Part shown: positions 1 to 64,000 of the stretch, piece after piece
Layout of the letters: each line of letters begins with the position of its first letter
How positions within the stretch are numbered: position 1 is the stretch's first letter
Virus record (IMG/VR): IMGVR_UViG_3300020162_002681
Coordinates: 1-64,000 of that record
Strand: one strand, 5' to 3'
Length of the DNA stretch: 64,000 nucleotides
Source of the DNA: a virus
Translations under genes and position numbers: made by a program
Notes under the pieces: generated by a model
The model's input: only the letters and a program-made list of their open reading frames with translations
Told to the model about the DNA's origin: nothing
Database searches by the model: none

Positions 1-1
1 G

Positions 2-172
2 CTTTTTTCCACAGAAGGGAAGGAGCTAGATGCTATTGAGATTGCAACCCTCATTAATTCCAAGAAATTGAAGGTACTAAGTCATCCTGTAGCAACAAAT
101 ATAAGTTTAGCCGACTTTAAACAAAGGGCTACCATCACCAGTCCCAGTAGCCTCACATTAAAAATCTCATGA
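2..172 (+). CDS. 3' end of a gene that begins before the window
   Basis: An open frame runs from the window edge to a TGA at 170-172 and gives 56 residues (…ATNISLADFKQRAT…). No family is recognised from this tail. The stop overlaps the next start as ATGA (169-172), which suggests translational coupling with the metallophosphoesterase gene. Confidence 0.55.
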   Translation, partial: LFSTEGKELDAIEIATLINSKKLKVLSHPVATNISLADFKQRATITSPSSLTLKIS

Positions 173-882
173 AAATTCTACCCCTCTCCGACCTGCATCT
201 AGAGTTTGCACCTCTATACATTCCCAATACCGATAAAGCAGATGTCACTTTACTGTTAGGTGACATCCATACGGGTATTAAGGGTGTCCAGTGGGCTGCA
301 AACTCTATTGAGTCAAAGCATATTATCTACGTTTTGGGTAATCATGAGTATTACGGTGGCAAATATCCAGATACACTCGATAAAATTCGCGCCGAAGCTG
401 GCAAATATAGCCCAAATTTTCATATTCTTGAAAACGAGAGTGTCACTATTGACGATGTTACATTTTTTGGATGTACGTTGTGGACAGATTTTGCACTTTT
501 TGGTGATGCAACCATTGGAAAGATGGCTTGCTATGACAAACTAAATGATTACAAACAGATTCGGCTCGGAAATGACGAGCGATATCGCAAAATTAGACCT
601 GCTGACACTGAAAATTGGCATCATAACTCAATAGAGTGGTTAACAAAAGCCTTGTACGAGCAGGAACCCAACAGTAAACGGGTAATTTGCACCCACCACG
701 CACCTTCCCGCAAGTCTCTCCACCACCCCTACTTTTCTGCCCCTGCCAGTGCAGCTTACGCAAGCAATCTGGATGGTTTTGCAGCCTATAAGGCAGACAA
801 TCCGCCACCCCAGAAAAAGTGTTGGCAACAGTTTGCATTCCTACAGATGGATTCGGAGATAACACTGACAAGCCTTGCTTAG
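169..882 (+). CDS. Calcineurin-like metallophosphoesterase, C-terminally truncated
   Basis: The 237-residue product has most metal-binding motifs of the metallophosphoesterase fold: SDLH (D8, H10), GD at 31-32, GNHE (N58, H59) and THH at 174-176. Family members hydrolyse phosphomono- or phosphodiesters with two metal ions. The last motif, GHxH, normally follows an AYASDL-like stretch. Here AYASNLD is present at about 196-202, but the sequence then runs into an unrelated tail with no GHxH. A different frame carries on to a stop at 998, so the end of the gene looks deleted and frame-shifted. The enzyme may be inactive or altered. The fold assignment is firm; activity and substrate are not. Confidence 0.75.
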   Translation: MKILPLSDLHLEFAPLYIPNTDKADVTLLLGDIHTGIKGVQWAANSIESKHIIYVLGNHEYYGGKYPDTLDKIRAEAGKYSPNFHILENESVTIDDVTFFGCTLWTDFALFGDATIGKMACYDKLNDYKQIRLGNDERYRKIRPADTENWHHNSIEWLTKALYEQEPNSKRVICTHHAPSRKSLHHPYFSAPASAAYASNLDGFAAYKADNPPPQKKCWQQFAFLQMDSEITLTSLA

Positions 883-998
883 CGTTATATCGACATGGTA
901 CTGAGATTGGGTACGCAGAAAAAACAAAGCAAGAGTTGGGCGAATTTGTCCGTGCTAATAACTCGCAAGTGGAGATAGAGTTACCTGATGAATTTTAA
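792..998 (+). pseudogene. Out-of-frame 3' segment next to the metallophosphoesterase
   Basis: A second frame is open from after a TAA at 789-791 to a TAA at 996-998. The readable part begins at a GTG at 819 and contains IPTDGFGDNTDKP and a polar tail ending IELPDEF. It overlaps the end of the metallophosphoesterase frame and the start of the next gene at 988. It could be the severed end of a fused or rearranged gene, or a short gene of its own. No family is recognised. Confidence 0.4.
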
Positions 999-1179
999 AT
1001 TCAGTATTGGGCAACGTGTTCGTTTCGGCATCACTAACCAAGAATGGAAAGTATTCTCAAGACAGTTTCCTGAGTACGCTAAGGAGCCTCAATACTATCT
1101 TGAGAGCTTAACTACTCCAAGCTACAGTCAATGGGTCTTGGAGAGCGATTTACGAGAGGCAAAGAATGTTCCAAATTAA
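988..1179 (+). CDS. Small SH3-like 'IGQxV' protein
   Basis: 63 residues. The N-terminus FSIGQRVRF resembles the first strand and turn of small SH3-like barrels, and the same pattern recurs in at least five other short genes in this window. The start lies inside the end of the preceding frame, and the stop overlaps the next gene by 14 bases. Function unknown; a nucleic-acid or protein-binding barrel is a guess from the pattern only. Confidence 0.6.
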   Translation: MNFKFSIGQRVRFGITNQEWKVFSRQFPEYAKEPQYYLESLTTPSYSQWVLESDLREAKNVPN

Positions 1180-1474
1180 CGATGAAGTTTTTGTACTGAA
1201 TCAAGGGATTATCGAGAAAGGTGTAGTGATAGGTACTCAACAAACTACTGTAAGAGGTTGCAGTGTTTTAAATCTTGTATTGATAGATTTCCCTACTAGA
1301 CCTTGTAGCAATGTCAAGCACAGACCACCACTAGATGTCTTCCAAGACTACCCTACTAATACATGGAATGAAAATCATGTATTTGAAACTATAGAAGACC
1401 TAATTAAATATTTGAAAGAGTCTTACGCACTTATTAATGGCATTAAGACTGCTGACCCCTTCTTTCTCCGTTAA
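1166..1474 (+). CDS. Small SH3-like protein
   Basis: 102 residues starting FQINDEVFVLNQGIIEKG, the clearest copy of the recurring 'I-x-D-x-V-x-x-L-x-x-G' barrel motif. It starts inside the preceding paralogue. Its TAA shares the TTAA at 1471-1474 with the stop of the convergent minus-strand gene. Function unknown. Confidence 0.65.
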   Translation: MFQINDEVFVLNQGIIEKGVVIGTQQTTVRGCSVLNLVLIDFPTRPCSNVKHRPPLDVFQDYPTNTWNENHVFETIEDLIKYLKESYALINGIKTADPFFLR

Positions 1475-1962
1475 TATTTGATTTGGTCTTTTTTGCTCAT
1501 TGGTTTAGCTTTACTAGTTTCGCGCTTATCGGCTCCAGCCATGCCGTCTTTGTCGCTCTTACTTATGTCCATCACTGGCTTGCCCTTACCTTCTTTTCTG
1601 ACCTTATCTACGAAGTCTTGAGTCTTGTCAGTCCCTGCTCCAGCTACGGCTCTGGGCTTGCGAGGCTCGACGTACTTCAAGGTAGTGTCCTTGGCAGTTT
1701 TTTCTCTTTCTGCCGCTTTGTTAGCTGCGTTTTTGTCGCTGAGAGCTTTGTTGGCGCGACCTTTGGCTTCAGATGCACCTTTACTTAAATCGGTGTAGCT
1801 GGCGTTTTTCTTAGGGTCTTTCCATGCTGCTTTACTGGCAATGTCCTTCACGGCTCCAACTGTCGTTTTGATATCTGCCTTGGCGCGAGTTAGGAAACGG
1901 TCGAGATTGCCAAGAGCGAAGTCAGCTTCGAGTGGCGAGTTCATGTGGTGGAAGTCTGTCAT
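1471..1962 (-). CDS. Lysine- and alanine-rich protein, possible virion component
   Basis: 163 residues, very rich in Lys, Ala, Asp and Thr, with long charged low-complexity stretches after residue 30 and no membrane segment. The beginning contains ADFALGN, which resembles FANFAL and YANFAP near the N-termini of two other minus-strand proteins (26790-27206 and 61328-62050). It lies on the minus strand with the virion-type genes and has TATACTAG upstream (1989-2000). An internal virion protein or scaffold is possible. No family is recognised. Confidence 0.6.
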   Translation of the reverse strand: MTDFHHMNSPLEADFALGNLDRFLTRAKADIKTTVGAVKDIASKAAWKDPKKNASYTDLSKGASEAKGRANKALSDKNAANKAAEREKTAKDTTLKYVEPRKPRAVAGAGTDKTQDFVDKVRKEGKGKPVMDISKSDKDGMAGADKRETSKAKPMSKKDQIKY

Positions 1963-1988
1963 AAGGATGATGCAATTTTTATTATTTT

Positions 1989-2000
1989 TATACTAGTATA
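1989..2000. promoter_or_regulatory. Palindromic TATACTAGTATA, possible divergent promoter
   Basis: The perfect 12-bp palindrome TATACTAGTATA sits between the divergent genes at 1962 (minus) and 2023 (plus). Read either way it gives TATACTAG, the octamer also found before other minus-strand virion-type genes. A promoter role is inferred from position and recurrence. Confidence 0.4.
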
Positions 2001-2022
2001 TCAGGACTAGCGAGAGGTATTT

Positions 2023-2424
2023 ATGTCGGATTTTTTACAAGTTACTAATCCACTATTGCTTGAATTGCAATTTTTACTCACATCATCTCCAGTAGATTTT
2101 GATAAAGTAGAGTCAAAGCGCAGACAAATCTACCAAGAAATTATTCGTTGGGAACACTTCAAAGACCCCACTTTTAAGTTTGAAATTGGTCAAGAAGTTT
2201 GGTTTCTCAAGCATGATATGGTGCAGAAAGGAAATGTGCGTGTTCGCCAAATTACGGAGAGTTTTCAAAAGCTTAAAGATGAGGTAGATTATTTCAATAG
2301 AAGTACAGATGACAAGCTTGTTATTGCATATTCTTTGGCAGAATCTAAAACCGCAGACCCCAATTGGTTGCTCAATGAAACTACTCTTTTTGCAAGTAAA
2401 CAAGAATTATTGGAGTCGCTGTAA
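2023..2424 (+). CDS. SH3-like protein with N-terminal helical extension
   Basis: 133 residues. The first 50 are helical and charged, followed by FEIGQEVWFLKHDMVQKG, another copy of the small-barrel motif seen at 1166 and 49572. GAGAGG about 5 bases before the ATG is a plausible ribosome-binding site. It is the first plus-strand gene after the palindromic promoter candidate. Function unknown. Confidence 0.65.
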   Translation: MSDFLQVTNPLLLELQFLLTSSPVDFDKVESKRRQIYQEIIRWEHFKDPTFKFEIGQEVWFLKHDMVQKGNVRVRQITESFQKLKDEVDYFNRSTDDKLVIAYSLAESKTADPNWLLNETTLFASKQELLESL

Positions 2425-2481
2425 TGTGCCAAAAACAACAAGGATTTTACGGGATTAGTATGTTCGAGGGCATGTTTTAAG

Positions 2482-2904
2482 ATGTTGATTGTAGGTCATC
2501 TCAAAGAACGTCAACTTGATTCTGATATTCGCTGCGACCGCGCAACTGTACTTGGCAACCCGTTTGACTTAGTTAGTGAAAAGTTTCGTGACGAGGTTTG
2601 TGATGCTCATGAAGCTTATTTGAAACTAGTAATCAGACGTTACAATGCTGGCATGAAAGACCAGTATGTTGACCCTAGAGAAATTAGCAAAACACTACCA
2701 ATCTCTAAAGTCTGGAAAACACCCTCAACTAAAGATATCGTCTTTAAATTACATCAACTTGTTCCCTTGTATAAAGAGAAAAAAGTATGTCGAGTACGTT
2801 GTTGGTGTCGTCGAAGTGATGCTGTTGAAACTACACCTAGATGTCATCTAGATACGGTTGTCCGTTGTGTAAAGTATTGGAGTGAGAAAAGTGTCAGCAA
2901 TTAA
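2482..2904 (+). CDS. DUF4326-like protein
   Basis: 140 residues. The layout RATVLGNPF near the N-terminus, a helical middle, then CRVRCWCRR and a cysteine-containing C-terminal stretch matches my memory of DUF4326, a small family common in phages, in which GNPF and CWC…CH are the conserved features. Biochemical function is unknown. The gene follows a 57-bp gap and overlaps the next frame. Confidence 0.6.
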   Translation: MLIVGHLKERQLDSDIRCDRATVLGNPFDLVSEKFRDEVCDAHEAYLKLVIRRYNAGMKDQYVDPREISKTLPISKVWKTPSTKDIVFKLHQLVPLYKEKKVCRVRCWCRRSDAVETTPRCHLDTVVRCVKYWSEKSVSN

Positions 2905-3325
2905 TTGTCTCGGAGACGAGGAAGTGTATGGTGAAGTAGTTGAGGGCTGGACTCTTGTGAGATTGGTTCGACCTACCAACTACAAATCTCCTGAAGGTTT
3001 CTCTAGTTGCCATCAACACTCTGCAAAATTGCACAACGATGTGTATATGTTTTGGAATGATTGGGGTTTGACACGAAGCAATGACCCAGATTTTATTTTT
3101 AGCTGTGACCCGTTACCTAAAACTAGTCGCTCGAAGAAACAACTGCAACGCTTCCAGCACTATAGAGAACGCTTGACAGGTGATGTAGAAATTGGGTATA
3201 GTTTGATGGCTGCTTGCCTGAAAGCTGGCTACAACCCCAAGAAATTGCGTCTTGCAGAATGGTTAATGGATAGAATGTATCAGCATCTGAAAAACTTGGA
3301 TTGGAAACCTATTAAAGTAAGATGA
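2882..3325 (+). CDS. Hypothetical protein
   Basis: 147 residues from a GTG at 2882; a second GTG at 2891 is also possible. It overlaps the DUF4326-like gene by about 20 bases and the next gene by ATGA at 3322-3325. The protein is soluble, rich in aromatic and basic residues, with a helical C-terminal half. No family is recognised. Confidence 0.55.
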   Translation: MRKVSAINCLGDEEVYGEVVEGWTLVRLVRPTNYKSPEGFSSCHQHSAKLHNDVYMFWNDWGLTRSNDPDFIFSCDPLPKTSRSKKQLQRFQHYRERLTGDVEIGYSLMAACLKAGYNPKKLRLAEWLMDRMYQHLKNLDWKPIKVR

Positions 3326-3771
3326 AAAACAATAACTACCGACGCTACCGAACGTCATTTAATCCTTGGGGTAAACACCAGAAGCCTGAAGGAAAACGTG
3401 GGGGTCACAAGCTCAAACGGTTAGCTTGGAAAGAAGAGATTGCTATGCTTGTGGAAGAGAATCGACTCGGCAAAGTTAATAGTGTCGAAGATTTAGTGCT
3501 TGTTCTTGTAAAGGCTGGCTATAAAGTCAGTAAAACTAAAAAAGACTGGCACTATCGTTTTGAAAATGACGTAGTTTTTGGACTATTCGGTGACGACCCT
3601 GACGACCCGATGGCTCCATACACTGAAAACAAAATTTGTGCAGCAATCGCCCTTACTTTTGACAAATGGAGTACTGCCGAACTTCTCGATTTGGAGTTTT
3701 TAGGCAAAGACGCTGAAGTGGTGTTGATGGCATTGAAAGAACTTGAACACAGTGATTGGAGTAACCCATGA
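3322..3771 (+). CDS. Hypothetical protein with basic N-terminus
   Basis: 149 residues. The first 35 are strongly basic and disordered-looking (NNNYRRYRTSF), then a mixed domain with an acidic GDDPDDP loop. ATGA overlaps on both sides place it in a translationally coupled run from 2482 to 4207. The basic tail suggests nucleic-acid contact, but no domain is recognised. Confidence 0.55.
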   Translation: MKNNNYRRYRTSFNPWGKHQKPEGKRGGHKLKRLAWKEEIAMLVEENRLGKVNSVEDLVLVLVKAGYKVSKTKKDWHYRFENDVVFGLFGDDPDDPMAPYTENKICAAIALTFDKWSTAELLDLEFLGKDAEVVLMALKELEHSDWSNP

Positions 3772-4058
3772 TTGATAACTTAGAAGCCACTTTTGAAAAA
3801 TACAACGAAGACTATTTGAAATTCGATGCGATTATCGGTGAGCCTCTCCATCGAAGACGAGACATTGCTGCTTTTTTGCTCCTAGACCAACTAGTGCCGA
3901 ATGGTGACTATCCAATGGTGTCCGATGCCTCTCACGATAAGATTTGGCTTGATGTAGACTGCGATAAACTCGCTCACGCTGCCACAGAACAAGATATTTT
4001 ATATCTGGTACGTTGCGGTATACGTTATGTTGATGATTGTTTGGGGATGTTCACATGA
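3768..4058 (+). CDS. Hypothetical acidic protein
   Basis: 96 residues, acidic overall, no membrane segment. It begins in the ATGA at 3768-3771 and ends in the ATGA at 4055-4058. No family is recognised. Confidence 0.5.
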   Translation: MIDNLEATFEKYNEDYLKFDAIIGEPLHRRRDIAAFLLLDQLVPNGDYPMVSDASHDKIWLDVDCDKLAHAATEQDILYLVRCGIRYVDDCLGMFT

Positions 4059-4207
4059 TTGACCCCGATGAAATCGAGCAACCTCGACTGACTAATCGTG
4101 AAAAAGTTAGAAAACCTACAGGTGGATGGACTTATTGTTATGGTTGCGATAGATGGAAACTAAATACAAAACAAGCCTCCGCAAGAGATAGGAGGGTTTT
4201 TGAGTAA
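4055..4207 (+). CDS. 50-residue protein with a CYGC knuckle
   Basis: This short frame starts in the ATGA overlap at 4055 and ends at TAA 4205-4207. It has one CxxC pair (TYCYGCDRW) in a basic background, a half zinc site that could bind metal as a dimer. Its last codons contain the AGGAGG (4190-4195) that serves the next gene's TTG start, so the two are coupled. Confidence 0.5.
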   Translation: MIDPDEIEQPRLTNREKVRKPTGGWTYCYGCDRWKLNTKQASARDRRVFE

Positions 4208-4703
4208 TATCGAGCGCTCCAAGTCTTTTGCAAAAGGCAATTTTGGCGAAAAAGTCGTTAAAGAGTTCTTCATCAGTAAAAACTACGAAGTAATTCCAGC
4301 TACATTAGACCAACAAATCAATGAAAGTTGGGATTTTCGTGTGATTGGCAAAAAAGACCTGCTAATTGAGGTAAAAACTGACTATGCAGCAGCAAAAACA
4401 GGGAATATTTTCCTTGAAACTGAGGTTGGGGACGGTTTGGGCTTCATAAAGAAGATAAAACCTGACAGCAGTATAGTATTTGCGTTCGTGCTGCCACAAT
4501 CACACGAAATCCTGTTCATAGATGCTCAAATGTTGTTATGTATTGAGCTAGAGAAGCTACATTTTCGCAAGTTCACGCACAAAAGTAACAATTATACTGC
4601 TGGGGGGTACTTATGCCCACAGGAAGATTTCTTTTCTTCCTGTTTTACGCGATACTCTTATGAGATTGAACAAGACGGCTCAAAAACATTTTGGAGGGAT
4701 TGA
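4200..4703 (+). CDS. PD-(D/E)XK-type nuclease
   Basis: 167 residues from TTG at 4200, chosen because AGGAGG lies 4 bases upstream. The N-terminal FGEKVVKEFF helix, then WDFRV and LLIEVKTD, gives the E…D…ExK arrangement of PD-(D/E)XK nucleases, and KTGNIFLE follows as an expected strand. Such phage enzymes act as resolvases, restriction-type nucleases or DNA-degrading enzymes. The specific substrate cannot be told from sequence. Confidence 0.65.
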   Translation: MSNIERSKSFAKGNFGEKVVKEFFISKNYEVIPATLDQQINESWDFRVIGKKDLLIEVKTDYAAAKTGNIFLETEVGDGLGFIKKIKPDSSIVFAFVLPQSHEILFIDAQMLLCIELEKLHFRKFTHKSNNYTAGGYLCPQEDFFSSCFTRYSYEIEQDGSKTFWRD

Positions 4704-4706
4704 TTT

Positions 4707-5126
4707 ATGTTAGATGATGGTCTTTTTGAATTGCCACTAGAGGAAAGGATTGCGGTAATACGCGAAGCTAAGCCTATAGTAAAGTTCCCAAAAACTCCTA
4801 AATTCCCTCGATTTGGAATTACGATACAAAATTCACCAGAAGAGGTGGAAAAATATGCCGAAGCTCTCTTAAAATATGCTGAATTACGACGAAACTTTCT
4901 TTCGGATTACGAGGCAGCTAATATTGCTTACGAAGCTGCAAAACCTCTGAGCGCTTCTATAGAGAAGCAGGTAACTGATTTGATTTTCAATGATGTAGGT
5001 CTAGCACAACTTGGATTGCCAGAAAAGACAGTTGCAAAGCTCTGGAAAAAGGCTTGGGACGATGCTAACAACGAAAATGAAGCTATTAGCAATTTGCGTG
5101 AACTTGTAGAACTTTTCGAGGAATAA
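4707..5126 (+). CDS. Hypothetical helical protein
   Basis: 139 residues, mostly helical, rich in Ala, Glu and Lys, with a proline-rich stretch (VKFPKTPKFPRFG) near residue 30. It begins 3 bases after the nuclease gene and is followed after 1 base by the next gene, so they are probably co-transcribed. No family is recognised. Confidence 0.55.
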   Translation: MLDDGLFELPLEERIAVIREAKPIVKFPKTPKFPRFGITIQNSPEEVEKYAEALLKYAELRRNFLSDYEAANIAYEAAKPLSASIEKQVTDLIFNDVGLAQLGLPEKTVAKLWKKAWDDANNENEAISNLRELVELFEE

Positions 5127-5127
5127 C

Positions 5128-5331
5128 ATGGCAGTATCTTTCACTCGCACTGATTGTATGTGTATGGTTTACACAGTTGAACAAGGCGAATACCGCAATG
5201 CTGATTTAGGAAACTACTACACCAAATCGGATACACAAGAGCAAGTCTTGATTACTAGCGAGAAACTTGCCACAAAGTACGGACATCTAGTTAAAGTGCC
5301 AATTTACACAAGAAAAACTAATGACAACTGA
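5128..5331 (+). CDS. Hypothetical small protein
   Basis: 67 residues with a CMCMV stretch near the start. It sits in the same tight plus-strand run, and its end overlaps the next start by 11 bases. No family is recognised. Confidence 0.5.
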   Translation: MAVSFTRTDCMCMVYTVEQGEYRNADLGNYYTKSDTQEQVLITSEKLATKYGHLVKVPIYTRKTNDN

Positions 5332-5515
5332 ACCTAAATTTCCACCTGACATCTCGTTTGGTAAAACCAATCTAATCACAGCATTTGAAGCGTATATTAT
5401 CGATGGTGACACTATCCGAGATATATTAGCAGCAATGGACTGCAAGACTGCTTCACAAGCATATCGTCGCGCAAAACTACTTGAAATATTGGAAGAAAAT
5501 ACTAATGAAAAATAA
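5321..5515 (+). CDS. Small helix-turn-helix-like protein
   Basis: 64 residues. IRDILAAMDCKTASQAYRRA is compatible with a helix-turn-helix, as in small phage repressors or excisionase-like proteins, but this is only a pattern impression. It overlaps the genes on both sides. Confidence 0.5.
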   Translation: MTTEPKFPPDISFGKTNLITAFEAYIIDGDTIRDILAAMDCKTASQAYRRAKLLEILEENTNEK

Positions 5516-5684
5516 TGCTATGGAATTGTTTGACGAACTTGAAAAATCTCTGAAAGGATTAGAGCCTTGGGAGAAAGAACGTATCGAAGTCAAGTTTTTA
5601 TCTTTGCCCGAAGTCTGTAGTCTTTTATTGCTTGATAGAACTAAAGAGCTTTTGATTGTTAACACTTACTTGCCTAGAGACTAA
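5505..5684 (+). CDS. Hypothetical small protein
   Basis: 59 residues from the ATG at 5505, which overlaps the preceding gene by 11 bases and begins MKNNAMELFDEL. A longer frame from 5481 exists but would run deeper into the previous gene. Amphipathic helices, no family. Last gene before the RNA-rich island. Confidence 0.5.
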   Translation: MKNNAMELFDELEKSLKGLEPWEKERIEVKFLSLPEVCSLLLLDRTKELLIVNTYLPRD

Positions 5685-5689
5685 ATATC

Positions 5690-6254
5690 TCTTCCGATAG
5701 AGGCGCAGAAAAATAAGTTGGGTTATAGTAATTAAGTAAGGGAGATACAGTTGCAGATGGAACCTCTGCTCGGTCAATGAATATTGATTGATGGCGCAAC
5801 ATAAACTTTAAGACGCGCTCCCACGATGAATTTTAGCAAGTACGGAGGTGACTCTTCAAATACAAGCTAAACAACACTGGATATTCAGGAAATAGTCAAT
5901 ACCTGATTTGTGGGTTCGTTCCTGCTAACCCTAGCCGCAACTTGTGGGACTTTTTTAGGACAGCAAGCTCTGAGAGTTAGGTCTAGGACAGGGCTATCCA
6001 GCAACAAACGTTTCAGAGGGTATCGTAAACCCTCCTCCCACTCCAAGGTGGTTAATGTCTGTGTAAAAACAGATTGAAAGACAACCATCTTTCTTAAATT
6101 AATTAGGTCATTGAGATTCTACTTGGTACAAACGTACAGATGCTTCTCCAGTCTGTACCACTTTAAATTTAAGTTGTTAAATGTTGCGTAATGGCAAGAC
6201 ATCTTAGTAGAATTGACCGAGGAGACTTACAACTAGCGATAGGATTATATCTAA
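5690..6254 (+). ncRNA. Structured non-coding region before isrB-like gene: candidate omega RNA (HEARO class)
   Basis: There is no convincing gene in 565 bases directly upstream of the IsrB-like gene. The second half contains several stable hairpins: GAGGGT/ACCCTC (6016-6034), GGTGGTT/AACCATC (6047-6089, one G-U, with a nested GTCT/AGAC or CTGT/ACAG helix) and GTACAGA/TCTGTAC (6134-6158). IscB/IsrB genes are known to be preceded by a guide-bearing RNA, first described as HEARO, that ends close to the start codon. Placement and structure fit that class. The guide segment and exact ends cannot be set from one sequence. Confidence 0.6.
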
Positions 6255-7343
6255 ATGCAAAATCAAGTTCGAGTTCCAGTATTAAACGTTGATGGTCAGC
6301 CTATTATGCCCACTAAGGCAAGTAGAGCGAGACGTTGGTTGAGAGATGGTAAAGCTAAAGTCGTTCATAATGATTTAGGTGTATTTCAAATCCAACTATT
6401 ACAAGAAGCCTCTGGTACGGAGCAGCAAGATATTGTTGTCGGGATTGACCAAGGTAAGCTTTTTACAGGGATGGCTGTACAGAGCAGTAAAAATACGCTA
6501 TTGATGCTACATCTTGAATTACCCTTTCTTATTGTTAAGAAGCGTATGGAGCAACGCGCAATGATGCGTAGAAACCGTAGGCACAGAAGAATTAACAGAA
6601 GTTTAACTTTTAATCTGCGTAACCACAGACAAAGAAGGAATGATAACCGTAAACAAAAAGATTTTCTACCTCCATCAATACAAGCTAATAAAAAACTAGA
6701 ACAAAGAGTGGTAACTGAACTACTCAAAGTATTCCCAGTCTCCAGCTTTGTTTTTGAACTAGTTAAGGCTAAAGGAAATTCTAGTTTCAGTCCTGTTATG
6801 CAAGGTCAATTACGACAAGTTTCTTGGCTACAGACGCTACTACCTACAGAGACTATATTTGGTTGGAAAACTTCTATCCTACGAGATAAGTTAGGTCTTG
6901 TAAAAAACAAAACTAATAAATCACTTCGAGAACCAGCTACTCATGCAATTGATGGTGTCGCTCTTGCTTGTCACTACTTCATTAAATATGTTGAAGACAA
7001 AGTTAATCAATGTTCGGATTGGTTTGGTGAAGTTGTAACTACTAAATCTCAATTTGCAGTTGTAAGAAGACCTAACTATTTCAGAAGACAGCTACATCAT
7101 TTACAAACATCTAAAAACGGTAAATTGTTACGGTTTGGCGGTTCTATAATGATTGGAGGTTTTAGGAAAGGTGATTTAATTAAGTATAGTTCCAAGAGAA
7201 GAGAAGCGGTAGGATATTGTTCGGGTTTTTGTGGTAACAAAGTGTCTATTAGTAACTCTAATTGGGTGACTACAGACAAAGTATCGTACAAAAAATGTGA
7301 ACTTTTATCTCGCTCTTGTAATTTGCTAGTCAGTGTTGTATAA
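6255..7343 (+). CDS. isrB: IsrB-like RNA-guided nickase (RRXRR/RuvC protein without HNH)
   Basis: 362 residues. The N-terminal PLMP/RRXRR-type region (VPVLNVDGQPIMPTKASRAR) is followed by RuvC-I with D65 (GIDQG), an Arg-rich bridge helix (about 95-130), RuvC-II with E168 (FVFELVKAKG) and RuvC-III with H230 and D233 (HAIDG). The C-terminal part has RRPNYFRRQLH, then FGG and GFRKGDLI, as in IscB target-motif-interacting domains. Only about 60 residues separate RuvC-II from RuvC-III, so there is no HNH domain. That and the size fit IsrB, which nicks DNA under RNA guidance, rather than IscB. No transposase gene is next to it. Confidence 0.85.
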   Translation: MQNQVRVPVLNVDGQPIMPTKASRARRWLRDGKAKVVHNDLGVFQIQLLQEASGTEQQDIVVGIDQGKLFTGMAVQSSKNTLLMLHLELPFLIVKKRMEQRAMMRRNRRHRRINRSLTFNLRNHRQRRNDNRKQKDFLPPSIQANKKLEQRVVTELLKVFPVSSFVFELVKAKGNSSFSPVMQGQLRQVSWLQTLLPTETIFGWKTSILRDKLGLVKNKTNKSLREPATHAIDGVALACHYFIKYVEDKVNQCSDWFGEVVTTKSQFAVVRRPNYFRRQLHHLQTSKNGKLLRFGGSIMIGGFRKGDLIKYSSKRREAVGYCSGFCGNKVSISNSNWVTTDKVSYKKCELLSRSCNLLVSVV

Positions 7344-7371
7344 TATTTTTAAACCAAGGTGTAGGTGCATA

Positions 7372-7611
7372 TCAGCACAAAGCTCGGAACTCTTCGGCAA
7401 ATTCCTTAATTTTTCTGGTTATGAGTGTCACAGAAAATGACGGGGCAAGCAAGTTCTGCATCAAGCGTCGAAAAGTGGAGGCAGTCATGAGCCTTTGGTT
7501 AGTAGTGTCAGTCAGGATTGCAATCTTGCCACTTGGTTTTACATCTCCCATCTCGTAGATAATCTCAAAGAGCGAACAGTTCGGCGCTATAAAGTGGGAG
7601 CGCCATTTCAA
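7372..7611 (-). CDS. Doubtful minus-strand reading frame
   Basis: A 79-residue frame with a TTG start at 7611 and no recognisable ribosome-binding site. The composition is protein-like (TASTFRRLMQNL), so it may be real or a remnant. It lies between the IsrB-like gene and the tRNA-like RNA. No family is recognised. Confidence 0.25.
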   Translation of the reverse strand: MKWRSHFIAPNCSLFEIIYEMGDVKPSGKIAILTDTTNQRLMTASTFRRLMQNLLAPSFSVTLITRKIKEFAEEFRALC

Positions 7612-7614
7612 TTT

Positions 7615-7745
7615 AGGAGAGTGGCGGAATCACTAGACGCTAAGTGCAGAAATGCCTACAGTAGAGACTAGACCTATAAGCGAAGCAGTGGATGGGTTTG
7701 TTCTGTGAAATTAGTCTCATGCAGGTGGAAATCCTGCTTCTCCTT
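7615..7745 (+). ncRNA. tRNA-like RNA lacking an anticodon arm
   Basis: Acceptor stem AGGAGAG (7615-7621) pairs with TTCTCCT (7738-7744; six Watson-Crick pairs and one G-U). TG and a D-arm GCG…CGC (7624-7640) follow as in tRNA-Leu, and the T-arm GCAGG/CCTGC with a 7-base loop abuts the acceptor 3' strand. In place of the 32 or so bases expected between D- and T-arms there are 80. They hold GCA-GAAA-TGC (7646-7655) and a long hairpin GAGACTA/TAGTCTC (7664-7718, extended inside by ACCTAT/ATGGGT). No anticodon stem-loop can be drawn and no CCA is encoded. Confidence 0.6.
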
Positions 7746-7756
7746 TTGCGCGAATT

Positions 7757-7821
7757 TGGGTCACTCCCAGACGGAGGGGTAACAGCCTCTGAAAGTGTTT
7801 GAACACTAGCGCTTCACTTTC
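7757..7821 (+). other. Three hairpins following the tRNA-like RNA
   Basis: TGGG/CCCA (7757-7769), GAGG/CCTC (7774-7789) and GAAAGTG/CACTTTC (7791-7821) follow in a row. They may be the 3' part of the same transcript or a processing and termination region. No T-run follows. The next gene starts at 7840. Confidence 0.4.
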
Positions 7822-7839
7822 AAATTACTAAGGAGAGCC

Positions 7840-8043
7840 GTGCCATTTTCAAGATTTAAAATTGCTTGGAAGCCTTGGTATCTTGAGTACCATTCGGGCA
7901 TCCGACTCCATTTTTATGTATCTATAATGGTCAATAACTATCCGATTTTAGTATTGTGTAAGTTTGATGACCTACATTCTACTTGGTACAGGTATGTTTT
8001 CCATTTTTTATTTTTAGCTTGGGAGCGATTTGATAATGGATGA
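7840..8043 (+). CDS. Hypothetical small protein
   Basis: 67 residues from GTG at 7840, chosen for the AAGGAGA about 5 bases upstream. Rich in aromatic residues, with a hydrophobic C-terminal third that could touch a membrane. It overlaps the next start. No family is recognised. Confidence 0.5.
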   Translation: MPFSRFKIAWKPWYLEYHSGIRLHFYVSIMVNNYPILVLCKFDDLHSTWYRYVFHFLFLAWERFDNG

Positions 8044-8215
8044 CCAATATGATACTCAAATCTACTCACTAGGCTCAGGCTGGCTCCAAGACCGCTTTGC
8101 TGAAGATTATGTTTACTCGACTCGATATTCAGCTAGACTACTTCCGTTCATTACTCGCTTACAACAAATTGTTTTAGGACTACTGGCTGACCCTAACTAT
8201 CAGGAGGATTTTTAA
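8036..8215 (+). CDS. Hypothetical small protein
   Basis: 59 residues from the ATG at 8036 (MDDQYDTQIYS), which overlaps the preceding stop by 8 bases; a TTG at 8030 is the alternative. The C-terminal part is a hydrophobic helix (TRLQQIVLGLLA). It ends just before AGGAGG-preceded gene 8217. No family is recognised. Confidence 0.5.
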   Translation: MDDQYDTQIYSLGSGWLQDRFAEDYVYSTRYSARLLPFITRLQQIVLGLLADPNYQEDF

Positions 8216-8216
8216 C

Positions 8217-8405
8217 ATGGCACGACTGACTGGCAAAAATGACATTTACTTACCCTACAAGTCAACAGAAGAGATTGCGCGAGAAGCTGTAGAGGCACAT
8301 GAAGCGCGATTCACTAAAAACGGTTGGGAACTTGCGAAAGTCATTATTCCTATTGCATTTTTAGTATTGTTGGTCAACGACATTATTTTAGTTAAGGTGT
8401 TGTAA
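8217..8405 (+). CDS. Small single-pass membrane protein
   Basis: 62 residues. A charged N-terminal helix (TEEIAREAVEAHEAR) is followed by one membrane segment at about 43-60 (VIIPIAFLVLLVNDIILV). The TAATG at its end couples it to the next small gene. Function unknown; candidates include a spanin-like, holin-like or superinfection-exclusion protein. Confidence 0.55.
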   Translation: MARLTGKNDIYLPYKSTEEIAREAVEAHEARFTKNGWELAKVIIPIAFLVLLVNDIILVKVL

Positions 8406-8584
8406 TGTTCAACATACAATTCTTTTCTGCCTCCAAGCGTCAGTGGCTATTCTACGGTTTCGTAGCGTTTACTGGTAGTCTCGATACATTCATCAGTGTT
8501 GTGTTTGAACCTTATGCAAAGGTACGACCACGAACCAGTTTGCGTGTTATCGATTTGAACACTGGCAATGTAGTATATTCCTAA
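8405..8584 (+). CDS. Small hydrophobic protein
   Basis: 59 residues beginning at the ATG of TAATG (8403-8407) and ending at TAA 8582-8584. The N-terminal half is moderately hydrophobic (WLFYGFVAFTGSL) and may insert in a membrane; the rest is basic and polar. It lies just upstream of the covarying hairpin repeats. Confidence 0.5.
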   Translation: MFNIQFFSASKRQWLFYGFVAFTGSLDTFISVVFEPYAKVRPRTSLRVIDLNTGNVVYS

Positions 8585-8631
8585 AGACAGATGCAAGAGC
8601 TTCCAAAGATAAGCTACTATTGATTACATCA

Positions 8632-8868
8632 GGCAAAGAAAGTTCCTTTAAACTAGAACTTAAAAATTACTTTCCGCTTGACACAAAAAGACAAAGAGAG
8701 TTCCTTTATATATCATTTCGGCTTCACCGCCGAGCTAATCTACTCCCCGTCTCCTCTTTTCATTTCGGCAACGAGAGTTCCTTATTTTAGGTTAGTTACT
8801 CTCCGCCGACTCACTTTTGAGGCAACGAAGGTTCCTTTAAACGAACTTATAACTCCATACCTTCCGCC
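8632..8868 (+). repeat. Four tandem hairpin repeats with covarying stems
   Basis: Four copies of GRCAAMGARRGTTCCTT start at 8632, 8690, 8767 and 8821. Each is followed 19-40 bases later by a complementary block plus CGYC. Stems: GAAAGT/ACTTTC (8638-8643 with 8669-8674), GAGAGT/ACTCCC (8696-8701 with 8742-8747, one mismatch), GAGAGT/ACTCTC (8773-8778 with 8798-8803) and GAAGGT/ACCTTC (8827-8832 with 8859-8864). Changes on one side of the stem are matched on the other, so the RNA or DNA fold appears conserved. The array fills the leader of the 605-residue gene, whose ATG is 26 bases after the last copy. Confidence 0.75.
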
Positions 8869-8894
8869 ACTATATTTACTCAGGAAAATTAGCC

Positions 8895-10712
8895 ATGTCT
8901 GCATCGCTTAAACTTTTCGGTGTCGTTTTAGAAAATCGCGCTCCACAATCGATTCGTAAAACCGATTTCATTTTTATTCGGGAATTTGGTATTGTAATTG
9001 CTCCCAACGCCTCTGCCAAAGCCGTAGATATCCGTAGTTGGGCTAAGCAATCCGAACTCACTGGAAACCAACTTAATGGGTCGTTCCACAAGTCTTGGAA
9101 TAAGGTAATGAGCGCTTCAGGCTATAAACTAGCTACGGAACAATTGTTACATTACTTTACTACATACGGATTGGAAGCTCTAGGTTTAGCTCATCCTGAT
9201 TTGGTCTACATTCCAAATGAAGTTCTCAATACCCCTGAACCATTACCTCTCCGTATTATTCGTGGTGTCAGTCGTGATGAGTTAATTTCACGTACTTTCA
9301 AATTACTTTCATCTGGTGCTGCACTCAAGCAAGAAACTATCTCACTAGCGTTCGATTTGTTAGATGAACTTGATTATGTTTTCACAGGCTCGGAAGATAT
9401 TCGTAATCGCGAAGCTAAAGTCTACGCAATTGAGCGCACAGGAATCTTGCCAACTAACCCGATGGACTTATTTCGTTGGTTTGTCTACAAGGCGACAGGC
9501 GAAACTTTACTCATTAAGAATGATGCGCTGATTGCAAAAATCAAAGATTCGGGCTACATACTTCCAAGCCTCTCTTACTCTCAACAAATTGCTCTTGCAA
9601 CGCACTTCAATCGACTCAAACCACTTTGGCTAGCATTCAAGCACAGTGACGCGAACAACCCTGCAATCGTCAACAGCATTAGCAAGATAAGCAAAATCCA
9701 GCACAAGCCTCTCGCGGTTAATCTGTTGAGTAATGTCAGTAAGGTTCGCACAGCAGCAGAATTTCTTGACGTTTTACCTTCTGCCAATATCTTCCAATTG
9801 GTTCGTGCTTATAATCACTTAAAAGTGCGCTTAGCTTCTGATAACGATTCTCAATTGTATTTAGTCCGCAACGGTAAGGGGTTTGCAAAAGAGAAACCTA
9901 CTAAGCGCCCAGTTATTTTTTACGAGACATTAGCTGACTTGTTGATTCAAGAAATTCGCGCTCGATTCACTTACGAGAAAATTTACGTCCCTGACAACGT
10001 GGATTATGCGATTCCTACCAGTGAAAAGCAATTTGTCGGTATGATTCCTATCAACACTGAAATTCGCATCCCTAAAGACGAAAGCTTTGGTCTTGTTGGT
10101 ATTTACTGGGAAGATGGTCAAGAGCGCACTGACCTCGATTTACGTGCAGATTCCATGAGTGATTCTGTAGGTTGGAACTCGTCGTACAGAAATACAAACG
10201 AAGATTTCGAGGGTATCGCCTATTCTGGAGATATGACCTCTGCCCCTAATGGTGCTTCTGAGTGGCTATACCACAACAAGATTATCGACACTTACTCGGT
10301 GAAAATCAACAGCTATAGAGCAGATGAAAATCACTCATTCAAGTTGATTGTTGGGTATGGTGACAACGTTAAGAAAGACTATGTGATTGACCCTAATCGA
10401 ATCATCTTTAAAGCTGATTTGTCGATGGTTCAAGAGGAAATCACTTTAGGTATATTGGCTCCAACTGAAAATGGCTCATCTTTCTTTCTTTCTGGTGCTG
10501 CGACAAGCAATCGTAGTGTCGGGCGCGATAATAAAGTGAGTCAAATTGCACGACAAGCCCTAATCAAGCAGACTAAAAATGTGCTTCGACTTAGTGACTT
10601 GATGGCTTTGAATAACGATTATAGCTATGCTCTTGATGTTGAGGAAGCTAAATACGACCTCGCACCCGCATCACTAACTAAAGATTCGTTCTTGAATCTT
10701 TTCACTCATTAA
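8895..10712 (+). CDS. Large protein of unknown function, helical N-terminal half and beta-rich C-terminal half
   Basis: 605 residues. Residues 1 to about 330 look all-helical and repeat-like. From about 370 the protein turns beta-rich, with RIPKDESFGLVGIYW, TDLDL, YSGDMTSAPNGASEW and VGYGDN. The D-x-D-L plus YSGD pattern reminds me of TerD-like calcium-binding sandwiches, and the helical front recalls TROVE/Ro proteins. There is no vWA MIDAS motif and neither match is firm. The leader with four covarying hairpins makes RNA binding or RNA-based control of this gene a reasonable idea. A strong terminator follows at 10724, so it is probably transcribed alone or last. Confidence 0.75.
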   Translation: MSASLKLFGVVLENRAPQSIRKTDFIFIREFGIVIAPNASAKAVDIRSWAKQSELTGNQLNGSFHKSWNKVMSASGYKLATEQLLHYFTTYGLEALGLAHPDLVYIPNEVLNTPEPLPLRIIRGVSRDELISRTFKLLSSGAALKQETISLAFDLLDELDYVFTGSEDIRNREAKVYAIERTGILPTNPMDLFRWFVYKATGETLLIKNDALIAKIKDSGYILPSLSYSQQIALATHFNRLKPLWLAFKHSDANNPAIVNSISKISKIQHKPLAVNLLSNVSKVRTAAEFLDVLPSANIFQLVRAYNHLKVRLASDNDSQLYLVRNGKGFAKEKPTKRPVIFYETLADLLIQEIRARFTYEKIYVPDNVDYAIPTSEKQFVGMIPINTEIRIPKDESFGLVGIYWEDGQERTDLDLRADSMSDSVGWNSSYRNTNEDFEGIAYSGDMTSAPNGASEWLYHNKIIDTYSVKINSYRADENHSFKLIVGYGDNVKKDYVIDPNRIIFKADLSMVQEEITLGILAPTENGSSFFLSGAATSNRSVGRDNKVSQIARQALIKQTKNVLRLSDLMALNNDYSYALDVEEAKYDLAPASLTKDSFLNLFTH

Positions 10713-10723
10713 TAGATACCTCG

Positions 10724-10753
10724 AAAGGCAGATGCTAAACCGTCTGCCTTTTT
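10724..10753 (+). terminator. Rho-independent terminator
   Basis: AAAGGCAGA (10724-10732) pairs perfectly with TCTGCCTTT (10743-10751) around a 10-base loop, and a T-run closes it. It ends the transcript of the 605-residue gene. Confidence 0.85.
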
Positions 10754-10793
10754 GTATTCTAAGTAAACAAATAAACAGATAAAAACTAATCAC

Positions 10794-11417
10794 ATGGCAA
10801 CAGCTAAAACCAAGTCCGATAACACCGACGTAGTAATTTCCTCCGCAGCAGCAGCACTCGTCAAAGCAACAGCAAATATTCAAGAAGCATTCAAGTCAGT
10901 TGATAGTCTCACCGAAACTGCCGAAAATCTAACTCGCGACATCGCTAGTAAGAGGGCTGAAATTGAAAGCTTGACCGAAGTATACCAAACCAAATACCGT
11001 CAGTCTGAAGTTGATTTCAATCTGAAGCTGGCAGAAAAGAAAGATGTGACCGTCAACGAGTACTTGAAGTCTGTTGGCAAGGAAGCAGTCGATACCTCTA
11101 TCTACAAGGCATTGCAAAATGAACTGACCAAAGTTGTTCAAGAACGTGATGCTGAAGTCAAACGTGCAGTTGGAATTGAGCAGAATCGTCTACTTCGCGA
11201 GTACTCGGCGGAAAAGAATCTTCTCATCAGCCAGAACGAAACTGCTACGGCTAAGCAACTTGCTCAAATTGAATCTCTTGTCGAACGCAATGGCGCGCTC
11301 AATAATGAAATCGCCAAGTTGTTCAGAGAAATCGAAGCTCAACGTAACTTGACTGCGGAAGTGGCTAAGGCTGGGTCGGTTGGCTCTATTAACGTTGGCA
11401 CACCCAATAACCGCTAG
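10794..11417 (+). CDS. Coiled-coil protein
   Basis: 207 residues, predicted almost entirely coiled coil from about 25 to 190, ending in a Gly/Asn-rich tail. Lies between two terminators, so it forms its own transcript. Highly regular Ala, Glu, Lys and Gln content; no enzymatic motif. Could be a structural, scaffold or cell-remodelling protein. Unrecognised. Confidence 0.7.
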   Translation: MATAKTKSDNTDVVISSAAAALVKATANIQEAFKSVDSLTETAENLTRDIASKRAEIESLTEVYQTKYRQSEVDFNLKLAEKKDVTVNEYLKSVGKEAVDTSIYKALQNELTKVVQERDAEVKRAVGIEQNRLLREYSAEKNLLISQNETATAKQLAQIESLVERNGALNNEIAKLFREIEAQRNLTAEVAKAGSVGSINVGTPNNR

Positions 11418-11446
11418 TCTCACGCTTGATTTGGTACACATTACAG

Positions 11447-11466
11447 GGGGCTTTATGCCCCTTTAA
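11447..11466 (+). terminator. Probable terminator
   Basis: GGGGC (11447-11451) pairs with GCCCC (11457-11461), loop TTTAT, followed by a short T-rich stretch. It separates the coiled-coil gene from the next small gene. Confidence 0.55.
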
Positions 11467-11470
11467 TATT

Positions 11471-11614
11471 ATGAACAAAACACTATTTAACAAAATCCAA
11501 GAACGCTACCTCGCTAAGATTGCAGAAAAGAATAGCTGGGGCAAGAATGAAATCAAGCAATTGTGGCAAGCTACTGTATCTGAAGTGTTGGTGGAGAATT
11601 TGACCGATGAATGA
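11471..11614 (+). CDS. Hypothetical small protein
   Basis: 47 residues from the ATG at 11471 just after the terminator hairpin. A longer frame from 11426 would read through that hairpin and is less likely. Helical and basic. Overlaps the next gene by 8 bases. Confidence 0.5.
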   Translation: MNKTLFNKIQERYLAKIAEKNSWGKNEIKQLWQATVSEVLVENLTDE

Positions 11615-11900
11615 TACTATCGATAAAATCTCTTCACTCATGATAAAAGAAGAATATGCTTGGAAAGACGCACAGATAATAAAAACTGCTGAATCTACTG
11701 GCATTATGGTTATGGATGAGCTAACTAAGCTTGGTTGGAGTTTTGTACTACAACGAGATGCTAGTACTGGTCAAAACGTGTTGATGTGGGGCAGAGTTGA
11801 TTCTGAGCAGAACTTTATCGAGGAGTCGCGCTTCGAGTCGAAGGTAAAGCAGGAGTTTGAGGCTATTTGTAAAGAGGCTGTGAGGCTACCACTAAGTTAA
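11607..11900 (+). CDS. Hypothetical protein
   Basis: 97 residues, soluble, mixed helix and strand. It overlaps the preceding gene by 8 bases, and its last base is the first of the next ATG (TAATG). No family is recognised. Confidence 0.55.
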   Translation: MNDTIDKISSLMIKEEYAWKDAQIIKTAESTGIMVMDELTKLGWSFVLQRDASTGQNVLMWGRVDSEQNFIEESRFESKVKQEFEAICKEAVRLPLS

Positions 11901-12553
11901 TGGATTTAAGAAATTTTGAAGTTGATTTTGATTCTATAGACTCCCTTAACAGGTTGAGGAATAAGCTAAAAACTAGATTGTGCGAACTAACAGGTAAGGA
12001 AAATAAAAGCAGAAGAGAAACTAAAGCAGAGTACGAAACTAGAAGACGCACTTGTTTTGAAGCATATTTTAGTATTCTAGATACAGACATTACACATCTA
12101 TACAGTGATATTTCTGTGTCACTAGACCCCGAACCTAAATACTATGTCTATGCTCATTTAGATACTAGCAAACCTATTGTAGATGCGAAGAAAGCTAGAA
12201 TAGCTATAACATTTGCAGCCACTTTTGGTATGCAATTTCATCCATTCTATATAGGTAAAGGGGTGGGTGATAGGGCTTACGAGTTATCACGAAACGAAAC
12301 CCATAAAAAAGTTCGAGATAGATGTAAGAAATCTGGTAAAGATATTACTCCAATAATACTAAAAGACTCTCTTAGCGAACTAGATGCTTTAGCTTATGAA
12401 GCAAAACTGATGGATATTTTTGGTTCTATTGCTTGTAATGGCTTGTTAGTCAATATCGATGATGGTCATAGGTCTAGAGAAAGGAAGCAACTTTACAAGA
12501 AACATTTAGAGTGTATAAATAGCATAAATACATACCTACTTAAAGACGTATAG
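11900..12553 (+). CDS. GIY-YIG (LEM-3-like) endonuclease, possibly homing
   Basis: 217 residues. After a charged helical N-terminus of about 80 residues, KYYVYAHLD supplies the GIY-like strand and FYIGKGVGDRAYE the YIG-like strand with the GKG-x-x-x-R catalytic stretch; a conserved-looking Glu follows in ALAYEAKLMDIFG. This is the LEM-3-like GIY-YIG layout found in phage homing and repair nucleases. The gene ends about 30 bases before the tmRNA gene, so it could mobilise or protect that locus, as homing nucleases often sit beside their target genes. Catalysis is inferred from motifs. Confidence 0.7.
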   Translation: MDLRNFEVDFDSIDSLNRLRNKLKTRLCELTGKENKSRRETKAEYETRRRTCFEAYFSILDTDITHLYSDISVSLDPEPKYYVYAHLDTSKPIVDAKKARIAITFAATFGMQFHPFYIGKGVGDRAYELSRNETHKKVRDRCKKSGKDITPIILKDSLSELDALAYEAKLMDIFGSIACNGLLVNIDDGHRSRERKQLYKKHLECINSINTYLLKDV

Positions 12554-12583
12554 TAAATACCAATTTTTGTGTTAATATAAAAA

Positions 12584-12840
12584 AGTCACTGAGATTGCTA
12601 GATAACTAGGCTGGATGGGTAGCATAAATCCAATCCTCCACCAATCTAGGGGGATGCCGCAAGGACGTTTCGACAGGTTAGTGATTCTAGCAACACGCTG
12701 GAGTTTTATGAATGAAAGCTAGGCGACACAAAAACAAATGCCAATAACAACATCGTTAAATTTGCCCGTAAGTCTGCCCTTGTAGCTGTTGCAGTTTAAC
12801 CAACCGAAGACCTCGTATACTTAACGGTTGCGGGGTCTTC
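12584..12840 (+). ncRNA. ssrA: Circularly permuted tmRNA (acceptor piece first, then coding piece)
   Basis: The acceptor 3' strand ATCCTCC plus discriminator A and encoded CCA lies at 12633-12643. Only 5 bases later the 5' strand GGGGGAT (12649-12655) starts and pairs with it, giving G1-C72, G2-C71 and the G3-U70 alanine identity pair. A second helix joins the two pieces: TTGCTAGA (12595-12602) with TCTAGCAA (12686-12693), plus ACTA/TAGT. The tmRNA signature GTTTCGACAGG is at 12667-12677. The tag begins at GCC 12740 and reads ANNNIVKFARKSALVAVAV, stop TAA 12797-12799. Right after it, CAACCG/CGGTTG and GAAGACCTCG/CGGGGTCTTC interleave as an H-type pseudoknot (12801-12840). The T-loop is atypical (11 bases). 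Confidence 0.9.
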
Positions 12841-12864
12841 CTATATCCAAGGAGTACAAAACAG

Positions 12865-13116
12865 ATGGCAACACTTAAAAACCTCAAACCAGACCAGATT
12901 CTATATAAGGTCAGAAAAGAAAAGGCTGGGCGTACTTCAATGGTTCGCCAGTCCCTAGATGAGATTCGTATTATCAGTGTAGACCTCGAAAATGAAGCTG
13001 TAATAGCTAATTACAAGGGAAGAGAACGAAAGTACTACGAGTGGCAACTCAAGTCGTGGCGCGTCAATGAGCCTCAAGTGAAGGGTCGCGACATTCTCGG
13101 AAACCCTCGCTACTAA
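12865..13116 (+). CDS. Hypothetical small protein
   Basis: 83 residues, basic, with a beta-rich centre (IRIISVDLENEAVIANY) suggestive of a small barrel. The ATG follows CAAGGAGTACAAAACAG, where AAGGAG gives a good ribosome-binding site. First gene after the tmRNA. Function unknown. Confidence 0.6.
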   Translation: MATLKNLKPDQILYKVRKEKAGRTSMVRQSLDEIRIISVDLENEAVIANYKGRERKYYEWQLKSWRVNEPQVKGRDILGNPRY

Positions 13117-13195
13117 CTCTTCCTCGCGATAGATGACCTGCCCTGCTCCACACGTTATATTAACTAAGCAATCGAGCAAACAACTACAAAAACAT

Positions 13196-13501
13196 ATGAA
13201 TCCTGATACCACAATTGCTTACGAACCTGAAGTTGCACAACAAGTTTTGACTGCTATCGAAGAAGCTGAGCCAATCACCGAGGAACCCGAAGTCATCTCG
13301 AACGACGAGTATATCCAATTGCTAGAACTAGCTATCAATGATGCTGAAGTTTGGGTTAGTCAAGCTGCACGTTTAATCGAGAAAATTGAGAATGGCGAAA
13401 AGGTGAAGGGAACGAAGTTGAATGGCGCAGTGCGTAACGGTCGTGCCAAAGCTTTAATCAGTTCTCTCAACGATGTCAGCAGTGCTAAAGTACTCAGTTA
13501 A
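13196..13501 (+). CDS. Hypothetical acidic helical protein
   Basis: 101 residues from the ATG at 13196, chosen over 13133 because its A-rich upstream context (CTACAAAAACAT) matches the starts at 10794 and 14579. Acidic N-terminal third, helical C-terminal part. It lies just upstream of the Sak4-like ATPase. No family is recognised. Confidence 0.55.
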   Translation: MNPDTTIAYEPEVAQQVLTAIEEAEPITEEPEVISNDEYIQLLELAINDAEVWVSQAARLIEKIENGEKVKGTKLNGAVRNGRAKALISSLNDVSSAKVLS

Positions 13502-13568
13502 TCTCACCGCAACTAAATTGGGTAGGCGAAATACCTCCTCCTACTACTACTAACAGGTAAATTACACC

Positions 13569-14504
13569 ATGTCTTCAATTAAATTAGTTGCATCAGTTGC
13601 ATCTCGCCAACAAAAGCCTCTCAAGTGCCTCATATCTGCCCCCACAGGAGGAGGTAAAACTCTTGGCGCTCTGCTTATTGCTAAAGGTATCACCAATGGC
13701 GGTAAAGTCCTTGCTCTTGACACCGAAAATCGTCGCATGGATTTGAAAGTGGGCGAACCTCTTCTTGACGGTTGGCTTTGGGACAGAGTACCTTTGTCTC
13801 CTGATGAAGTTACTTCGCATCATTACATTGCGATGATTGAGAAAGCTATCGAAGAAGGCTACGAAGCACTTATTCTCGACTCAACTACTCATGAGTGGCA
13901 ATGGATTCTTGCTCAATGGAGCGCTCTTGGTGGTAAATGGGGTGTTCAGTGGGATAAGGCTTCTCGCCCTCACTTCGACTTCGTTAAAGCAATCATTAAA
14001 GCGCCTATCCATATCATCTGTACAGCTAGAGCTAAGATGACTACCGAGCAGCAAACAAACGAATCTACTGGCAAGAAGGAAGTCGTTAAGCTAGGACTAT
14101 CCAATCAACAAGAAGGCAACTTCGAGTATGACATGGACTTCCACTTTAGAATCGGCGGCACAGACAACTACGCAGTCGCAGAAAAGCAAGAAGCGGGACT
14201 TTTTGACGGTGCGTTCAAACTATCCACTGAAACTGGCATTCGACTCAATTCTTTTCTGTCTCAGGGTGAAACTCCTGCCGAAGCTAAGCGTCGCGAACAA
14301 CGCTCTAGATTGAACGAGTTGCAAATGAAGCTCATCGGACTTAAGTTGCTTGACAAAACTCAGGCAGAAAAAGAAATGGCTGAGGTGTTGTCTAAGCCTA
14401 GCGAAGAAGTGATTGCTTATGGTAAAGCTCTTCGCGCCAAGTACGACAAGGCTATTGCTGATGAGACTGCTAAAAGCGGTACTGCTTCCGAAGTGGCTGA
14501 GTAA
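13569..14504 (+). CDS. Sak4-like RecA-fold ATPase (phage recombination)
   Basis: 311 residues. Walker A is APTGGGKT at about 25-32, followed by LALDTENRR, a Walker B-like ALILDST at about 97-103, and HIICTARAK. The EGNFEYDMDF segment and charged C-terminal helices match my memory of phage AAA_24/Sak4 proteins, single-strand annealing or RecA-like recombinases that work with an SSB. The SSB-like gene follows 75 bases later, the usual partner. The family call is good; recombination activity is by homology. Confidence 0.75.
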   Translation: MSSIKLVASVASRQQKPLKCLISAPTGGGKTLGALLIAKGITNGGKVLALDTENRRMDLKVGEPLLDGWLWDRVPLSPDEVTSHHYIAMIEKAIEEGYEALILDSTTHEWQWILAQWSALGGKWGVQWDKASRPHFDFVKAIIKAPIHIICTARAKMTTEQQTNESTGKKEVVKLGLSNQQEGNFEYDMDFHFRIGGTDNYAVAEKQEAGLFDGAFKLSTETGIRLNSFLSQGETPAEAKRREQRSRLNELQMKLIGLKLLDKTQAEKEMAEVLSKPSEEVIAYGKALRAKYDKAIADETAKSGTASEVAE

Positions 14505-14578
14505 TCAGTCGCAAGATAGATACTTTAGCTACGATTTCTCGATAAACTAATTACATTCAATACAAAAAACAAAAACAC

Positions 14579-14974
14579 ATGGCTCCTTTATTTTCTCAAT
14601 TCGGTTCTGGCAAAGTTGAAGAATTTGTTGGTTACGTCCGTACTTCCCGTCCCGCAAGAGGCGATGACTTCTCTGGGTTCGCTGACCTCGGAGTTTCCGT
14701 TAATACTGCTGCCAAAGGCGCTGGGCAGTATGCCCCAAGCATTTTCCTTTCTGTTCACAGTGATGACGAAAGCATTGGAATTGGCGACAAGGTTTTGGTA
14801 AAGGGTTTGTTAAGAAGCCGCACTGATGAGAGTGGTGAAAAAACTTACCATTCACTCGACCGATATACTTCATTCCCTGTTGTTGTGCTTGAAAAGGCTA
14901 AGGCTAAAGATGGCGCGACTGCCACGAACAAGACTGTGACTGCCTCAACAGACGACTACGACGATGATTTTTAG
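14579..14974 (+). CDS. ssb: Single-stranded DNA-binding protein
   Basis: 131 residues. An OB-fold-like beta domain (VEEFVGYVRT, IGIGDKVLVKG) is followed by a flexible Ala/Thr-rich linker and an acidic tail ending DDYDDDF. The tail is the SSB hallmark for docking replication and repair partners, although it lacks the usual Ile-Pro before Phe. Its position next to the Sak4-like ATPase and upstream of replication genes supports the call. A short frame at 27966-28079 carries a canonical IPF tail. Confidence 0.75.
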   Translation: MAPLFSQFGSGKVEEFVGYVRTSRPARGDDFSGFADLGVSVNTAAKGAGQYAPSIFLSVHSDDESIGIGDKVLVKGLLRSRTDESGEKTYHSLDRYTSFPVVVLEKAKAKDGATATNKTVTASTDDYDDDF

Positions 14975-15048
14975 GTTTAATTAGTAATTGTAACAATGTC
15001 GGTTGGCATGAAAAACATATCTCTTTATTTGGTACGGTTGCTTTCTTC

Positions 15049-15201
15049 AACTCAGTGCTAAATAGACATCCAAGGTCAATCTACTAACTTGCTCACATAG
15101 CCCGATTAAGCTGCCGCGACTTCTAAAGGGAAGGACTGAGTTAATACTAGATAGAGATGGTTCGACATTTTACGAGGGGCGACGATTAAGTTCTCGCCCT
15201 C
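15049..15201 (+). other. Structured intergenic stretch before the dUTPase operon
   Basis: The 248-base gap at 14975-15222 holds no obvious gene. AACTCAGT (15049-15056) can pair with ACTGAGTT (15135-15142) around 78 bases. A second hairpin GAGGGGCGA/TCGCCCTC (15174-15201, one bulge) lies just before the next start. A leader RNA, small RNA or terminator is possible. Confidence 0.4.
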
Positions 15202-15222
15202 TCACACTATTTACTGAACAAA

Positions 15223-15390
15223 ATGACCACAGAAATAAATATCCCCAAAGTAGAATCACTGCACTCTACTCACCTCCTCTCTTCTAAATCCTACGACAGA
15301 ATACAGACCTTAAAAGCACTGCTGAACAAAACTGAAAAAGAAGTTATCGAAATTGTAATAGAACAAGGATACGAGGCATTAACTAAATGA
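15223..15390 (+). CDS. Hypothetical 55-residue protein
   Basis: The ATG at 15223 opens 55 codons ending in the ATGA that starts the dUTPase gene (15387-15390). The C-terminal helix is charged (LNKTEKEVIEIVIEQGYEA). Tight coupling to the dUTPase supports it being real. No family is recognised. Confidence 0.55.
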   Translation: MTTEINIPKVESLHSTHLLSSKSYDRIQTLKALLNKTEKEVIEIVIEQGYEALTK

Positions 15391-16070
15391 CAAAAAAATT
15401 ACTTATCTCACTCCCTCTTTCTGACGCAGCACAAAAATATTACGGTAACTCTGCACCGACGTACAACAAAGTTGGTGATGCAGGGATTGACCTGCCATTT
15501 GTCAATGATGTGAAGCCTTACGATGCTGAAGTTGTCGAGACTATCGGAGTAGTTAGCTTCGAGACTGTTTTTGCGATGTGGGATGTTGTGGTTCCTCCAA
15601 AACATGATATAAGTATGATAAATTGGAAGCCAACTGCAACTAGAACCGTTAGCGACCATATAGAAGGTTTTCTAAAAAATTACAACGATATGGTGACTCC
15701 TTGTCACTTCTCAATCCGACCTCGCAGCAGCATTGGAAAATCTCCATTCCGTCTTGCTAATGCGGTTGGTACAATCGATGAAACTTATCGTGGAATTGAG
15801 AAGATTACAGAATATTCTTTTAAAACTGATTGTGATGTTGAATATTGGTCTGGAGACACTATTGGCTGCTATCTCGACTACCATCCTCAACTTGGCATTA
15901 AAGGTCGTAAGTCACACATAGCTGCTGGCGACCGCTTGTTGCAGATTGTTGCTCCAAACCTTGATAACATCCTTTGGGTGAGGTTGGACTTTACAGAAGA
16001 GAATTGTCAGTTCTGGAGTGAAGTTATTGGTAACAAGCAGAGAAATGGCTTTGGAAGCACGAATGGCTAA
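15387..16070 (+). CDS. dut: dUTP diphosphatase
   Basis: 227 residues with the five trimeric dUTPase motifs in order: AGIDLPF, RPRSSIGKS, VGTIDETYRGI, AGDRLLQIV and RNGFGSTNG. The enzyme hydrolyses dUTP to dUMP and pyrophosphate, keeping uracil out of DNA and feeding ThyA. It is longer than the usual 150 residues, with insertions between motifs 1 and 2 and between 3 and 4. The stop lies within the start region of the nuclease gene that follows. Confidence 0.9.
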   Translation: MTKKLLISLPLSDAAQKYYGNSAPTYNKVGDAGIDLPFVNDVKPYDAEVVETIGVVSFETVFAMWDVVVPPKHDISMINWKPTATRTVSDHIEGFLKNYNDMVTPCHFSIRPRSSIGKSPFRLANAVGTIDETYRGIEKITEYSFKTDCDVEYWSGDTIGCYLDYHPQLGIKGRKSHIAAGDRLLQIVAPNLDNILWVRLDFTEENCQFWSEVIGNKQRNGFGSTNG

Positions 16071-17007
16071 GAAACTGTTTGAATATACGCCTTTCATCGA
16101 ATATGCTGGCGAAATAACTGAGGAATCGGGGAAACGCCAGTATACGAGTAAGTGTGGGTTGTCCTGCGCTTCGACCACGACAGTATTAAGCCAATACGAA
16201 GATTTAACGAATGATAAAGGCGAGGATATCCTTGAGGTGTGGGGTGACAAGATGAGAGCGCTCGGTGAAGACCCTGATGAGATATCGGCTGAGAGTGCAA
16301 GAGTGGGAACGATTTCACACGAAATGGTCGAACACTATATACTGCAAGGATTATACCCATTGGGGGATAATGTTGAGAATAAACTGGCGATGAATGCTAT
16401 TGACAATTTCTATAGTTACATTTGTCCAGAGTACGCACACGCTGAGCAACCCCTCTTCTATAATTCGTTACTCGACCCAAAAAACCCAGAGGATTTTCGT
16501 ATTGCTGGTAGATACGACCAATTAATTCAGATTCCTGATAATACTTTCCAGATTCTTAAAACAGGCGAAGTTTTAGAGTCCCAATACATGATATGCGACC
16601 TCAAAACCAAGCGCTCGTACCAACGAAACAAGAACGGTACTATCAAGACTAAAGCTCTCCCACGCACTGATTGCGTAGATATGGTCTTTAAGAATTGTTT
16701 ACAACTATCGATGTACTCCGCCACAATTTCATTAATGTCAAATTTTAAAGAAGTTTATGGGTCAGGAATCACAGGTGCGGCACTAGTATACACAAACGAG
16801 GAAAAAACGAAAGTCTTGTATCTTTCACGAAGAGATTTGAACTATTACTGGCGAGTTTTTAAAGAGATTCTTAGGGATTTTTACGGTATCAAACCACTAG
16901 AAAGAGATTGGAAGACGATGATAGCTCATGCGAATAAAAGGTATAACTACGACACTGGCGAAGTTGAAAACAATATCCCCAAAGAAATTGTATTGGTGTC
17001 AAAATAA
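16063..17007 (+). CDS. RecB/Cas4-like PD-(D/E)XK exonuclease
   Basis: 314 residues from the ATG at 16063, which overlaps the dUTPase stop; the frame is open further upstream. VGTISHEMVEHYI, FRIAGRYDQL, MICDLKTKRS and QLSMYSATI give the H…D…DxK…QLxxY series of RecB-family nucleases. In phages these resect or degrade DNA and often pair with single-strand annealing proteins, here probably the Sak4-like ATPase about 1.6 kb upstream. The polarity of cutting cannot be told. Confidence 0.75.
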   Translation: MAKKLFEYTPFIEYAGEITEESGKRQYTSKCGLSCASTTTVLSQYEDLTNDKGEDILEVWGDKMRALGEDPDEISAESARVGTISHEMVEHYILQGLYPLGDNVENKLAMNAIDNFYSYICPEYAHAEQPLFYNSLLDPKNPEDFRIAGRYDQLIQIPDNTFQILKTGEVLESQYMICDLKTKRSYQRNKNGTIKTKALPRTDCVDMVFKNCLQLSMYSATISLMSNFKEVYGSGITGAALVYTNEEKTKVLYLSRRDLNYYWRVFKEILRDFYGIKPLERDWKTMIAHANKRYNYDTGEVENNIPKEIVLVSK

Positions 17008-17013
17008 TCTGCT

Positions 17014-18021
17014 ATGCCTAAAAAGAGTAACCTACAAGAATTCATAACTAAATCCAGAAAACTTCATGGAGATAAGTACGATTATACAAAAAGTGTTTAC
17101 GTTAATGACAGTACTAAAGTAACAATAACTTGCCCCTTTCACGGGGATTATATGCAGACAGTTAACAGCCACTTACGAGGCAAAGGTTGCATGGCTTGTG
17201 CTATATTGACTTTTGGGAAATCTAGGTATGAAACTGCAAAGAATGTCTTTGTAGAAAAGGCAAAGAAAATTCATGGTGAGCGCTATGATTATTCAAAAGC
17301 TGTCTACACTGGCGCGAAAGTGGAAATGGAGCTAATTTGCAAAAATCATGGAAGTTTCTACCAGCACGCCAATGGACATTTAAGTGGTAGGGGGTGTCAT
17401 AAATGTAGCCTAGAGGCTGCTAAAAGTACAACTGAAGAGTTTATAAGTAGGGCAAAGGAAATCCATTCTGATTTCTACGACTATTCGCAAACTGCGTACA
17501 TTAAAGCTAATATTAAAGTTATTATCGGTTGCCCTATTCATGGTTACTTCAAGCAAGAGCCTGCCATCCACTTATTAAATCATGGTTGTACTAAATGTGG
17601 TCACAAACGAAGGGGGAAACTACATTCTGAAAATCCTACAGGATGGAGCCTAAGTAATTGGAAAAAGAGTGCAGAGGTATCTCAATTTTTCGATAATTTT
17701 AAAGTGTATATATTCAAATGTTATAACGAAGAAGAGCAATTTTATAAAATCGGAAGGACATACAGGACAAGCGTTTATCGCAGCTATGACATTCCTTATA
17801 AAGTAGAGGTATTACATGAAATTAAACACGAAGATGCTAGAATTATTTTCAACTTAGAAGCCCAATTAAAACGAGAATATAAAAATCTTAAGTACATCCC
17901 AAAAATTCCGTTCAGAGGTATGCAAGAATGTTTCAGCGAACTTCCCATTTCCAACCTCATCGCCAACTATCCAACAAACTACATCCCAAAGACAGATGAC
18001 GCTCCCACTCTCACACCCTAA
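17014..18021 (+). CDS. Homing endonuclease: three DUF723-like modules plus T5orf172 GIY-YIG domain
   Basis: 335 residues. Three copies of a module of about 70 residues run from about 10 to 210, each with HGxxYDYS, a strand, C-x-x-HG and GC-x-x-C (for example HGERYDYSKAVY and CPIHGYFKQ). They probably bind DNA, each with a zinc knuckle. The C-terminal part (VYIFKCYNEEEQFYKIGRTY … A…NLEAQLKREY) matches the T5orf172 branch of GIY-YIG nucleases. Free-standing in the replication block between the exonuclease and small genes, as expected for a mobile homing gene. Confidence 0.8.
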   Translation: MPKKSNLQEFITKSRKLHGDKYDYTKSVYVNDSTKVTITCPFHGDYMQTVNSHLRGKGCMACAILTFGKSRYETAKNVFVEKAKKIHGERYDYSKAVYTGAKVEMELICKNHGSFYQHANGHLSGRGCHKCSLEAAKSTTEEFISRAKEIHSDFYDYSQTAYIKANIKVIIGCPIHGYFKQEPAIHLLNHGCTKCGHKRRGKLHSENPTGWSLSNWKKSAEVSQFFDNFKVYIFKCYNEEEQFYKIGRTYRTSVYRSYDIPYKVEVLHEIKHEDARIIFNLEAQLKREYKNLKYIPKIPFRGMQECFSELPISNLIANYPTNYIPKTDDAPTLTP

Positions 18022-18030
18022 ACTACAACA

Positions 18031-18306
18031 ATGAAAAACATCTTCACCAAACTAGCTAATCTATGGAATCGATTCACTCGCGAATCTGAGGACTGGGAAT
18101 ATTTCGAGTATCTCCGCCGACATCCAGACCGAACTCCATTCATCGAAGGTAAAACTAAAGCTGAACTTGCACAAGAATTGCACGATTGGAAAATGCGTTC
18201 AAGTGAACAGGCTCAAACAATAATGAAATTGGAATCTGAAATAAAAGCTCAAGAGAAAAGCTTTTGGGACAGAATTAAAAGAAGTTACAAACAGGTACTC
18301 CGATGA
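18031..18306 (+). CDS. Small coiled-coil protein
   Basis: 91 residues with a charged coiled coil from about 45 to 85. Overlaps the next gene by ATGA (18303-18306). No family is recognised. Confidence 0.55.
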   Translation: MKNIFTKLANLWNRFTRESEDWEYFEYLRRHPDRTPFIEGKTKAELAQELHDWKMRSSEQAQTIMKLESEIKAQEKSFWDRIKRSYKQVLR

Positions 18307-18803
18307 GCAGCAATACACCAGCATCAATCTTTCAACTCGGTCAAACTATACCCGAAGTTCATCAGTTTATCGACCTTTGGCAACACGGCAGACTTGATTG
18401 GAACACTTGTCTCCTAGAGATGCACAAAGCTTTAGTACAAAGATGCATAGAGTTAAATGACAAATGGAAAGTTGGTCTAGACATCTCCGAAAAGATGTTT
18501 ACTATATCTGAAATTCTGAAGCCATCCCCTTTTTATTTTGGGTACTCTTTGGAGGAACAAAGAAATATAATTCAAGCTATTCACATTGTCGCAAATATGC
18601 TTTATCATCTGTTAGATTTCGCAAAGAGAACCGTAGAGACTAGGCACATTAGTCAAATTATGTGTTATAAAGATGGACGCAGAGAATTTCACTACAGCGA
18701 TGGTCACGTAGAGGCTTGGGAAAATGACGGGCAACTTCTTAATTTTGAAATACCTGCACAAGCTGGAGAATGTGGAAAACCACAGAAGCTGGACTTTAGC
18801 TGA
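18303..18803 (+). CDS. Hypothetical protein upstream of primase
   Basis: 166 residues, helical, ending in a beta-rich stretch (FHYSDGHVEAWENDG). Its last 80 bases may overlap the primase frame, unless primase starts at the GTG at 18772. No family is recognised. Confidence 0.55.
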   Translation: MSSNTPASIFQLGQTIPEVHQFIDLWQHGRLDWNTCLLEMHKALVQRCIELNDKWKVGLDISEKMFTISEILKPSPFYFGYSLEEQRNIIQAIHIVANMLYHLLDFAKRTVETRHISQIMCYKDGRREFHYSDGHVEAWENDGQLLNFEIPAQAGECGKPQKLDFS

Positions 18804-19659
18804 TTGCCCAGTTTGCGGTGAACATAAACTCAAAATCGTAACAGAAGGAAAGAAATATGGCGCATTCGGTTGTTATTCTAAAAAGGAATGTCATAAGCTT
18901 CGCAAAGAGGGTGTAGGCTACCAACCAAGTTTAATTTCAGCTAAGTTGCAAGAAGGTGAGTTTCGACCAAAGCGCCGTAGTTCAGCCTTGCGGCAGATAA
19001 AACTTCCGCCCCTTCGCGATATAGTAAAACCGCTAGAACTTAACTTACAGGAAGTCGATGTCACTCAATTCTTTTCTTCTGTCCCTTACGAGAAACCTTG
19101 GTCTACCTACTTTGAAGATGGAGATAAATTTACCATATACCCTTATGATGATTTTCAACTCATTCGTATAGACCCCTCACCTCACAAACATGAAAAGAAA
19201 TTCTTCTACTTTCGTATCAAGAAGTCTGGTAATTGGGTCAACGAAGTCCCTGTTTCTTTCAAACACGTACCCGTTTACCGTTCCGACTATCTACAACATT
19301 CAGTCATTTTCTGTGAAGGGGAGAAAGTTGCCTCTTGTCTACAAGAGCTACAACTCGCGGCAGTTAGTTTCCCCAGCTTTGTATACCAACAGTCATACCT
19401 CGCTAAGTTCTTAAGATGTTTGAGCCACAATAAAGTAAAAAACATTATCTATCTTGAAGATAATGACACTACAGGAAGAGAAAAAGCACAGAAATTCTTA
19501 CAAGAAGCATGGAAGAGTGGCATAAATGCGTCAAGCTACAACATCGCGCAACTATTAGGGCGAGGTGCAGAAAAGAATTACGACGCGGCTGACGCAATCG
19601 ACAATTGGGAAATCTGTACTAGAGAAGAATTATTAGGATTATTAAAAAATGCTGTATGA
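18724..19659 (+). CDS. DNA primase with Toprim domain
   Basis: 311 residues from ATG 18724; a GTG at 18772 with GGAG before it would give 295 residues and less overlap. An N-terminal zinc knuckle (DCPVCG … CYSKKEC) is followed by a linker and a Toprim domain: VIFCEGEKVA carries the Glu, IIYLEDNDTTGREKA the Asp-x-Asp, and DAADAI comes later. This matches T7 gp4-type primases, here separate from the helicase encoded directly downstream with an 11-base overlap. It makes the RNA primers for lagging-strand synthesis. Confidence 0.8.
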   Translation: MTGNFLILKYLHKLENVENHRSWTLADCPVCGEHKLKIVTEGKKYGAFGCYSKKECHKLRKEGVGYQPSLISAKLQEGEFRPKRRSSALRQIKLPPLRDIVKPLELNLQEVDVTQFFSSVPYEKPWSTYFEDGDKFTIYPYDDFQLIRIDPSPHKHEKKFFYFRIKKSGNWVNEVPVSFKHVPVYRSDYLQHSVIFCEGEKVASCLQELQLAAVSFPSFVYQQSYLAKFLRCLSHNKVKNIIYLEDNDTTGREKAQKFLQEAWKSGINASSYNIAQLLGRGAEKNYDAADAIDNWEICTREELLGLLKNAV

Positions 19660-21313
19660 CCCTGCACTTGGATTAGAGAAAATTGACTTTACACTCGAAA
19701 ATAAAACACAGATTTTCGCAGAATATCAGCAAGATTTGCGCGAATACATCGCTACATTGAGTGACAAAGATTTACAGAATAAGAAGTTGGTCAAGCGCTA
19801 TTTGATGTCTTGCCTTGAAAAGAAGTGGTATCCAATTTTGGGCTTCGACTCTAAAGTGATTAACCACGACATCGAAGATATTGTTGCTCCTAAGCCTACA
19901 TTCGAGCGCAGTGTCAACATTCGTGACGTTCTCGCTAGTTATGACCCGACCGATAACTGGCTTATCCCCAACTTCCTCCGTACTTCAGGGCTTTACATCT
20001 TTGGCGCTGCCCCTAAGACTGGAAAATCGCTTATGGGCTATCATCTCGCCTACTCATTCATCATCTCAGGCAGATTTTTGGGTATGCCCGTTCGCAAAGG
20101 GAAGGTTCTCTACTTTCAATTAGAAGAAGACCGCAGAACTATAGCAGAACGCGCCCACATGACAGGTTTCGGCGCTAAAAACAACAACGAAGTCAGCTTG
20201 CAAGTTAACTTTGACCCTGACTGTCTGGTATTCGAGCGCTTATTTGACGCTACTATCGATATCCCTTACCTTCAGCAGCAGATTATTAAGCATCAGCCTA
20301 CATTGGTCATCATCGACTCTCTTCGCGCCTCTACAAGCAATTCAGAACATTCTGAAAATACGTCAGAGTTCGGTAAAATCATAGCTAAAATTCAGGCAGT
20401 ATTCGTACAGACAGATACTTGTGGCATTCTCATTCACCACTTCAGTAAACAAGGTGCTAAGGATGGTAAAAAAGGCAATCTGGTAGCTGCTTTGTCAGGT
20501 TCTACGAGCATCGCGTCCAACTCATCGGGAATTATCGGCATTTTTAAGAAAAAGGAAGACGAATATAGCTCCGACAACAACTTACCAATCACTTTAACGA
20601 CACTTCCGCGCCAAGGCAAGCCAATTACCATTGAGTACCGCCAAATTACACAGGAGGACGGTCTGTGGGGTCTTGAGGTGCTGTCTGAGTCGCAAACACT
20701 TGATGATAACTTGACTGGCAAGCTGCTACGATTCTTCTCGACTAACCCTGACAAAGAATTTACGTTGAACGACCTCAGCACCCTTGGTTCTACGTTTGAG
20801 TTGAAGCAAAGTCTACTATGTCTTGTAGATAACCAGAGCATTATTCAGAAGCACAATGGCACTACTAATGTCTATGCGATGCCGTCTGAGTCACTTTGGA
20901 TGATTGAGCCTGAGAAAGCCGCTAAGCAATACTCTCCTGCCGTTCTTGACGCACATACGATGATGCAACTACGTGACAAACGCGCCCTCTACGACCTAAC
21001 ACACGATTGGACTGCCGAACGCCGCAAAGCTGCTCTCAAACTTCTTTTTTCTGACGAGGAGCGTGAGCGACTGAAGCAACTGACAACTTCGTTCTTATAT
21101 CAAGTTGGTGATGTTATATCGCACAATGGCGAAGATTTCACTGTAACCGCAAGAAGCGAAAAAGCAAGTTTGCGCGAGGTGACTTACACAGTAGTAGATG
21201 ATTCTGGAACAGAGTATGTCTTAGAGGAGATGTTAATCGACGGTATTGCTGGTAATGTAGTTGTCACTGACAGTACAGTTGTAACTGGGGAGAATATTGA
21301 AGATGAGTTCTAA
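19649..21313 (+). CDS. RecA-fold replicative helicase (RepA/AAA_25 type)
   Basis: 554 residues. The ATPase core has Walker A GAAPKTGKS at about 115-123, a LYFQLEED strand, Walker B LVIIDSLRA and ILIHHFSKQ, as in hexameric RepA/AAA_25 helicases. A C-terminal part of about 200 residues includes winged-helix-like and small-barrel segments (YQVGDVISHNGEDF). Gene order, immediately after primase and before the polymerase block, supports the role of replicative helicase. Confidence 0.8.
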   Translation: MLYDPALGLEKIDFTLENKTQIFAEYQQDLREYIATLSDKDLQNKKLVKRYLMSCLEKKWYPILGFDSKVINHDIEDIVAPKPTFERSVNIRDVLASYDPTDNWLIPNFLRTSGLYIFGAAPKTGKSLMGYHLAYSFIISGRFLGMPVRKGKVLYFQLEEDRRTIAERAHMTGFGAKNNNEVSLQVNFDPDCLVFERLFDATIDIPYLQQQIIKHQPTLVIIDSLRASTSNSEHSENTSEFGKIIAKIQAVFVQTDTCGILIHHFSKQGAKDGKKGNLVAALSGSTSIASNSSGIIGIFKKKEDEYSSDNNLPITLTTLPRQGKPITIEYRQITQEDGLWGLEVLSESQTLDDNLTGKLLRFFSTNPDKEFTLNDLSTLGSTFELKQSLLCLVDNQSIIQKHNGTTNVYAMPSESLWMIEPEKAAKQYSPAVLDAHTMMQLRDKRALYDLTHDWTAERRKAALKLLFSDEERERLKQLTTSFLYQVGDVISHNGEDFTVTARSEKASLREVTYTVVDDSGTEYVLEEMLIDGIAGNVVVTDSTVVTGENIEDEF

Positions 21314-21518
21314 GATGAAGAGACTATTTCTGCGTCACTATTTGACGTTATCCGCTTTCTTGTTAGGTCTTGCTTTGACCTTTTTTGTAGGGGGTTTTGT
21401 TGCTCTAGGATTAAACAACAATCAATGGGCAACTTTTAATTTCTATCGTGCTGGAGTGTTTGGCTTTGCAACTACATCTATTTCGTTTATTGGAGGGTCA
21501 ATCAGAAGTGGGGACTAA
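21303..21518 (+). CDS. Small two-pass membrane protein
   Basis: 71 residues from ATG 21303, overlapping the helicase stop. Two hydrophobic segments at about 15-35 (LSAFLLGLALTFFVGGFVAL) and 50-65. Its stop overlaps the next gene's GTG start. Function unknown; membrane anchoring of replication or a holin-type role are guesses. Confidence 0.55.
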   Translation: MSSKMKRLFLRHYLTLSAFLLGLALTFFVGGFVALGLNNNQWATFNFYRAGVFGFATTSISFIGGSIRSGD

Positions 21519-22065
21519 AAAATTCTATGCTGGTATTGGTAGTCGTGAAACTCCTCAAGATGTACTTGAATCAATGCAGTATATTGCTGGCAAACTCTAT
21601 GAAAGATGGTATACACTTCGTTCTGGAGGAGCAAGAGGTGCTGACGAAGCATTTGCATCAGGTGTAAAAGAGTTTGCTTCTGGTAAGACTACAAACAACT
21701 ACAAAATCTATCTGCCTTGGGATGGCTTTAATGACCATCACCATAACCCCTCGAAAGGTTACTTTGATTGCTCTAGAGCATCTACTTGGGACGAGGCTCT
21801 AGAGCTGGTCAACAAATACCACCCCGCACCTGAAAAGCTAGGCGATTTTGCACGTAAATTGATGGCTCGAAATGCATACCAAGTTCTCAGCACTACACTA
21901 AAAGACCCCGTAGATTTTGTAATTTGTTGGACAAAAGGTGGTAAACTGGTTGGCGGAACTGCTCAAGCGATGAAAATTGCAATAGATTTTGGAGTGCCAA
22001 TTTACAATTTGGCGAATGTCGAAGATATACGAAGATTACACGAAGAGGTATTGGATTATGACTAG
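21508..22065 (+). CDS. SLOG-fold (DprA/LOG-like) nucleotide-binding protein
   Basis: 185 residues from GTG 21508, chosen because GGAGG lies upstream and the frame then starts directly with the domain (KKFYAGIGSRETP). LRSGGARGADEAF is the SLOG nucleotide-loop signature, and FVICWTKGGKLVGGTAQA is the second conserved site. Phage members of this family are common and bind nucleotide or nucleic-acid derivatives; their exact role is unknown. It sits between helicase and dNMP kinase and overlaps the latter by 8 bases. Confidence 0.75.
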   Translation: MGTKKFYAGIGSRETPQDVLESMQYIAGKLYERWYTLRSGGARGADEAFASGVKEFASGKTTNNYKIYLPWDGFNDHHHNPSKGYFDCSRASTWDEALELVNKYHPAPEKLGDFARKLMARNAYQVLSTTLKDPVDFVICWTKGGKLVGGTAQAMKIAIDFGVPIYNLANVEDIRRLHEEVLDYD

Positions 22066-22717
22066 AAAAATCATAGCTGCTGTGTCAAATATCAACGGAG
22101 GTAAAGACTTCTTGATGAATAATCTTCAGAAAAAACTTGTTTGGTCTGGCAATTATACGATGCGTACTGTACGTTGTAGGTTTGCAGACTCACTTAACCA
22201 AGCTCTTTGTGCCATTTTAGGTTTAGAAGATTGCAGGGAACTACAAGACCGTCATTTGAAAGAGCTAAAGCGATTCATCTTCGGTAAAAATCATACTGGT
22301 ATTGAACATAAATGGTCTTCAAGAGATTTGCAGAAAGAAATAGGTAGACTTCTTCGTGAATATCTCGGTGAAGATGTGTTTGTTAATGCATTGAGTAATC
22401 GCTATAGTAGCCCAAAAGCTATTTTACTCATCTCAGATTTACGTTATCAAAACGAACTCGATTGGGTGAAGCGACAAGGTGGGAAAATCGTGTACATTCA
22501 CAATGAAGCTGCTGCTCAAGCTCAGAAAGCAAGAGAGATGGTGACTTGGGATTGTGGTAAGAGAGTTCACTATCCACCTGAAAGTGAAGTGTTGCAGTGG
22601 GATTTCTACGACAAGGTGGAAACACCTGACTACTGGCTTGACAACAACGATTTCACTGCTACGCAACCTTTTGATGATTTTGTGAAGTTTGTTTTGGAGT
22701 ATTTGGAGGAAGGTTAA
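22058..22717 (+). CDS. Deoxynucleoside monophosphate kinase
   Basis: 219 residues from ATG 22058. The N-terminal strand and loop (IIAAVSNINGGKDFL) is a degenerate P-loop ending GKD, as in T4 gp1-type kinases. FADSLNQAL and LLISDLRYQNELDWVKRQGG match the conserved parts of that family. It would phosphorylate dNMPs to dNDPs alongside the dUTPase, ThyA and ribonucleotide reductase encoded here. The first glycine of the P-loop is replaced by Ser or Asn. Confidence 0.7.
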   Translation: MTRKIIAAVSNINGGKDFLMNNLQKKLVWSGNYTMRTVRCRFADSLNQALCAILGLEDCRELQDRHLKELKRFIFGKNHTGIEHKWSSRDLQKEIGRLLREYLGEDVFVNALSNRYSSPKAILLISDLRYQNELDWVKRQGGKIVYIHNEAAAQAQKAREMVTWDCGKRVHYPPESEVLQWDFYDKVETPDYWLDNNDFTATQPFDDFVKFVLEYLEEG

Positions 22718-23641
22718 GTGGCAGATAGAATTTTAACGATTGACACTTTAAGCCTTTTGAAAGCTGTCAAAGACTCTGGAGGACTTACTTCATTCAATTA
22801 CTATTTGCAAGTCCTTAAAGGGCAAGTTCACCTAGCTGTGTCGTCTAATCAAGATTGGCTACTATACAAGCTAGAAGGTGAGTTCTTGCCTGAAGAACAA
22901 TTGATTTTTACATTGTCTTCTAGTTTTATTTCCGAGTTTAGTAGCTGTCGCATTAAAGATGTGAAAGTCGGCATCGAAGAATTTTTCACATTGACCGATA
23001 CTGGCGCATTAACTATCGTCGGTTTTGGCGAACATTTACTAGAAATTGTAGATATAGTGATACCTTCATTTGATGTCTCTGATATTGTTGAAGATGTTAT
23101 CTCGACTAAAACTTTCCCCACCAAAGATTTACCAAGTAACGTTTACAGCGCATTATTGCTGACACCAGACTATCTAATTGGGCATAAGCAAGAGTTATTC
23201 AGTGTGCGCCTATCAATGAGGCTTGATGTTGAGTTCGAGCCAATTGCAATAACTTCACCGTCACTATTCTCAAAGTTCATCGGCAAAGTAAAAGAAATCC
23301 AATTTACAGATGAGTTCGCACTAGTTACTCCTAAAGGTAGTTGCCTCTACAGGGGTATTACTGGTAAAGTCTACGATGACTACACTTCACTGTACCGTGC
23401 AGCAGATTTGTACCAAGAATATTTAAACGTGCAACTTGACCAACTATTCTCAAACACCGAGGAAGGTATTTATCAGTTCGTGCCTTTCAGCAACAATGCA
23501 ATCACTGAAGAGCAATATAAATGGGTTGCAGCGTTAGTTAAAGAGGCTGACCAACTCATTACAGTGAAATTCAAAGGTCATCTAGCTCTACTTTCCACAG
23601 ACTCCCTCGACATACTAATAGCGGCACTTGCAAGACCATGA
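22718..23641 (+). CDS. Unknown protein directly upstream of DNA polymerase, possible divergent clamp or processivity factor
   Basis: 307 residues from GTG 22718. Largely alternating beta strands with short helices (VHLAVSSNQDWLLYKLEG, FTLSSSFISEFSS, ALTIVGFGEHLLEI), the texture of a sliding clamp, but no clamp signature is certain. It overlaps the DNA polymerase start by ATGA (23638-23641), so the two are made together. The clamp idea rests on texture and position only. Confidence 0.6.
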   Translation: MADRILTIDTLSLLKAVKDSGGLTSFNYYLQVLKGQVHLAVSSNQDWLLYKLEGEFLPEEQLIFTLSSSFISEFSSCRIKDVKVGIEEFFTLTDTGALTIVGFGEHLLEIVDIVIPSFDVSDIVEDVISTKTFPTKDLPSNVYSALLLTPDYLIGHKQELFSVRLSMRLDVEFEPIAITSPSLFSKFIGKVKEIQFTDEFALVTPKGSCLYRGITGKVYDDYTSLYRAADLYQEYLNVQLDQLFSNTEEGIYQFVPFSNNAITEEQYKWVAALVKEADQLITVKFKGHLALLSTDSLDILIAALARP

Positions 23642-25542
23642 AAATACAGTACATTACCCTATTACCTGACCTAAAAAAATATCTTCATGAGATTCTTGAT
23701 ACTGCTAAGAGATATATCGCATTAGATACAGAAACTAGTGGACTCGACCCACACACTTCCGATATCTCTATAATTCAACTTTACAACGGTACAGGTACTT
23801 GCTATATCATAGACTGGCTTGCCCTAAAGTGTTCACAGGCTATTAAATATTTCAACGGGTTCCTAAAACAAGCTAAGGAACGCAAATTTGTAATTGCTTT
23901 TCAAAATGCAAAGTTCGACATTAAGTTCTTGTGGAAAGCTGGCATTGAGACATCGGAAAACAACATTTTTGATACCATGATTGCGGCGCAATTAATTGGC
24001 GCAGGTATTGAACATAATTTCGGGATGAAAGATATTGCTTCCCGCTATTTAGGTATTTTGGTCAGTAAAGAAGAACAGAGAAGTGATTGGACTATTCGAC
24101 CACTAAGCCCTGAGCAACTTAACTATGCTGCTGATGATGGGAAAGTGACCTACGACCTCGCGCAAGTACTCAAAGAGCGATTATTAGCCGAGGATTTGGG
24201 TAATGTGTTCCGTCTGGAAATGAGAACCGTCTTTGCGACCGCAGCAATGGAGTGGTTTGGGATGCCTGTGGATATTCCTCTACTAAAATCACTTGAGCCA
24301 GCCTATACAAAGTTACGCGATGATGCTAAAGAGAATTTCTTAGGTTTAGTAAAAGACAGATGGATTAAGAAAGATTTATTTGGCAATGTGCTTGATGAAG
24401 GACTTAATTTATCATCCTCTCAGCAAATCTTACCTATTCTGCGTGGTTGGGGCGTGGAAAATCCTAATTACAAACCCAAGACCGCTAAAGGATGGAAAGA
24501 AGGTGATGACGATAAACTGATTCGTAGCACAGACAAAAATACCTACAAACTGCTAGACTTAGAAAAGCATCCTGAGTTGGTGACTTTGATGCAGTATAAG
24601 CAATATGACAAGTTGTTGACAGGCTATGTTTATCAGCTACCTACACTCATCAACCCTGTTACTGGTAGATTGCACGTTCGGTTCAATCAGTGTGTCTCTA
24701 CGGGTCGTTTTAGCTGCTCCGCACCAAATTTACAAACCTTACCTAGAGCAGATGGAAGTGAACTAAATATCCGCAAGTGTTTTTCTGCCCCTACTGGCTC
24801 GAAGCTGCTGTCACTGGATTATGCTCAGATTGAGCTTCGGGTGATGGCAGAGATTCTATACGTGAGATTTGGCGATAGAACTCAGTTACAAGAGTTTCTT
24901 GACGGTAAAGACCCATACGCCGCTAGTGCTGCTGGTCTAAGCAATATGACTTATGAACAGTTCCAGCAATTAGAGAAACCAGAATATAAAAAACGCCGAC
25001 AATCCGCTAAGGCTGTGCGATTGGGGTTTGCTTACGGGATGCAGTCTGCTAAATTTAAGAGCTATGCTAGACAGACCTATGGTGTTACTATGTCTGCTAA
25101 GGAAGCCGAAGCAAGTCGAGACCGATATTTCAAACTGTATCCCGCACTACAAAAGTATCACGACAGTTTCAAGAGCAAATCTACATTGACCTGTAGGACT
25201 GCTGAACCATTTAAGCGTATTCGTAAATGGGCTGAGTATGCTGGTGTGCCTCAATTAGCCAATTTTCCAGTGCAAGGGGGTAGCGCCGATATGCAAAAAC
25301 TTGCTATGGCAATGGCTTACGAGAGATTATACGCTGCTGGCTATTCCCCTTTACAGTCGAACGATATTAAATTAGTCATGACTATTCATGATGAAATTGT
25401 TATTGAAGTTGTAGAGTCTAAAGGTGAGTTCGCTAAAGAGTTATTAGAGAAGTGCATGGTAGAAGCTGGTCAGTTTGTATTGAAGCACGTACCCGTTGAA
25501 GCTGAGGGTAAGTTGATGGATAATTTGAGTGAGAAGGATTAA
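23638..25542 (+). CDS. polA: Family A DNA polymerase with 3'-5' exonuclease
   Basis: 634 residues. Exonuclease motifs: DTET (D30, E32), FAFQNAKFDIKFL and YAADDGKVTYD. Polymerase motifs: A LLSLDYAQIELR, B KAVRLGFAYGMQ and C TIHDEIVIEV. All catalytic Asp, Glu, Lys and Tyr residues expected for an active enzyme are present. There is no 5' nuclease domain, as in T7-type phage polymerases. It copies the phage genome with the primase and helicase encoded upstream. Confidence 0.95.
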   Translation: MKIQYITLLPDLKKYLHEILDTAKRYIALDTETSGLDPHTSDISIIQLYNGTGTCYIIDWLALKCSQAIKYFNGFLKQAKERKFVIAFQNAKFDIKFLWKAGIETSENNIFDTMIAAQLIGAGIEHNFGMKDIASRYLGILVSKEEQRSDWTIRPLSPEQLNYAADDGKVTYDLAQVLKERLLAEDLGNVFRLEMRTVFATAAMEWFGMPVDIPLLKSLEPAYTKLRDDAKENFLGLVKDRWIKKDLFGNVLDEGLNLSSSQQILPILRGWGVENPNYKPKTAKGWKEGDDDKLIRSTDKNTYKLLDLEKHPELVTLMQYKQYDKLLTGYVYQLPTLINPVTGRLHVRFNQCVSTGRFSCSAPNLQTLPRADGSELNIRKCFSAPTGSKLLSLDYAQIELRVMAEILYVRFGDRTQLQEFLDGKDPYAASAAGLSNMTYEQFQQLEKPEYKKRRQSAKAVRLGFAYGMQSAKFKSYARQTYGVTMSAKEAEASRDRYFKLYPALQKYHDSFKSKSTLTCRTAEPFKRIRKWAEYAGVPQLANFPVQGGSADMQKLAMAMAYERLYAAGYSPLQSNDIKLVMTIHDEIVIEVVESKGEFAKELLEKCMVEAGQFVLKHVPVEAEGKLMDNLSEKD

Positions 25543-25544
25543 AT

Positions 25545-25733
25545 ATGGCTAGACTAACAACTGCAAAATTTATTGAGGATGCTAAGGTCAAACATGGTGA
25601 GAGATATGACTATTCTCAAGTATGTTACGTCACTAAGAAAACCCCCGTAACTATAATCTGTAAAGTTCATGGTGCGTTCAATGCTACACCAGAACTCATC
25701 GAATCTGTTATCCAACAAATGACAATATGCTAA
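25545..25733 (+). pseudogene. Remnant of a DUF723-type homing endonuclease
   Basis: 62 residues carrying one module, HGERYDYSQVCY … ICKVHGAF, almost the same as those in the homing endonuclease at 17014. The module breaks off before its GC-x-x-C end and continues for a few unrelated residues. No nuclease domain follows. It lies 2 bases after the polymerase stop, consistent with a decayed homing gene beside polA. It could still make a small DNA-binding peptide. Confidence 0.65.
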
Positions 25734-26011
25734 CTAAAAACGAATATCTACTACTCAATCACATCAAAGACTGTGGCAAAGACCTGAGAAGTCTCGGACT
25801 ATCCGAAGAACTCCTGCAAAGCGTGTCAAGTAGCACCAACGAGAAAGGTTTATGGATATACGCAAGGTCGCTCCTGCAACCTAATCACAGCACACTTCTA
25901 TTTACCCGTCCCGAAACTATTGGGGAGTTTGTAGCTGAAGTAAGCTATTACGCTAAGCTTACTAGAGAAGGTCTGGAAGCTATAGAAAACTATACTCCCG
26001 AAGACAGATGA
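25727..26011 (+). CDS. Hypothetical protein
   Basis: 94 residues, helical, soluble. It starts inside the homing-gene remnant (7-base overlap). No family is recognised. Confidence 0.5.
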   Translation: MLTKNEYLLLNHIKDCGKDLRSLGLSEELLQSVSSSTNEKGLWIYARSLLQPNHSTLLFTRPETIGEFVAEVSYYAKLTREGLEAIENYTPEDR

Positions 26012-26060
26012 CACTCACCCCAATCCCCAGCATAATACCCACATCAACTAAGTGAAACAC

Positions 26061-26558
26061 ATGACTAGCACATTTTTCTCTAAAGCCAAAGAAATCATCT
26101 CCAAATTCATCGAGGATACTAAAGACTTCCTAGATTGGTCTGCCACAGAAATCAAGCGTCAATACTACATTGAAACTCTGAAGGACTTGACAAAAGACTA
26201 CCCTGAAACTGCACTCAAAACTAACAGTCTTCTTTACTTTCTAGACCACGAAAACTACAAGCTAGAAGAGATGCAGTTCGGTATGGTTCCAGACCCTCTC
26301 TACGATTCTATTAAAGCTATTAAGAATCCCGCCAAAGATTGTCCCGATTTCGTCGAACCACCTGACAACTTCGCTTTTGAAACTGAAGAAGAAGCAGATG
26401 CACTCAAGTTTGCAGAGAAAATGCAAGAGCTGTGCCAAAATCACCAAACATTGCTCGACACTGCCCCGTTCTACGCCCCTAAAGAAATTGAAGACGGGTT
26501 CGGTCTACCAGATACCTACGAACCACGATACCCCTACGACAATGAGCCAAGCGCATGA
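26061..26558 (+). CDS. Hypothetical acidic helical protein
   Basis: 165 residues from ATG 26061 (a GTG at 26052 is in frame). Helical N-terminal half (KAKEIISKFIEDTKDFLDW), acidic and proline-rich C-terminal third. Overlaps the next start by ATGA (26555-26558). No family is recognised. Confidence 0.55.
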   Translation: MTSTFFSKAKEIISKFIEDTKDFLDWSATEIKRQYYIETLKDLTKDYPETALKTNSLLYFLDHENYKLEEMQFGMVPDPLYDSIKAIKNPAKDCPDFVEPPDNFAFETEEEADALKFAEKMQELCQNHQTLLDTAPFYAPKEIEDGFGLPDTYEPRYPYDNEPSA

Positions 26559-26833
26559 TACCTCAAGTAGTCCAAGTCTTCCACCTTTACCCTGAAGCCT
26601 GTGAAGACCTATTTCGATACACTATCACTGGCGAATTAGCCTCTGAAGGTATAGATGGTGTTACTATTCAACTAGAAGAACGTCGAAGCACTGAAAAGCA
26701 TTACAAAGCTAGCGAGACAGTTTCTTTTGACGTAGACGAAGCTAGGGAACTATACAGATGTTTAGGGCTGATTCTGGCTCAATTTGAGGCTAGTAAGGAG
26801 GCTCTTGTTCAGGTTGAGGCTTCTGCGGGATAA
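26555..26833 (+). CDS. Hypothetical protein
   Basis: 92 residues, beta-rich first half (YTITGELASEGIDGVTIQL) and a helical end. Its last 44 bases overlap the convergent minus-strand gene. No family is recognised. Confidence 0.5.
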   Translation: MIPQVVQVFHLYPEACEDLFRYTITGELASEGIDGVTIQLEERRSTEKHYKASETVSFDVDEARELYRCLGLILAQFEASKEALVQVEASAG

Positions 26834-27206
26834 GTCCACCTAGCGCTGGCAAAATATAACTAGCCGACAAAGCTACCCCACCAAGCCCAGCACCGATTTT
26901 ACCAAATCTCTTAGCTGTATTTTTAAGCTTACCAAGCCTACCAGCAGCCTGATTCGCGTTAGTACCTTTCACAAAAGCCTGATTATAGTTTTGGCGGTTT
27001 TGGGCATATAAGTCAGCCGCATTTCCGCCAGCAGCTACCTGTTTTTGCACATTAGGTACATTTACATTCTGATTTCTTTTTCTGACGGCTTGCCCAGCAG
27101 TTTTTATCCTATTAAACTCTTCTGGGTCATTCTGTCTCAAGTAGCCAAGACTATCCGCAGTTTTTTGTTGCTCTGGGCTTAGTGCAAAATTCGCAAAGTG
27201 TTGCAT
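26790..27206 (-). CDS. Glycine-zipper protein, possible internal virion protein
   Basis: 138 residues. N-terminus FANFALSPEQQK; a basic, Asn/Gln-rich middle; then FGKIGAGLGGVAL, a glycine-zipper hydrophobic stretch at about 105-128, and a Pro/Gln tail. The minus-strand protein at 61328 has the same parts (YANFAPF and YGKLGAGVGAG), so the two look related. Genes of this type could encode virion proteins that enter the host envelope. Inference only. Confidence 0.6.
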   Translation of the reverse strand: MQHFANFALSPEQQKTADSLGYLRQNDPEEFNRIKTAGQAVRKRNQNVNVPNVQKQVAAGGNAADLYAQNRQNYNQAFVKGTNANQAAGRLGKLKNTAKRFGKIGAGLGGVALSASYILPALGGLIPQKPQPEQEPPY

Positions 27207-27257
27207 TTTCTCTTTTCTGTGTTATCATTTACAACAATTCTACCACCTGATAAACCT

Positions 27258-27530
27258 ATGCTATCATCACCACCACCTGACGAGCCTATCCACAATTTTG
27301 ATTTGTCCCTTCTCAGCAAGCGTATAGCCGAAGTCAAGGATGCAGACGCTCCAATGTCCACGAAGAAACTCGCGCAAGGATTCATCGACAATACAATTAT
27401 ACCTATTCTAAACACACCTCAAATCTACCAGATGCTCCAGAACCCTAAGTTCGTGGAAGAATTGAGTAACCTACTTACTGGTTTCCTTCTTACAGCCCCA
27501 AAAATCGCACCTAAAGCCAATGAGCTATAA
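27258..27530 (+). CDS. Hypothetical protein
   Basis: 90 residues from ATG 27258; the frame is open back to 27198, but that would run into the divergent gene's leader. Begins LSSPPPDEPIHNFD, then helices. Overlaps the next start by 11 bases. No family is recognised. Confidence 0.5.
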   Translation: MLSSPPPDEPIHNFDLSLLSKRIAEVKDADAPMSTKKLAQGFIDNTIIPILNTPQIYQMLQNPKFVEELSNLLTGFLLTAPKIAPKANEL

Positions 27531-27729
27531 AATAATCTGCTCCTATCGCGGAACACCGATGAAAAGCACAGTCGGACTACCAATCGGCGTTCGACTGTTT
27601 CCTCCAGACGCAAACTACTCGTACAGTCGCGTAGAAATCGAGACTAAGGCGCAATTGACACCTGAGCAAGAGAGAAAGCTGTTTAAGATTTTAAGTGATT
27701 GGTTCCTACAACTGAAGAAAGAGGTTTAA
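27520..27729 (+). CDS. Hypothetical small protein
   Basis: 69 residues, mixed strand and helix, ends in a basic helix. One base separates it from the next ATG. No family is recognised. Confidence 0.5.
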   Translation: MSYKIICSYRGTPMKSTVGLPIGVRLFPPDANYSYSRVEIETKAQLTPEQERKLFKILSDWFLQLKKEV

Positions 27730-27730
27730 C

Positions 27731-28000
27731 ATGAAATTATTTCGCATTGTTCGCAACGAGTATTGGGACGAGTATGGTCAATTGACTAAAACTCACTGGA
27801 CTGTTCAAGAAAAGCGTAAATTTCTTTGGTGGTACTACTGGCATACAATTCAGTACCAAGCAGACTACGATTACACTTCACCTATAACCTTCGAGTCAAA
27901 CGAAGCTGCTACCAAGTTTATCGAAGATGTTCTTGTGTCGGGGAAACCTTATTCTCAGTTCATAGATGTTATCGAAGAAGAATTTTCTATATCGACCTAA
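27731..28000 (+). CDS. Hypothetical Trp/Tyr-rich protein
   Basis: 89 residues with a run of aromatic residues in the middle (KFLWWYYWHTIQYQ) followed by an acidic helix. Pattern TFESNEAATKFIED resembles small phage proteins that form a single alpha/beta domain. Function unknown. Confidence 0.55.
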   Translation: MKLFRIVRNEYWDEYGQLTKTHWTVQEKRKFLWWYYWHTIQYQADYDYTSPITFESNEAATKFIEDVLVSGKPYSQFIDVIEEEFSIST

Positions 28001-28079
28001 AGATAGTAGTAAGGCTTACTATGAAAGCTCAAAATCTGAGACTAAAAAAGTAACCTACTCGGACGATATCCCGTTCTAA
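27966..28079 (+). CDS. 37-residue frame ending in an SSB-type tail (SDDIPF)
   Basis: ATG 27966 opens 37 codons ending TAA 28077-28079. The peptide is basic and Ser/Lys-rich and ends VTYSDDIPF, the acidic-Ile-Pro-Phe tip by which SSB recruits partners. The first 35 bases overlap the preceding gene in another frame. It may be a tail-only mimic, or the tail left behind by a lost ssb gene. No clear ribosome-binding site. Confidence 0.4.
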   Translation: MLSKKNFLYRPKDSSKAYYESSKSETKKVTYSDDIPF

Positions 28080-28142
28080 ATTTGCTTGCAGAGAACAACG
28101 AACTGATGATAAACTAGAAAAACTCAAGCAACGAAAAACATA

Positions 28143-30386
28143 ATGCAAGTAAAAAAACTCGATGGCTCATTGCAAAATCTTGACTACCAAAAGATTCATG
28201 CAATGGTTGAAATTTGTGTGGCTGGAATCGAAAATGTAAGCGTCTCAGACGTTATCATGGGCGCAAAACTTAACTTCTACGATGGTATCTCAACTCAAGA
28301 CATTCAGACTGCGCTAGTGAAAAGTGCCGAGAACTTGATGACTGCGCGTAACCCTAACTATTCATTGCTTGCAGGTCGCTTGCTCCTCACACAGCTTCGT
28401 AAACAGGTATGGGGGCAGTGGGAAGTTCCTTACCTCTCGGATGTAGTTTTCGCTAATACTTTGCGAGGCTTTTATGACGAGGAATTACAAAGCTTTTATT
28501 CTTCTGAAGAGTGGACTGAACTCAACGACTACATTAACCACGACCGCGACCTCGACTACACCAGCGCTTCCATTCAGCAATTCAAAGACAAGTACAGCGT
28601 CAAAAACCGTGTTACTGGACAAATCTACGAAACTCCGCAAGTAGCTTACATGCTGATTGCTGCGGCTGGGTTTGCTCACGAGGATAAATCGATTCGGATG
28701 CAGTTTGTTAAAGATGCCTACGACGCTTTTTCGACGGAAACTATCTCACTTGCCACACCAATTCGTGCAGGTATGCGTACAAGTTCCAAACAATATGCAA
28801 GTTGTGTCTTGATTGCGGCTGATGATGACCGTAAATCGATTGCTGCGGCTCAGTCTGCGATGATGGAGTACGTTTGCCTCCGTTCAGGTATTGGCGTTGA
28901 CTTTGGAAGATGGAGAGCGCTCAACTCCCCTATCCGTAATGGTTCCGTCAAACACACTGGCGCAATTGGTTTCCTCAAGTCCTATGAAGCTACAATCAAC
29001 GCCTGTAGCCAAGGTGGGGTTCGGAAGGGTAGTGCGACCATGTTTTACCCAATTTGGCACAAAGATGTCTTGTCATTCTTACCTTTAACTAATGGCAAAG
29101 GCACAGAAGAAACCAGAACAAGAGGACTTGACTATGGTGTAGGTATTTCTAAACTATTCTATGAGCGCCTTCAAAATGGGCAAGACATCGCATTGTTTGA
29201 CCCTAATCACCTTAAGGGTAAATATAATTTGTATGAGAATTTCGGGCTAGAATCTTTCGATGCTTTGTATTTAGCTGCTGAGGCTGACGCGGAAATTGAG
29301 AAGACTTATATCCCTGCAACGAAACTTTGGACAATCTTGGCTCAGGAACGTGGAGAAACAGGACAAGTTTATATTCTGAATGTTGACCATGTGAACACTC
29401 ATAGTTCTTTTACAAATCCGATATTCTCCTCAAATTTATGTATGGAAATCACGTTGCCAATCCGTCCTTTCTATTCTCTGACAGATGAGACTGGAGAAAT
29501 TGCAACTTGTATTCTCGCAGCCCTCAATCCTACAAGACTTAACAGTGAGTCCCAATACCAAAAAGCATCTCGGATTGTTGTACGTTTTCTTGACAATATC
29601 ATCGAATATCAAGACTACCCATTTGTAATGTCTGAGAATGGCTCCAAAGGCAGACGCTCAATCGGGGTCGGGTTCAACGACTTTGCACATTGGTTGGCTC
29701 TGATTGGGGTAGAATGGGGGAGTGATGAGATGTTAGCGGAAGTGCATCAACTGGCTGAGATGCACCAATATCATCTGCTCAAAGCTAGTAATGAGCTAGC
29801 TATTGAGAAAGGGGTTTGTAGTAAATTTGATGAAACTAAATACTCCCTTGGTATTCTCCCAATCGACACTTATTATAAAAATGTTGATAATCTTGTTGCC
29901 CCGAACTATCACTACGACTGGGAAGCTTTGCGTGAATCTATTCTTGAACATGGGCTTCGCAACAGCACTGTTACCGCGCAAATGCCTTGCGAGAGTAGTA
30001 GCTTGACTGGTTCTGGTTCCACCAACGGGATTGAGCCTCCACGTTCCGCTATTGGCATCAAAGACAGCAGTACAAACACACTCAAATTTGCTATTCCCGA
30101 TGTAGATAAAGTCGAATATCAATATGCTTGGTCTTTTTCTTCTAACGAAGCTTACTTGAACACTGTCGCAGTTATTCAGAAGTTCTTTGACCAGTCCATC
30201 AGTGCTAACACTTATTACAACCCTCTTCTGTACCCAGATTCAAAAGTACCTCTTCAGGTAGTTCTCGATGACCTCATTTACGCATATAGTATTGGTCTGA
30301 AGAGCTTGTATTATCACAATACGCATGACATGTCTGATAATGGTCTATCTTCGTCTTCTTGCAGTTCTGGAGCTTGTGCGCTATAA
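28143..30386 (+). CDS. nrdA: Ribonucleotide reductase, class Ia large subunit
   Basis: 747 residues. N-terminal ATP-cone (VKKLDGSLQNLDYQK, about 1-90). The redox cysteines appear in YASCVLIAADD and EIATCILAA, the thiyl-radical Cys in NLCMEITLP, and the tail ends CSSGACAL for regeneration by thioredoxin or glutaredoxin. It reduces ribonucleoside diphosphates to deoxy forms with NrdB, whose gene begins at the next base. A complete, apparently active enzyme; the ATP-cone implies allosteric control by dATP. Confidence 0.95.
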   Translation: MQVKKLDGSLQNLDYQKIHAMVEICVAGIENVSVSDVIMGAKLNFYDGISTQDIQTALVKSAENLMTARNPNYSLLAGRLLLTQLRKQVWGQWEVPYLSDVVFANTLRGFYDEELQSFYSSEEWTELNDYINHDRDLDYTSASIQQFKDKYSVKNRVTGQIYETPQVAYMLIAAAGFAHEDKSIRMQFVKDAYDAFSTETISLATPIRAGMRTSSKQYASCVLIAADDDRKSIAAAQSAMMEYVCLRSGIGVDFGRWRALNSPIRNGSVKHTGAIGFLKSYEATINACSQGGVRKGSATMFYPIWHKDVLSFLPLTNGKGTEETRTRGLDYGVGISKLFYERLQNGQDIALFDPNHLKGKYNLYENFGLESFDALYLAAEADAEIEKTYIPATKLWTILAQERGETGQVYILNVDHVNTHSSFTNPIFSSNLCMEITLPIRPFYSLTDETGEIATCILAALNPTRLNSESQYQKASRIVVRFLDNIIEYQDYPFVMSENGSKGRRSIGVGFNDFAHWLALIGVEWGSDEMLAEVHQLAEMHQYHLLKASNELAIEKGVCSKFDETKYSLGILPIDTYYKNVDNLVAPNYHYDWEALRESILEHGLRNSTVTAQMPCESSSLTGSGSTNGIEPPRSAIGIKDSSTNTLKFAIPDVDKVEYQYAWSFSSNEAYLNTVAVIQKFFDQSISANTYYNPLLYPDSKVPLQVVLDDLIYAYSIGLKSLYYHNTHDMSDNGLSSSSCSSGACAL

Positions 30387-31520
30387 ATGAAAGTAATCAA
30401 TTTTGAAAAAGAGAATCAAACCCAACCCCTCTTTTTGGGGGAAAGCCTCGGTGTCCAGAAGTATCTATCACCCCAACACCCTAAACTCGAAGCTCTGACC
30501 GTTCGCCAAATGGAATACTTCTGGCGACCCGAACGACACGCAGCTAACATCGCTCAAGACAACCTTGACTATCCAAACCTAACCGAGTCCGAGCGCCACG
30601 TATTCCTCTCTAACATTCAATATCAGATTGTTCTCGATACTATTCAAGGTCGTGCAATCATTCCTGCTCTGATGCCTTTTGTAAGTTGCGATGAGCTTGA
30701 ATCTTGTATCACAGCTTGGCAATTCTTTGAGAATATTCACAGCCGTAGCTACTCATTCATCCTTAAAAACGTGCTTCCACAGCCTGAAGATGTGTTCGAT
30801 GGTATAGATAAGGTTCAGGAGATTATTGCGCGGTCTAACGACATTTGCAGCCAGTATGAAGAGTTGATTACCTATGCTATTCAATACTCAGAGAGAACTT
30901 CCTACTCTGAAAAAATCCCTCTTGATAAAGATGAGCTAGACACATTAAAAACTTCGATTTACCTTACGCTCATTTCTGTCAACATTCTTGAAGGTGTTCG
31001 TTTCTATACTTCATTTGCTTGCTCGTTTGCACTCGCAGAAAATAATAAAATGCTTGGTACTGGCAAGATTTTAAGTGAGATTGCGAGGGACGAAGCAGTG
31101 CATCTAAATATCACACAATATTTAGTAAATACTCTTAATTCAGATAAAGATTGGCTACACATCACTCAAGACCTTAAGATTCGCTCTCAAGTTGAAGCTA
31201 TGTATCGCTCAGCCGTACAACAGGAAGAGGATTGGGCAAAGTACCTCTTTAGTAAGGGTTGCCTTTTAGGACTTAATGAGGCTATACTGAGCGAATTTAT
31301 ACGTTGGATTTGCAATATGCGTACAGATGTTATCGGATATGGTCAACTGTATCCAGAATCGAAGTCTAACCCGATAACTTGGATTCTACGTCACCTTGGT
31401 GGTGCTGAAACTCAATCAGCCTTGCAAGAAACAGTGACCAACACTTATCTCGAAGGTGGTGGACTTGACCTTACCAAACCCCTTAATTTCAGTTCTAAAA
31501 AGAGGAAATTTTCACTATGA
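30387..31520 (+). CDS. nrdB: Ribonucleotide reductase, class Ia small subunit
   Basis: 377 residues. Metal ligands are recognisable in ENIHSRSY, which also supplies the radical tyrosine, in LEGVRFYTSF and in EIARDEAVH. It generates the tyrosyl radical used by NrdA. The start follows the nrdA stop directly (TAAATG), and the end overlaps the next gene by ATGA. Confidence 0.95.
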   Translation: MKVINFEKENQTQPLFLGESLGVQKYLSPQHPKLEALTVRQMEYFWRPERHAANIAQDNLDYPNLTESERHVFLSNIQYQIVLDTIQGRAIIPALMPFVSCDELESCITAWQFFENIHSRSYSFILKNVLPQPEDVFDGIDKVQEIIARSNDICSQYEELITYAIQYSERTSYSEKIPLDKDELDTLKTSIYLTLISVNILEGVRFYTSFACSFALAENNKMLGTGKILSEIARDEAVHLNITQYLVNTLNSDKDWLHITQDLKIRSQVEAMYRSAVQQEEDWAKYLFSKGCLLGLNEAILSEFIRWICNMRTDVIGYGQLYPESKSNPITWILRHLGGAETQSALQETVTNTYLEGGGLDLTKPLNFSSKKRKFSL

Positions 31521-31906
31521 GATATTTCAACTACCGCTTTGACCAAAAAGACGGCTTCAGTAAAGCAAACTGGTACTCACCATCCTCAAATACTTGGAGG
31601 CAAGACGAATTACCTTTCTTTGCCCTCCGCGTACTAGTTGATTTCTGTCCTCGCGGAGCTGACCAAAATCAAGTTATGTTGCGCGTAGGTAATTGGAAGT
31701 TAACTATATTTTTCTCTTTCATTTACACAAAAAAGAAGCTCGTTAATTCTGAGGCGCTTGCCCACGAAATATCTCCTTACCTGCACCATCTCAGAAGTGG
31801 CGCTTTATCTGTAGAAGACATTCGCAGAGCTTTGGAGTTGACTATTGATTCAGGTGTAACCGCAGAGCAAGTTATCGAAAACATCAAACGTCTAGGAAGT
31901 AAGTAG
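31517..31906 (+). CDS. Hypothetical protein
   Basis: 129 residues, coupled to nrdB by ATGA. Beta-rich first two thirds (MLRVGNWKLTIFFSFIY), then helices (VEDIRRALELTIDSG). A glutaredoxin would fit this position, but no CxxC is present. No family is recognised. Confidence 0.55.
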   Translation: MRYFNYRFDQKDGFSKANWYSPSSNTWRQDELPFFALRVLVDFCPRGADQNQVMLRVGNWKLTIFFSFIYTKKKLVNSEALAHEISPYLHHLRSGALSVEDIRRALELTIDSGVTAEQVIENIKRLGSK

Positions 31907-31907
31907 T

Positions 31908-32066
31908 ATGTGGCTAACACTAAAAGATTTCCAAGACCAAATCGACAAGTTCTACGAGATTAGCGGTGAATACCCCAGAGAACTTCAATTGTCACTAAAA
32001 GTTCCTAGACCTAAAGGATTTCGCGCCTACTGTAACAGAATGAAAATCAAGGTGAGTTATGTCTAA
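31908..32066 (+). CDS. Hypothetical 52-residue protein
   Basis: ATG 31908 lies 1 base after the preceding stop; the end overlaps the next gene by 8 bases. Basic, with LSLKVPRPKGFRAY near the end. No family is recognised. Confidence 0.5.
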   Translation: MWLTLKDFQDQIDKFYEISGEYPRELQLSLKVPRPKGFRAYCNRMKIKVSYV

Positions 32067-32280
32067 CAGCGTACAAGAGCGTTTCATTATTGAGCAAAAA
32101 TATCAATTCTCAGATTGGAGTATTTACCCTTATTATCCAAGAGGATTACTTAGTCTTAATGATGCTCAAGAAGCCGTAAAGCTTGCAGAAAAGAATGATA
32201 ATGATTTCCCAGCTTACCCTAAAAGGCAATTCCAAATCGTAAGACAGACTACAACTGTTACCAGAGAGGTAATTGCATGA
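32059..32280 (+). CDS. Hypothetical small protein
   Basis: 73 residues, mixed composition, aromatic N-terminal half (FSDWSIYPYYPRG), helix LNDAQEAVKLAEKN. Coupled on both sides by short overlaps. Confidence 0.5.
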   Translation: MSNSVQERFIIEQKYQFSDWSIYPYYPRGLLSLNDAQEAVKLAEKNDNDFPAYPKRQFQIVRQTTTVTREVIA

Positions 32281-32747
32281 TTGACCCAACTCAAGATGGT
32301 AAGACTCATATTAATATCTGGGCTAAAGGCGCGACTTTTATCGGCAAATTCCTCGCTCCTCGAACTCTTTGCGAACTAAATCTTCCCGAAGGACGATTCC
32401 TGTGCGTAGCTGCATACTGGTATCATCTAACTTGCAAAGAAGATAGCCGCCTGAGTCATGTAAATGGCTGGGAAACTGAACTTCTTGCTACCCAACTCTC
32501 GCCACTGCCTAGAAGCCAGCAACTACCCGCAGCCGAACTTCAAGCGAAAATCAAAAAAGCGCTCGACCAAAAAATCAAGTGGAGCGAGTACTGGCAAGAA
32601 GAGTTCACTGAATCAACACTTCCTTTTCTGCAATATCACCTTGACGTTGAGGGTAATGTGGTTGACGAGAGTAGAAAATATCGATGGCTGCTAAGCCACC
32701 TTGAAGCAAGACGTACACTATTACAACAACGGAGAGACGCAGCATGA
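32277..32747 (+). CDS. Hypothetical protein
   Basis: 156 residues. Beta-rich N-terminal third (INIWAKGATFIGKFLAPR), then long charged helices. ATGA overlaps at both ends. No family is recognised. Confidence 0.55.
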   Translation: MIDPTQDGKTHINIWAKGATFIGKFLAPRTLCELNLPEGRFLCVAAYWYHLTCKEDSRLSHVNGWETELLATQLSPLPRSQQLPAAELQAKIKKALDQKIKWSEYWQEEFTESTLPFLQYHLDVEGNVVDESRKYRWLLSHLEARRTLLQQRRDAA

Positions 32748-32899
32748 CAGTGCCGTTTAAATATCGTCTGCACCGCAAGACCGTCGAAGTCTACCCACAC
32801 ACCCGCACATTCTGGGCAGTTCAATTCTCTTGCGACGGACAAAATTGGTTTGAGCTTGATGAAATTACGACTGTACCACTAACCGCACTACCACAATGA
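32744..32899 (+). CDS. Hypothetical 51-residue protein
   Basis: ATG 32744 in an ATGA overlap, ending in the ATGA of the next gene (32896-32899). Two or three beta strands (FWAVQFSCDGQNWFEL). No family is recognised. Confidence 0.5.
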   Translation: MTVPFKYRLHRKTVEVYPHTRTFWAVQFSCDGQNWFELDEITTVPLTALPQ

Positions 32900-33177
32900 A
32901 TGAGCAACAATACCTAGACTACATTAAAAAATACTTACAAGAAGCAACCACGAAATATTACTTTGAGCTAGGCTTATACCCTGCCAATGGAGATAATTAC
33001 CCTCAAGAATGTTATGCAAGCTTGAATTTTGCTTTACAAGACGATAGTGTGAAAATACTGGAGTCTGGTGTTTCTATGGTAGAAGCGCTTAGTAATCTCG
33101 TAACCTATCTTCAGCACCCCTCAAACCAACATTACAGAACTACGGATTTTACATTACCTGAGTACAACCATGAATAG
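32896..33177 (+). CDS. Hypothetical protein upstream of thyA
   Basis: 93 residues, helical start and end with a beta-rich centre. Overlaps the thyA start by 8 bases. No family is recognised. Confidence 0.5.
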   Translation: MNEQQYLDYIKKYLQEATTKYYFELGLYPANGDNYPQECYASLNFALQDDSVKILESGVSMVEALSNLVTYLQHPSNQHYRTTDFTLPEYNHE

Positions 33178-34075
33178 CTACACTTCCGCAGACCTCACTT
33201 ATGCTTTTCTGTTGCAAGACATTCTACGCCTCAACAACGTAGTCGAAACTCGCAACCATTCATGTTACTGCAATCCTTTTCTCGATAACGTGACATTCGA
33301 CTCTCTACCCCTCATTACTGTTCGCAAGACTGCTTGGAAACTTGCTCTGACTGAGATGGAGTGGTTCATGTCAGGGGAATCAAAATGCCCTGAAAAACTA
33401 CAGAAATGGTGGGCTGGACAGCTTAATGAACACGGACACTACATCGACGGTTACAGCCACCAACTTCGCCAATCCACTTACTCTACTTCTGAAGGGCTGG
33501 CAGCCTGTTTCGACCAAATTAAATATATCCTTGACGGTATTAAAGGACATCCCCACTCTCGCCGTTTAAGAATTACGACTTGGAATACAGGGGAGATGGC
33601 TAATATTACAAAAACTAATAATAATACGAAAACACCAACTTCATGTCATGGTTCGTTTGTTCAGTTCTTTGTTGTGGATGGTGCTTTGCATATCAAGCAT
33701 CTTCAAGCTAGTATTGACACCTTACTCGGTTTGCCACACAACTTCGTCCAGTACTGGGCGTTACTCACTTACTTCGCCTTTCACGCCAATCTTAAAGTCG
33801 GTTCACTTACTTGGGTATTTGGCGATGCTCATATCTACAACGAAGAGTCTCATATCAAAGCTGCTCAGGATATAAGTTATTTTGCAAATCAAGCATTGAG
33901 AGCTAATACACTTGGGTCGTTTAGCTATCCTAAACCTGAGATTGAACTTAATCTTGCCTACAACTACTCTGGCGAACTTGACTCATTTGGCACACCTAAA
34001 TTCGCTGCTGCTGACTTCACTATCGAAGGTGAAATTCCCAAGCCAACTGTGTTGACCAAACCTAAATTGCTATAA
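33170..34075 (+). CDS. thyA: Thymidylate synthase (ThyA type)
   Basis: 301 residues. The catalytic cysteine lies in TSCHGSFVQFFV, followed by LLGLPHNFVQYWALLTYFA and GSLTWVFGDAHIY, all diagnostic of ThyA rather than the flavin-dependent ThyX. It methylates dUMP to dTMP with methylene-tetrahydrofolate, taking dUMP made by the dUTPase. Last gene of the nucleotide operon, followed by a strong terminator. Confidence 0.9.
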   Translation: MNSYTSADLTYAFLLQDILRLNNVVETRNHSCYCNPFLDNVTFDSLPLITVRKTAWKLALTEMEWFMSGESKCPEKLQKWWAGQLNEHGHYIDGYSHQLRQSTYSTSEGLAACFDQIKYILDGIKGHPHSRRLRITTWNTGEMANITKTNNNTKTPTSCHGSFVQFFVVDGALHIKHLQASIDTLLGLPHNFVQYWALLTYFAFHANLKVGSLTWVFGDAHIYNEESHIKAAQDISYFANQALRANTLGSFSYPKPEIELNLAYNYSGELDSFGTPKFAAADFTIEGEIPKPTVLTKPKLL

Positions 34076-34105
34076 TCTATTCCTCTAGATAGATACAATT
34101 CAACA

Positions 34106-34150
34106 TTACAGAGTGTTAGCTTTAGGACAGTAAACACTCTGTAATTTTTT
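34106..34150 (+). terminator. Strong rho-independent terminator
   Basis: TTACAGAGTGTT (34106-34117) pairs perfectly over 12 bp with AACACTCTGTAA (34133-34144), followed by six T. It ends the long transcript through thyA. Confidence 0.9.
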
Positions 34151-34152
34151 CC

Positions 34153-34452
34153 ATGCGTGAATTAGGCGACAAAGTTGCTATCATCTACAAAGCTAATGTA
34201 GTTTTTGGTACTATCATCGAGATTTTCAGTAAGAAAGTTTTCGATGAGAGTCTTTTTGGCTATCGTATTCAATCTGCTGATGCGACTGTTTATTCGCACA
34301 CTCAGCAAACCTCTTTAGACACGAATACTCCCAGACTACTTATCAGTAAAGAATCTGAAATTGCAGAAGAAACTCTTTTTACAATTTTAGATGAAGGTGC
34401 TGGAAGCGAAATTTTCAAAATCAACAATCAAGAAAAGGCAAAATATGCTTAG
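34153..34452 (+). CDS. SH3-like small-barrel protein
   Basis: 99 residues beginning RELGDKVAIIYKANVVFG, a member of the recurring small-barrel family. Its ATG is 2 bases after the terminator T-run, so it may be translated from an essentially leaderless message or from readthrough. Stop overlaps the next small gene. Function unknown. Confidence 0.6.
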   Translation: MRELGDKVAIIYKANVVFGTIIEIFSKKVFDESLFGYRIQSADATVYSHTQQTSLDTNTPRLLISKESEIAEETLFTILDEGAGSEIFKINNQEKAKYA

Positions 34453-34543
34453 TTTCATAGTATTTCTCATTGCTACATTTGGAACTGCCTTTGTATGCTG
34501 GCTAATCTCATTAGCTTGCGGCACTGAAGGGAAGGATAATTAA
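34445..34543 (+). CDS. 32-residue membrane peptide
   Basis: ATG 34445 to TAA 34541-34543. Residues 3-24 form a single membrane segment (FIVFLIATFGTAFVCWLISL), followed by a short charged tail. The stop overlaps the next start (TAATG), supporting translation. Confidence 0.5.
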   Translation: MLSFIVFLIATFGTAFVCWLISLACGTEGKDN

Positions 34544-35133
34544 TGACAAAGCATGACATCAGACTTCGTGTTAGTTCCCTCATTCGACAACTTAACTATT
34601 CAGAGGTCAAGCTACAACGCCTTGACATCGACAAGCTTCGTAACTGGTGCAATACTAATCTCCCTAACGCAGTTGAAAAATTTAAGCGCAACCGATTCGA
34701 CCTCAATGAAGCAACAACTTGGGAAGAACTTGCTTGCTATAACACCATTCTGCAAATTTACGGTCGTAAAGTTGCCATCTATTTTACCTTTGGGTGGCTC
34801 GATTATCAGGGGGTAAAGGAATTTATCCAGTCTAAGAAGGGGGTAAAGTTCCGTGAAGATTTCGGGCTTGACCATCACAGTGCAATCCTACTTTCGCCCA
34901 CAACATTCTTTTCTGCCGAGTCGCTAGACGAGTTTTGGGTCAGCTTCGACCTAAAAAGTGGTAAGGGATACAACTTCCTCGACTATTCGCATTACAATGA
35001 CGATGAAGATATGGATTCGTCTCAGTACGACTGGCTCAACGAAGCCCTAGCCGAGCAAGAGAATGAAAAAATCAAGAATCCTTACGAAGACTTGAATCGT
35101 CGCACAACTACAACCCGCAAAACTAAAAAATAA
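34543..35133 (+). CDS. Hypothetical protein
   Basis: 196 residues. Helical, basic N-terminal half; beta-rich centre (VAIYFTFGWLDYQG); acidic segment (YNDDEDMDSSQYD) and a basic Thr/Arg/Lys tail. No family is recognised. Confidence 0.55.
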   Translation: MTKHDIRLRVSSLIRQLNYSEVKLQRLDIDKLRNWCNTNLPNAVEKFKRNRFDLNEATTWEELACYNTILQIYGRKVAIYFTFGWLDYQGVKEFIQSKKGVKFREDFGLDHHSAILLSPTTFFSAESLDEFWVSFDLKSGKGYNFLDYSHYNDDEDMDSSQYDWLNEALAEQENEKIKNPYEDLNRRTTTTRKTKK

Positions 35134-35137
35134 AAAG

Positions 35138-35551
35138 ATGTCATTATTACCAACAACTAAAAAATACGTTCGCCAGCCCACCTCGCCTCAAGTTGTCGAG
35201 AGTGAGCCGCACCCTAACACTTTAATGAGTGTACTTGAAGCAGAAGAGTCTCATCTTATAAATGAGCTATTAGGTATTCATGAAGCTAAAAATCGCGAAC
35301 CTAACCTGCGAAACCGACTTAACGTAGTCCAACAATCATTGCAAGCCTTCCGTGCCTTAGATGTTGCTCCTGAGCCTGTACAAGAGCAACAACTGGAATG
35401 TCTGCCTATCCCTCAAGAGAAGCGTATTCGGAAAGCCACAACTGCAAAGACGGTAAAACCTACCCCAAGAAGTATTGCACCAGAACCTGTTGTGAGCGAT
35501 ACTGAAGGTATTGAACTTGTACATGACGATTTCGCAACATTTCCTGAGTAA
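35138..35551 (+). CDS. Hypothetical protein with Pro/Glu-rich linkers
   Basis: 137 residues. A helical hairpin at about 25-70 (LEAEESHLINELLG) is flanked by long disordered Pro-, Glu- and Thr-rich stretches, and a basic KRIRKATTAKTVKP patch follows. No family is recognised. Confidence 0.5.
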   Translation: MSLLPTTKKYVRQPTSPQVVESEPHPNTLMSVLEAEESHLINELLGIHEAKNREPNLRNRLNVVQQSLQAFRALDVAPEPVQEQQLECLPIPQEKRIRKATTAKTVKPTPRSIAPEPVVSDTEGIELVHDDFATFPE

Positions 35552-35556
35552 TAGCT

Positions 35557-36186
35557 ATGCTTACATCTAATGGGGAGTATTTTAATCCTCCTTATATTGA
35601 AAAATGGTACACAGACCTAGATAAACTTTGTAAAAGCCTTAATGTACCTAATCCCGCAACCTCTAGAAAAGAAGAGCCAACCATGACCGACAATAGTTTT
35701 TATTATTCTGACCTAATCGGTATTCCAGTAACCTCAGCATACTCAAAAGCAGCTAGAAACAAGGAGTTGAAGGAGCTATCCGATGCTTTGTATTTGGCAT
35801 TAATTTCCCCTCCTCCCCAATTCCCTAACACTAGCAGTAACGAGAAGTTTCTTGAGCCTGTAACTGTCTTCCATAATGAAGTTTCAGAGTATGACAACGA
35901 ACCTCTTGGCGGTACAGTAAAGTGCAAGCAATTCTACGTCTCTCTCGGCATCTTCGACCTCGACACAACTTCTGCGGTCGCTACTATCACCAAAGACAAC
36001 AAACTTGAACTCACTTGGACTGAACGTGCTGGTAAAGGAAAATTCTCTAGTAAGATTCCTAGCTACCTAGTTGCCACCTCAGCGCCTATACTTAGGTATG
36101 AAGGTGGTGTGTTAGATATTCGAGTTCCAGTGGAGTCACGAAGCAAGAATGAAGCGGTATTTGTCGGTAAGCTTGAATCGAAGTAG
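35557..36186 (+). CDS. Hypothetical protein
   Basis: 209 residues from ATG 35557; an inner ATG at 35683 (MTDNSFYYSDL) could be the true start and gives 167 residues. The C-terminal 110 residues are beta-rich (FYVSLGIFDLD, SAPILRYEGGVLDIRV), suggesting an OB-like or sandwich domain. Ends before two hairpins. No family is recognised. Confidence 0.55.
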   Translation: MLTSNGEYFNPPYIEKWYTDLDKLCKSLNVPNPATSRKEEPTMTDNSFYYSDLIGIPVTSAYSKAARNKELKELSDALYLALISPPPQFPNTSSNEKFLEPVTVFHNEVSEYDNEPLGGTVKCKQFYVSLGIFDLDTTSAVATITKDNKLELTWTERAGKGKFSSKIPSYLVATSAPILRYEGGVLDIRVPVESRSKNEAVFVGKLESK

Positions 36187-36211
36187 AGACGAGCTACGCG
36201 AATTGATTCTA

Positions 36212-36270
36212 CCTATCTTTATTGATAGGGTGAAGCAGGAAATTTCTAGGGGTAGTTGCGGCTACCCTTT
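36212..36270 (+). terminator. Hairpin pair, second one terminator-like
   Basis: CCTATC/GATAGG (36212-36229) is followed by GGGTAG/CTACCC (36250-36267) and TTT. The second looks like a weak rho-independent terminator before the next ribosome-binding site AAGGAG. Confidence 0.5.
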
Positions 36271-36290
36271 CCCATATCAAGGAGAAAACC

Positions 36291-36425
36291 ATGTTTAATC
36301 TTGACGAAATCTACAAGCTGATGTTGGAATATCTGCTAATAGTAGTATTGACTGTGTTTGGATTGAAGATTACACTTCTATTTACACAAACGATTTGGGA
36401 ACTTTATAACTATGGCAGACCCTAG
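36291..36425 (+). CDS. 44-residue membrane peptide
   Basis: ATG 36291 with AAGGAG 8 bases upstream, ending TAG 36423-36425. One membrane segment (YLLIVVLTVFGLKITLLF). Overlaps the next gene by 14 bases. Function unknown. Confidence 0.55.
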   Translation: MFNLDEIYKLMLEYLLIVVLTVFGLKITLLFTQTIWELYNYGRP

Positions 36426-36960
36426 GCACTATAGCATTTCCATCCTTGAAAACTTCTCGGACAAACCGCTACAAGAAATTGCACTTGTAGTTGCAAAAAA
36501 GATTGAAAAAGAAATCTCCGAAGATGACTTCACTCTCTGGGACGAAGTTGAAGACTTAGAGTTAGGCACAAATTTCTTAACTACTAAAGAAGCCTACACT
36601 TGGCATTCTGTGGCGGATGACCTTGCACCAATGTTTACCGATTTCCCTGATACTTGTTTTTGCTTATCTGTCAGTGACGGTGAAGATGGAGGACAATATC
36701 GTATTCTATTTTTCAATGGTAAGGCAGTAACACAGTACCCCGAAATTCGTTACGAAGATTTTCGACCTAACGATTTCGATTACCAAGCTTCGGCAAAAAC
36801 TCCTTTGGAGAGTGCAGAAAACAATGTTGAAGAGCTTATCTCTAAAACTTGCAACAAAATCGCTGCTTCCATGACTGAAGAGCATGACCCTGAATTACTA
36901 GGACTCATCAGACAGAATTTGTTTGGCGATATTATTTTGGAGAACTCACAAGATGCTTGA
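36412..36960 (+). CDS. Hypothetical acidic protein upstream of macro-domain gene
   Basis: 182 residues, acidic (many Asp and Glu), mixed alpha/beta, with CFCLSVSDGEDGGQYRI in the centre and a helical C-terminus. The end overlaps the macro-domain gene start by 8 bases, so the two are coupled. No family is recognised; a partner in the macro-domain function is possible. Confidence 0.55.
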   Translation: MADPRHYSISILENFSDKPLQEIALVVAKKIEKEISEDDFTLWDEVEDLELGTNFLTTKEAYTWHSVADDLAPMFTDFPDTCFCLSVSDGEDGGQYRILFFNGKAVTQYPEIRYEDFRPNDFDYQASAKTPLESAENNVEELISKTCNKIAASMTEEHDPELLGLIRQNLFGDIILENSQDA

Positions 36961-37561
36961 CCTAAATGTGACTATGATTGACCCGTCTCAACCTCCCGAC
37001 AGTATCGAAATAGCAAGTGTAGCTTCAGCAGACGACCCAGAGACTCGCAAAATAATTAGAAAACTTTTGACTATGCCACAACCAAATTTGCACTCAATGC
37101 CACAAGCTGCTAACATTCTCAACGTTGACCTGACTAAGCCTGAGAATTGTATTTTCATTCCTGTAAACTGTGTCGGGGTCATGGGTAAGGGCTTGGCACT
37201 CGACTTCAAAGAAATGTATCCAGAATTTTTTGCTCAATACAAAGAGATTTGTCGGTTACATTATTTGCGCGTTGGATTCCCTGAGATTATTTATGGGAAT
37301 GAATCTTTGGGTAGTGTAGTATTATTTGCAACTAAAAAACATTGGCAAGATAAATCCGAAGAGATTTGGATAAAAAGAGGACTTCTAGAACTTGCTGCTA
37401 CAAATGATTTAGATTACGTGAGATGGCGCAAACAAACTCGCAACATTCACATTCCCAAACTTGGATGCGGTCTTGGAGGTCTTAATTGGGCTGACGTAAG
37501 ACCTTTGATTGTGCGATTTGCCGACATGATGCCAGAACACGAAATTTATCTTTATGAATAG
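36953..37561 (+). CDS. Macro-domain protein, DarG-like ADP-ribosyl hydrolase
   Basis: 202 residues from ATG 36953 (8-base overlap with the preceding gene); an upstream ATG at 36923 is possible. IFIPVNCVGVMGKGLALDFK, then ATKKHWQDKSEEIWIKRGL and IPKLGCGLGGLNW, match the macro domain of DarG closely. DarG removes ADP-ribose that the toxin DarT puts on thymine in DNA. No DarT-like gene lies beside it, so an anti-defence role against host DarTG is more likely than a complete toxin-antitoxin pair. The N-terminal 50 residues are unique. Role is inferred. Confidence 0.8.
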   Translation: MLDLNVTMIDPSQPPDSIEIASVASADDPETRKIIRKLLTMPQPNLHSMPQAANILNVDLTKPENCIFIPVNCVGVMGKGLALDFKEMYPEFFAQYKEICRLHYLRVGFPEIIYGNESLGSVVLFATKKHWQDKSEEIWIKRGLLELAATNDLDYVRWRKQTRNIHIPKLGCGLGGLNWADVRPLIVRFADMMPEHEIYLYE

Positions 37562-37563
37562 TT

Positions 37564-37677
37564 ATGTTAGGAAGTGTACCAACCGAACCAGAAGAAATTA
37601 AGATTGGGGTATTGACGACGGGCTTAATAAACTTTATATTGATACTCAACACCTTTTACAGAAATATTGTAGTGTAG
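37564..37677 (+). CDS. 37-residue membrane peptide
   Basis: ATG 37564, two bases after the macro-domain stop, to TAG 37675-37677. Acidic start then a hydrophobic helix (IGVLTTGLINFILILNTF). A hairpin ATTGTAGTG/CACTACAAT (37666-37699) overlaps its end and may act as a terminator, although it lacks a T-run. Confidence 0.4.
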   Translation: MLGSVPTEPEEIKIGVLTTGLINFILILNTFYRNIVV

Positions 37678-37730
37678 TCTCTGCCGAATCCACTACAATA
37701 ATCCTTACTAACGTTTTCAGGAGCAAATAG

Positions 37731-38108
37731 ATGTCACGTACCAAAAAACACAGAGATTTATTCTTCCTTCGTTTTCTGCATCAAATGATTAAGGCAATTG
37801 GCAGTCCCTTCACACATCCTCGCGCATCTCGCTGGGCTAAGGTACGCCGTAGAGTCAGCAAACAGTATGGAGGCACTAACTGGGGGGACAAGCAGGGGGT
37901 AGACAGCAGATATAATGACCTACCCTACAAACGTGCAGCCAAGCGAAACGACCGTCGAGAAGCATTACAGCAAGCACATCAACAACTTGAAGAGTACAGA
38001 GATGAAGTGGATTACTTAAGAAGAGTACAGATTCAACGTGATTGGTTTGCTAGTCTTGATGAACCAGAAGAAGAGGAGTTTGACCCAATAGGAGGCTACA
38101 TTGACTAA
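37731..38108 (+). CDS. Hypothetical basic protein with acidic tail
   Basis: 125 residues. Strongly basic first 90 (KVRRRVSKQYGG), a coiled segment, and an acidic end (EPEEEEFDP). Such charge separation is typical of nucleic-acid-binding or DNA-mimic partners, but no family is recognised. AGGAGG near its end serves the next gene. Confidence 0.5.
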   Translation: MSRTKKHRDLFFLRFLHQMIKAIGSPFTHPRASRWAKVRRRVSKQYGGTNWGDKQGVDSRYNDLPYKRAAKRNDRREALQQAHQQLEEYRDEVDYLRRVQIQRDWFASLDEPEEEEFDPIGGYID

Positions 38109-38403
38109 CTTGCGTTGGCAAGATAATGGACAATTTTCTTACGCTTGGTTCGGCATCACTAAGCTCAGCGTCGAGTATGAAGGTGCAATGCACCCTAGAG
38201 GTTCAGATTTACCTACTGGCTATCGAGTCAGTGTTGAGGGGTACAAAAAGCGTGAACTGAAGCACTTATTCAACAGTATGGGTAATGGAAAGATTGCTGC
38301 TGAACGTCTACTCTGGAGAATTGTAAACGAGATGCACCAAGACCTGTCTCAATATTCTTGGGATACGCACAACAAAGAAGAAGTTAAATGGGTGGTTAGA
38401 TGA
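38101..38403 (+). CDS. Hypothetical protein
   Basis: 100 residues from TTG 38101, picked because AGGAGG lies 5 bases before it. Beta-rich first half (FSYAWFGITKLSVEYEG), helical end. ATGA overlap with the next gene. No family is recognised. Confidence 0.5.
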   Translation: MTNLRWQDNGQFSYAWFGITKLSVEYEGAMHPRGSDLPTGYRVSVEGYKKRELKHLFNSMGNGKIAAERLLWRIVNEMHQDLSQYSWDTHNKEEVKWVVR

Positions 38404-38633
38404 AATTCCCTAGATTCAAGATTTACTACAATGTTAGTGAAGATTACTATTTCATTAAGGAACGGTTCTGTTTATTCTTCTACAGGCTGAGGATGACGCT
38501 TAATGGGCATGATTACTATACAGTAAACCGATTTAGTTCTCTAGCTGAAGCTGAGGCTTATATTGAGACTACTCTTATGCTTGAAAACCAAGCAAACACA
38601 CCTGATGAAATCAAACTAGTAAAAGAACTATGA
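38400..38633 (+). CDS. Hypothetical small protein
   Basis: 77 residues. Aromatic beta-rich first half, then FSSLAEAEAYIETTL, the same strand-helix texture as 27731-28000. ATGA overlaps on both sides. No family is recognised. Confidence 0.5.
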   Translation: MKFPRFKIYYNVSEDYYFIKERFCLFFYRLRMTLNGHDYYTVNRFSSLAEAEAYIETTLMLENQANTPDEIKLVKEL

Positions 38634-38851
38634 TATTTGAAGAACTGACAATTGAAGAAGAATCTCTAGAAAACCTTAAGGAGTTCCAAGAACACTATCT
38701 AGGTTTTAGACTACCTTTTTGTGATAACAATAAACTTTTGGTGTCTTTAACTGAGATTATCCTTAAGCAACAAGAACAAATTGAGGAATTAAGGCAGTAT
38801 GTTGAAGACCAAAAAAGAGAGGCTAGATTAGCATCTGAAGACTGCAACTAG
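38630..38851 (+). CDS. Hypothetical small coiled protein
   Basis: 73 residues, acidic, ending in a coiled coil (LKQQEQIEELRQYVEDQKRE). Its TAG shares the CTAG at 38848-38851 with the stop of the convergent virion gene. No family is recognised. Confidence 0.55.
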   Translation: MIFEELTIEEESLENLKEFQEHYLGFRLPFCDNNKLLVSLTEIILKQQEQIEELRQYVEDQKREARLASEDCN

Positions 38852-39357
38852 TAACTCGTAACTGATTTCACGTAAATCAAATTGTTGATACAAGTAAACT
38901 CAATAATTGCGAAGTTACTTGAAAATGCAAAGACGCTCCAAGACCCAAATCTAAAACGGGAATCAAAGCCCGTAATCGTCCAAGCACCACTATTCCTATC
39001 CAACAATAAACTGCCAGCACCATTTCTCAGCGTCGCCTGTAGGTTAATGGTGCTGTTTTGTGTGAAGACCACTCGAACCTGCTCAACGCTTGTAAAATCA
39101 GCTACAGTCGTACCAGAAGTGGTTGTGACGCTTGTAATCATGTTTAATTTATTTGCAGTATTGTTTGACCTGAACCATCGCCCAGCACCAGCAGTCGGAG
39201 CAAATATCTGTCCTGCGACAGTTGCATCAGTAGCAGTGGCATCGTATATTAACCAAGACTTAAGTTCAATGCAAACAACCGCAAAGCCTTGAGGAAGTCC
39301 ACCGACATCAAGATTGAGGACTTCAGTAAGTGTAGAAAAAGAAATAGGGTGAGCCAT
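38848..39357 (-). CDS. Tail-fibre-type virion protein
   Basis: 169 residues. The N-terminal 65 residues (IYDATATDATVAGQIFAP … GAGRWFRSNN) form the same domain as the plus-strand gene at 63224 (STSTATADDVSI … GTGRWFKL), a segment often found at the start of cyanophage fibre proteins. The rest is beta-rich and Thr/Ser/Asn-rich. Probably a short tail fibre or receptor-binding accessory. TATACTAT lies about 36 bases upstream. Confidence 0.65.
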   Translation of the reverse strand: MAHPISFSTLTEVLNLDVGGLPQGFAVVCIELKSWLIYDATATDATVAGQIFAPTAGAGRWFRSNNTANKLNMITSVTTTSGTTVADFTSVEQVRVVFTQNSTINLQATLRNGAGSLLLDRNSGAWTITGFDSRFRFGSWSVFAFSSNFAIIEFTCINNLIYVKSVTSY

Positions 39358-39565
39358 GAGATTTCAAATAAGAAATAAGTTAGATTACAGTGATAGTATA
39401 GCGTTTGAATCTGATAAGTTTTGGGTTGAGATGAAGTTTTATCCTTTAAGTAGTTGGAAAAATATTTGGGTATACCGAAAAATCGCAGGGATTGTTCCTT
39501 GTATCCGTACTCCAACTATGCAAATTTCTATGCACTGTAAAAAATATCAGGTAAATAAGAACTAG
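39356..39565 (+). CDS. Hypothetical small protein between two minus-strand genes
   Basis: 69 residues, aromatic and basic. It starts on the opposite strand at the first codon of the gene at 38848-39357 and overlaps the end of 39528-41297. Composition (WVEMKFYPLSSWKNIWVY) looks real, but there is no family and no clear ribosome-binding site. Confidence 0.4.
   Translation: MRFQIRNKLDYSDSIAFESDKFWVEMKFYPLSSWKNIWVYRKIAGIVPCIRTPTMQISMHCKKYQVNKN
39393..39400 (-). promoter_or_regulatory. TATACTAT, possible late promoter
   Basis: TATACTAT on the minus strand, about 36 bases before the start at 39357. Same octamer class as at 1989, 41302, 47209, 59906 and 63206. Confidence 0.35.
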
Positions 39566-41297
39566 TATATCGTGCAGATTTAGTAACTCGGAGCTGCACA
39601 ATCTCAATCCAGCTTCTACTACGGAACAATGAGGTGTTAAGGCTTGCTACTGCGCTATCTTGGCTGTACAACCTCTTGATACTGAACTCCGAACTTGACG
39701 AGCTTGCATTCATCACTTCGCTTGTGGTTGCAGTTGCTTCGAGTTCACCATTCAAGAATAAAGAACAGCTTGTGCCAGATTTTACAAAAGACACATCAAC
39801 TACTGTGCTGTCAGGAATATCAGTCACACCGTCCAAAGTGAAACTACCAAAGGCGATGCGTAGCTTAAGGTCATAGATGCCCCACGTAAAGCCACCTTCA
39901 ACATCGATAATAGCTCCGCGAGTATTGCCAGATGGATTAAATATCTGGGCTTCGAGCGTCACATTACCAGTTATCTCCAAGTTGCTGTTTGTATAGCCGA
40001 TATGAGAGTACTTATTGAGCCTTCCTGACGCTATGAGAGGCTGTACTGTAACATTCGACGTAAAACTTCGTGAGAGGCTGTACTGGGCGAAGTCGGCATC
40101 ACTGACGTTGTATTTGAGCAGCAAAACCGTAGCGGAAGCGGAGGGGTCTTTTGGCGGAACGTCATTGGTAGAAAAAGGAATACTGGCGCTTGTATTTATC
40201 GTGAGTTGGCGCAGATATCCCTGCCAACTTTGCGAAGTCCACGAAGGTGTTCCAGTAGCGTTTTTCAAACTGCCAATGCACAGTGGCTCAATTGAGTTGT
40301 TGTTGAAGTTATTAGCTGCCTTAAGGTGAGCGCTTAATACACCATCGATGAAAACCTTGTAGACTCGCCCGATTCGATTGATGACGATACTATGCTCGGC
40401 AATATCGTCTGGTAAGGCACAAGAGAGTGTGTTACTGCCAAAGATAGCGAACAAGGTACTGTCAGCCGCTACACCCACATAAAAACCTATGCTGGATGCT
40501 CGATGACTACCTAAGATGCAACCATACTCCCCTACGGTCGTCTTGGCAGAAAAGAAGGAGATAGTGAAGTCGGTTTCGTTGAAGTTTATTGCCGATGTTT
40601 TTGTCGCCTCAAGTCTGCCCCCTGAAAGGATTAGACGAGCTTTGACTATGCTCGGAGTGCCGATTGTATTGCCGATGTCTGAGATGCCAGCGCCAGTGTA
40701 CGCCGTTGTCGATGATGCAAACGCCAGATACAAAACTTCGCTGGAAGGAGCCACCCAATTTATTTTCTGCACCGTAGCGACAGCGCCTGTATTATCTACA
40801 TTGTCACTGTAATCGATATTTGCGTAGAGTTTGTTGATATATTGCAGTTCAAGTACTTGCTTGCCGAAATATGCGGTGAGAAGCATAGCTAGGCTGTATT
40901 GTTTGGGCAGGGCGAAAATGTCGGTGAAATTCTTGATTATGTGACCGTTCGGAACTAACTCGATAAAATATTTAGTGTACTTGTCAGCATTGAGGATTGT
41001 GAGTGTTGTATTGGTAGATAGGGTGATGCTGATGTACTGATTAGCTGTAGAGAGGTCGAGCGAGTATGTGTCAGTCGAAATAGTGATTGAGGTCAGGTCG
41101 TATGCGTCGATGTCGTTTTGAGGTATGTACTCGAAACCAGAGGATGCGTTGAGGCTGCTTGCCACGTTAGTATAAACGCCCCAACATTTGCGGTCGAAGT
41201 TGATTAGCGGAGTATTTTCAGGTACGATAGTAGAATCTAGAGCTGACAATTCGTTGTCGCTGTTTACTGTATAGCCGTTACGTGGAGGTCTTGACAT
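39528..41297 (-). CDS. LamG-domain tail-fibre protein
   Basis: 589 residues, beta-rich, no enzyme motif. Two concanavalin/LamG-like stretches are suggested at about 190-375 (NFNETDFTISFFSAKTT … HSIVINRIGRVYKVFIDGV) and 400-585 (GNVTLEAQIF … VDVSFVKSGTSCSLFLNGE). Such domains bind host sugars. Thr/Ser/Asn-rich composition is typical of fibres. The start is immediately preceded by TATAATAG, leaving almost no leader. Likely part of adsorption apparatus. Confidence 0.7.
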   Translation of the reverse strand: MSRPPRNGYTVNSDNELSALDSTIVPENTPLINFDRKCWGVYTNVASSLNASSGFEYIPQNDIDAYDLTSITISTDTYSLDLSTANQYISITLSTNTTLTILNADKYTKYFIELVPNGHIIKNFTDIFALPKQYSLAMLLTAYFGKQVLELQYINKLYANIDYSDNVDNTGAVATVQKINWVAPSSEVLYLAFASSTTAYTGAGISDIGNTIGTPSIVKARLILSGGRLEATKTSAINFNETDFTISFFSAKTTVGEYGCILGSHRASSIGFYVGVAADSTLFAIFGSNTLSCALPDDIAEHSIVINRIGRVYKVFIDGVLSAHLKAANNFNNNSIEPLCIGSLKNATGTPSWTSQSWQGYLRQLTINTSASIPFSTNDVPPKDPSASATVLLLKYNVSDADFAQYSLSRSFTSNVTVQPLIASGRLNKYSHIGYTNSNLEITGNVTLEAQIFNPSGNTRGAIIDVEGGFTWGIYDLKLRIAFGSFTLDGVTDIPDSTVVDVSFVKSGTSCSLFLNGELEATATTSEVMNASSSSSEFSIKRLYSQDSAVASLNTSLFRSRSWIEIVQLRVTKSARYTSSYLPDIFYSA

Positions 41298-41301
41298 TTG
41301 A

Positions 41302-41309
41302 CTATTATA
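41302..41309 (-). promoter_or_regulatory. TATAATAG, possible late promoter
   Basis: TATAATAG on the minus strand ends 4 bases before the ATG at 41297. If this is a -10 box, the message would be leaderless or nearly so. Confidence 0.4.
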
Positions 41310-41377
41310 ACCTTAGACGGATGGCAGAAAAAGAGGTTCGAGGTAATGTTAAGTAGTTAATTACAAAGAAGTATAAA

Positions 41378-41605
41378 ATGTCTTATACATTCTCTGATTC
41401 CAGCCTTGTAATTTTGTCTCAAATTGCCTATATCAGTGAGATTACTATACTAAATGGTGTCCACGAATCTTTTGAGATAATTCTCGCAAGTGGTAAAACT
41501 ATGAAAAAACCTAACCATAGTATTCGCGGTGTTTACTCAGATGGTAACTACACATCAATAACTGAACGTGAAGGACTAATAAAAGCTTTAAAGGAAATTG
41601 CATGA
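41378..41605 (+). CDS. Hypothetical small protein, paralogue of next gene
   Basis: 75 residues. YTFSDSSLVILSQIAYI and the end SITEREGLIKALKEIA correspond to matching parts of the next gene, so the two are tandem duplicates that have diverged. ATGA overlap with it. Function unknown. Confidence 0.55.
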   Translation: MSYTFSDSSLVILSQIAYISEITILNGVHESFEIILASGKTMKKPNHSIRGVYSDGNYTSITEREGLIKALKEIA

Positions 41606-41871
41606 ACACTAGACATCTATACACATTTCAAGATGGTCGCGTACTTGTTCTTGAGCATATTGTAGCTATAGGTAGTCCTTACCCTAGTAGCCGAGATGAA
41701 GAAGTTTTGTTCTTTCAAGTAGATATGCTTGGTAATGTTTGTTATTGCTACCCAGATGTGGGTATTGAAGAAACAGCTTATGGATACTTAAAGGCTGACG
41801 GCACTCAAGACTCAGTTACTTATACAACAACTGAACGCGCTAAACTCCTCAAGGCTCTGTCAGCCATCTAA
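41602..41871 (+). CDS. Hypothetical small protein, paralogue of preceding gene
   Basis: 89 residues. YTFQDGRVLVLEHIVAIG and the end TTTERAKLLKALSAI align with the preceding gene, with a longer middle. Coupled by ATGA. Function unknown. Confidence 0.55.
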   Translation: MNTRHLYTFQDGRVLVLEHIVAIGSPYPSSRDEEVLFFQVDMLGNVCYCYPDVGIEETAYGYLKADGTQDSVTYTTTERAKLLKALSAI

Positions 41872-41872
41872 T

Positions 41873-42109
41873 ATGAAATTCAAACCATTTTTACACACCT
41901 TACCACCACTTGACCAAGCTAGTTTCGATTATCTAGAACTGGGTTTTTACCTTGGAAACTTTTACTTATGTTTAGAGTTTTTCTTTTTTCCCGTTTCTGG
42001 TTGGTCTTGGGAATGTTGTAAGATTGACCCATTTTGCTTTTTAGTGAGGGATACTAAATTTGGTTTTATTTTACCTACACTGGAATTTCAATACAGACAC
42101 CTATGCTAA
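41873..42109 (+). CDS. Hypothetical aromatic-rich protein
   Basis: 78 residues, very rich in Phe, Leu, Tyr and Cys (YLCLEFFFFPVSGWSWECC). It may be membrane-associated or a compact beta protein. Overlaps the next gene by 7 bases. No family is recognised. Confidence 0.5.
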   Translation: MKFKPFLHTLPPLDQASFDYLELGFYLGNFYLCLEFFFFPVSGWSWECCKIDPFCFLVRDTKFGFILPTLEFQYRHLC

Positions 42110-42459
42110 CAAAAACACCGAAAGTAGGCGATGAAGTTTTCGTTACCGAACGAGGCTTCCGCAACACAACCAATCTGCTAGGGATAAAAACTGTATCTAA
42201 GGTTGGTGGAACCTATCTACACATTGAAATTTATTGTAGGTTTGAAAAATTCACGTTCACTGGGCAATGCTCTACAACTAATTATTATGAGTTGTGGGAT
42301 AGCGAAGAGTCCTACCACAGTATCATCACGAAAAGAAGAGAACGTGCAGAGAAAATTGAGAAAATTAGAAACATCACTTCTGATTGGCACTTTGCCAAGA
42401 ACCTGAGAAGTGAGGCTTTGGACGAAATTTTGCAATTACTAACACCGCAGGTACATTGA
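42103..42459 (+). CDS. SH3-like small-barrel protein
   Basis: 118 residues beginning PKVGDEVFVTERGF, another member of the repeated small-barrel family, followed by strands and a basic helical C-terminal half (KRRERAEKIEKIRN). Its stop overlaps the next ATG (TGATG). Function unknown. Confidence 0.6.
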   Translation: MLTKTPKVGDEVFVTERGFRNTTNLLGIKTVSKVGGTYLHIEIYCRFEKFTFTGQCSTTNYYELWDSEESYHSIITKRRERAEKIEKIRNITSDWHFAKNLRSEALDEILQLLTPQVH

Positions 42460-42740
42460 TGCGAAAACCTAAGAACTATTGCCAAACAAGAATAATGGGT
42501 TATCAGTACGATGAGTTGATTTTGCTGAGGCTTATACTCATACTTAAAGAAGATTTTCCTCATTACAGCGTTCGGGACATACTAAACGCCCAAGAATGGA
42601 TACCAGTAAAACGTTGTCGGTACTATCTTGAAAAGTTTTGCAGTCGTGATTGGTATAACTACGGAGTTTGCTTGGATTTAGGTTGGTTGCAGCTCGAAAA
42701 TATCCCACAAGAAGTTTACAAAGCAATGGAGTTAATATGA
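42459..42740 (+). CDS. Hypothetical protein
   Basis: 93 residues from ATG 42459. Helical, basic, with YSVRDILNAQEWIPVKRCRY reminiscent of a helix-turn-helix but without a clear family. ATGA overlap with the next gene. Confidence 0.5.
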   Translation: MRKPKNYCQTRIMGYQYDELILLRLILILKEDFPHYSVRDILNAQEWIPVKRCRYYLEKFCSRDWYNYGVCLDLGWLQLENIPQEVYKAMELI

Positions 42741-43165
42741 TTAAACAGCTCCTCAGACTATTCCCTTACGTGCGACAACTAGAAGACCAACTTCGCCAAG
42801 CTATTGCTGGTGAAATCTCACTCGAAAGTCTGCAAGTGAAGGACGGAAACATCGACTTAAAGTTAAAGTCAAAAATCGTACCATTAGTGGCTGAGGCGTT
42901 CCATGAGCTACTTGACGAGATGGAAGCTCCTAACTACATCGAGTTCAGCCTAGACCACCTAGAGACGCATGAAACTATTCTTGTGACAGTGCAGAAAAAG
43001 AACGGAAAGTCTCCTGCCGAGTTGCAAGCCTTGGCAGAAGAAAAAGAGCAGTATTGGGAAGAGAAATATTACGAGTTACTCGAAGGTAGTCCCAAAGCCA
43101 TGAAAGAGTCTGATATCGAGGCAAACAACAGGATTTTACGCGAATTAATGGATGAGTGTAGGTAA
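42737..43165 (+). CDS. Hypothetical helical protein
   Basis: 142 residues from ATG 42737 (ATGA overlap), preferred over an upstream in-frame start at 42668 inside the previous gene. An N-terminal helix, a beta-rich centre and a coiled C-terminus (LQALAEEKEQYWEEKYYEL). No family is recognised. Confidence 0.55.
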   Translation: MIKQLLRLFPYVRQLEDQLRQAIAGEISLESLQVKDGNIDLKLKSKIVPLVAEAFHELLDEMEAPNYIEFSLDHLETHETILVTVQKKNGKSPAELQALAEEKEQYWEEKYYELLEGSPKAMKESDIEANNRILRELMDECR

Positions 43166-43166
43166 T

Positions 43167-43517
43167 ATGAGTGCAGACCGTTGGATTGCTTTACTTACGG
43201 AAGAGGAGTATGAAGCAGAGAGAGATTATGCTGATAACTTTTTTGGTGATTCAGATATGTGGTTTGATAATGTATCTGTGAAAAATAACAAAAAGCCAGA
43301 TAATGTCGAAGCTTTTTGTTTTGGGGCTACTGACGACGATGTGCCCGAACAAGTGCTGAGCAACATCGATTCCCTAAAGTGCTTGGTAGATGATGTGGTC
43401 GCCCTTCTCACATTTCTCTTTCTACAAGGTTCTGAGTCGCAGCAAATCGATATGTTTGAGCGTTTCTTGACTGCTAATTTGGGTAAGGGTAAAATTGTAC
43501 ATTTTTGGAGTGAATAA
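43167..43517 (+). CDS. Hypothetical acidic protein
   Basis: 116 residues from ATG 43167, 1 base after the preceding stop. Acidic first half (EEEYEAERDYADNFFGDSD), helical second half. The acidity is compatible with a DNA mimic, but nothing more specific is seen. TAATG junction with the next gene. Confidence 0.5.
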   Translation: MSADRWIALLTEEEYEAERDYADNFFGDSDMWFDNVSVKNNKKPDNVEAFCFGATDDDVPEQVLSNIDSLKCLVDDVVALLTFLFLQGSESQQIDMFERFLTANLGKGKIVHFWSE

Positions 43518-43735
43518 TGATTTCTGCAAGTGAATCTGAAATTGTATCTAAAGAAACTATTAAGAAGTACTTTGTCACTATGGCAAACATACCTATTTCG
43601 TTACCTATGACAGTATCAGAGTACAACTTAGGCGCTTGTGTTGAATTTGCCAAACATCTACAGCGACAATATCCAGCTCAGCCAATACATCTTTACGAGT
43701 CCTCCATTACTCAAATACATGTATATGGAAGTTAG
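43517..43735 (+). CDS. Hypothetical small protein
   Basis: 72 residues, mixed alpha/beta. Starts in the TAATG of the preceding stop. No family is recognised. Confidence 0.5.
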   Translation: MISASESEIVSKETIKKYFVTMANIPISLPMTVSEYNLGACVEFAKHLQRQYPAQPIHLYESSITQIHVYGS

Positions 43736-43772
43736 TGCTAAAATCATTAAAACCTAGCAAAGAGCGACGATT

Positions 43773-44477
43773 TTGGCTAAACAGAGAAACCAATCATCCA
43801 CTGCTTTATTTAACATTCAATCGCTTCTTAAGGTAGAGGCTAAGACAGAAAATCAACAACGGGCATTCGACTATTTTCTTGAGGGGTACAACCTAATATT
43901 AAGCGGTTCGGCTGGCTCAGGCAAAACAATGCTGGCTCTGTATCTCGGTCTTAAATCCTTACTACTTCGCAAATATGAAAAAGTTGTAATCGTTCGTTCA
44001 ATTGTTCCAACACGTAACATAGGCTTCCTCAAGGGGACTCAGCAGGAGAAGGAAAGTGTGTACGAACAAAGTTATTTGCATCTTGTCAACAAGCTTCTAC
44101 CCACGATTCCTAATGCTTACGATGCGATGAAAAAGGAAAAGACAATTGAATTTACATCTACTAGTTTCATCAGAGGCAATAACATCAACAACGCTGTAGT
44201 GATTATTGATGAATTTTCCAACCTTACTTACCATGAGTTGAGTTCAGTAATAACGAGACTCGGAGAGAACGTTAGGGTAATATTTTCAGGAGATTTTTTT
44301 CAATCAGATTTACGATATTCTGATGAAAAAGCTGGAGTACTTCAATTTCTTAAAGTACTCGCTAATATGCCTGATGATTTTAAGAGGGTAGACTTTACTA
44401 TCGATGATGTCGTAAGAAGTGGTTTAGTGAAAAGGTTCCTTATTTCAGAGTATGAACTAAGAGAGCAGCAGAGCTAG
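43773..44477 (+). CDS. phoH: PhoH-like ATPase
   Basis: 234 residues from TTG 43773. Walker A GSAGSGKT at about 44-51, Walker B VVIIDEFSN, SGDFFQSDL and VRSGLVKRF are the PhoH signatures. PhoH is widespread in cyanophages; its proposed role is an RNA-linked ATPase or helicase, sometimes tied to phosphate stress. Its TAG shares CTAG (44474-44477) with a convergent minus-strand frame. Confidence 0.9.
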   Translation: MAKQRNQSSTALFNIQSLLKVEAKTENQQRAFDYFLEGYNLILSGSAGSGKTMLALYLGLKSLLLRKYEKVVIVRSIVPTRNIGFLKGTQQEKESVYEQSYLHLVNKLLPTIPNAYDAMKKEKTIEFTSTSFIRGNNINNAVVIIDEFSNLTYHELSSVITRLGENVRVIFSGDFFQSDLRYSDEKAGVLQFLKVLANMPDDFKRVDFTIDDVVRSGLVKRFLISEYELREQQS

Positions 44478-44638
44478 TACTTACGCGAATCTTCAGGGGT
44501 TGGGGTTGGTGCATCTACGGGTGCATCATCCTCGCCATCATCATCATCTTCATAAAAGATTTCTGAGATGCTATACAATTCAAACAATAGGTTTAAGTGA
44601 GTTTCTACCATCTCACTATTCTTTTCTGTCAAGTCCAC
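44474..44638 (-). CDS. Short acidic minus-strand protein
   Basis: A frame on the minus strand ends at TAG 44474-44476, sharing CTAG with phoH just as five other convergent pairs share stops. From GTG 44638 it gives 54 residues: a helical start, then EDDDDGEDDAP and a Pro/Thr-rich tail. The frame is open back to 44719 without an ATG, so the true start is uncertain. The remaining gap to 44780 shows nothing else. Confidence 0.45.
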   Translation of the reverse strand: MDLTEKNSEMVETHLNLLFELYSISEIFYEDDDDGEDDAPVDAPTPTPEDSRKY

Positions 44639-44779
44639 TAATGCTAGATTCTGAGCTTTCGAGATAAGCTTTATTTGATTTTCTATGATAGGGGTGAAGT
44701 CGGTGTCCGTGTTATTTCTCTAGAGGTATTGCTGTGCGAAGTGGATGATGTTTAAATGATTCTATCACTTGGAGGTTAC

Positions 44780-45406
44780 ATGACACTAACTATTTTTGGT
44801 TATAACAAACGCACCGAACTTCACCCAAATAACTTCTCAGAGCATACACCTTTCCCCGATGTAATCTACGACTTCTTTGCAAGCACTGGATTCAAGCTTT
44901 TAAAAATCTCAGCTATTACTCAAGCAGGTGAATGTGGGTCAGGTTACTCTACCGCAACTTGGGGCTACTTCAAAAAAGAAGAAATTGCCAAAATCCCTCC
45001 TCTCGAATGGATGGCTAATCCTCCTTTGTTTTACGAGGATGCAGATGAGTTTCAAGAAAATTTCACTGTCGATGAAGATGGTGGCGACGGTTATTACCCT
45101 TGCGGAAGTGCAGAACCAAAGCCAACTTTACTCGCACTTTTCAATCCTTGTCGAGTACTGGAAGAACGTCTCTATGTTTTCTCTGGTGCTAGCGCTTTAG
45201 GTAAGTCTACATTTGCCCTTTCCTTAGCCTCTGACCCCGCAGAAATCTATGAGACTGATTCTGGCATCCAAATTGATATGGAGAAGCTTGAATACGTCAA
45301 ATACGTTGTGCTGGGCAACAAGTTCCCTAAACTCAATGATGCTGCTTTAGAGGTATTGCAGAATCTCAAAGGTCGTACTGTTATTTATGTGAAATTCGAG
45401 AAATAA
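44780..45406 (+). CDS. Protein with C-terminal P-loop
   Basis: 208 residues from ATG 44780, chosen for GGAGG 5 bases upstream; the frame is open to 44756. The N-terminal 130 residues contain a DEDGGDGYYPCG loop and look alpha/beta. VFSGASALGKSTFAL at about 143-157 is a classic P-loop (GxxxxGKS), followed by a kinase-like strand (YVVLGNKFP). It may be a small kinase or NTPase; the substrate is unknown. Confidence 0.6.
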   Translation: MTLTIFGYNKRTELHPNNFSEHTPFPDVIYDFFASTGFKLLKISAITQAGECGSGYSTATWGYFKKEEIAKIPPLEWMANPPLFYEDADEFQENFTVDEDGGDGYYPCGSAEPKPTLLALFNPCRVLEERLYVFSGASALGKSTFALSLASDPAEIYETDSGIQIDMEKLEYVKYVVLGNKFPKLNDAALEVLQNLKGRTVIYVKFEK

Positions 45407-45424
45407 TAGAGGAGACAGATTAAC

Positions 45425-45844
45425 ATGGAAGAAGAAATTTCTCAAGTCTGGGTAATTGTGATGCAGTTAACTTTAGAGCCGAAAAAGTTCTATTGTGGCA
45501 ACTATGTTGTTACATACCTAAAAAACATAGTAGATGGCGACTATATCCAAATCACTACTTTCCTAGAGCAAGCCAAGCACTATCCTTCGGCTGAAGCTGC
45601 GAAAGCTGTCATGAGTACTGAATACTTTAAAAAATGGTATCCTGACGGAGAACCTTTCGCAATGTTGATTTCAGAGACACGTACAGTAAAAAATTTGCAC
45701 TATCGTGACCAAGACTCGGTGCTACACCAGAAAATACAATCTCTAGTCGATGAACTTTATGCAGAAAAGGAAATTGCACAGGCACTTGAGAAATACGCAG
45801 AAACACTTAAAAATATAATTTCATCTGGGGAAATTCCAAATTAA
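45425..45844 (+). CDS. Hypothetical protein
   Basis: 139 residues with AGGAGA before the ATG. Mixed alpha/beta first half and helical second half (LVDELYAEKEIAQALEKYA). Its last 38 bases overlap the convergent fibre gene. No family is recognised. Confidence 0.55.
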   Translation: MEEEISQVWVIVMQLTLEPKKFYCGNYVVTYLKNIVDGDYIQITTFLEQAKHYPSAEAAKAVMSTEYFKKWYPDGEPFAMLISETRTVKNLHYRDQDSVLHQKIQSLVDELYAEKEIAQALEKYAETLKNIISSGEIPN

Positions 45845-47204
45845 GCCAACTCCAGAAGCTAATGTCATCCCAGCAATAAACTCGCCTTGGCAAAGGCTGC
45901 TCAAATGGCTCAAAAGCGCTTAGACCGTCCTCTAAGTAAATTCCGTTGCACAACCCTAGAATATTATTGCAAACACTGAAATTATTAGAGTTTGTTGCTA
46001 TCGTTGTGGTATAGCTTTGCACAATGTTGATATCAGCACTATTCACTCTGAGTTTCAGTTGGGTAGCGCTTTTTTGCACCCACAGATGATTCCAAACATT
46101 TACAGGGGGAACCCATGCAGTCGAAATAATCACTGACCCATTTATTGACACCTCCAAATTATTTGAAACCGTCTTCTTAAGGGCGAACACACCATTCTTT
46201 TCTGCCAAGGCGATGAGCCGTCCCGAAGGATTTGTGGTGAAATAGCAAAAACAGTTGAAAGTGAACTCGTTAGGGAACACTACGTCTTCATAAGTAATTG
46301 ATGTACTTGCCCCAGATTGCAAACATTCTGTACCGAATAATTTGAGTTCGCTGTTATATTCAACGCCAACCATACTGTTTATGCGTGAATTACTACTCTT
46401 TTCTGCAAGTTCGCCATTAAAAGTTACGTGAAAGATGCTCGAACTATTTGAAGGGGCTTCATAAACCGTCAAATTTATCTCTGGGTCAGGAACCCTTAAT
46501 ACTAGGCTATTAGAATAAACGATAGAACTGGGCTTTAAATTAGTTGGTATTGAAATATCCGCTTCAAACCAAACTTCATTGCTTACGTCAGTGATTCTAG
46601 CTAAATTCACTACAGAGTTTATCGTGGGTAAGGTTTGTGTGTTACCGTACTCAAAAAATATCTCGCCTAGCACACCAATTTCTCTTTTTGACCACTTAGC
46701 TGCTGTCAGTGCGATTGTGGCTTGCAATGTATCGCTGTTGTCGTAATATTTGGCGTTGAGTGCGCTGGGGAATGTATTGGTTCCTTTGAAAAGCAGATTA
46801 AGTATCGCGTTGCTTAGTTTTGCTGTGCCGAACTCCAGTGTCAGTGCTATACCTGTGTCAGAGTAGAGGATTAGCTCGTTCCCTGACTCTATTGTGGTAT
46901 CAGAAAGTGCAGCATTAGCAGTGATAATGCCGTCAGAGGTAGTAAGGCGGAGTTTGAGGGGTAGCGCATAGTCAGTTAGAGCGAATCCGAAATTTATATC
47001 ACTGCTATTATTGCAGGTGTTGCCTGTGATTGTCCAGTAACTTGCATCTAGTGGTAGCGAGGAGATGCCGAAGAGTGTGTTGGTGATATTCACTCCTGCG
47101 TCGTCATGAAGAGTGGCTAGAATCGGCAAAGAAGCGGCTGTGATGGTTTGCTGCTTAATTATCTTTTCTGTTATGTCAACGCAAGTGCTGAAGAGTGTAG
47201 TCAT
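45807..47204 (-). CDS. LamG-domain tail-fibre protein
   Basis: 465 residues, beta-rich. The N-terminal 250 residues are Thr/Ser/Asn-rich strands; the last 200 look like one LamG domain (FPNEFTFNCFCYFTT, NVWNHLWVQKSATQLKLRVN). Probably a receptor-binding fibre like the gene at 39528. TATACTAT ends 5 bases before the ATG. Confidence 0.65.
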   Translation of the reverse strand: MTTLFSTCVDITEKIIKQQTITAASLPILATLHDDAGVNITNTLFGISSLPLDASYWTITGNTCNNSSDINFGFALTDYALPLKLRLTTSDGIITANAALSDTTIESGNELILYSDTGIALTLEFGTAKLSNAILNLLFKGTNTFPSALNAKYYDNSDTLQATIALTAAKWSKREIGVLGEIFFEYGNTQTLPTINSVVNLARITDVSNEVWFEADISIPTNLKPSSIVYSNSLVLRVPDPEINLTVYEAPSNSSSIFHVTFNGELAEKSSNSRINSMVGVEYNSELKLFGTECLQSGASTSITYEDVVFPNEFTFNCFCYFTTNPSGRLIALAEKNGVFALKKTVSNNLEVSINGSVIISTAWVPPVNVWNHLWVQKSATQLKLRVNSADINIVQSYTTTIATNSNNFSVCNNILGLCNGIYLEDGLSAFEPFEQPLPRRVYCWDDISFWSWLNLEFPQMKLYF

Positions 47205-47208
47205 TTAG

Positions 47209-47216
47209 ATAGTATA
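47209..47216 (-). promoter_or_regulatory. TATACTAT, possible late promoter
   Basis: On the minus strand, TATACTAT then CTAA then the ATG of the fibre gene at 47204. Spacing matches the TATAATAG at 41302. Confidence 0.4.
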
Positions 47217-47281
47217 TCAAACGAAGTATTGCAAAACTGGCACACTGAATATACACTAGCTAAATAAATTGAGGATATATC

Positions 47282-47626
47282 ATGCAAGAAACATTAGAAT
47301 CACTCGAAGACGCGCTGAATAAAAACTGCGCTATCACTGAATACCTCAACCAGCAGCAGAAAGAGAACAACGAGCGCTTTGTGCAATTGATGCGTAAAAA
47401 GTGGTGGTTACTCAATCCTGATATTGTTGAGATTTCTTATGTGGCAGTCTACGAGACGGACTATTCAGATACTACCCCTTCTTATCCTGCAATATCTTGG
47501 AAGTCTGCTATTGATAAAACCAATACAGAGGTTTCTTCAATAGATACATCAGGTTATCCTGCACTTGCGTCGGAGATTACTGATGAGGAAACTGTGATTA
47601 CTGTTCGGAATCCTTACCTAACATGA
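47282..47626 (+). CDS. Hypothetical protein
   Basis: 114 residues with GAGG before the ATG. A helical N-terminal half (LEDALNKNCAITEYLNQQQK), then a Thr/Ser-rich beta tail. ATGA overlap with the next gene. No family is recognised. Confidence 0.5.
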   Translation: MQETLESLEDALNKNCAITEYLNQQQKENNERFVQLMRKKWWLLNPDIVEISYVAVYETDYSDTTPSYPAISWKSAIDKTNTEVSSIDTSGYPALASEITDEETVITVRNPYLT

Positions 47627-48015
47627 AAAAATTATTACGCAGTTGGATTGAATCTTTGTATAAGGCTACCGAGTCTTGGTCAGAGCGCGAAGGACTAGAT
47701 TATCGAAATTCTGCTGATGAAGCTAAGGAAAGATATATCGAATTACTTCCTTGGCGTATGGCAGAGGTTTACGTTAAAACAAACTATAAAATAATGCCTC
47801 GCTATGACGGTCGTGCAGAGCATGAACCAGATTGGGTGAAAACTACAAATTGGTATGTACTACACAAAGCTACAGGCATTCTTTGTGAAAGAGCTTACGA
47901 TTCAGAGCGAGAGGCTGTGAGAAGTATGACTGACTATTGGTTGAAATACTATAAAGAGTGGGTTCCACAGAATTTGCATAGGATTACCATTCCTGATAGA
48001 TATCGAAGCTGGTAG
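47623..48015 (+). CDS. Hypothetical Trp/Tyr-rich protein
   Basis: 130 residues, basic and aromatic, mixed helix and strand (WYVLHKATGILCERAYDSE). Last gene before a 260-base non-coding stretch. No family is recognised. Confidence 0.5.
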   Translation: MKKLLRSWIESLYKATESWSEREGLDYRNSADEAKERYIELLPWRMAEVYVKTNYKIMPRYDGRAEHEPDWVKTTNWYVLHKATGILCERAYDSEREAVRSMTDYWLKYYKEWVPQNLHRITIPDRYRSW

Positions 48016-48090
48016 TATCTCAAGCGCCGATGGGCTGTGAAGATTTGTCCGAGAAGAAGTAGTAGAAGTATAAAGGAGATATTTCAGCTA

Positions 48091-48248
48091 TTAGCAACTA
48101 GTCTCTGTGAGGGTTTCAGCGTATTTTGGTGTTAGCAAAACAACTTATTAAATTAGCAAAGCAGCCTATACAAAACTAAAAAATTATAAAACAACTCTAT
48201 TTAGTTAGCAGCCTAACTGCAAAATCACTGCTAATAGGCGTGCTAATA
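48091..48248. repeat. Cluster of TTAGCA repeats in a 260-base gene-free stretch
   Basis: The gap 48016-48275 has no gene. Within it TTAGCA occurs at 48091, 48132, 48153 and 48205, and its complement TGCTAATA at 48229 and 48241. GCAGCCTA occurs twice (48161 and 48208), and GTTAG/CTAAC forms a small hairpin. The AT-rich, iteron-like layout before a possible DNA-binding gene suggests an operator or replication-origin type region. Confidence 0.5.
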
Positions 48249-48275
48249 TAATAATAAGAAACTAATTAAATAAGT

Positions 48276-48923
48276 ATGGAAGATAATTTAGCTCTCGTAG
48301 CCCAAGTAGAAAAAAGTTTGTGGCGTAACCCTACAGATGAGGAGGGTGTTTTGCAGCTATTTAGTGATGCAGATAGACCATTAGCCAGCGTCCTAGTCGG
48401 TGGTTTTGTCAGTATGCAAAAGCAGATGGCAGAAATTAAATCCCTGATAACTACTATTGCCAGTAACAAGACCAATTCAGTAACACCCACAGAGTTAGGT
48501 ATGTTCTTCAGTATGGACGCTTATAAGTACCTCATTGAAGACTTTAGCCTTGTAGGTGACAAAGTGGCGTATAGGGGCGAAATATGTGGTCAGAGTGACT
48601 CGGTGATTTTGCAACTGTCTATACGACTTGAAGATTTTTTTGGTTCCAAGGATGTACATTTTGCAAATCTATTCAAGGGATTGCGACGAGCCTTAACTAA
48701 ACGTGATAACGTGTTACAAGATTACAAATTACTCCTACAAAATGAGTTAGATGAATATTTCAACCAACACAAAAAAGCCAAACGAATCAAATTTAAGACT
48801 ATTGCAGATATTTTCTCTGAATTGCCTGATATGACAGAACAAAAATTAAAATTGTGGCTTGAAGAGTTAGGTTATAGACCCAAACCAGATGTAAACAGAG
48901 TATTGTGGTATACGAACAACTAA
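48276..48923 (+). CDS. Possible DNA-binding protein downstream of repeats
   Basis: 215 residues. N-terminal helices, a centre of mixed structure, and a basic C-terminal part (KKAKRIKFKTIADIF … MTEQKLKLWLEELGYRP) that resembles a winged helix. Its promoter region is the TTAGCA cluster, so it may bind there. No family is recognised; function inferred from context. Confidence 0.55.
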   Translation: MEDNLALVAQVEKSLWRNPTDEEGVLQLFSDADRPLASVLVGGFVSMQKQMAEIKSLITTIASNKTNSVTPTELGMFFSMDAYKYLIEDFSLVGDKVAYRGEICGQSDSVILQLSIRLEDFFGSKDVHFANLFKGLRRALTKRDNVLQDYKLLLQNELDEYFNQHKKAKRIKFKTIADIFSELPDMTEQKLKLWLEELGYRPKPDVNRVLWYTNN

Positions 48924-49376
48924 ATGACTCAAACATTTGTACGGCTAGAAGACTCTAAAGGCTCTGAGATTTTATACTTGAATCTACCAGAGCTAAGAGT
49001 TGAAGAACTTCGCCACAGACTCTATACCTGCAAGTATGAAGGCAGTATAGAGATACTTTCGGAGCTATCATTACCACAACATTTTGTAAGTTACTGTCAG
49101 GCTTTAGGTGACTTACTCAAACAATACAAACTAGAGGAGTTATATAAGGTTAGTGCAAATCTAGAGGAAAATGTCCTGTGGTTGTCTTGTAAAGCTAAAC
49201 CATCTTGGTCTGTCAGCTTTGAAATGGTTCGTCTATCTTATAATCCTGAAATTAGGGCTAAGAACGCTAAGACAGTAGCGGCTAGATTACTGCATGACCT
49301 TCTGATTAGAATGGACAAATTAGAAGCAGCTTTTCGTATTTATACAGATTACCTAAAAGAAAAACAAACACCATGA
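48924..49376 (+). CDS. Hypothetical protein
   Basis: 150 residues, beginning right after the preceding stop (TAAATG). Beta strands at the start, long helices after residue 40. ATGA overlap with the next gene. No family is recognised. Confidence 0.55.
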   Translation: MTQTFVRLEDSKGSEILYLNLPELRVEELRHRLYTCKYEGSIEILSELSLPQHFVSYCQALGDLLKQYKLEELYKVSANLEENVLWLSCKAKPSWSVSFEMVRLSYNPEIRAKNAKTVAARLLHDLLIRMDKLEAAFRIYTDYLKEKQTP

Positions 49377-49567
49377 ACAAATACCTAGTTATAGCTTACG
49401 CAACTATCGAGTATCAAGACTACGAGAAGTATGCAATCGTAGAAGCTAAAAATGAGGCTGAAGCAATGCAGTTATTTGAGTCAGAATTTACTTACTTGAA
49501 ACTAAAAGCAGAGCAAGTTCATTTATTAGAATTTAGCGGCAATGCTGAAGTAATATACTCTAACTAA
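49373..49567 (+). CDS. Hypothetical small protein
   Basis: 64 residues: strand (YLVIAYATIEYQDYEK), helix (AKNEAEAMQLFESEF), strand. The beta-alpha-beta texture is common in tiny phage proteins. No family is recognised. Confidence 0.5.
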   Translation: MNKYLVIAYATIEYQDYEKYAIVEAKNEAEAMQLFESEFTYLKLKAEQVHLLEFSGNAEVIYSN

Positions 49568-49571
49568 AACC

Positions 49572-49901
49572 ATGACTAATAAAGTACTTACGAACTTCCG
49601 CGACCACCCAGCACTCCGCTTCGATGACCACCAATCTGTATTTAAAATTGACGACAAAGTGTACCTCATCCGCGAAGGTGTTGTGCGCCAAATTATTCCT
49701 CAGAGTATTCGACGCACAAATGTAGGCGAACCTTACAGAACCATAGTTAGGTTTTATTTTACATTCATTGAAGATAAAGTTAATTCTCTTGATATGGAAT
49801 CGATGGATTTTATACCCAAAGATGAAAAACAGTTGCAAGAGTTGTTCAACGAACCGCAAACCCTAATAGAGTCCTTAGATAAGGTTGGATTACTCAGTTA
49901 A
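49572..49901 (+). CDS. SH3-like small-barrel protein
   Basis: 109 residues containing FKIDDKVYLIREGVVRQI, close to the motif at 1166. The C-terminal half also ends in a helix (DEKQLQELFNEP). The stop shares TTAA (49898-49901) with the convergent RlpA-like gene. Function unknown. Confidence 0.6.
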   Translation: MTNKVLTNFRDHPALRFDDHQSVFKIDDKVYLIREGVVRQIIPQSIRRTNVGEPYRTIVRFYFTFIEDKVNSLDMESMDFIPKDEKQLQELFNEPQTLIESLDKVGLLS

Positions 49902-50254
49902 ATCCGACAAACCTGCACATCGAGAGTCCCACTATCTAAATTTCCAATAGCATCGAACGCAGCTTGAGACAAATCGATATTATCTCCAAAGTCACCTCTG
50001 TCATTCGCGTAGACCTCCACAGATGCTCCTGTACGCTCGTTTGTGACTCTGTAGCTACCGAAACTCCTCCAGTCTGCTATTGCGGCTGTATAGCCTGAAT
50101 TACTGAACATCTCACCACTTGCAGTTTGTCTACCTTCGTAGTAGTCCGAGTAAAAAGTAGCAGTAGCGTAAAAGCATTCAGCTAGGGCGTTTGCAGGGTT
50201 TGAGACTATTGCTAGTAGTGCCAAACTTGCTGCGGAAATATTTTTAATAAGCAA
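49898..50254 (-). CDS. Secreted RlpA-like cell-wall protein
   Basis: 118 residues from TTG 50254 with AAGGA upstream. A signal peptide (LIKNISAASLALLAIVSNPA, cleavage near ALAEC) precedes a double-psi beta-barrel: ATFYSDYYEGRQTASGE, then VYANDRGDFGDNIDLSQAAF, which carries the Asp expected in RlpA. RlpA proteins are lytic transglycosylases or peptidoglycan-binding proteins of the periplasm. On the minus strand with late genes, it could help host lysis or DNA entry. Confidence 0.75.
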   Translation of the reverse strand: MLIKNISAASLALLAIVSNPANALAECFYATATFYSDYYEGRQTASGEMFSNSGYTAAIADWRSFGSYRVTNERTGASVEVYANDRGDFGDNIDLSQAAFDAIGNLDSGTLDVQVCRI

Positions 50255-50357
50255 ATCGTGATTCCTTTTCTTAAGTTCTTAGCTACCATAACATACTGAG
50301 TTGTTCTACCTAGAGATAGATGCAGAAAAGAGGATTGGCGCTTAGTATTAGTTTGTT

Positions 50358-50474
50358 GTGATTCGAGACACTAATGAAGAAGCTCGTTCTTTTTTGGCTA
50401 TGCTTCAATACGACGAACCTAATGACCATCTCAGAATCGCTAAAATCACCACCATACTTGAACTTTTAAATTAA
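50358..50474 (+). CDS. Hypothetical 38-residue protein
   Basis: GTG 50358 to TAA 50472-50474, giving a helical acidic peptide (TNEEARSFLAMLQYDEP). It fills most of the gap between the RlpA-like gene and the next gene. Weakly supported. Confidence 0.35.
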   Translation: MIRDTNEEARSFLAMLQYDEPNDHLRIAKITTILELLN

Positions 50475-50478
50475 TAAC

Positions 50479-50937
50479 ATGACCACACAACCACTTCTCT
50501 CTGTCTCCAACTCTACTACCGAACTCACACCCGAAGAGAATGAACTACTTCTTTCTGCAATCAATCTCAGCAGCCAAGAGAAGACCGTAGCAGCCGAGTT
50601 AAAGAACGTAAAGGTGCAAATCACCGAACTGTTCACAAAACGCTTTGACACCGCAAAAACTGGCACTATCGCGAAGCTTGGTAAATCCAGTATTCAAGTC
50701 AAGCGCAAAGCTGGTAAAAAAGAATTACCAGAAGAACTAATCGAGTTACAATCCAAATTGGCATTCGACAAACAACGTCTACTGACCGCTAATGCTAGTG
50801 CAATCGAAGCTCTGCAACAACAGATTCTCGCTTTACAGACCGATGAAGAGATTGAACTGATGGAGTTCGACTTCAAACAACGTGTTGCTGCCTTGAAAGC
50901 ACCTGAGCCAGAGTACGAAGTAGCGATTAAGGTGTGA
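50479..50937 (+). CDS. Helical Gam-like or coiled-coil protein
   Basis: 152 residues, almost all helix and coiled coil (LTPEENELLLSAINLSSQEK; LLTANASAIEALQQQILALQ) with a basic patch in the middle. The texture is like host-nuclease inhibitors or scaffold proteins, but there is no firm family. Confidence 0.55.
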   Translation: MTTQPLLSVSNSTTELTPEENELLLSAINLSSQEKTVAAELKNVKVQITELFTKRFDTAKTGTIAKLGKSSIQVKRKAGKKELPEELIELQSKLAFDKQRLLTANASAIEALQQQILALQTDEEIELMEFDFKQRVAALKAPEPEYEVAIKV

Positions 50938-50939
50938 GT

Positions 50940-51155
50940 ATGAGAGCCTACCATTTCTCGGCTATTTTTATTCTAGGTGCTAAATTTCATAATGCATATG
51001 GATGTAGAGTAGCTAATTCAGAACAAAGTATAAAAACATGGTTATTTTCTCAACCAGATATTATTGCCCGTTCTTGTGTTGGCTATGCTTTGACTCATTT
51101 TTCTTGCGGTTTGATTGACCCTGAAATTGCACCAATGAACCGTGAGGACACATGA
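50940..51155 (+). CDS. Hypothetical small protein
   Basis: 71 residues from ATG 50940 (GTG at 50934 in frame). Aromatic and Cys-containing, possibly with one short hydrophobic stretch (FSAIFILGAKF). ATGA overlap with the next gene. Confidence 0.5.
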   Translation: MRAYHFSAIFILGAKFHNAYGCRVANSEQSIKTWLFSQPDIIARSCVGYALTHFSCGLIDPEIAPMNREDT

Positions 51156-51508
51156 ACATCGTAGAATCTCCTAGACCAGACAATGAACTTGAGGAACTAA
51201 AAGCAGAGCGCTCTTATTATAGAGGCTTGCTAGATGATTTAGCTGACCGAGCTAACTTATATTCTGCGGATGCGTTTGAGCAACTAAAAAATCATATAAC
51301 ACCTAGACCTAGCGCCATTGAAACTAGACAAATCTATTGGCATATTGAAGCTACTAGAAAATGTTCAGGTTGGCGAGGATTATTTTTCAGTAGAAAGTTT
51401 GAAATCGATGTAAAAACTTTGAAAGAACTTGCCGAATGGTTATTGCATTTACAAGAGCAAGGACATATAATTACTGTGCAAACTAGAACTGGAGATAGAG
51501 AACTGTGA
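51152..51508 (+). CDS. Hypothetical protein
   Basis: 118 residues, helical first half (LEELKAERSYYRGLLDDLAD), strand-rich centre, helical end. Coupled on both sides by ATGA or GTGA. No family is recognised. Confidence 0.55.
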   Translation: MNIVESPRPDNELEELKAERSYYRGLLDDLADRANLYSADAFEQLKNHITPRPSAIETRQIYWHIEATRKCSGWRGLFFSRKFEIDVKTLKELAEWLLHLQEQGHIITVQTRTGDREL

Positions 51509-51780
51509 AACCTAAACGCGACCCTCGCGTCAAACATCGATTCGTCACAGTATTCCCCGTCAACTTCATTCGCGGCAAACACAAATGTCGCGATGGATTT
51601 GAGCGTAGTGTAGTCTGGGAAAAGCCTTGGAGACTGGGGGGAGTGATTTTTGTTCCTCTGTTTCAGTTTTATATTGTAACTCGATTTATCGATAATCAAT
51701 ACATGAAGGAAGATTACACTTACTTTAGTTTAAGATTTATTTGGTGGCAAATTAATGGAAGTTTTTGGTACAGTAAATGA
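51505..51780 (+). CDS. Hypothetical basic protein
   Basis: 91 residues from GTG 51505 (GTGA overlap). Basic first half (KPKRDPRVKHRF), aromatic beta-rich second half. No family is recognised. Confidence 0.5.
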   Translation: MKPKRDPRVKHRFVTVFPVNFIRGKHKCRDGFERSVVWEKPWRLGGVIFVPLFQFYIVTRFIDNQYMKEDYTYFSLRFIWWQINGSFWYSK

Positions 51781-52205
51781 CTGGAATTAATGAACTACTT
51801 ATTTTCTTGTTTGGCTTTGGCTTTATAACTTTACTTCCCGTAGCTCTTTACTTGTTATTTGATAAGCCTGTAAAGATTACTATGTATGATGAGGAAGAGT
51901 ATCTTCGCAAATATAGAAACGAAGAAGTCAAACCCCGCGTAAAAGTAGCATTCATTAAAGATGCTGCAAGTAAATTTACTATTAGACAACGCCCTTCTAA
52001 CGGTAAATGGTCTGTTTGCGATGTTCTTGAGGTTGAGTGGGAACAAACTTTCCTGACTTTTGAAGAAGCGGAAAGCGCAGTTAATGCCAAAGCTACTTCC
52101 CTAGTTGATGCCTATATTGAGAAGCATGGAGAAAAACGTCTGATTCCCCAATTCAATCTACCGCCACAACTAAGTTACCTACAAAATACCGATGACTATT
52201 ATTAG
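51777..52205 (+). CDS. Membrane-anchored hypothetical protein
   Basis: 142 residues with one N-terminal membrane helix (LLIFLFGFGFITLLPVALYL) and a soluble domain of about 110 residues containing FTIRQRPSNGKWSVCDV and a FEEAESAVNAKA helix. Its TAG overlaps the convergent giant fibre gene stop (52202-52205). Confidence 0.55.
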   Translation: MTGINELLIFLFGFGFITLLPVALYLLFDKPVKITMYDEEEYLRKYRNEEVKPRVKVAFIKDAASKFTIRQRPSNGKWSVCDVLEVEWEQTFLTFEEAESAVNAKATSLVDAYIEKHGEKRLIPQFNLPPQLSYLQNTDDYY

Positions 52206-55200
52206 CCAAAAAGTGACCTTTCCTTCAGTCCCAGATACTCGTAAATATTTTGCTCCACGCCTTGAATCTCCCCAGTCGTAAGCTGTCTGTTATAGAGCAA
52301 GCATCCCAGAAACAATCCATTAACATTTGAAGCAATAGAATCTACTGTCAACGCACTACTTGAACTAAATACCAACACCTGAGCGTCTGTGCTGTCCACA
52401 TTAGTTGTGAGAGCCACAGACTCTTTTTTTTGCCGAACATCGGTAATTATCTGAGGGATGCTTGCTCCGTCGCTACTGTAGAACTCTAGATTGTCAGTGT
52501 AGTTGCTTATCAGAATACTGCTGGCAGTCAGAGCGTTTGCATAGCCATATAGACCAGTACTGACAAAGCTTTTTGGTGTAGTCCAGTTGTCAGAAAAGAG
52601 GTACAGAAAAGAAGTACTTTCGTTCGGGCTTCCTACTAGTAGGTCGTAGCTGGCATTAAAGGACAACGAGTATCCAAAATTAGTGGTTGCACTTGTGATT
52701 GTTTTGATGACCGTCCAAGCGCCAGTTTCGTATTTCCAAATTTTTACCTCACCTGCAAAGTTAGCGGTCGCCAAGTAATCCCCCTTCAGCGCAAAATCCA
52801 AATCCGCGCCTGTAATCGTTTGTGTGAGCGTATCTGAGTCGAAAACCCGAACATTTCCTGAGTTGTCCATCGCTGCCCATCGCGACAAAGAAAAATTACC
52901 CAGAATTTTTTTTCCGAAAAAGTTGAAGACACTTACAGGGGTAGTGTTATATATCCCCGCAGACGAAGTGAACTTGTAAATGTTGTTACTGCCTTGAACT
53001 GAAGCAAGAAGCGCTGTGTTGTCATCACTTACAAAAGCTGCCAAACCAAAACCATCAATATAAGGCACTGGACTCGTTTGACCCAAATTAAGGCTGGATG
53101 TCCAAGTAGCGACACCAGTTCTAGTGAAATGAAGTACTCGCCCTTCCCCTAAATTACTATTCTTAACTCCAATGCAAATTAAGTCGCCAGTACTATTTAT
53201 TTGCAGCGAAGCGTTCCCCAAAGCTGCCGCATCGCCAGAAGTAAGTGAAAGAGTGACAGCCGAGCCAAAAGCCCAGATGCCTGTGATTCGACGCACTACT
53301 TTAACTGTATTTGCGAGGTCATCGATATAGACCAAATTACTTTCATCTTCCGAAATAGCAACTTTGCTAAAGCGCCCCGATTGTGTAGTTACTTTTACGA
53401 AATCTCCAATATCAAATTGAAGTGCGCCGACCAACTGAGTGCCTGCGCCACCATTAAATGTGTAGCCAGAATTTGCACCAACATATTTGCGATACGATTT
53501 AGCCGCCAACTCTCGATATACAAAGAACAAGGTGCGAACGCCGACCACCTGCGAAGCAAGATTTATTTTCTGCCCTGAGCTTGCGATGTTGTAGGTTTTG
53601 CCGTATAGGAGCGAAGTTTCTAGTGTTGCTGACGTTGTTGCATTGGATGTAGCGGTGAGGTTAGGAATTGTGCCGCTTACCGTACTTGATTTTGCAAAGT
53701 ATCCATCGAGATAACCAGAAATGTTTGCGATGCCAAAAGTACGTGATTCATTAAGGTCAACGGAGTAATCTTGATAATAAGTACCGTTTGAAACTCTTAT
53801 AGTGATTGGTTTTCGTGCTGGTCGTACTGCAAAATTACTAAGAACTAGCTGGAAAGTTGCTGTCAGTGAATTTGGGGATACAGATACAGTACTAACATTT
53901 AGAGTCGCTTCATTTGTTTGCCAATCAGAGTTATCGGGAATTAGTAAGTGTAAAAAGTACGCTGTTGAATCTAAATATGTACCAGCTTGAGTGATTGTGT
54001 AAGTTGTTGTTGAATTAGGGGCAACACTTATAGAGCCAGCTACAGAAAAAATTCGCCTAGAAAAAATCCCCTGAAAAGTTGAAGACGTTTTGTTCCTGAA
54101 TTTGATTGGGTAAAACTGCTCGACCTTGGCTTGAGGCAAAATTGGGTCGATTTGGGGAAAATATTGGTCAAGATTCGCTACTCGCTCATAGGCAGAAAAA
54201 GAAATTAGGCTAAAGTTTCCTGTTGGTGCTTGGTACTTACTTGAATTGAACCAGAACTTGTAGCTGGGTATTTTTATTTGCAGTGTTGTAGTGAGCGACA
54301 ATACACCATTTAGCCATACTTTTACTACAAACTGGCTAAATTCCAGCTTCAGTACTTGAACAGGCTCTAAAGGGTCAAAAGTGCCAATATTCTGTAGATT
54401 AATGGTGCTTGAGTTGAGTCTGCCAAATTTAAGTAGGTTGTCCAGTTTCCTTACAAAAAAACTGAGGTTAGGTGAGTCCCAATAGCTTAGTAACTCTACA
54501 TTTGCGCCAATGTTAGCAGAAAGAAATCGTAGCTCGGCTGTAAAACTTGAGGTGAGAGGTCGAGCGCTTTGTATGATAAGAGAATTAGGCGTTACTAGCT
54601 TTGTCTGTGTTTTGTAGTCGCGTGTGGCTGTGTCGGTTAGTTTTGTGAAATTGCCAATCTCGTCGGCGTATTTTAGGTAGCAGATTTGGTTGTTGCTTGG
54701 AGCATAGTTAACTAATGCACTAGCAAAAACATCTACACTTAATGATAAAAGCCAAGGTAATGCCACAGACTTATAGCCAATATTTTTGACATCGCCAGTG
54801 AAGTTTCCAATCTTGAAAGTGCCAGACTGAATTTTGTAGTTGAAGGTCAGAGTAGCCGCCGACTCATTAACTTTGATACTCAGCACATTTCCTTTTCTGA
54901 CAACGCGCAAAAGCGCCCATGTAAGCGTAGTGAAAGTTAGTCCTGTTGATATGTCCTCGAAGATACCCGAAGCTACCTGACGTTTGATTACTAGTACACC
55001 AGAGACGATTGCAAACGTGAAGCTATCCGCTACAGTGAATAAAGTTTGATTTATAACTCCAGAGGGATAAAATTGCCCAAAAAAGGAAAAATCGTATTTA
55101 TTTGTAACACTGGAGTAGCTTGTAGATGAAGTGGCGTATGAAATTGTGCTGCTATCGTATATGTCTAAAGAGGTAGGAAGATAATTCTGCTCTGCCTCGG

Positions 55201-55243
55201 TAAATTGAATAGGTTCTGGATTGTATGAGAATCGGGGAAACAT
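52202..55243 (-). CDS. Giant tail-fibre protein with LamG and propeller-like regions
   Basis: 1013 residues, almost all beta. The N-terminal half contains LamG-like stretches (TWALLRVVRKGNVLSIKVNE; VLKLEFSQFVVKVWLNGV). Residues of about 620-940 hold repeated blades resembling WD or FG-GAP propellers (NLVYIDDLANTVKVVRR, DYLATANFAGEVKIWKY). The end GCLLYNRQLTTGEIQGVEQ is a LamG-type closing segment. Such fibres bind host polysaccharide. Directly followed on the same strand by other virion genes. Confidence 0.75.
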   Translation of the reverse strand: MFPRFSYNPEPIQFTEAEQNYLPTSLDIYDSSTISYATSSTSYSSVTNKYDFSFFGQFYPSGVINQTLFTVADSFTFAIVSGVLVIKRQVASGIFEDISTGLTFTTLTWALLRVVRKGNVLSIKVNESAATLTFNYKIQSGTFKIGNFTGDVKNIGYKSVALPWLLSLSVDVFASALVNYAPSNNQICYLKYADEIGNFTKLTDTATRDYKTQTKLVTPNSLIIQSARPLTSSFTAELRFLSANIGANVELLSYWDSPNLSFFVRKLDNLLKFGRLNSSTINLQNIGTFDPLEPVQVLKLEFSQFVVKVWLNGVLSLTTTLQIKIPSYKFWFNSSKYQAPTGNFSLISFSAYERVANLDQYFPQIDPILPQAKVEQFYPIKFRNKTSSTFQGIFSRRIFSVAGSISVAPNSTTTYTITQAGTYLDSTAYFLHLLIPDNSDWQTNEATLNVSTVSVSPNSLTATFQLVLSNFAVRPARKPITIRVSNGTYYQDYSVDLNESRTFGIANISGYLDGYFAKSSTVSGTIPNLTATSNATTSATLETSLLYGKTYNIASSGQKINLASQVVGVRTLFFVYRELAAKSYRKYVGANSGYTFNGGAGTQLVGALQFDIGDFVKVTTQSGRFSKVAISEDESNLVYIDDLANTVKVVRRITGIWAFGSAVTLSLTSGDAAALGNASLQINSTGDLICIGVKNSNLGEGRVLHFTRTGVATWTSSLNLGQTSPVPYIDGFGLAAFVSDDNTALLASVQGSNNIYKFTSSAGIYNTTPVSVFNFFGKKILGNFSLSRWAAMDNSGNVRVFDSDTLTQTITGADLDFALKGDYLATANFAGEVKIWKYETGAWTVIKTITSATTNFGYSLSFNASYDLLVGSPNESTSFLYLFSDNWTTPKSFVSTGLYGYANALTASSILISNYTDNLEFYSSDGASIPQIITDVRQKKESVALTTNVDSTDAQVLVFSSSSALTVDSIASNVNGLFLGCLLYNRQLTTGEIQGVEQNIYEYLGLKERSLFG

Positions 55244-55593
55244 TAAATAGTTACAATTAAGTTTGCAAATCCAACCACACTGATTGAGCCTGTTAGTGAA
55301 GCGTAAGCCTTAATTACAACTGAACCTGTGTAACACATACCTGAAAGAATCGGAACTATCCCACGACCAGCAGGAATCACTTGCGAGAATATCTGATAGC
55401 CACTTGTACCGCCAATCAACACATAGAGAGTTTGGTCAATGTTGGTGTAATTAAATGCCCCTAACCAAAGTTCGTCAATATTTGTTGCGCTACTTGTGTG
55501 GATAGTATTTGCACTGCCTGATGTGACAGCATTGATGGCTATTGGCAAACCATTTGTGCTACCACCTAAAATCGACTTCTGAAAAGTATCCAA
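55243..55593 (-). CDS. Small beta-rich virion protein
   Basis: 116 residues, beta-sandwich-like, Gly/Ser/Thr-rich (VLIGGTSGYQIFSQVIPAG). Its stop overlaps the giant fibre start by 1 base, and it begins where the repeat protein ends. Probably a tail or baseplate accessory protein. Confidence 0.6.
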   Translation of the reverse strand: MDTFQKSILGGSTNGLPIAINAVTSGSANTIHTSSATNIDELWLGAFNYTNIDQTLYVLIGGTSGYQIFSQVIPAGRGIVPILSGMCYTGSVVIKAYASLTGSISVVGFANLIVTI

Positions 55594-57642
55594 TTATAAA
55601 TCCTCTGAGTGCGGTACAAGTAAACTAGCTTTTTTAACACCCTCATTAATAATAACTAAATCAGCTTCGACACCTGATAAGTCAGTATTAATCAAAATGT
55701 CTGTTTTAGCCTTAATGCTGTCTAACTTAGTTTCGTTAGCATTAATTTCACTTATTATAGCTGTTTGAGAATTACTTACGTTGGCAGGTGTAGCAAAACC
55801 TATTGCAGTTATCCATTGATTTTGATTATTTTGTAATTCATTAGTATCTTCAAGAATAGATGCAATACCAGAATTATTTGGTGCTGTGTAATTAGCTGAT
55901 GCAAGTCTAGTTGAAGTTGGAACATCAATCCTAGCTAATTCTGTAGCAAGTTCAGTTCTGACTTGACTAGCAATAACCAAAGCTGTAGGGGGGATACTGT
56001 AAGCCACAGCAGCCAAACGTGTACCTACCGCTACATCTAGTTTTGTTGAATTAGTGTCAATTTCTGAACGAATAGCGGCTACGGTAGGAGGGATTGTATA
56101 AGAAACACTTGCTAATCGACTTGAAGTTGCAACATCTATTCTTGAAAGCTCTACAGAAAGTTCAGTCCTCACTTGGGAAGCTAATGTACTAGCAGAAACT
56201 GGTGCAGAATAACCCGAAGTTGCCAATCTGCTAGATATAGTTTCATCAAGATTATTAAGTCTAGAATCGTTCGATAACAACGTATTAGTTGGTATTGCAT
56301 CTAAAGTTGTTTGTGATGCTCTGGTTGCAATATCAGCAGATAAAGAAATAGATGGAGTACCTATTTTTGTATTTATAGTTCCAATTGTTGTATTATCTGG
56401 AGAAGTATATCCAGCAGAAGATAAGCGAGTGGAAATTGCTGCGTCAATTCTTCCAAGTTCAGTTGTTAATTCAGTACGAACTTGAGTGGCAACTTGAGAA
56501 GCTGTTGGAGGTATTGTATAGGTAACTCCAGCCAGTCTTGTGCTGACTGCAACATCCAACTTAGTAGAGTTGGTATCAAGTTCTGTTCTAATTTGAGAAA
56601 CTGTAGGGGGAGTAGTTGCATTTCTGCTTGAGATAGCTACATCAATTCGTGCCAACTCTGTAAAAAGCTCCGCCCTTACTTGAGATGAAATAGTGGAGGC
56701 AGATATAGGTGCAGAGTAGCTTGCGGATGGTAATCGGCTACTTATTGCAGCATCGAGATTATCAAGTCTAAGGTCAGAAGAAAGTAATGTTGTGACTGGT
56801 ATGGAATTAACACTGGTTTGAGATGCTCTGGTTGCAATGTCAGCACTAAGAGAAACAGAAGGTGTCCCTAATTTAGTGTTTATGGTCGATATTGTTGCGT
56901 TATCAGGTGCTATGTATCCAGCAGAAGCTAAACGACTAGAAACAGTTGCATCAATTCGCTCTAATTCTGTAGAAAGTTCGGTTCTAACTGCACTAGCAAT
57001 AGTAGTAGGAGAACTACCGCCACCAGCATCAGATAAAGCTTTACCTGCACTTCCAGATATTTGATGCCCAGATAGCAATCTATCCCAAACAGCAGTAGCA
57101 ATACTAGATGCACTAGCTCCACCACCTCCACCTGTCGCACTGTTCAAAACTTCTCCCATTGTCCCAATCACATTGTTAAGTGAAGCAATAGCTCCCCAAA
57201 CTTCTTGGGCAATATCAAATGCTGAAGGTTTAAAGCCAATATTTAAAGTGGCTCCAATAATACCTTTTCCGTCTAAAGTCAATGGTTCAAAAGTAGCAAT
57301 ACCAGCAGCAGAACCAGATTTTACAATACCCCGTATTAAAAATCCTGTAGTTGTAATTAATCCGCCTAAGTTAAGTGTAGCGGCTACAGAACCTATACCA
57401 AAAAGAGAGCTTGAGGTTGTAGCTGCACCAAAAGTTCTAAAAGTACTTCCAATTTCACCTACAGATAATGGTCGCTTTAAAGCATTTTCATAATAGCCTA
57501 CAGGAGATGAGGTTGTTTTACTAAAAGCTACTCTATTAGCCATAGACCAACCAACTCTACCACGAGAATCTATAGAAGTAGAGGCTGCCCCACCACCAAG
57601 AAATCTAATACCATTAGCAGTTATCCCGTTATTAGTCAGCAT
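55594..57642 (-). CDS. Repeat-rich virion protein
   Basis: 682 residues. The N-terminal 215 are Gly/Ala/Ser-rich with a GGGGGAS linker. From about 219 to 600 the chain repeats motifs such as RTELSTELERIDATVSSRLA, SLSADIATRASQT, TNSTKLDVAVSTRLA and YTIPPT, in two long near-copies (219-387 and 388-560). The C-terminus is a coiled coil. Repeats of this style occur in phage tail and fibre-shaft proteins and probably form an elongated rod. Confidence 0.7.
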   Translation of the reverse strand: MLTNNGITANGIRFLGGGAASTSIDSRGRVGWSMANRVAFSKTTSSPVGYYENALKRPLSVGEIGSTFRTFGAATTSSSLFGIGSVAATLNLGGLITTTGFLIRGIVKSGSAAGIATFEPLTLDGKGIIGATLNIGFKPSAFDIAQEVWGAIASLNNVIGTMGEVLNSATGGGGGASASSIATAVWDRLLSGHQISGSAGKALSDAGGGSSPTTIASAVRTELSTELERIDATVSSRLASAGYIAPDNATISTINTKLGTPSVSLSADIATRASQTSVNSIPVTTLLSSDLRLDNLDAAISSRLPSASYSAPISASTISSQVRAELFTELARIDVAISSRNATTPPTVSQIRTELDTNSTKLDVAVSTRLAGVTYTIPPTASQVATQVRTELTTELGRIDAAISTRLSSAGYTSPDNTTIGTINTKIGTPSISLSADIATRASQTTLDAIPTNTLLSNDSRLNNLDETISSRLATSGYSAPVSASTLASQVRTELSVELSRIDVATSSRLASVSYTIPPTVAAIRSEIDTNSTKLDVAVGTRLAAVAYSIPPTALVIASQVRTELATELARIDVPTSTRLASANYTAPNNSGIASILEDTNELQNNQNQWITAIGFATPANVSNSQTAIISEINANETKLDSIKAKTDILINTDLSGVEADLVIINEGVKKASLLVPHSEDL
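55963..56988 (-). repeat. Two long tandem repeats within the rod protein gene
   Basis: Copy 1 (56988-56482, residues 219-387) and copy 2 (56481-55963, residues 388-560) share long stretches such as SLSADIATRASQT and DTNSTKLDVAV at matching offsets. They record a duplication of about 170 codons. Confidence 0.65.
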
Positions 57643-57802
57643 TCCAATTATCTGCTATAGTTTGCAGGGCAATAATTAAATCTAGAGCTTCTTGTTTACT
57701 GTTAACTCTAATAAATCTTCCATCAACAACTTCAAAACCTACTACAGTACCTTCATTATAAGGCGGTGTAGCTAATGGGATTTTTAAGCTAGTTCCAAGC
57801 AT
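57632..57802 (-). CDS. Small virion-operon protein
   Basis: 56 residues from ATG 57802, preceded by GGAG; a TTG at 57823 is in frame. VVGFEVVDGRFIRVNSKQEA suggests strands plus a helix. It overlaps both neighbours on the same strand. Function unknown. Confidence 0.5.
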   Translation of the reverse strand: MLGTSLKIPLATPPYNEGTVVGFEVVDGRFIRVNSKQEALDLIIALQTIADNWNAD

Positions 57803-58691
57803 ATTGAATTTCTCCGCAGACAATACTACCCGCAGTTAAAGCTCCGCCAACTTGAATAAACATTCCCAAGCAAGAATCATCATAAATTCTAGGTAAAGCT
57901 GGAATTTGGTTAAGAAAATCGCGTTCGCCAGCTACGTTAGCAGCAACAAGAGGAATATATGCAATTGGACGATGTAAAACTAGACAACCTACACCAGAAG
58001 TTGCTCCAGTATTGACTGCATAAGATTGTACAGATTGAATACCTAAATCTCCTGCTTGAGTAGGATGGAAAAGACCTCCAACTGTAACAGCCGTATTAGT
58101 TTGACCATAGCAAGTACCAACTGGAGTTGCTGTAGCAGGAGCAAAAAGTGACCCTGTAGGAGCTGCTGTAGTACGTCCAGAAGTGCCAGCTTCATTTGTA
58201 TAGGTTAAGGTGATTTGACCGTTACCAGCAGTTGTAGCAGTTGTGACAATAAGTGAAGCTTGTACACCATTAGCATTGGTTAGTCGTGTATCTCCAGTAC
58301 CAGTCCAAGTTGGATGGTTAGATAAAGTGCTGGGAGCACCAGTTAAAGCTAGTGACGGATACAAATGAATAATATCTGTAAGTAGTAGATAAGAAGGCAC
58401 TGCCGTTGCTGAGGATGTAATTGCTGTCATTGATAACAAATGACGAGTAAGAGCACCCACATCCCCATTAAGAGGTAAAGCACCTACACTAGAACGATTT
58501 CGAGAAATACCTGTGCCAGCAGTACCAGTTAAGACCATCTGACCTCCAGTACCACCTGCGGATAACAATTCGTGCCATCTTCCCGCTGCCGATGTTGCCC
58601 CAGTTTGAATAGTTTTATTAAAACCTAATTTTCTAATGCTTTGATTAACTGTGATTGCATTAACAAGAGCATCAATACTTGAAAAACCCAT
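57789..58691 (-). CDS. Virion structural protein
   Basis: 300 residues, Gly/Ala/Thr-rich, beta-rich, no membrane segment or enzyme motif. QVGGALTAGSIVCGEIQYAW near the end and a polar N-terminus suggest a tail-tube, baseplate or decoration protein. Placed between genes of the same class on the same strand. Confidence 0.6.
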   Translation of the reverse strand: MGFSSIDALVNAITVNQSIRKLGFNKTIQTGATSAAGRWHELLSAGGTGGQMVLTGTAGTGISRNRSSVGALPLNGDVGALTRHLLSMTAITSSATAVPSYLLLTDIIHLYPSLALTGAPSTLSNHPTWTGTGDTRLTNANGVQASLIVTTATTAGNGQITLTYTNEAGTSGRTTAAPTGSLFAPATATPVGTCYGQTNTAVTVGGLFHPTQAGDLGIQSVQSYAVNTGATSGVGCLVLHRPIAYIPLVAANVAGERDFLNQIPALPRIYDDSCLGMFIQVGGALTAGSIVCGEIQYAWN

Positions 58692-58696
58692 TTATT

Positions 58697-59104
58697 TTAG
58701 TCCTCTGTGATGCTTAAAGCGCCAGCACCTATAATTGGTTGAATGTTTAGTGAAATAGCGAGAGAAGAGTTTAGTGCGCCCTTGTAAAGTACTTTTCCTG
58801 TGCCTGTGGAAGCTGTCCCAATAGCCCAGTGAGTAGCAGTGTCAGTTCCTCCTGTGCAATTACCAAAGAGAATCTGAGCAGCATTTATCGCATTATTATC
58901 TACAACAGTCCATCCTGTATTATCTCTAGGGACAGATATTCGAGCATAACCTGTATAAGAAATTTCTGATGTAGTTTGAACACCAGTTTCCCCGACATCA
59001 GCATTATGTAAAGAAACAAATAAGTTACCACCAATACCACTAATTGCAGTAGCATTAAAAGTGAATAACATTAGGTCATTTTCGTAAGTATTTGATTTAC
59101 TCAT
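58697..59104 (-). CDS. Virion protein of a common phage tail family
   Basis: 135 residues. LFVSLHNADVGETGVQTTSE, then SYTGYARISVPRD and GWTV, match a small beta protein frequently encoded near phage tail fibres. Exact role unknown; a fibre-attachment or decoration role is likely. Confidence 0.65.
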   Translation of the reverse strand: MSKSNTYENDLMLFTFNATAISGIGGNLFVSLHNADVGETGVQTTSEISYTGYARISVPRDNTGWTVVDNNAINAAQILFGNCTGGTDTATHWAIGTASTGTGKVLYKGALNSSLAISLNIQPIIGAGALSITED

Positions 59105-59105
59105 T

Positions 59106-59534
59106 TTATCTTGAAACTATTAAACCGCTTAAAGTTGAGCTATTGTAAGTGCTGTAAAAAGCATCTTGAGAAGCTATGTAAGGAGAAGGTACAAATCTAT
59201 ACCTAATTGTAGCATTGTGGTTATAACTGTAGATTGAACCACCTGCAATATTCTCTACAAATGTGGGGGCAGTGTCCCAAGTGCTTACATAGTAAATCCA
59301 AGTGTTTAAAGTTGCATCTTGCCCTTTCAAACTTTGAAGCCACTCCTGCTCAGTACCAACAAAGCCGTTTATCAAAGCTATAGTATAAGCACTAAGACCG
59401 CTAACCCCTAAAGATGCTACTGTAACTTGTATGTTAGTTGCTACTGATTCTGAAACAAGAATACGAAGCTGATTTGTATTTTCAGTTGCAGTTACCCTAT
59501 ATTCTTGAGTGGTTTGATTTGCAGTTACTCGCAT
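59106..59534 (-). CDS. Tail-fibre connector-like protein
   Basis: 142 residues from ATG 59534, which forms TAATG with the preceding stop; a TTG at 59561 is in frame. GFVGTEQEWLQSLKGQDA is a motif common in phage tail and fibre proteins, and the rest is beta-rich. Probably joins fibres to the baseplate. Confidence 0.6.
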   Translation of the reverse strand: MRVTANQTTQEYRVTATENTNQLRILVSESVATNIQVTVASLGVSGLSAYTIALINGFVGTEQEWLQSLKGQDATLNTWIYYVSTWDTAPTFVENIAGGSIYSYNHNATIRYRFVPSPYIASQDAFYSTYNSSTLSGLIVSR

Positions 59535-59890
59535 TAACTTATCTCTGGCAGAATAGTCCAAACTAAAGGATTAGAGCCGTCTGTAATTGTAGTGACTTTA
59601 CCATTAGGAGCAACCATCTCTATGCCAAATATGTAGCGCTGCGGTTTATAATTTATAACTTGAGGCATGAAATATATCTTACCATTTGTAGGGATTGGGC
59701 AAGTTATATTACCATTAGCAGTACTAAATTCCCAAATTACAGAACCTTGAGGGCTAGTTTTAAATTTGGCAGAAAAAGAATAACCCGTTAAATCCATATC
59801 CGAATACACGCTATTCTCTTCAGTCTCGAAGTGAAATTCAACTCCGTCCCAAGTATCGCCTTGTTTGTGTGGTTTTATTGTGTCAGCCAT
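59534..59890 (-). CDS. Baseplate-upper/Ig-like virion protein
   Basis: 118 residues. A single beta sandwich (DLTGYSFSAKFKTSPQGSVI … NGKIYFMPQVINY) resembling the small BppU-like N-terminal domain of many phage baseplate proteins. First gene of the run that goes down to 52202. TATAATAG lies about 16 bases upstream. Confidence 0.6.
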   Translation of the reverse strand: MADTIKPHKQGDTWDGVEFHFETEENSVYSDMDLTGYSFSAKFKTSPQGSVIWEFSTANGNITCPIPTNGKIYFMPQVINYKPQRYIFGIEMVAPNGKVTTITDGSNPLVWTILPEIS

Positions 59891-59905
59891 TTTTGTTTTA
59901 AGTTA

Positions 59906-59913
59906 CTATTATA
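59906..59913 (-). promoter_or_regulatory. TATAATAG, possible late promoter
   Basis: Minus-strand TATAATAG between ruvC and the 59890 gene, overlapping the ruvC stop. It would drive the virion gene run from 59890 to 52202. Confidence 0.4.
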
Positions 59914-60388
59914 ATTTTACACTTGTTTTGTAGAGGTGGCATAAAATTGCGGCACACGCATCTGCACAGTGATTATCCCTCAATTGAAATTTTCGCTCTG
60001 GAAATACTTTTTCAACTGCTTTGATAACATCTTGTTTATCAGAACCCCCGAAATGAGCCACTGCTTTTTTGATTTCTGTTGGCATATAGGAAAATTCTTC
60101 TAGCTGGTATTTATTTGCTAAATATCGAGTCACACCTATAGACTGGTTGAGTTTTGCGCCAATATCCCCTTTTAATACAGGATTTTCATAGATATAAACA
60201 GTTGGCTTGTATTCTTTGACTATTTTTTTGAAATGGTCAACTATATCCGCAAGATTTTTTGGTAATGTATCTTTTTTATCTGTATAGAAATTTTCCGCAT
60301 AGAGAAGTTGCAATTTTTCTTTTTCTGCACTTACAATTGCAAAACCGCTATTCCTGAAGCCAACATCATTACCAAGATAAATAGTCAT
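59909..60388 (-). CDS. ruvC: RuvC-like Holliday junction resolvase
   Basis: 159 residues. GNDVGFRNSG gives the first catalytic Asp, VYIYENPV the Glu, and DNHCADACAA the C-terminal acidic pair of the RuvC/RNase H fold. It cleaves branched DNA so that recombined or replicating genomes can be packaged. Placed among late minus-strand genes, as expected for a resolvase acting at packaging. Confidence 0.85.
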   Translation of the reverse strand: MTIYLGNDVGFRNSGFAIVSAEKEKLQLLYAENFYTDKKDTLPKNLADIVDHFKKIVKEYKPTVYIYENPVLKGDIGAKLNQSIGVTRYLANKYQLEEFSYMPTEIKKAVAHFGGSDKQDVIKAVEKVFPERKFQLRDNHCADACAAILCHLYKTSVKL

Positions 60389-60422
60389 ATAAACTAAAAT
60401 ATAGATAAAACAACATTAACAC

Positions 60423-61331
60423 ATGACATTATCACTGGACTATATAGCAGACAACGCACTTCAATGTCGTAGCTATCTTGATTTCACTAACCCAGCCTAT
60501 ACATCTGTTAGTGGAAGTACTCTGACCCAACTAAACCTTACTGGTAACACAGATTATGACTTTATTTCCACAGGGGTGATAAACTTCCCGCAAAGAGGTA
60601 TTGAGGGGATAACATTCACTTCTACCCAAAAACTAGCTCCTCGCGTTTCAGGTATCATTGGGGCTGGCGCTTCTAGCTACTCTTTGCTTATTGTGTCAAA
60701 AAATTCCAACAACTCACTACTAAAAGTTGGCAAAACTAACCCCAATCTGCCCAAACTACTAGAAATTGACTATACCGCTACAAATTTCACGCAGAACTAT
60801 TCACGACTTAATGTTGATGACCGAGAACTAACCCTTAGTGACCTCGAAACGACTCAAGTGTGCTTGCTTTCGCATGATGTTGTTACTGGTATAACCAATA
60901 CATCAATAAATTTAGCTGATTTTCAACAAAATACCAAACTTGACGCAGGATATATGCTTCCAAACTTATCTTCGTTTATTTTAGGTGAGGGATTTGGTGG
61001 TGAACTACTTAATTTTCTTCTTTTTGTGCCAGCTATTGAAAATGTGCATCTTTTGGAGCTCGGACGAAGAATATCTGACTACATACCACAAGCAGAGCTG
61101 AAATTTGACAAACTATTACTGACAACAGAAAGTAAACTAGAATTGGCAACAACCTCTCTTTCTGCCCCTCATATGAAATTTTCGCTACCTATAAAATTAA
61201 AAAACTTAGAAACCAATAGTAGTCTAGGTTTCAATAGTTCTCTAATAGTAATTGCAAGCTACTTATGGGACAATCTAAATGAAGAATCATGGGGCAAAAT
61301 TTCTGAAGTACTATGGGACTCTATGGGCTAG
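60423..61331 (+). CDS. LamG-like virion protein on the plus strand
   Basis: 302 residues, beta-rich (ALQCRSYLDFTNPAYTSVSG; LGEGFGGELLNFLLFVPAIE) with a LamG-type closing helix, then TESKLELATTSLSA and a Trp-containing tail. It looks like a fibre protein but reads opposite to its neighbours. Its TAG shares CTAG (61328-61331) with the convergent gene. Confidence 0.6.
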   Translation: MTLSLDYIADNALQCRSYLDFTNPAYTSVSGSTLTQLNLTGNTDYDFISTGVINFPQRGIEGITFTSTQKLAPRVSGIIGAGASSYSLLIVSKNSNNSLLKVGKTNPNLPKLLEIDYTATNFTQNYSRLNVDDRELTLSDLETTQVCLLSHDVVTGITNTSINLADFQQNTKLDAGYMLPNLSSFILGEGFGGELLNFLLFVPAIENVHLLELGRRISDYIPQAELKFDKLLLTTESKLELATTSLSAPHMKFSLPIKLKNLETNSSLGFNSSLIVIASYLWDNLNEESWGKISEVLWDSMG

Positions 61332-62050
61332 TACACGAACCCGTTGTAACGACGTACTTTAAAATTAGCAAAAGGCGAGGTATTGCGGCTAAAAGGTTTG
61401 CCATTAACGTCAATAGCTGGTTCTGTAGGTAAATTACCACTACGTCTTTTACCTTGCGGGTATTTTTGCAATCTTACATCTCTACGTTGTTGTTGTGATG
61501 TAGGGCTAATTTGCTCTGTACCAACACCTTTAGTATTGGGATTGTTTAAAGGATATGGCTGAGAGTTACCAGATTGAGTTTTTCCACTTGCATTTGGGAC
61601 AGTAATTGCAGTTGTGTCAATAGTTTGTGGACTTGCGGGAGCATTAGTCTGAATAGGCTGATTGGGTACTGTAGTTTGTACAGGAGCCGCCACAGGAGTT
61701 AGTAACTTCTGATTCCCAATTTGACCTGCCTTACGTGCTTGATAAGCATTCTTAAGACTTGCACCGCCATACCCTGCTGCACCACCAACGGCTGCACCGC
61801 CAGCTACTTGACCCGCAAGATTACCAATTGACTTATCTTCACTACCGAGGTAATTCAATGCACCAATCCCTGCACCGACACCAGCTCCAAGTTTACCGTA
61901 ACCTGTAGCAGTTGTAGGTAAAGCTCCCTTAGCAGCATTCAGTGCACTACTAGTTTTGGAGCCAAGTGACCCAGCCAGACCTTGCCAGTTAAAAGGTGCA
62001 AAATTTGCGTACTTAGGATTTGTTGCTAATGCGTATGTGGAAATTCTCAT
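61328..62050 (-). CDS. Glycine-zipper protein, possible internal virion protein
   Basis: 240 residues. YANFAPF near the N-terminus, then YGKLGAGVGAGIGALNYLG and GAAVGGAAGYGG, Gly/Ala zippers able to cross a membrane, then a long Pro/Thr/Gln-rich disordered tail. The same parts appear in the smaller protein at 26790. A virion protein ejected into the host is a reasonable guess. Confidence 0.6.
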   Translation of the reverse strand: MRISTYALATNPKYANFAPFNWQGLAGSLGSKTSSALNAAKGALPTTATGYGKLGAGVGAGIGALNYLGSEDKSIGNLAGQVAGGAAVGGAAGYGGASLKNAYQARKAGQIGNQKLLTPVAAPVQTTVPNQPIQTNAPASPQTIDTTAITVPNASGKTQSGNSQPYPLNNPNTKGVGTEQISPTSQQQRRDVRLQKYPQGKRRSGNLPTEPAIDVNGKPFSRNTSPFANFKVRRYNGFVY

Positions 62051-62056
62051 GTTGTT

Positions 62057-62064
62057 ATACTATA
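62057..62064 (-). promoter_or_regulatory. TATAGTAT, possible late promoter variant
   Basis: Minus-strand TATAGTAT about 6 bases before the ATG at 62050, overlapping the stop of the upstream gene at 62060. It differs from the other boxes by one base. Confidence 0.3.
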
Positions 62065-62566
62065 CTTCAAAAACTACATCGGTAAAATAATAGCTACCGT
62101 CATCTGTACCGCTATTGGGAAAAGAGCCTATACTTACGCTATATCTACCGTTAGTATTATTTAACCTTACCAGACTTGAAGATGGCTCGACTGGATTAGA
62201 ATATGCTATAGAAAAAAAAGCATTTGCATTAACGGAAATAATGTATACTTCGTTTTCTAATACTGGAAAAGGGCTTGATAATGTAGCCTCATTCCATCCA
62301 ACAAATGTACTGCCAAAAGAAACACTGGTAAGTTCAGTACCGAACGTATCCCAAATACGCATTGTATGGCTACCCGTTTCTTCGATTGGCTTGTAAAATC
62401 TAAGTTTTGTAATATTTCCATTGGCAAAGAATTTTAATGGCGAACCTATTTCAAGAGGAAACTCGTAAATATCGCTGGGAATATAATTACCAAAGTAAGT
62501 GTACAGTAATTTTTCAAGTATTACAGTAGGATTATTAAAAAGTAACATTTTCAATAATGTTTTCAC
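62060..62566 (-). CDS. Beta-rich virion protein (DUF4082-like)
   Basis: 168 residues. LEIGSPLKFFANGNITKLRF, then HTMRIWDTFGTEL and FTDVVFEV, recall DUF4082-type sandwich domains found in secreted and virion proteins. The start touches the stop of the upstream gene (62566). Function unknown. Confidence 0.55.
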   Translation of the reverse strand: MKTLLKMLLFNNPTVILEKLLYTYFGNYIPSDIYEFPLEIGSPLKFFANGNITKLRFYKPIEETGSHTMRIWDTFGTELTSVSFGSTFVGWNEATLSSPFPVLENEVYIISVNANAFFSIAYSNPVEPSSSLVRLNNTNGRYSVSIGSFPNSGTDDGSYYFTDVVFEV

Positions 62567-63177
62567 TATATTGCAATACCTTTCAATCTAACAGTTGCAG
62601 TCTCAGAGTTAGCCGCAGGAGTAAAACCTGCAAGTGTGACAAGATGAGCAAATAATGATGTTCCCGTCAACTTACAGACATAATTTATATTACTTTTTTG
62701 TGCGACAACAGACCCACCTCCAATAGCCAAAGAAGCTGATAATGAAATACCAGTGGGGTTAATAATCGCAGCTCTATCACCGCTAGGAATTGAAAATCCA
62801 GTATTATCGACTTTAGCGCTTGGAGGAGTAACATTATATAGATAAAAAAGTAAATCGCCCATACCACTTGGCAAAGCTGCGATGTTAAAAATAATTTCTA
62901 TGTCTGTAATAAGAATAAACTGACCCGCTATCGGTGCTGTACCAGAAACAAGTTCAAAAGCTGCCCCGTAAACATCATTGGCAGTATAAGGTGTAGTATT
63001 TGCTCCGCGAGTAATTGTCCCACTAAATAGAAATGCAGAATTACTATTTACACCTAGAAGGCTATTAATAGTATCTAATCTCTCTATTTGGTTTTGCTCA
63101 AGTTTTTCACCATACTCGGAGGCTAAATAAGCTTCCAGCCCAACTCTTTCTACTAGTAATTTATCTGTAAGCGTCAT
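62566..63177 (-). CDS. Virion structural protein
   Basis: 203 residues from ATG 63177 (MTLTDKLLVER); an upstream TTG at 63216 lies inside the promoter-like box and is less likely. Helical N-terminus, then a beta sandwich rich in Ala, Gly and Thr (FSGTITRGANTTPYTANDVY), typical of small tail or baseplate proteins. Confidence 0.6.
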   Translation of the reverse strand: MTLTDKLLVERVGLEAYLASEYGEKLEQNQIERLDTINSLLGVNSNSAFLFSGTITRGANTTPYTANDVYGAAFELVSGTAPIAGQFILITDIEIIFNIAALPSGMGDLLFYLYNVTPPSAKVDNTGFSIPSGDRAAIINPTGISLSASLAIGGGSVVAQKSNINYVCKLTGTSLFAHLVTLAGFTPAANSETATVRLKGIAI

Positions 63178-63205
63178 TCGCCTATCACTTTGTAACTTTC
63201 TACTT

Positions 63206-63213
63206 CTAGTATA
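63206..63213 (-). promoter_or_regulatory. TATACTAG, possible late promoter
   Basis: Minus-strand TATACTAG 28 bases before the 63177 start. The same block read on the plus strand (TAGTATACAATAAG) lies just before the divergent gene at 63224. Confidence 0.35.
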
Positions 63214-63223
63214 CAATAAGAGT

Positions 63224-64000
63224 ATGGCAGTTCAAATCGGGTACACAATCAGCGATATCTCAGCAATTAAGGCATTGCCCACAGCTTTGCTCGTTACTGG
63301 ATATGCACGACTCTGTAGGTCAGTTAATGCGTGGTTTAGCTATAATTCAACTTCTACGGCTACTGCTGACGATGTATCAATACTTTTACCAGCTTCAGGG
63401 ACTGGGCGATGGTTTAAGCTTAAAGCTGACGTAGCGGTTGCTGATATTCTTAATTTTGCTGAAGCCGTAGATGACCGTGTAGCAGCGTTAGTACAAGATA
63501 GTGAGACAATCAGCGCGAGTTATAATGATGCAGCTAATACACTTACTTTTTTAGTAGTAAGTGGCAGTATTGGCGATACTCAGATAGACAGCATTAGCCA
63601 ATCTAAAATTACCAATTTAACAACAGATTTAGCAGAAAAACTCTCAGCTAACCAAAATATCACTGTAATTGGAGATGTTACTGGAAGTGGTGCAACTAAT
63701 ATTTCGTTAACTTTAGCAGATTCAGGAGTGACCGCAGGAAGCTATTCTGTTGCAAGTATAACTATAGATTCCAAGGGTAGGGTTACCAGTGCAACAGATG
63801 GCACGGAAGCAGTACAAGATATATTAGCAGCCACACTAGTAGCTGGAACTAATGTATCTCTAAATTATAATGATGCATCAAATACGCTTACAATAAATTC
63901 TACTGCGGGTGCTTCTGGTACTAATGTAGAAATAAGAGATGAAGGTACAAGTCTTACTTCAGCAGCTACTTCAATTAATTTTGTGGGAGATGTTGTGAAT
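63224..64000 (+). CDS. Tail-fibre protein, 5' part (runs off the window)
   Basis: The ATG at 63224 opens a frame to the window end (259 codons, no stop). The first 70 residues (STSTATADDVSI … GTGRWFKL) match the N-terminal domain of the minus-strand gene at 38848. After that come beta-rich fibre repeats such as DVTGSGATNISL and DSKGRVTSAT, common in phage tail fibres. Probably a large fibre. Confidence 0.75.
   Translation, partial: MAVQIGYTISDISAIKALPTALLVTGYARLCRSVNAWFSYNSTSTATADDVSILLPASGTGRWFKLKADVAVADILNFAEAVDDRVAALVQDSETISASYNDAANTLTFLVVSGSIGDTQIDSISQSKITNLTTDLAEKLSANQNITVIGDVTGSGATNISLTLADSGVTAGSYSVASITIDSKGRVTSATDGTEAVQDILAATLVAGTNVSLNYNDASNTLTINSTAGASGTNVEIRDEGTSLTSAATSINFVGDVVN

What the first reader, a model, noticed from the sequence alone, without database searches (positions are those of the whole stretch)
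7615..7821. tRNA-like RNA without anticodon arm, with swapped D-loop/T-loop contact
Seen: acceptor, D- and T-stems are intact, but the anticodon arm is replaced by GCA-GAAA-TGC plus a long hairpin. Compared with a tRNA-Leu type D-loop (…TTGGTAGA), this has …TCACTAGA, and the T-loop is TGGAAAT instead of TTCAAAT. The usual G19-C56 pair thus becomes C19-G56, a compensatory exchange. This argues for a folded tRNA mimic rather than a decayed tRNA. Possible roles: decoy for tRNA-targeting defences or for RNase P, or a processing handle.
Basis: partly seen in the sequence, partly recalled or inferred. Interest (0 to 1): 0.7.

Follow-up and report, generated by a model that had tools for sequence, protein, structure and literature searches.

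The report
Rewired tRNA-like domain in phage RNA
Freshwater cyanobacterial viruses carry a long non-coding RNA holding a folded tRNA look-alike that has lost its anticodon arm and re-invented the base pair that holds a tRNA's elbow together, so it cannot decode and probably serves as a structural or processing domain.

Summary
At 7615-7744 (+) a 7-bp acceptor, U8, 3-bp D-stem and 5-bp/7-nt T-arm surround an 80-nt insert (GNRA hairpin plus long hairpin) where an anticodon arm should be. A descriptor scan of both strands finds only this hit; simulated windows give 0.006 per window. A relative in another phage (L010:10442-10574) keeps all 33 pairs despite 14 substitutions. Its elbow pair is U19-A56, against C19-G56 here and G19-C56 in ordinary tRNAs, so the swap is compensatory and the fold is constrained.

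The element is one cassette in a "slot" near the 3' end of an apparently undescribed, structured ncRNA (about 0.5-1.5 kb) in six related cyanophages (Pseudanabaena phages PA-SR01 and Pam2, three IMG/VR contigs, this one). The slot holds a near-normal tRNA-Leu-like RNA with a non-decoding loop in one relative, two tandem tRNA-likes in another, half an element in PA-SR01, and none in G001. In the window an IsrB/HEARO element interrupts the ncRNA.

Best reading: a non-decoding tRNA-like domain of a phage long ncRNA, analogous to mascRNA on MALAT1, serving as a structural or RNase P/Z processing module. The fold is supported by comparison; processing is inferred. The decoy role is untested.

The parts
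5684..6050 (+). 5' part of the long phage ncRNA (includes a T-arm-like hairpin GCAGA-TGGAACC-TCTGC inside a GGGAG/CTCCC-closed domain)
   Evidence: 86% identical over two thirds of its length to the intergenic region of PA-SR01; no conserved ORF
6051..6230 (+). HEARO / omega RNA of the inserted element
   Evidence: RF02033, 44.6 bits, E 4e-7 (below the Rfam gathering score of 83)
6255..7343 (+). IsrB-like protein (RRXRR/PLMP region, no HNH found), inserted in the ncRNA; empty site CCAAGGTG|TAGGT intact in the five relatives, CCAAGGTG present at both ends of the insertion
   Evidence: Pfam RRXRR 155 bits, no HNH family; empty sites compared
7355..7536 (+). conserved structured core of the ncRNA, downstream of the insertion
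   Evidence: six-phage alignment A2: 9 of 31 predicted pairs have changes on both sides
7583..7604 (+). conserved hairpin GGCGC...GCGCC just upstream of the tRNA slot
   Evidence: present in window, PA-SR01, Pam2 and L009 at the same place
7615..7744 (+). tRNA-like domain without anticodon arm, elbow pair C19-G56
7615..7621 (+). acceptor stem 5' strand (pairs with 7738-7744, 7/7)
7624..7640 (+). D-arm; position 19 = C at 7633
7646..7655 (+). GCA-GAAA-TGC GNRA-capped hairpin in place of the anticodon arm
   Evidence: invariant in window, PA-SR01 and L010
7664..7718 (+). long hairpin GAGACTA/TAGTCTC with inner helix GACCTAT/ATGGGTT (A-U to G-C compensatory change in L010)
7721..7737 (+). T-arm; T-loop TGGAAAT, position 56 = G at 7728 (the simple terminator scan flags this hairpin)
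7738..7744 (+). acceptor stem 3' strand; N73 = T, no encoded CCA
7747..7813 (+). conserved structured 3' module GCGCGAAT...AGTGTTTGAACACTAGCGC
   Evidence: shared with L009 and L010; 3 of 21 pairs doubly changed

Best explanation
The 7615-7744 sequence is a tRNA(Leu)-derived, non-decoding tRNA-like domain built into a long, structured, phage-encoded ncRNA. It keeps the acceptor/T-arm stack, U8, the D-arm and a D-loop/T-loop elbow. The anticodon arm is replaced by a GNRA hairpin and a long hairpin, and the elbow base pair is rewired (C19-G56 here, U19-A56 in a relative). Supported by comparison: the fold, its constraint, its place in the ncRNA locus, and the modular replacement of tRNA(-like) cassettes in the same slot. 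Inferred: the domain presents a tRNA-shaped acceptor/elbow surface that RNase P (5') and RNase Z (3') of the cyanobacterial host can measure. That would cut or protect the long RNA at this point, much as mascRNA does on MALAT1, and the domain otherwise serves as a stable 3'-proximal structural module. The missing anticodon and N73=U should keep it out of translation and LeuRS charging. The changed 55/56 should keep it from T-loop modification enzymes that act on U55 and C56-containing loops (own knowledge).
For: The cloverleaf descriptor has one hit in the window against 0.006 expected. Window versus L010: 14 substitutions and 3 indels, 0 of 33 pairs broken, 2 doubly compensated pairs (19-56 C-G/U-A; long-hairpin A-U/G-C) and one G-U/G-C change; P(no pair broken)=0.0028, P(none broken and at least 2 double)=1.2e-4 under random placement. 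U54, R57 and A58 are conserved. PA-SR01 keeps the 5' half with C19. The same slot in L009 holds a tRNA-Leu-like RNA with canonical elbow and a 6-nt anticodon loop, and L010 has a second, canonical-elbow tRNA-like without a normal anticodon arm. The surrounding ncRNA is structured with covariation in six phages. The D-arm with A18-Y19 is absent from 84,980 species genomes and is found in one IMG/VR contig only. The elbow presents a stacked base-pair face to RNase P and is recognised by RNase Z (PMC4810234, PMC11693755), so a swapped Watson-Crick pair could still be stacked upon.
Against: Only two full-length copies exist, so the covariation of the tRNA-like rests on one sequence pair. PA-SR01 has lost the 3' half, and G001 lacks the element. 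No transcript or end-mapping data are held, so co-transcription with the core is assumed. RNase P or RNase Z cleavage was not tested. In this phage the ncRNA is interrupted by IsrB, so it may not be fully functional here. RNase P recognition is described for G19-C56 elbows; the swap could weaken it.
Confidence: 0.5

Rival explanations
1. Structural or cargo domain of a GOLLD-like ornate RNA: the tRNA(-like) cassettes are tethered in a linker between a 5' and a 3' structured domain of a self-assembling phage RNA and need no processing.
For: Architecture: large conserved 5'/core domain, tRNA(-like) slot, small conserved 3' module. GOLLD is a phage RNA of often more than 800 nt and unknown function, with phage tRNAs sometimes present in its linker (PMC12286853).
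Against: No match to GOLLD in any of six phage records at this locus nor to any Rfam family other than HEARO and tRNA in the locus. No evidence of oligomerisation. The locus is not in the phages' tRNA cluster.
Confidence: 0.2
2. Decoy or sponge for a host tRNA-directed defence or tRNA-binding enzyme: the body imitates a tRNA but lacks the anticodon that nucleases cut, and the altered elbow avoids host modification or cleavage.
For: Lack of a normal anticodon arm in the tRNA-likes of the slot; altered 18/55 and 19/56 at the modification-rich elbow; hypervariable cassette swapping between phages as expected of an arms race.
Against: No target or defence gene was identified. Many tRNA-directed defence nucleases act at the anticodon (own knowledge), which this RNA lacks, so it would be a poor bait for them. 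The decoy idea predicts a mimicked, not a changed, elbow.
Confidence: 0.15
3. Decaying tRNA-Leu gene that acquired insertions in its anticodon arm; the swap is drift.
For: Leu-type D-arm; near-normal tRNA at the same slot in L009; half-deleted in PA-SR01 and absent in G001.
Against: Decay would break pairs; none of 33 is broken between two copies and two pairs are doubly compensated (P about 1e-4). U54, R57 and A58 are kept. The insert is itself conserved (GNRA hairpin, 7-bp stem).
Confidence: 0.1
4. Part of a self-splicing intron or a tmRNA rather than a tRNA-like domain.
For: GACTA/TAGTC pairing and an AGAGACTAGAC string recall a group I P7 element; permuted tmRNAs do occur in the same phages.
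Against: Group I model: no match even at E 10 in the window record and PA-SR01. No split gene flanks the locus. The possible short ORF in the insert is frame-shifted in L010. The permuted tmRNA is a separate locus at 12582-12799.
Confidence: 0.03

Closest known systems
mascRNA / menRNA, the tRNA-like 3' elements of MALAT1 and MEN-beta
   Same: tRNA-like domain (acceptor, D, T arms, elbow) on a long ncRNA with an altered anticodon-arm region and no decoding role
   Different: Eukaryotic, not homologous; it keeps a canonical G-C elbow pair (C41-G15, PMC11693755); processing is demonstrated there, not here; the phage element is followed by a structured 3' module
GOLLD RNA (RF02032)
   Same: Large structured phage RNA with a conserved domain and tRNAs sometimes in a linker (PMC12286853)
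   Different: No covariance-model match; located away from the tRNA cluster; no oligomer known
Phage-encoded tRNAs (tRNA-Leu)
   Same: Acceptor, U8, Leu-type D-arm and T-arm geometry; L009 has a near-normal one in the same slot
   Different: No anticodon arm, N73=U, elbow C19-G56 with A18/G55 instead of G19-C56 with G18/U55
Plant-virus tRNA-like structures (TYMV type)
   Same: Viral RNA that imitates the tRNA elbow (PMC4810234)
   Different: Those are pseudoknotted 3' ends of RNA genomes; this is a cloverleaf in a DNA phage ncRNA

Membership tests
canonical tRNA (RF00005) | 7-bp acceptor, 5-bp T-stem with 7-nt loop, D-arm, U8 | tested here: met
canonical tRNA (RF00005) | anticodon arm with 7-nt loop | tested here: not met
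   replaced by GCA-GAAA-TGC and a long hairpin; ARAGORN and Rfam negative
canonical tRNA (RF00005) | G18-U55 and G19-C56 elbow | tested here: not met
   A18/G55 and C19-G56 here, U19-A56 in L010
tRNA-like domain of a long ncRNA (mascRNA kind) | tRNA-shaped domain covalently part of a longer structured non-coding RNA | tested here: inconclusive
   The locus is intergenic and structured with covariation in six phages, but co-transcription was not measured
tRNA-like domain of a long ncRNA (mascRNA kind) | cleaved by RNase P and RNase Z | not testable with these tools
   needs in vitro cleavage or RNA end mapping
GOLLD | match to RF02032 (conserved 3' domain) | tested here: not met
   no hit near the locus; best 7.2 bits elsewhere, cut-off 150
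group I intron | catalytic core matched by RF00028, flanking exons | tested here: not met
   no match at E 10; neighbouring ORFs are complete
tmRNA | tRNA-like domain with tag ORF in the same RNA | tested here: not met
   no tmRNA call at the locus; the insert's short ORF is frame-shifted between homologues; the tmRNA-like locus is elsewhere

The most novel reading that the evidence does not exclude
A family of phage long ncRNAs with swappable, non-decoding tRNA-like cassettes whose elbow pair has been re-coded (C19-G56, U19-A56), so that the RNA keeps tRNA shape while escaping proteins that read the G19-C56/U55 elbow: a tRNA mimic with an orthogonal elbow.
Probability: 0.3. Interest if true: 0.85.

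Novelty: new variant of a known kind. Interest (0 to 1): 0.62.

Why it matters
The G19-C56 elbow pair is the near-universal handle by which the ribosome, RNase P, RNase Z, T-boxes and many enzymes recognise tRNA (PMC4810234). A natural RNA that keeps the tRNA fold while covarying this pair gives a ready test of whether those machines read the shape or the letters. It also adds an apparently undescribed long structured ncRNA, carrying tRNA-like cassettes, to cyanophages with two isolated representatives (PA-SR01, Pam2), so it can be studied at the bench.

Tried and rejected
Group I intron: the P7-like GACTA/TAGTC was tested with RF00028 and gave no match. GOLLD: no match. Rfam-wide searches at permissive E-values of the locus in the window, PA-SR01, Pam2 and the three IMG/VR loci: only HEARO, tRNA, tmRNA and chance hits. 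Relatives through the neighbouring protein 4707-5126: none. Over-specific DNA patterns: none. Plasmids: none. Bacterial and archaeal species genomes: none with two patterns. A tag-like ORF in the insert was rejected because L010 has a frame-shifting indel. Intrinsic terminator reading of the T-arm hairpin: rejected because a conserved structured module follows and because L010 lacks a long T tract there. Pairing of C19 with the upstream T-loop-like hairpin (5' domain) instead of the local one: disfavoured, since L010 has U19 and local A56 while its upstream loop keeps G.

Full report
What is there. The window lies in a 146 kb virus record related to the freshwater Pseudanabaena phages PA-SR01 and Pam2. 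The element at 7615-7744 (+) has a 7-bp acceptor stem, U8, a 3-bp D-stem with a Leu-type 11-nt loop, and a 5-bp T-stem with a 7-nt loop that keeps U54, R57 and A58. Between D-arm and T-arm lie 80 nt forming a GNRA-capped hairpin (GCA-GAAA-TGC) and a long hairpin. ARAGORN and Rfam do not report it. A strict descriptor finds only this place in the window on either strand. The same descriptor finds 4 hits in 656 simulated windows, about 0.006 per window, so the architecture is not chance. The descriptor was written after seeing the element, which makes this figure somewhat optimistic.

The elbow. Position 19 is C and position 56 is G. In a homologous element of IMG/VR contig 3300008121_000001 (L010 10442-10574) position 19 is U and position 56 is A. 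The two copies differ by 14 substitutions and 3 indels; none of 33 pairs is broken. Two pairs changed on both sides (19-56, and an A-U to G-C pair in the long hairpin) and one went G-U to G-C. Placing the same substitutions at random breaks no pair in 0.28% of trials, and breaks none with at least two double changes in 0.012%. Both copies have A18 and G55 in place of G18 and U55. The shuffle control has little power with two sequences (126 of 500); the slide control gives 41-49% paired cells against 100%. PA-SR01 carries the 5' half with C19 but has lost the T-arm. Among 14 tRNA genes of these phages found by ARAGORN, 11 have C56 in the T-loop. One is a tRNA-Thr with U56, one tRNA-Gly T-loop was not parsed reliably, and the last is a tRNA-Met in the ncRNA locus of L009 that also has U19-A56. 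A search for the Leu-type D-arm with A18 and a pyrimidine at 19 found nothing in 84,980 species genomes and only L010 in IMG/VR.

The surroundings. The element is not free-standing. It lies in a slot near the 3' end of a long intergenic RNA locus conserved in six phages: the window, PA-SR01 (L002), Pam2 (L006), and L008, L009 and L010 from IMG/VR. The core downstream of the insertion site has 9 doubly changed pairs of 31 over six sequences; the 3' module has 3 of 21 over three. In the window the locus is split by a HEARO RNA and an IsrB-like ORF (RRXRR region, no HNH). The empty site is intact in the five relatives. The slot content varies. Window: the swapped tRNA-like. L009: a 70-nt tRNA-Leu-like RNA with canonical elbow and a 6-nt anticodon loop, then a tRNA-Met. 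L010: the swapped tRNA-like followed by a second, canonical-elbow tRNA-like whose anticodon region is expanded. PA-SR01: half an element, then a hairpin. G001 (L008): none. Pam2: a diverged sequence with a TTCAAAT T-arm. So tRNA-derived, mostly non-decoding cassettes are exchanged at one place in a structured RNA.

How it may work. Supported: the fold, its constraint and its context. Inferred: a tRNA-shaped surface on a long ncRNA is the known device of MALAT1 and MEN-beta, whose mascRNA and menRNA domains direct RNase P and RNase Z (PMC11693755). RNase P stacks on the flat face of the 19-56 pair (PMC4810234), so a C-G or U-A pair may serve as well as G-C. The missing anticodon arm and U at position 73 argue against any role in decoding or leucylation (own knowledge of LeuRS identity). 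G55 removes the uridine that becomes pseudouridine. The main rival is a structural or cargo domain of a GOLLD-like assembly, since GOLLD linkers sometimes carry tRNAs (PMC12286853), but no GOLLD match exists here. A decoy role is possible but has no direct evidence, and a bait without an anticodon arm would miss nucleases that cut there.

Verdict. Its functional suggestions remain open. The element is best called a new variant of a known kind: a tRNA-like domain of a long ncRNA, with a re-coded elbow.

Noticed in passing
L009 5274-5460, L002 5586-5790, L006 7423-7602, L010 12965-13160, L029 886-1095 (absent from the window record): A second RNA locus in the five related phages contains circularly permuted tRNA(Leu)-like sequences: T-arm and 3' acceptor strand, a 5-7 nt loop, then 5' acceptor strand and D-arm, with compensated stems (CGGGAGT/ACTCCCG, GGGCGAG/CTCGCCC, CGGAGAG/TTCTCCG) and, by eye, a further helix joining the two sides (GTTGTGT/ACACAAC, AGAAGTG/CACTTCT). 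0 such in 745 simulated windows. A 29-nt block TGAAATTGAAGTTATTGCTCCAAGTTCAT is identical in all five; it could be part of a tag-like ORF (AQSENEIEVIAPSS) but two phages lack the stop. A second permuted unit (TTCTGCC/GGCAGAA) follows in some. It resembles a tmRNA built on a tRNA-Leu body; one literature search for permuted tRNAs and bacteriophages showed no obvious precedent.
   Followed up: partly
window 12582-12799; G001:119030-119233; G002:134277-134476; L010 13618-13893; PA-SR01 116341-116520 (-); Pam2 110951-111169 (-): Matches to the permuted (two-piece type) tmRNA model in all six phages, over the cut-off in G001 (62.6 bits) and weak in the window (21.5 bits) and Pam2 (17 bits). The window copy reads a cyanobacterial-type tag ANNNIVKFARKSALVAVAV* but seems to have an aberrant, enlarged T-loop.
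   Followed up: partly
L010 13676-13749: A tRNA-Trp(CCA) gene sits inside the intervening segment of the permuted tmRNA, between its two acceptor strands.
   Followed up: no
window 6051-7343: HEARO/IsrB element inserted in the ncRNA; CCAAGGTG present at both ends, empty site CCAAGGTGTAGGT in relatives. The guide and target were not worked out.
   Followed up: partly
L009 3418-3489: tRNA-Met(CAT) in the ncRNA locus with T-loop TTAGAAT and D-loop GACAGTTAA, that is U19-A56 with G18-U55 kept: another non-canonical elbow pair.
   Followed up: partly
window 5684-5850, L002, L010 9560-9680: The 5' domain of the ncRNA contains another T-arm-like hairpin with loop UGGAA(A/C)C inside a GGGAG/CTCCC-closed junction; absent in Pam2, L008 and L009.
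   Followed up: no

What the first reader, a model, noticed from the sequence alone, without database searches (positions are those of the whole stretch)
12584..12840. Phage-encoded, circularly permuted tmRNA with a 5-base junction
Seen: the CCA-terminated acceptor strand (12633-12643) precedes the 5' acceptor strand (12649-12655), separated by ATCTA only. The strands pair perfectly and include G3-U70. A second inter-piece helix (TTGCTAGA/TCTAGCAA), the GTTTCGACAGG signature, the tag and a downstream H-type pseudoknot are all present. Known: two-piece permuted tmRNAs exist in alphaproteobacteria and in a Synechococcus/Prochlorococcus lineage, with longer intervening segments as far as I recall. 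Nostoc-type tmRNA is one-piece. Inference: the phage made or acquired a permuted form, and cutting out 5 bases is enough to free the CCA end.
Basis: partly seen in the sequence, partly recalled or inferred. Interest (0 to 1): 0.9.

Follow-up and report, generated by a model that had tools for sequence, protein, structure and literature searches.

The report
Permuted tmRNA in Pseudanabaena phages

Summary
Window 12570-12840 (+) holds a circularly permuted tmRNA gene. Rfam tmRNA_permuted aligns full-length but below cut-off (21.5 of 47 bits); ARAGORN misses it. Seven related phages (Pam2, PA-SR01, five IMG/VR contigs) also carry permuted tmRNAs: T stem and acceptor pair in 84/84 cells, 10/12 pairs covary, and G1-C72 and G3-U70 never change. 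The host genus has one-piece tmRNA (25/26 genomes) and the host encodes SmpB; six phage records searched do not.

Not supported: that the short junction is special. Cellular cyanobacterial permuted tmRNAs have 5-39 nt after the discriminator (8 here), and as few as 4 nt after CCA.

Most likely a working phage tmRNA using host AlaRS, SmpB and RNase P; activity is untested.

The parts
12570..12578 (+). Extended -10-like promoter element TGTTAATAT
   Evidence: TGYTAdwAT aligned at the same distance upstream of P2 in five phages; the sigma-70 consensus scan does not list it; inferred promoter
12595..12613 (+). P2 helix, 5' strand (TTGCTAGA.TA.ACTAG..CTG)
   Evidence: MFE fold; window-Pam2 differences in P2 keep pairing as G-U
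12616..12632 (+). T arm TGGGT-AGCATAA-ATCCA with noncanonical T loop
   Evidence: Sequence, fold, T stem covaries across phages; all other phages have TTCRANN
12633..12643 (+). 3' acceptor strand ATCCTCC, discriminator A, encoded CCA
   Evidence: covariation
12644..12648 (+). Junction ATCTA between CCA and the 5' end of the coding piece
   Evidence: length compared with cellular permuted tmRNAs
12649..12655 (+). 5' acceptor strand GGGGGAT (G1-C72, G2-C71, G3-U70)
12656..12677 (+). D-arm region with GTTTCGACAGG, longer than usual
   Evidence: alignment
12678..12693 (+). P2 helix, 3' strand TTAGTGATTCTAGCAA
   Evidence: Fold
12700..12722 (+). Sequence-conserved pre-tag element GGAGTTTTATGAATGAAAGCTAG
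   Evidence: Nearly identical in five phages
12740..12799 (+). Tag reading frame ANNNIVKFARKSALVAVAV with stop TAA; resume codon GCC
   Evidence: homologous tags in Pam2, PA-SR01, L005, L253
12800..12840 (+). Downstream H-type pseudoknot: AACCG/CGGTT and AAGACCTCG/CGGGGTCTT
   Evidence: strongly conserved in five phages, though stem 1 has a mismatch in L004/L005 and L003, L252, L253 have a simple hairpin instead
11900..12553 (+). Upstream GIY-YIG-like homing endonuclease relative; possibly linked to turnover of the RNA gene, not part of the RNA
   Evidence: Weak Pfam GIY-YIG hit below cut-off; relatives annotated as homing endonuclease in Vibrio and Burkholderia phages; 76-aa remnant 96% identical in Pam2

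Best explanation
A phage-encoded, circularly permuted ssrA gene. A transcript starting near 12585 folds so that the 3' tRNA-like strand (T arm, acceptor, A-CCA) pairs with the following 5' strand. Host tRNA-processing enzymes (RNase P at G12649, a 3' nuclease at the CCA) remove the 5-8 nt link, leaving a two-piece tmRNA held by the acceptor stem and P2. Host AlaRS charges it (G3-U70), host SmpB and EF-Tu bring it to stalled ribosomes, and the tag ANNNIVKFARKSALVAVAV is added. Shown here: gene architecture, conservation with covariation, permuted form in eight phages, SmpB in the host but not in the six phage records searched. Inferred: transcription, cleavage, charging, tagging, and that the altered T loop still works.
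For: Descriptor hit unique to this place; full-length RF04321 alignment; MFE fold is the tRNA-like domain; 84/84 paired cells, 10/12 pairs covarying, G1-C72 and G3-U70 invariant; relatives called permuted tmRNA by ARAGORN or Rfam; homologous in-frame tags; conserved upstream -10-like element; host SmpB present.
Against: T loop AGCATAA/AGCATTA in window and Pam2 lacks the near-invariant TTCRA and the D-loop region is extended; Rfam score below cut-off and no ARAGORN call; no expression data.
Confidence: 0.8

Rival explanations
1. In window and Pam2 the gene is a decaying or repurposed tmRNA: with the canonical T loop lost it is inactive, or it competes with the host tmRNA (bound or charged but not productive).
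For: Noncanonical T loop only in this branch; lowest model scores; tag is the least conserved part between window and Pam2 (52/60); a CDS-less phage tmRNA (DS6A) that inhibits host tmRNA is known (PMC11915505).
Against: Acceptor, discriminator, CCA, P2 pairing and tag frame are all intact in both phages; RNA outside the tag is 97-98% identical, above the flanking coding DNA (94% upstream, 76% downstream).
Confidence: 0.17
2. The transcript is not cut at the junction and works, if at all, as a one-chain permuted RNA.
For: The junction is short (8 nt after the discriminator), leaving little room for processing enzymes; no cleavage data.
Against: Cellular permuted genes have equally short links, and the permuted form is described as being cleaved by tRNA processing enzymes (PMC11915505). 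An uncut CCA could not be charged.
Confidence: 0.03
3. Chance resemblance; no tmRNA.
For: No Rfam gathering-level or ARAGORN call on the window itself.
Against: Covariation and independently recognised homologues; descriptor absent from 60 random windows.
Confidence: 0.01

Closest known systems
Permuted two-piece tmRNA of cyanobacteria (Rfam RF04321 tmRNA_permuted, RF01851 cyano_tmRNA; picocyanobacteria and Gloeobacter-type genomes)
   Same: Gene order, acceptor with G3-U70, short link (4 nt after CCA in L165), tag of ANNIV type
   Different: Noncanonical T loop, longer D-loop region, tag ending -VAVAV, phage-borne; tRNA-like half barely alike in sequence
Phage-encoded two-piece tmRNA (Melnitz and other aquatic phages, PMC9004378)
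   Same: Permuted tmRNA gene in a phage whose host does not appear to be its direct source
   Different: Those are ARAGORN-detectable (Melnitz's groups with alphaproteobacterial genes); this clade is cyanobacterial-type and includes undetected, intron-bearing and tRNA-bearing forms
Intron-form tmRNA (group I intron in the T loop, PMC11915505)
   Same: PA-SR01 and L252 carry a group I-type intron in the T loop, at what I read as the main site (between loop nt 6 and 7), with a U.G pair in P1 and a 3'-terminal G
   Different: There the gene is of standard order; here it is permuted. The window's own gene has no intron.
Standard one-piece tmRNA of Pseudanabaena (RF00023, e.g. L223)
   Same: Tag family (ANNIVSFSRKAAPVAA versus PA-SR01 ..FSRKAAPVAA and L253 VNNIVSFSRKATPVAA); the phage model R1 matches it weakly (25 bits)
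   Different: One-piece order, ~390 nt, several more domains

Membership tests
tmRNA (ssrA) | 7-bp acceptor stem with G3-U70 and 3' A-CCA | tested here: met
   CCA encoded in window and Pam2
tmRNA (ssrA) | T arm with 7-nt TTCRANN loop | tested here: not met
   5-bp T stem present, but loop AGCATAA (Pam2 AGCATTA); the six other relatives have TTCRANN, two of them after removal of the intron
tmRNA (ssrA) | In-frame tag with hydrophobic, Ala-rich C terminus homologous to known tags | tested here: met
   ANNNIVKFARKSALVAVAV*; ends in Val, unlike examined cyanobacterial tags that end in Ala
tmRNA (ssrA) | Score above curated model cut-off | tested here: not met
   21.5 of 47 bits for the window; relative L003 passes at 51.6
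tmRNA (ssrA) | Alanine charging and trans-translation with SmpB | not testable with these tools
   Host SmpB present, none in the phage records searched
Permuted (two-piece) tmRNA | 3' acceptor strand upstream of 5' acceptor strand in the gene | tested here: met
   eight phages
Permuted (two-piece) tmRNA | Intervening sequence removed to give two RNAs | not testable with these tools
   Needs end mapping
Group I intron (relatives PA-SR01 and L252 only) | P1 with U.G at the 5' splice site, core helices P3-P9, 3'-terminal G | tested here: met
   P1, P3, P4, P6a (compensatory change), P7, P9 and terminal G found
Group I intron (relatives PA-SR01 and L252 only) | Match to the Rfam group I intron model | tested here: not met
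   No match up to E 5-10 in PA-SR01; splicing itself not testable here

The most novel reading that the evidence does not exclude
Pseudanabaena phages carry a permuted tmRNA that evolves unlike cellular ones: the mRNA-like half is held constant in sequence while the tRNA-like half turns over (new acceptor, T and D arms, group I intron, inserted tRNA-Trp), driven by homing endonucleases or by escape from tRNA-targeting defence. The Pam2/window branch has reached a restructured elbow (T loop AGCATAA) and a -VAVAV tag, giving ribosome rescue that is less coupled to host proteolysis. The permuted-plus-intron gene is a further tmRNA gene form.
Probability: 0.2. Interest if true: 0.75.

Novelty: new variant of a known kind. 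Interest (0 to 1): 0.5.

Why it matters
It shows a phage clade that keeps a permuted tmRNA although its host genus uses the one-piece form, so the phage gene is not a simple recent copy of the host's. It exposes a class that ARAGORN and Rfam cut-offs miss, and a permuted-plus-group-I-intron form not listed among the forms of 97,179 catalogued tmRNAs (PMC11915505); a 2014 review stated that all phage group I introns then known sat in protein-coding genes (PMC3984707). Pam2 and its host are in culture (PMC9382816), so processing, charging and tag fate can be tested directly.

Tried and rejected
Unusual shortness of the junction: rejected. Host origin of the permuted form: not supported in the host genus; its only over-cut-off permuted hit, G302 contig C11, is a GC-rich alphaproteobacterial-looking sequence and probably contamination. 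Phage SmpB: none in G000-G003, Pam2, PA-SR01. Second tmRNA elsewhere in the phage: none over cut-off. Rfam group I intron match for the PA-SR01 insert: none even at E 10, so it was identified from its core helices and a compensatory change. More window-like T loops in IMG/VR: none with one pattern. Plasmid accessions tried to reach Pseudanabaena genomes: not held; the host was reached instead through CRISPR spacers matching Pam2. The Pseudanabaenaceae MAG G100 was a poor proxy (tmRNA cut by a contig end). Two older two-piece tmRNA papers were not held.

Full report
What is there. The window (first 64 kb of a 146,232-bp virus record) contains at 12570-12840 a complete permuted ssrA layout. In order: a -10-like element (12570-12578), one strand of P2, the T arm, acceptor strand ATCCTCC-A-CCA, ATCTA, acceptor strand GGGGGAT, a D-loop region with GTTTCGACAGG, the other P2 strand, a conserved pre-tag element, a 19-codon tag, and a pseudoknot. 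The MFE fold of 12595-12693 reproduces T arm, acceptor and P2. Rfam scored it full-length but below cut-off, 21.5 of 47 bits, and ARAGORN gave nothing. A likely reason is visible: the T loop is AGCATAA instead of TTCRANN, and the D loop is longer.

Not chance. A structural descriptor hits only this place in the window and nothing in 60 random windows. Homologues settle it. Pam2 (87% DNA identity) and PA-SR01 came from the phage collection. L003, L004 and L005 came from IMG/VR, and L252 and L253 from terminase relatives searched with a model of the downstream half. L003 passes the Rfam cut-off; L003, L005 and L253 are called tmRNA* by ARAGORN. On the seven distinct tRNA-like domains (L252 is identical to PA-SR01 there), all 84 pair cells are standard pairs, 10 of 12 pairs change on both sides, and shuffled and slid controls collapse. 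G1-C72 and G3-U70 never vary; G2-C71 varies only in L253 (U2-A71).

The junction. Measured between discriminator and G1, the link is 8 nt in window and Pam2, 6 in PA-SR01 (read), 7 in L005, 26 in L003, and 78 in L004, where it contains a tRNA-Trp gene. Cellular cyanobacterial permuted genes span 5-39 nt. The Gloeobacter-type gene (L165, on a 4,659,019-bp chromosome; naming it Gloeobacter rests on my memory of that genome's size) has only ACTC after its encoded CCA. Within the phage clade, only window and Pam2 encode CCA at this place.

Host and origin. Among cyanobacteria at large, 68 of 390 genomes exceed the permuted cut-off, mostly small genomes of the picocyanobacterial kind. Pam2's host was located through CRISPR spacers 97-100% identical to Pam2, at the coordinates published for P. 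mucicola Chao 1806 (PMC9382816). In that genus 25 of 26 genomes have the one-piece tmRNA, with tag ANNIVSFSRKAAPVAA or a one-residue variant in those typed. The single over-cut-off permuted hit (G302 C11) looks like contamination. Phage tags follow the host's in several members: VNNIVSFSRKATPVAA (L253), AKNNICQFSRKAAPVAA (PA-SR01). They differ in others (window, Pam2, L005..VAVAV; L252..PVAV, read). Apart from one evident miscall (L048), the cyanobacterial tags typed end in Ala. SmpB is present in the host and absent from the six phage records searched, some of which may be incomplete. The window phage's own host was not identified; Pseudanabaena is inferred from its relatives.

Turnover of the tRNA-like half. 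Downstream of P2 the phage RNAs are conserved in sequence, whereas the tRNA-like half conserves little but structure. In PA-SR01 (L002 2716-2942) and L252 the T loop is split by a 226-227-nt insert with group I features. P1 is GUUCGAU/GUCGAAC with U.G at the splice site; P3, P4, P6a, P7 and P9 are recognisable; a G precedes the 3' exon; and P6a shows a compensatory A-U to G-C change between the two phages. The Rfam intron model does not hit it, so this rests on the helices. Splicing would restore GAGGG-TTCGATT-CCCTC. The tmRNA database lists standard, intron and permuted forms, but none that is both intron-bearing and permuted; its special intron search also used a 500-bp size floor (PMC11915505). 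Directly upstream of the window's RNA lies a GIY-YIG-like gene with annotated homing-endonuclease relatives, of which Pam2 keeps a C-terminal remnant. In T4 the free-standing GIY-YIG enzyme SegB targets a tRNA intergenic region (PMC2988022). Homing-driven replacement of the tRNA-like half is thus an attractive but untested idea.

Mechanism and confidence. Gene identity as a permuted tmRNA: about 0.97. Working two-piece tmRNA using host AlaRS, SmpB, EF-Tu and RNase P: about 0.8. A decayed or inhibitory form in window and Pam2 is the main rival (0.17), because of the T loop. Between window and Pam2 the RNA outside the tag is 97-98% identical, flanking coding DNA 94% upstream and 76% downstream, and the tag 87% and still in frame; P2 changes keep pairing. 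This favours constraint but does not prove activity. The roles of RNase P, AlaRS, EF-Tu and SmpB are taken from the established biology of two-piece tmRNA, not tested here.

Known or new. Phage-encoded two-piece tmRNA is known (PMC9004378). This locus is a new variant of that kind. The most novel material lies in its relatives.

Noticed in passing
L002 2716-2942 (PA-SR01, MT234670.1) and L252 ~1257-1482 (IMGVR_UViG_3300042359_000646): Group I-type intron of 226-227 nt in the T loop of a permuted tmRNA, not annotated in PA-SR01; the permuted-plus-intron combination is not among the tmRNA gene forms listed in PMC11915505.
   Followed up: yes
L004 3978-4051 (IMGVR_UViG_3300008121_000001): A tRNA-Trp(CCA) gene sits inside the intervening segment between the two halves of the permuted tmRNA; PMC11915505 reports one such case, with tRNA-Ala.
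   Followed up: partly
window 11900-12553; L001 ~3006-3240: GIY-YIG-like homing endonuclease gene directly upstream of the tmRNA, and its truncated remnant in Pam2; candidate driver of turnover of the tRNA-like half.
   Followed up: partly
window 12740-12799, L001 3429-3488, L005 286-345, L252 ~1588-1643: Tags end in -VAVAV or -VAV, whereas the typed cyanobacterial tags end in Ala; may alter recognition by host proteases.
   Followed up: partly
L171 266-412 (-) (G062:C1 ~927 kb) and L170 236-401 (-) (G176:C51): Compact permuted tmRNAs in cyanobacterial genomes; G062 has a second, ordinary permuted copy, so the L171 copy (tag ANNIKRTERTLAIAA) may be prophage-borne.
   Followed up: no
L235 1001-3106 (IMGVR_UViG_3300031787_000016): The terminase large subunit match spans 2,106 bases for 561 residues, suggesting an insert of about 420 bases (intron or homing element).
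   Followed up: no
L182, L183 (Pam2 record ON014754.1): Several deposited product names (for example 'botulinum neurotoxin type B', 'neurexin') look like spurious automatic labels on phage structural genes; not examined further.
   Followed up: no
L168 (G302:C11:8739-8952): A Pseudanabaena-genus assembly holds a GC-rich contig with a strong alphaproteobacterial-looking permuted tmRNA; probably contamination.
   Followed up: partly
L255 8675-10183 (window record ~72.6-74.1 kb): Five tRNA genes in the same phage: ARAGORN calls Ser, Gly, Gln and Thr, and Rfam adds one more at 10034-10105.
   Followed up: no
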